The notes under the pieces: model-generated | Database searches by the model: none | The model's input: only the letters and a program-made list of their open reading frames with translations | Told to the model about the DNA's origin: nothing | Program-made: the position numbers and the translations under genes | Assembly: GCA_013372875.1 (NCBI GenBank) | Contig: JABXIW010000284.1 | Span: forward strand, 1-7,037 | Source: Gammaproteobacteria bacterium | GTDB taxonomy: Bacteria; Pseudomonadota; Gammaproteobacteria; Enterobacterales; Kangiellaceae | Direction of reading: 5' to 3' | DNA: 7,037 nt | Shown: positions 1-7,037 of the stretch, piece after piece | Numbering within the stretch: position 1 is the stretch's first letter | Layout: each line of letters starts with the position of its first letter

Positions 1-734
<734 letters not shown>

Positions 735-735
<1 letters not shown>

Positions 736-2069
736 TGGCTAAAATCCTTATTCCATCGTCGTTAATTCCGCTGACAGGATCTGTTCAGCAGAGTTTATTG
801 TTGGCGAAAGAACAGGGTTTTAATATTGATGAGATTGAGTTGGGCGTAAGCCCAACTCAATTTATTCAACTTGTTCTTGGGCAAAATACCTTTCGCGTAA
901 GTACCGATCTGATTGACGTATGTGAAGAAGCAGAAAATGCCGATTTTGTGCTTTACTACCAATCTGGTCTATCAGTTTCAGAATGTCGCCAACAACCATC
1001 CTCGGCCATTTTTATTGGTATTGAAGACGTAGAGTCTAAGCACGATGATTCTGTTGAGACGACAAGCGCGGACGTGTTGGATATCTGGCGCCATCCGATT
1101 AATGATGAAGTAAGAGCTCTATCAGTTGCTTCTACTTTTCGAACTACAACTCTTCAAACCGATCAACACTTAGCGTGGACAGTAACGCTGCTTGCTCTCG
1201 ATTTTCCTATTGAAGACGCTTTGACCTTGGCGCGCGCAATGACGAATGTTTCACGTGAAACACTTATTAATGGTGAAACAATGGTTAAGCAGGAGTGGGC
1301 GTCTCAGTTTGCTGACTTTCCTACACCAGTCCTAGAAGATTGTCGTCTAGGCATCAAAGTAGGTTGGTCATCACTCGGGCACTCTGTCAACTTTCCTCAT
1401 CTGAGCAAACAGAGTTTGGGTCTCTATCCGATCGTGGACGACGTCAGTTGGATTGAGCGGCTGTTGCCATTAGGTATCAACACCATTCAACTACGTATCA
1501 AAGACCCCTATCAGCCAGACTTAGAGCAGCAGATTGCACGCGCGATTGAACTCGGTCGTCAGTATGACGCTCAAGTTTTTATTAATGATTATTGGCAACT
1601 AGCAATAAAGCATGGCGCGTTCGGGGTTCATCTTGGTCAAGAGGATATCGAAGATTCCAATTTGAGCCAGTTGAGCACCGCAGGTATTTGCTTAGGTCTA
1701 TCAACCCATGGTTATTATGAACTTCTGCGTATCGTCCAAATTAATCCAAGCTACATTGCGCTGGGGCATATCTTTCCGACCACCACCAAACAAATGCCAT
1801 CCAAGCCGCAAGGTTTGGTTCGCTTAGCCTTGTATCAAAAGCTGATCGATAGCATTCCATATGGTGAAAGTGTTGGCTATCCAACTGTGGCCATTGGTGG
1901 CATTGACCAATCAAACGCAGAGCAAGTTTGGCAATGTGGCGTGTCCAGTTTAGCGGTGGTTCGTGCGATTACCTTGTCCGAATCGCCGAAACAAGTGATT
2001 GAGTTTTTCGACCAACTGATGAGCACAACGAGCACCTCATTGGTAATGGAGGACTATCGTGCTTACTGA
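735..2069 (+). CDS. thiE: Thiamine-phosphate synthase ThiE with degenerate ThiD-like N-terminal domain
   Basis: ThiE couples HMP-PP with the thiazole phosphate to give thiamine phosphate in the cytosol. The 444-residue protein is twice the usual length of about 211. Residues 228-444 are a complete TIM-barrel ThiE, starting LGLYPIVD. They contain the expected active-site segments QLRIK (252-256), NDYW (284-287, Mg/diphosphate Asp285), HLGQED (299-304), STH (323-325), FPTTTKQ (347-353) and AIGGI (386-390). Residues 1 to about 215 are an extra domain. Its stretch around residues 141-170 (TDQHLAWTV...[12 protein letters not shown]) resembles the C-terminal helix region of ThiD/ribokinase-fold kinases. 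The glycine-rich GTGC/GTGD anion hole is replaced by TDQH, so I infer an inactive HMP-P kinase remnant. The ATG overlaps the thiC stop by one base; a weak GAGG lies at 721-724. The 3' end overlaps thiF by 11 nt. A parS palindrome lies inside codons 171-176. ThiE identity is secure; the N-terminal call is inferred. Confidence 0.95.
834..861 (+). repeat. Perfect 12-bp inverted repeat with GTAA tetraloop, inside thiE
   Basis: ATTGAGTTGGGC (834-845) and its exact reverse complement (850-861) flank the four bases GTAA. The RNA would form a 12-bp stem capped by a GNRA-class tetraloop, extendable by one G-U and one A-U pair at the base. TTTATT-like sequence follows from 861, a poor but not absent U tract. 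It lies about 100 nt into thiE (codons 34-43). It could be a weak intragenic terminator or an mRNA-stabilising hairpin that sets thiC above the distal genes; this role is inference. Confidence 0.6.
1247..1262. other. parS: parS centromere-like site (ParB-binding palindrome) within thiE
   Basis: The 16 bases TGTTTCACGTGAAACA form a perfect palindrome and fit the bacterial chromosomal parS consensus TGTTNCACGTGAAACA. ParB binds such sites, spreads along neighbouring DNA and, with ParA, segregates the origin region. The site lies fully inside thiE, across codons 171-176 (N-V-S-R-E-T), in the non-catalytic N-terminal domain. An identical copy occurs at 5067-5082. Vibrio chromosome I parS sites are known to cluster tens of kilobases from oriC. 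Confidence 0.9.
2047..2053 (+). promoter_or_regulatory. Strong Shine-Dalgarno that decides the GTG start of thiF
   Basis: TGGAGGA, inside the last codons of thiE, is near-perfectly complementary to the 16S rRNA 3' end and lies 5 nt before GTG 2059-2061. It supports the GTG start and a ThiF N-terminus ([13 protein letters not shown]) that matches the family (E. coli MNDRDFMRYSRQ). Confidence 0.8.
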
Positions 2070-2841
2070 TCAAGAATTCATTCGTTATCAGCGTCAAGTT
2101 TCGTTACCTGAAATCGGAGAATCGGGCCAAGCTCGTCTTGGTCAATCTCATGTGTTGCTCATCGGCTGTGGTGGGTTGGGTAGTGCAGCAAGTTTATATC
2201 TCGCGGCTGCTGGCGTGGGTAAGTTGGTTGTGATTGATGATGACTGTGTCGACAGCAGCAATTTACAACGCCAGGTAATCTATCGTGAAGGCGACATTAA
2301 ACTGGCGAAAACCGAAGCGATGGCACAGCAGCTTCGTCATCTCAATTCATTAATTCAGGTACGCACGATTACCAAGCGCCTCGACCAAGCTCAGTTACAA
2401 CTCGAAGTCATGTTGGCGGATGTGGTGTTGGATTGCAGTGACAACCTGCCAACGAGGCAGCAGATCAATCAAGTTTGTTATGAGCAAAATACACCTCTGA
2501 TATCGGCGGCAGCGATTGGTTGGCAAGGGCAGTTTGCTGTTTTTGACTACTCAGACAAACTATCAAATTCAGGCTGCTATCGATGCTTGTATCCATTTGA
2601 TGAATTGCAGCAAACAATGAAGTGCAGCGAAACCGGCATTATTGGCCCTGTGGTGGGCACTCTGGGGAACTACCAAGCTCTCGCTGCTATTCAAAAGTTG
2701 GCGATAGATCGCTTTCATGTTGAGTGTGGTCAGTTACACCTCTTTGATGGATTGCGGATGAACTGGCAGACCATGTCTATAACCAAAGACAAGCAATGTC
2801 AGGTTTGTGGTGACAATAATCTTGCACCAGTGAGCAGTTAA
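2059..2841 (+). CDS. thiF: Sulfur carrier protein ThiS adenylyltransferase ThiF
   Basis: ThiF is an E1-like (MoeB/HesA/ThiF) enzyme. It adenylates the C-terminal Gly-Gly of ThiS so that sulfur can be added, the first step toward thiazole formation in the cytosol. The 260-residue protein matches E. coli ThiF end to end. It has the nucleotide-binding loop GCGGLG (36-41), the acidic strand IDDD with SNLQRQ (60-72, Arg71) and DCSDN (125-129). The zinc cysteines are paired as CYRC (173, 176) and CQVC (247, 250). Cys189 in [14 protein letters not shown] is at the place of the E. coli cysteine reported to form an acyl disulfide with ThiS. The start is GTG with a strong Shine-Dalgarno inside thiE, and the first 11 nt overlap thiE. 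MoeB is the nearest alternative, but the gene context and the Cys189 segment favour ThiF. After the stop, 79 nt precede thiS. Confidence 0.96.
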
Positions 2842-2904
2842 GAGATGACCGCCATGACAGTTTCAAATCAATTCGCAGCAAATTCGTTTGTGCGTTCATT
2901 TGTT

Positions 2905-2916
2905 AAAGGAGAGAGG
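2905..2916 (+). promoter_or_regulatory. Ribosome binding site that decides the GTG start of thiS
   Basis: AAAGGAGAGAGG contains AAAGGAG (2905-2911, 9 nt before the start) and GAGAGG (2911-2916, 4 nt before). Both point to GTG 2921-2923 rather than the in-frame TTG at 2888, which has no Shine-Dalgarno and would add 11 residues not found in the family. Confidence 0.75.
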
Positions 2917-2920
2917 TAAC

Positions 2921-3124
2921 GTGATAACTATCGCTATAAACGACCAAGCTCAGCAGGTCGAGTGTAAAGCCAACCTACAGCAAATCATTACCCAGTTTTC
3001 TCTGCCTGAAATGGGCTGTGTTTTTGCCATTAATAATCAAGTGGTGCCGCGTAGCGAATGGGCGAGTACGGTACTTTCTGAGGGAGATAGCATCTCTCTG
3101 TTTCAAGCCATCGCAGGGGGATAA
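2921..3124 (+). CDS. thiS: Thiamine biosynthesis sulfur carrier protein ThiS
   Basis: ThiS is a small ubiquitin-fold protein whose C-terminal Gly-Gly is adenylated by ThiF and converted to a thiocarboxylate, the sulfur donor to the ThiG thiazole synthase. From GTG 2921 the product is 67 residues, against 66 for E. coli ThiS. The tail FQAIAGG ends exactly at Gly-Gly, which is the functional requirement, and the central part ([24 protein letters not shown]) follows the E. coli pattern (LAINQQIVPREQWAQHIVQDGDQI). The start was chosen because a good Shine-Dalgarno lies just before it and the resulting N-terminus [11 protein letters not shown] lines up with E. coli QILFNDQAMQ; an upstream in-frame TTG at 2888 is not supported. 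The TAA overlaps the thiG ATG by one base (TAATG), suggesting coupled translation of this donor with its acceptor enzyme. Confidence 0.95.
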
Positions 3125-3897
3125 TGTCGATGCTGAAAATTGGTGATAAAGAATTTCAATCACGCTTGTTCACAGGAACAGGCAAATTTTCTAATAGCCA
3201 TTTAATGGCCGAAGCCATCCAGGTTTCAGGTTCACAGCTCGCGACGATGGCGCTTAAACGTGTGGATGTGCATGATCAGCAAGATGACATTTTGCAGCCT
3301 CTGATTCACGCCGGTGTGAATTTGCTACCGAACACCTCTGGCGCTAAAAATGCTAAAGATGCAGTTTTTGCTGCGCAGCTTGCTCGCGAAGCGTTGGGCA
3401 CAAATTGGGTCAAACTGGAGATCCATCCCGACCCAAAATACTTAATGCCTGACCCGATAGAAACCTTAGCCGCTGCCGAACAGCTCGCGCGAGATGGCTT
3501 TATTGTATTGCCATATTGCCATGCCGATCCGGTGTTGTGTAAGCGGCTGGAAGAAGTTGGCTGTGCTGCGGTGATGCCATTGGGTGCACCGATTGGTTCG
3601 AACAAAGGTATCGCTTCGCACGATTTTCTAGAAATCATTATTGACCAAGCGAACGTACCTGTTGTTGTGGATGCGGGAATTGGTGCTCCTTCACATGCGG
3701 CAAGGGCGATGGAAATGGGCGCGGATGCCGTGTTGGTGAATACGGCCATCGCTGCCGCAAGTAATCCCGTTGCGATGGCGAAAGCGTTCAAGATGGCAGT
3801 CGAGTCAGGTCGTATGGCTTATGAAGCTGGGCTTGCAGGGAAAGTTTCTCATGCCGTTGCTTCAAGTCCACTAACGGCTTTTCTCGATGAACTGTAG
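3124..3897 (+). CDS. thiG: Thiazole synthase ThiG
   Basis: ThiG is a TIM-barrel enzyme that forms the thiazole phosphate from 1-deoxy-D-xylulose 5-phosphate, dehydroglycine (from ThiH) and ThiS thiocarboxylate. At 257 residues it has the normal length and is colinear with E. coli ThiG: FTGTGKF near the start, [20 protein letters not shown] with the Schiff-base lysine Lys97, [22 protein letters not shown], and the C-terminal phosphate-binding strands [12 protein letters not shown] and [12 protein letters not shown]. The start is uncertain by two codons. ATG 3124 forms TAATG with thiS, but the AGGGGG ribosome site at 3115-3120 is only 3 nt away. ATG 3130 has a 9-nt spacing and gives the family-typical N-terminus MLKIGDK. 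The longer form is listed. The gene is followed by thiH after 15 nt. Function is certain. Confidence 0.97.
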
Positions 3898-3912
3898 AAG
3901 TGAGGGTTCAAG

Positions 3913-5040
3913 ATGAGCTTTTATGATCGCTTTCAGCAGCTCGATTGGGATGACATATCCATGTCGATTTATGCCAAAACGGCGCAAGATGTGGAAAGGG
4001 CGTTAGCAACACCCAAACGAGATTTGGAAGATTTTAAAGCGTTGATTTCTCCTGCTGCTGAACCGTACTTAGAGCAGATGGCAAAGCTTTCTTATTCGCT
4101 GACGCGTAAGCGTTTTGGCAACACTATGTCGCTGTATATCCCGCTGTACCTCTCTAATCTTTGCGCCAACGCTTGTACCTATTGTGGCTTCTCTATGGAG
4201 AACCGCATAAAGCGAAGAACGCTGAATAGGGACGAAGTTGAGGCGGAGATTGATGCGATTAAGCGAATGAAGTTCGACAGCGTGTTACTGGTAACGGGTG
4301 AGCATGAGACCAAAGTTGGGATGAAATACTTTCGCGAAATGGTGCCAATTATCAAGCAGCGATTTAACTATTTAGCGATGGAAGTCCAACCGTTGAATCA
4401 GGACGAATACGCCGAGCTCAAAACATTGGGCCTTGATGCGGTGATGGTGTATCAAGAAACCTATCATCCCAAAACATATGCTCAGCATCATTTGCGTGGC
4501 AATAAAATGGATTTCCGATACCGGCTTGAAACGCCTGATAGGTTGGCAAAGGCGGGGATCGACAAAATCGGTATTGGCGCTTTGATTGGTTTGGAAGAGT
4601 GGCGCACCGACTGCTTTTTTGCTGCTGCGCATCTGGATTACCTGGAGCGTACTTATTGGCAATCGCGTTATTCGATTTCTTTTCCTCGTTTACGCCCTTG
4701 TGCCGGTAATGCACCAGCGTCGGGATTACAACCGAAATCCGTCATGACGGATAAGCAGTTGGTGCAATTGATTTGCGCCTATCGACTGTTTAATCCGGAA
4801 GTGGAGTTGTCATTGTCGACGCGCGAATCACCACAGTTTCGCGACAATGTTTTGCCGTTAGGCATCACGAGTATGTCTGCGGCATCGAAAACACAACCCG
4901 GTGGTTATGCGACCGAAGAGGTGGAGTTGGAGCAGTTCGAAATCAGTGACGAGCGTAGCGCGGCATCGGTAGAAGACATGATCAAAGCGAAAGGTTTCGC
5001 TCCGGTCTGGCGTGATTGGCACTCAGTTTACTCAGGTTAA
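3913..5040 (+). CDS. thiH: 2-iminoacetate synthase (tyrosine lyase) ThiH
   Basis: ThiH is a radical SAM enzyme that splits L-tyrosine into p-cresol and dehydroglycine (2-iminoacetate), which ThiG uses for the thiazole ring. It is the oxygen-sensitive route, in place of glycine oxidase ThiO. The 375-residue protein closely follows E. coli ThiH (377). The SAM/[4Fe-4S] motif CxxxCxxC is Cys84, Cys88, Cys91 in LCANACTYCGFSM. Further conserved blocks are LLVTGEHETKVG, MEVQPL, VMVYQETYH, RLETPDRL.KAGIDKIGIGALIGL, SFPRLRPC and LSLSTRESP...SKTQPGGYA. Compared with E. coli there is a short insertion after RLRPCAG (around residues 265-272), and the last residues of the E. coli C-terminus are absent. 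The ATG is preceded by GAGG (3902-3905) at 7 nt. It is the last gene of the operon; a parS palindrome and a terminator follow. Confidence 0.97.
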   Translation: MSFYDRFQQLDWDDISMSIYAKTAQDVERALATPKRDLEDFKALISPAAEPYLEQMAKLSYSLTRKRFGNTMSLYIPLYLSNLCANACTYCGFSMENRIKRRTLNRDEVEAEIDAIKRMKFDSVLLVTGEHETKVGMKYFREMVPIIKQRFNYLAMEVQPLNQDEYAELKTLGLDAVMVYQETYHPKTYAQHHLRGNKMDFRYRLETPDRLAKAGIDKIGIGALIGLEEWRTDCFFAAAHLDYLERTYWQSRYSISFPRLRPCAGNAPASGLQPKSVMTDKQLVQLICAYRLFNPEVELSLSTRESPQFRDNVLPLGITSMSAASKTQPGGYATEEVELEQFEISDERSAASVEDMIKAKGFAPVWRDWHSVYSG

Positions 5041-5066
5041 CCGAGGCGTTTACAGTATCATTGGCA

Positions 5067-5082
5067 TGTTTCACGTGAAACA
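5067..5082. other. parS: parS centromere-like site (ParB-binding palindrome) downstream of thiH
   Basis: A second exact copy of the palindrome TGTTTCACGTGAAACA starts 26 nt after the thiH stop. It is non-coding, so its perfect symmetry is not explained by protein constraint. With the copy at 1247-1262 it forms a pair 3,820 bp apart. It lies on the operon side of the terminator at 5161-5187, so it is probably transcribed in the thiH mRNA tail. Function as a ParB1 nucleation site is inferred from the match to the parS consensus. Confidence 0.92.
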
Positions 5083-5160
5083 TTGTGATTGAATGAACGC
5101 TTAGCTTTGAGTTTCATGGATGTGATTCATGGGCTGCGATTTACGAATTTAGCCCTAAAC

Positions 5161-5190
5161 AAAGGCTCTCCAAGTGGAGAGCCTTTTCTA
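5161..5190. terminator. Bidirectional intrinsic terminator between thiH and the aminopeptidase gene
   Basis: AAAGGCTCTCC (5161-5171) pairs perfectly over 11 bp with GGAGAGCCTTT (5176-5186) around an AAGT loop. On the plus strand it is followed by TTTTCTATTTT. On the minus strand the stem is followed by TTTGTTTAG-like sequence, so the hairpin can end both the thi operon and the convergent minus-strand gene, whose stop lies about 35 nt away at 5222-5224. The rest of 5083-5160 shows no other feature I can support. Confidence 0.9.
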
Positions 5191-5221
5191 TTTTATCTTT
5201 AATAGATGTTCGCACTTTTGT

Positions 5222-7012
5222 TTAAGAGTGGGCCAACGGCAGAGTTGCTTCGCGTAGCCATTCTTTTACTTCGCCTTCAACAAGCGGGCTGATTTGTTCC
5301 CATACTTTTTGATGGTAGTCGTTCAACCAAGCAAGTTCTGGACGAGTCAGCATATCGACATTGATATTACGTTTATCGATTGGACAGCGCGTCAAGGATT
5401 CGAATGATAGAACAGGGAAGTCGCCGTTAGTCGGTGTTTCAACTACGAGCTCTAGGTTCTCGATACGGATACCGAACGCATCTGCACGGTAGTAGCCAGG
5501 CTCATTTGATAGCACCATGCCTTCAGTTAGCGGCACATCAATTTGTTTCTTAGAGATGCTTGCCGGACCTTCATGCACACTTAGGAAGTGACCTACACCG
5601 TGGCCAGTACCGTGGTCGTAGTCATAACCTTCCGCCCAGAGATGTTGGCGAGCCAATGTATCGATTTGGTAACCGCGAGTGCCTTTCGGGAAGCGGGCAC
5701 GTGCTACACCGATATGACCTTTCAGCGCGAGAGTGAACTGTTTGATCATTTCTGCTGATGGCTGACCAATCGCGATGGTGCGTGTAATGTCGGTTGTGCC
5801 ATCTAGATACTGACCGCCTGAATCAACAAGGTAAAGTGTGTTCAGCTCTAGCTTACCTGGCTCAGGTTGGTTCTCATGATTGTAGTGACACATGGCCGCA
5901 TTGCCGCCTGCCGCAGAAATGGTATCAAAGCTCAGATCCATCAGCGTTGGGTCTTCTTTACGGAATGCTTCTAGGCGATCAGCCAGTGTAGCTTCATCAT
6001 GAAGATTGCCTGCAGCCACTTCGGCATCTAGCCAGCAAAGGAATTTGCTCATCGCTACACCGTCGCGGATATGACAGGCTTTCATGCCCGCAATCTCAAT
6101 TTCGTTTTTCGCGGCTTTTGGCATTAGGCACGGATCGGCTGCAGCAATAACCGATGCGCCCGCATTTTGCAGAACTAACTTAAACCATGCGTTACTGATT
6201 GCTGGGTCGAGCAATACCTTTTTACCAGACATGGCTTCAAGGCGAGATTGAAGTGCTTCTGGATGATGAACCGTCACACCAGTGCCCACGTGCGCTGCAA
6301 ATTCAGCAGGTAAGCGAGCGGGATCTAGGAAGTACTCTACACTTGAGTCGGCATGAAGAATCGCGTGCGACAGTAAAACTGGCAAACGCGATACATCCAA
6401 GCCACGTACGTTCAATAGCCAACAAATAGAATCAAGCGCTGTGATGACTGCGCTGTCTGCACCGGCTTTTGCTACCAGTTGAGCGATCTCTTTACGCTTA
6501 CTTTCGCTTGATTGACCAACGGCTTGTGTTGGCATAAGGCGAACGTCAGAAACCACTGGTGCAGGGCGGTCATGCCACAATTCATCAATTGGGTTGCCGG
6601 AGAGAATGTTTAGCTCAAGTTTTCCGGCCAGTTTTGCTTGTGCCATATCTAGCCAAGCCGAGCTGTGCATGCGAGGGTCGATAGCCACGGACGCATTTGC
6701 GGTTAGATTGTCTTGAATCCAATCCAATGCCGGTTCTTCAATTAGGTGGCGATATTCAAACAACTCGCTAGGAACTTGTTTGGTCACTTGAACTGTATAG
6801 CGACCATCAACAAAAATCGCGGCTTTGTCTTGTGTGATCACGGCTGCGCCTGCAGAGCCTGTGAATCCGGTTAGCCAATGGAGGCGTTCATTGTGCGCAG
6901 GGACATATTCACCCAGGTATTCATCTTCGTGAGGGATCAGTAGGGCATCAATGTTGTGTTGAGCAAGCCATTCGCGAATTGCGTTCACGCGGCTTAGGGT
7001 ATCGTTGTGCAT
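5222..7012 (-). CDS. Xaa-Pro aminopeptidase, large three-domain aminopeptidase P (M24B)
   Basis: This cytosolic metallopeptidase removes an N-terminal residue that precedes proline. At 596 residues it is the long, eukaryotic APP1-like type, not the roughly 440-residue E. coli PepP type, so no pepP symbol is given. Domain order is creatinase-N-like domain 1 (about 5-135, with LLIPHEDEYLGEYVP and WLTGFTGSAG), a second creatinase-like domain (about 155-300), the pitta-bread M24 catalytic domain (about 310-525) and a short C-terminal tail domain (about 530-590). All five metal ligands are visible: Asp397 (VDSGG), Asp408 (TTDIT), His471 (GTGHGVGH), Glu504 (SNEPGYY) and Glu518 (RIENL). The active-site histidines His376, His467 and His480 are also present. 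There is no signal peptide. The ATG has AAGGAA (7021-7026 on the complement) 8 nt upstream. It converges on the thi operon and has no obvious role in thiamine synthesis. Its promoter lies beyond the window. Confidence 0.95.
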   Translation of the reverse strand: MHNDTLSRVNAIREWLAQHNIDALLIPHEDEYLGEYVPAHNERLHWLTGFTGSAGAAVITQDKAAIFVDGRYTVQVTKQVPSELFEYRHLIEEPALDWIQDNLTANASVAIDPRMHSSAWLDMAQAKLAGKLELNILSGNPIDELWHDRPAPVVSDVRLMPTQAVGQSSESKRKEIAQLVAKAGADSAVITALDSICWLLNVRGLDVSRLPVLLSHAILHADSSVEYFLDPARLPAEFAAHVGTGVTVHHPEALQSRLEAMSGKKVLLDPAISNAWFKLVLQNAGASVIAAADPCLMPKAAKNEIEIAGMKACHIRDGVAMSKFLCWLDAEVAAGNLHDEATLADRLEAFRKEDPTLMDLSFDTISAAGGNAAMCHYNHENQPEPGKLELNTLYLVDSGGQYLDGTTDITRTIAIGQPSAEMIKQFTLALKGHIGVARARFPKGTRGYQIDTLARQHLWAEGYDYDHGTGHGVGHFLSVHEGPASISKKQIDVPLTEGMVLSNEPGYYRADAFGIRIENLELVVETPTNGDFPVLSFESLTRCPIDKRNINVDMLTRPELAWLNDYHQKVWEQISPLVEGEVKEWLREATLPLAHS

Positions 7013-7020
7013 CTGTTTTA

Positions 7021-7026
7021 TTCCTT
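7021..7026 (-). promoter_or_regulatory. Shine-Dalgarno of the aminopeptidase P gene
   Basis: Read on the minus strand, AAGGAA lies 8 nt before ATG 7012-7010. This fixes the start at the residue sequence MHNDTLSRV. Only 25 nt of upstream sequence are available, so no promoter can be judged. Confidence 0.7.
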
Positions 7027-7037
7027 CAAATTACCGC

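Follow-up and report, generated by a model that had tools for sequence, protein, structure and literature searches.

The window analysed here, a stretch of 7,037 nucleotides, is by its gene content a Vibrio-type thi operon followed by a convergent gene for an M24-family peptidase (Table 1). It opens in the 3′ part of thiC, the stop codon of which overlaps the start of thiE by one base. The thiE gene codes for a thiamine phosphate synthase with an N-terminal extension, which scores 719.7 bits against the NCBIfam model NF008933 (cut-off 516). The last gene of the operon was named thiH from its domain content and its place in the operon. A scan of the window for terminator-like hairpins found a single one, against 0.4 expected in shuffled sequences. 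Upstream of thiC, two relatives (L049 and L076) have a TPP riboswitch and an rRNA operon, or the 5S end of one.

Table 1. Features of the window and the evidence for each; positions are counted from its first nucleotide.
Feature	Position	Strand	Basis
thiC, 3′ part	1..735	+	PF01964
thiE, thiamine phosphate synthase with N-terminal extension, 444 aa	735..2069	+	NF008933
ThiE N-terminal domain, putative reduced ribokinase-type fold (pyridoxal kinase/ThiD-like)	735..1370	+	
Predicted parS in thiE, codons N171-T176	1247..1262	no strand	exact palindrome TGTTTCACGTGAAACA; synonymous freeze
ThiE catalytic domain (TMP-TENI)	1440..1970	+	PF02581, residues 236-412
thiF	2059..2841	+	TIGR02356
thiS	2921..3124	+	TIGR01683
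thiG	3124..3897	+	PF05690
thiH (radical SAM and BATS domains)	3913..5040	+	PF04055, PF06968
Predicted second parS, intergenic, 26 bp past the thiH stop	5067..5082	no strand	exact copy of TGTTTCACGTGAAACA
Terminator-like hairpin, 3′ of the second parS	5161..5186	+	consensus scan
M24-family peptidase gene, convergent	5222..7012	-	PF00557, PF16189, PF16188, PF01321

Two copies of the 16-bp palindrome TGTTTCACGTGAAACA are present, one inside thiE and the other downstream of thiH; both are perfect and identical, as the first-pass annotation had reported, and a scan of the window permitting up to three mismatches recovered nothing besides these two. A chance origin was rejected, with 0.06 matches expected in the window and none of 200 shuffles containing two. 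The 16-mer is an exact match to the parS consensus of Vibrio cholerae chromosome I, NGTTNCACGTGAAACN (PMC7022226). Read from the ATG at position 735, the thiE copy falls on the codons AAT GTT TCA CGT GAA ACA (N171 to T176), with the palindrome beginning at the third base of the first of these. Since the Pfam TMP-TENI match spans only residues 236-412, the site lies outside the catalytic domain. Three further proposals made at the outset have held up: that the palindrome is a parS, which fits both the consensus and the clustering of such sites in a close relative (below); that it is simultaneously read as protein; and that it sits in a part of ThiE that seems not to be catalytic.

Our search for relatives covered 296 genomes, of which 291 had a thiE match, and loci were taken from 150 of them: the 30 best and 120 picked by hand, mainly for weaker matches, with species overlapping those of the 80 loci used for the codon analysis below. 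In the closest genome compared (G177, 5.2 Mb), whose thiE is 97% identical to that of the window, there are four matches to GTTNCACGTGNAAC, all of them in one 58-kb stretch (C1:97,317-155,320), and a parB gene at position 209,961 of the same contig, which puts it some 55 kb away from the parS in thiE. Going by this relative, the thiE site of the window is one member of a parS cluster. Three to six consensus sites were counted in each of 20 chosen genomes, and at least one was present in 28 of the 30 picked for weak thiE matches. ParB (TIGR00180, above the cut-off) was detected in all 18 of the relatives' genomes that were searched, and in every one of these proteins the recognition region takes the form GKSRxx(V/I)(S/T)NLLRLN.

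Among the closest counterparts is the ParABS1 system of V. cholerae, which has in common with the present case both the class of 16-mer and the three clustered sites parS1-3. There, ParB1 ChIP-seq shows three peaks exactly at the parS sites within 7 kb, and the first site, at 62,438, follows an rRNA operon (53,823-59,123) by about 3.3 kb (PMC6238139); these ParB1-bound sites begin about 60 kb from oriC1 (PMC6238139, PMC9140986). A comparable geometry is seen in Vibrio mimicus L076, where the 5S rRNA ends at 108, the parS in thiE is at 3592 and the next sites follow 3628 and 6872 bp beyond it, in the same order as in V. cholerae. From this spacing we infer that the V. cholerae site at 62,438 is the thiE site; as the V. 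mimicus site fits the V. cholerae geometry, the V. cholerae orthologue of the thiE site has probably already been proven to be bound by ParB1. The parallel differs in that it concerns another species, and the pertinent passages of the sources deal neither with codons nor with a ThiE domain.

The codons of thiE distinguish between selection on the DNA and selection on the protein. An in-frame 16-mer with at most one mismatch is found in thiE at 80 of 80 loci (the best 80 of 170, from Vibrio, Vibrionaceae and Vibrionales records). The codon set was made of the window and 79 of these loci, omitting L075, which is cut by a contig end, and dropping six of the 80 rows at 97% identity or above, leaving 74 sequences. 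Among the 377 columns tested (those with at least 70 sequences and not Met or Trp), codons 172, 173, 174 and 175 are the only ones with zero synonymous diversity; the mean is 0.59 in 106 control columns with an amino acid at least 95% conserved. When changes are counted on a tree that leaves out residues 160-200, each of the four codons has undergone no third-position change at all, against a mean of 20.0 and a minimum of 5 in the control columns. Codons 171 and 176 show two such changes each, at the ends of parS, where the base is free. Synonymous sites that vary freely between relatives, which the first-pass annotation had set against a parS role, are thus the opposite of what we found.

One might argue instead that NVSRET is a motif needed by ThiE and that the palindrome is a by-product of it. 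Indeed, V172, R174 and T176 are invariant in all 74 sequences and S173 in 73. However, the third positions of codons 172-175 never change, even as the amino acids themselves do: E175G is found in 14 of the 74 sequences and S173P in one, with R174C occurring elsewhere among the relatives. The DNA behind E175G (on the other strand) and that behind S173P both fit NGTTNCACGTGAAACN. Moreover, one group of long ThiE proteins has unrelated residues at this place, and eight rows keep the site outside the reading frame, upstream of a short ThiE. The synonymous freeze refutes protein constraint as the sole cause, and we give this explanation a vanishingly small likelihood.

The same signature emerges from the sites themselves. 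Across 130 distinct thiE sites, variation is confined to positions 1, 5, 8, 12 and 16, with eleven positions never varying; this set consists of sites with at most two mismatches inside a thiE frame, so that lost sites fall outside it, and it can include five short-ThiE frames, the single GVSRGT reading being that of L152 in a different frame. At 75 sites downstream of thiH only positions 1, 5, 12 and 16 vary. In both settings most positions within the 16-mer carry close to 2 bits of information, and those beyond it mostly less than 1. The thiH-downstream site of the relatives forms a 16-bp island within an otherwise little conserved stretch, and at 76 of 80 long-ThiE loci, on a recount, it lies outside any frame of 150 codons or more (inside one in L066, L070, L073 and L074). 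On these alignments, the thiE parS is conserved as DNA and not as protein.

Hence, we proposed, with a probability of about 95%, that the thiE site is a functional chromosome-I parS, the DNA of which is kept by selection for ParB binding while being translated. Under this proposal, ParB dimers would recognize the 16-bp palindrome, load on it and spread, and ParA would carry the ParB-parS complex so that the origin-proximal region is segregated. Selection for ParB binding would maintain the 16-mer, which is also read as the codons of xVSRET; these residues fall in a variable stretch that separates the N-terminal from the catalytic domain of ThiE and would tolerate the amino acids forced upon it. 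That ParB binds the site and that it acts in segregation in the organism of the window is suggested by the V. cholerae data together with the typical ParB of the relatives. Against a parS role stand L147, with a short ThiE, in which the site has decayed, and L170 and L194, with a long ThiE, which lack it while falling among parS-bearing rows.

Beyond these conserved positions, some loci carry further copies. Two in-frame parS occur within a single thiE in L115 (at 1896 and 1947, 51 bp apart, read as VVPRET and CVSRET) and in L054 (at 2976 and 3750, the second near the C-terminus and both read as NVSRET). An additional parS-like sequence, TGTTTCACGTGAAACC, is found at L016:6993 inside a thiF-like frame, in the other open frame, where it reads MFHVKP. 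A third site, CGTTTCACGTGGAACA, is embedded in another gene and read as xFHVEH at several loci, including L049:17313 and L076:10464; in L049 the gene that holds it codes for a major facilitator transporter (PF07690).

The N-terminal extension of ThiE raises the separate question of how the site relates to its protein host. The 50 matches listed by Foldseek for a model of the whole ThiE are thiamin phosphate synthases and similar phosphate-sugar enzymes, and the N-terminal domain was therefore modelled alone. So modelled, it matches structures of the ribokinase family over most of its length, and no sequence relative of it was found in the PDB at E-values up to 1. The extension thus appears, from the model, to be a reduced ThiD/pyridoxal-kinase-like domain, in which the residues encoded by parS span the point where the last long helix ends and a hairpin begins.

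The first-pass annotation had suggested that this extra domain is kept in part because it hosts the site. To be sure, the two coincide in many cases: the site is present in 150 of the 182 rows with a long ThiE if the CATGTG form described below is included, although these rows overlap in species, as do the 231 rows classified overall, such that rows are not to be equated with species. The long-ThiE rows comprise 142 with the site, eight with the CATGTG form and 32 without either; the short-ThiE rows comprise eight with the site just upstream, five in which the frame contains it and 36 without it. The suggestion fails on both sides, as the 32 long rows retain the domain without the site and 13 of 14 domain-less rows (a 12-row clade and L125 and L218) retain the site without the domain. 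In the 12-row clade, where the gap from the thiC match to the ThiE frame is only 28-98 bp, the site lies in or beside the thiC-thiE spacer in 11 rows, the decayed copy being that of L147. In L125 and L218 the frame starts at the end of thiC and its first ATG is 9-10 codons before VSRET; the catalytic domain of L125 is intact. Given that the codons are frozen and that site and domain occur separately, these relatives indicate that selection acts on the DNA, and retention of the domain for the sake of the site is highly improbable.

A tree of the catalytic domain places the short clade, supported by an SH-aLRT of 100, amid the parS-bearing rows and gathers 30 of the 32 site-less long rows in another group, with at least four changes of domain length and at least five of site presence. 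This tree holds 149 of the 231 rows, including 60 of the 142 long parS rows hand-chosen for spread, and comes from a quick search in which 60 of 143 inner branches are weak and the root was not inferred; its long branches include L139, L170, L194 and L216. Most simply read, these sequences point to at least two losses of the domain, each leaving the site in place, where the choice of loss over gain is our own.

An alternative at the level of the transcript is that selection preserves the palindrome for a stem-loop that it would form in the mRNA. This idea draws some encouragement from the second site of the window, which folds somewhat better than shuffles (z -1.97), and from the short-ThiE clade, where a longer hairpin that shows compensatory changes has the site at its tip. 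However, the thiE site of the window folds no better than its shuffles (z -0.39), for which reason a hairpin there was rejected; in a set of 143 in-frame sites of long-ThiE genes, duplicates included, the flanks lengthen the stem by an average of 0.85 pairs; and no compensatory double change is seen within the 16-mer across the 130 thiE sites, the T5C variant being one that would break a stem pair. As an account of why the palindrome is kept, RNA structure is thus very unlikely.

The short-ThiE clade displays a distinct situation: an inverted repeat in which 3-9 further positions pair unbroken beyond the parS (12 rows). This hairpin was noted in the thiC-thiE spacer of L126, L146, L149, L151, L152, L153, L155, L188, L189 and L147. 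Its covariation was assessed on ten distinct sequences, the remaining two of the twelve rows being identical to included ones over 40 bases. Of the cells in this alignment 90.8% are paired, and the covariation of 0.352 compares with 0.207 in shuffles, none of 500 being as high; it drops to 0.14 or less when the partners are slid. Changes on both sides are seen in five pairs, a number that 5 of 500 shuffles attain, and six pair types occur at one pair; the further pair types number 15, which 45 of the 500 shuffles also attain. These controls lean in favour of the hairpin, as the structure was drawn from the same sequences, which are close relatives. Folding of six members gave structures of greater stability than those of shuffles (z -3.4 to -5.5), and in L147, despite the decay of its parS letters, pairing persists in the parS part of the stem. 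At the second parS of the same loci, the flanks of L147 pair at three positions and those of the other 10 of the 11 rows at 0-1.

A further variant is seen in eight long-ThiE rows (L198, L199, L200, L226, L228, L229, L231 and L232) that read HVSCET, the R174C change noted above, encoded by TGTTTCATGTGAAAC(A/G). A search of each of the eight genomes with the pattern GTTTCAYGTGRAAC recovered one GTTTCACGTGAAAC along with several sites that have a CATGTG core, three in six of the genomes and four in the other two. Most of these are no more than some tens of kb apart or stand at the start of a contig, with one site each in G273 and G287 more than 100 kb away from the others. At position 8 this variant departs from the published consensus; nevertheless, we tentatively take it to be a parS form in use. 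The recognition region of the ParB of this clade showed no obvious difference when 18 ParBs were compared by eye, and no thiC was detected within 0.86-1.0 kb upstream of thiE.

It is also conceivable that the loading of ParB at the thiE site, in addition to its part in segregation, has a measurable tuning effect on how strongly the downstream thi genes are expressed. As the stretch that ParB1 covers in V. cholerae measures about 16-18 kb around the parS sites (PMC6238139, PMC7022226), the thi operon should lie beneath it. In Pseudomonas aeruginosa, the intergenic parS3 and parS4 repress their neighbours (PMC5521831), and mild overproduction of ParB silences most genes around the cluster (PMC7022226). 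However, in a V. cholerae parB1 mutant only three genes of the covered region, and several outside it, change in expression (PMC7022226), and the genes beside the intragenic parS1 and parS2 of P. aeruginosa are unaffected at the native ParB level (PMC5521831). With the intragenic precedents for gene regulation being mostly negative, we regard such tuning as rather unlikely.

Location within a coding sequence is itself a known arrangement, as nine of the ten parS of P. aeruginosa are predicted to be in coding sequences, where they have been inactivated by point mutations that spare the coding sequence (PMC4368675). The likeness to the present case ends with this placement: the genes are others, and the pertinent passages of that work hold no long-term comparison of codons (PMC4368675). 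Our literature search of open-licence papers found, among the matches listed, none on the codons of the thiE parS. A survey of centromere-like parS sites across bacteria was reportedly made by Livny et al. in 2007 (cited in PMC8743542).

Thus, what is new here is how the thiE parS evolves and not the existence of an intragenic parS as such. The thiE parS family offers an unusually clean natural experiment, in which DNA-level and protein-level selection meet in the same codons: core codons lack silent changes, several radical amino-acid changes are admitted, and in some lineages the domain is gone with the DNA site left behind. The variants of the site likewise provide a comparative map of the bases tolerated in a parS, and in the short-ThiE clade a centromere may have been put to new use as an RNA element. 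The most far-reaching version, in which a centromere site dictated the interdomain amino acids of an enzyme across the genus, outlived the domain at least twice and became the apex of an mRNA hairpin, is tentative, and we would put it at somewhat worse than even odds. If true, it would mean that changes in the protein were allowed only where ParB allows changes in the DNA, and that one 16-mer serves segregation and possibly, through the thiC-thiE hairpin of one clade, the expression of the operon.
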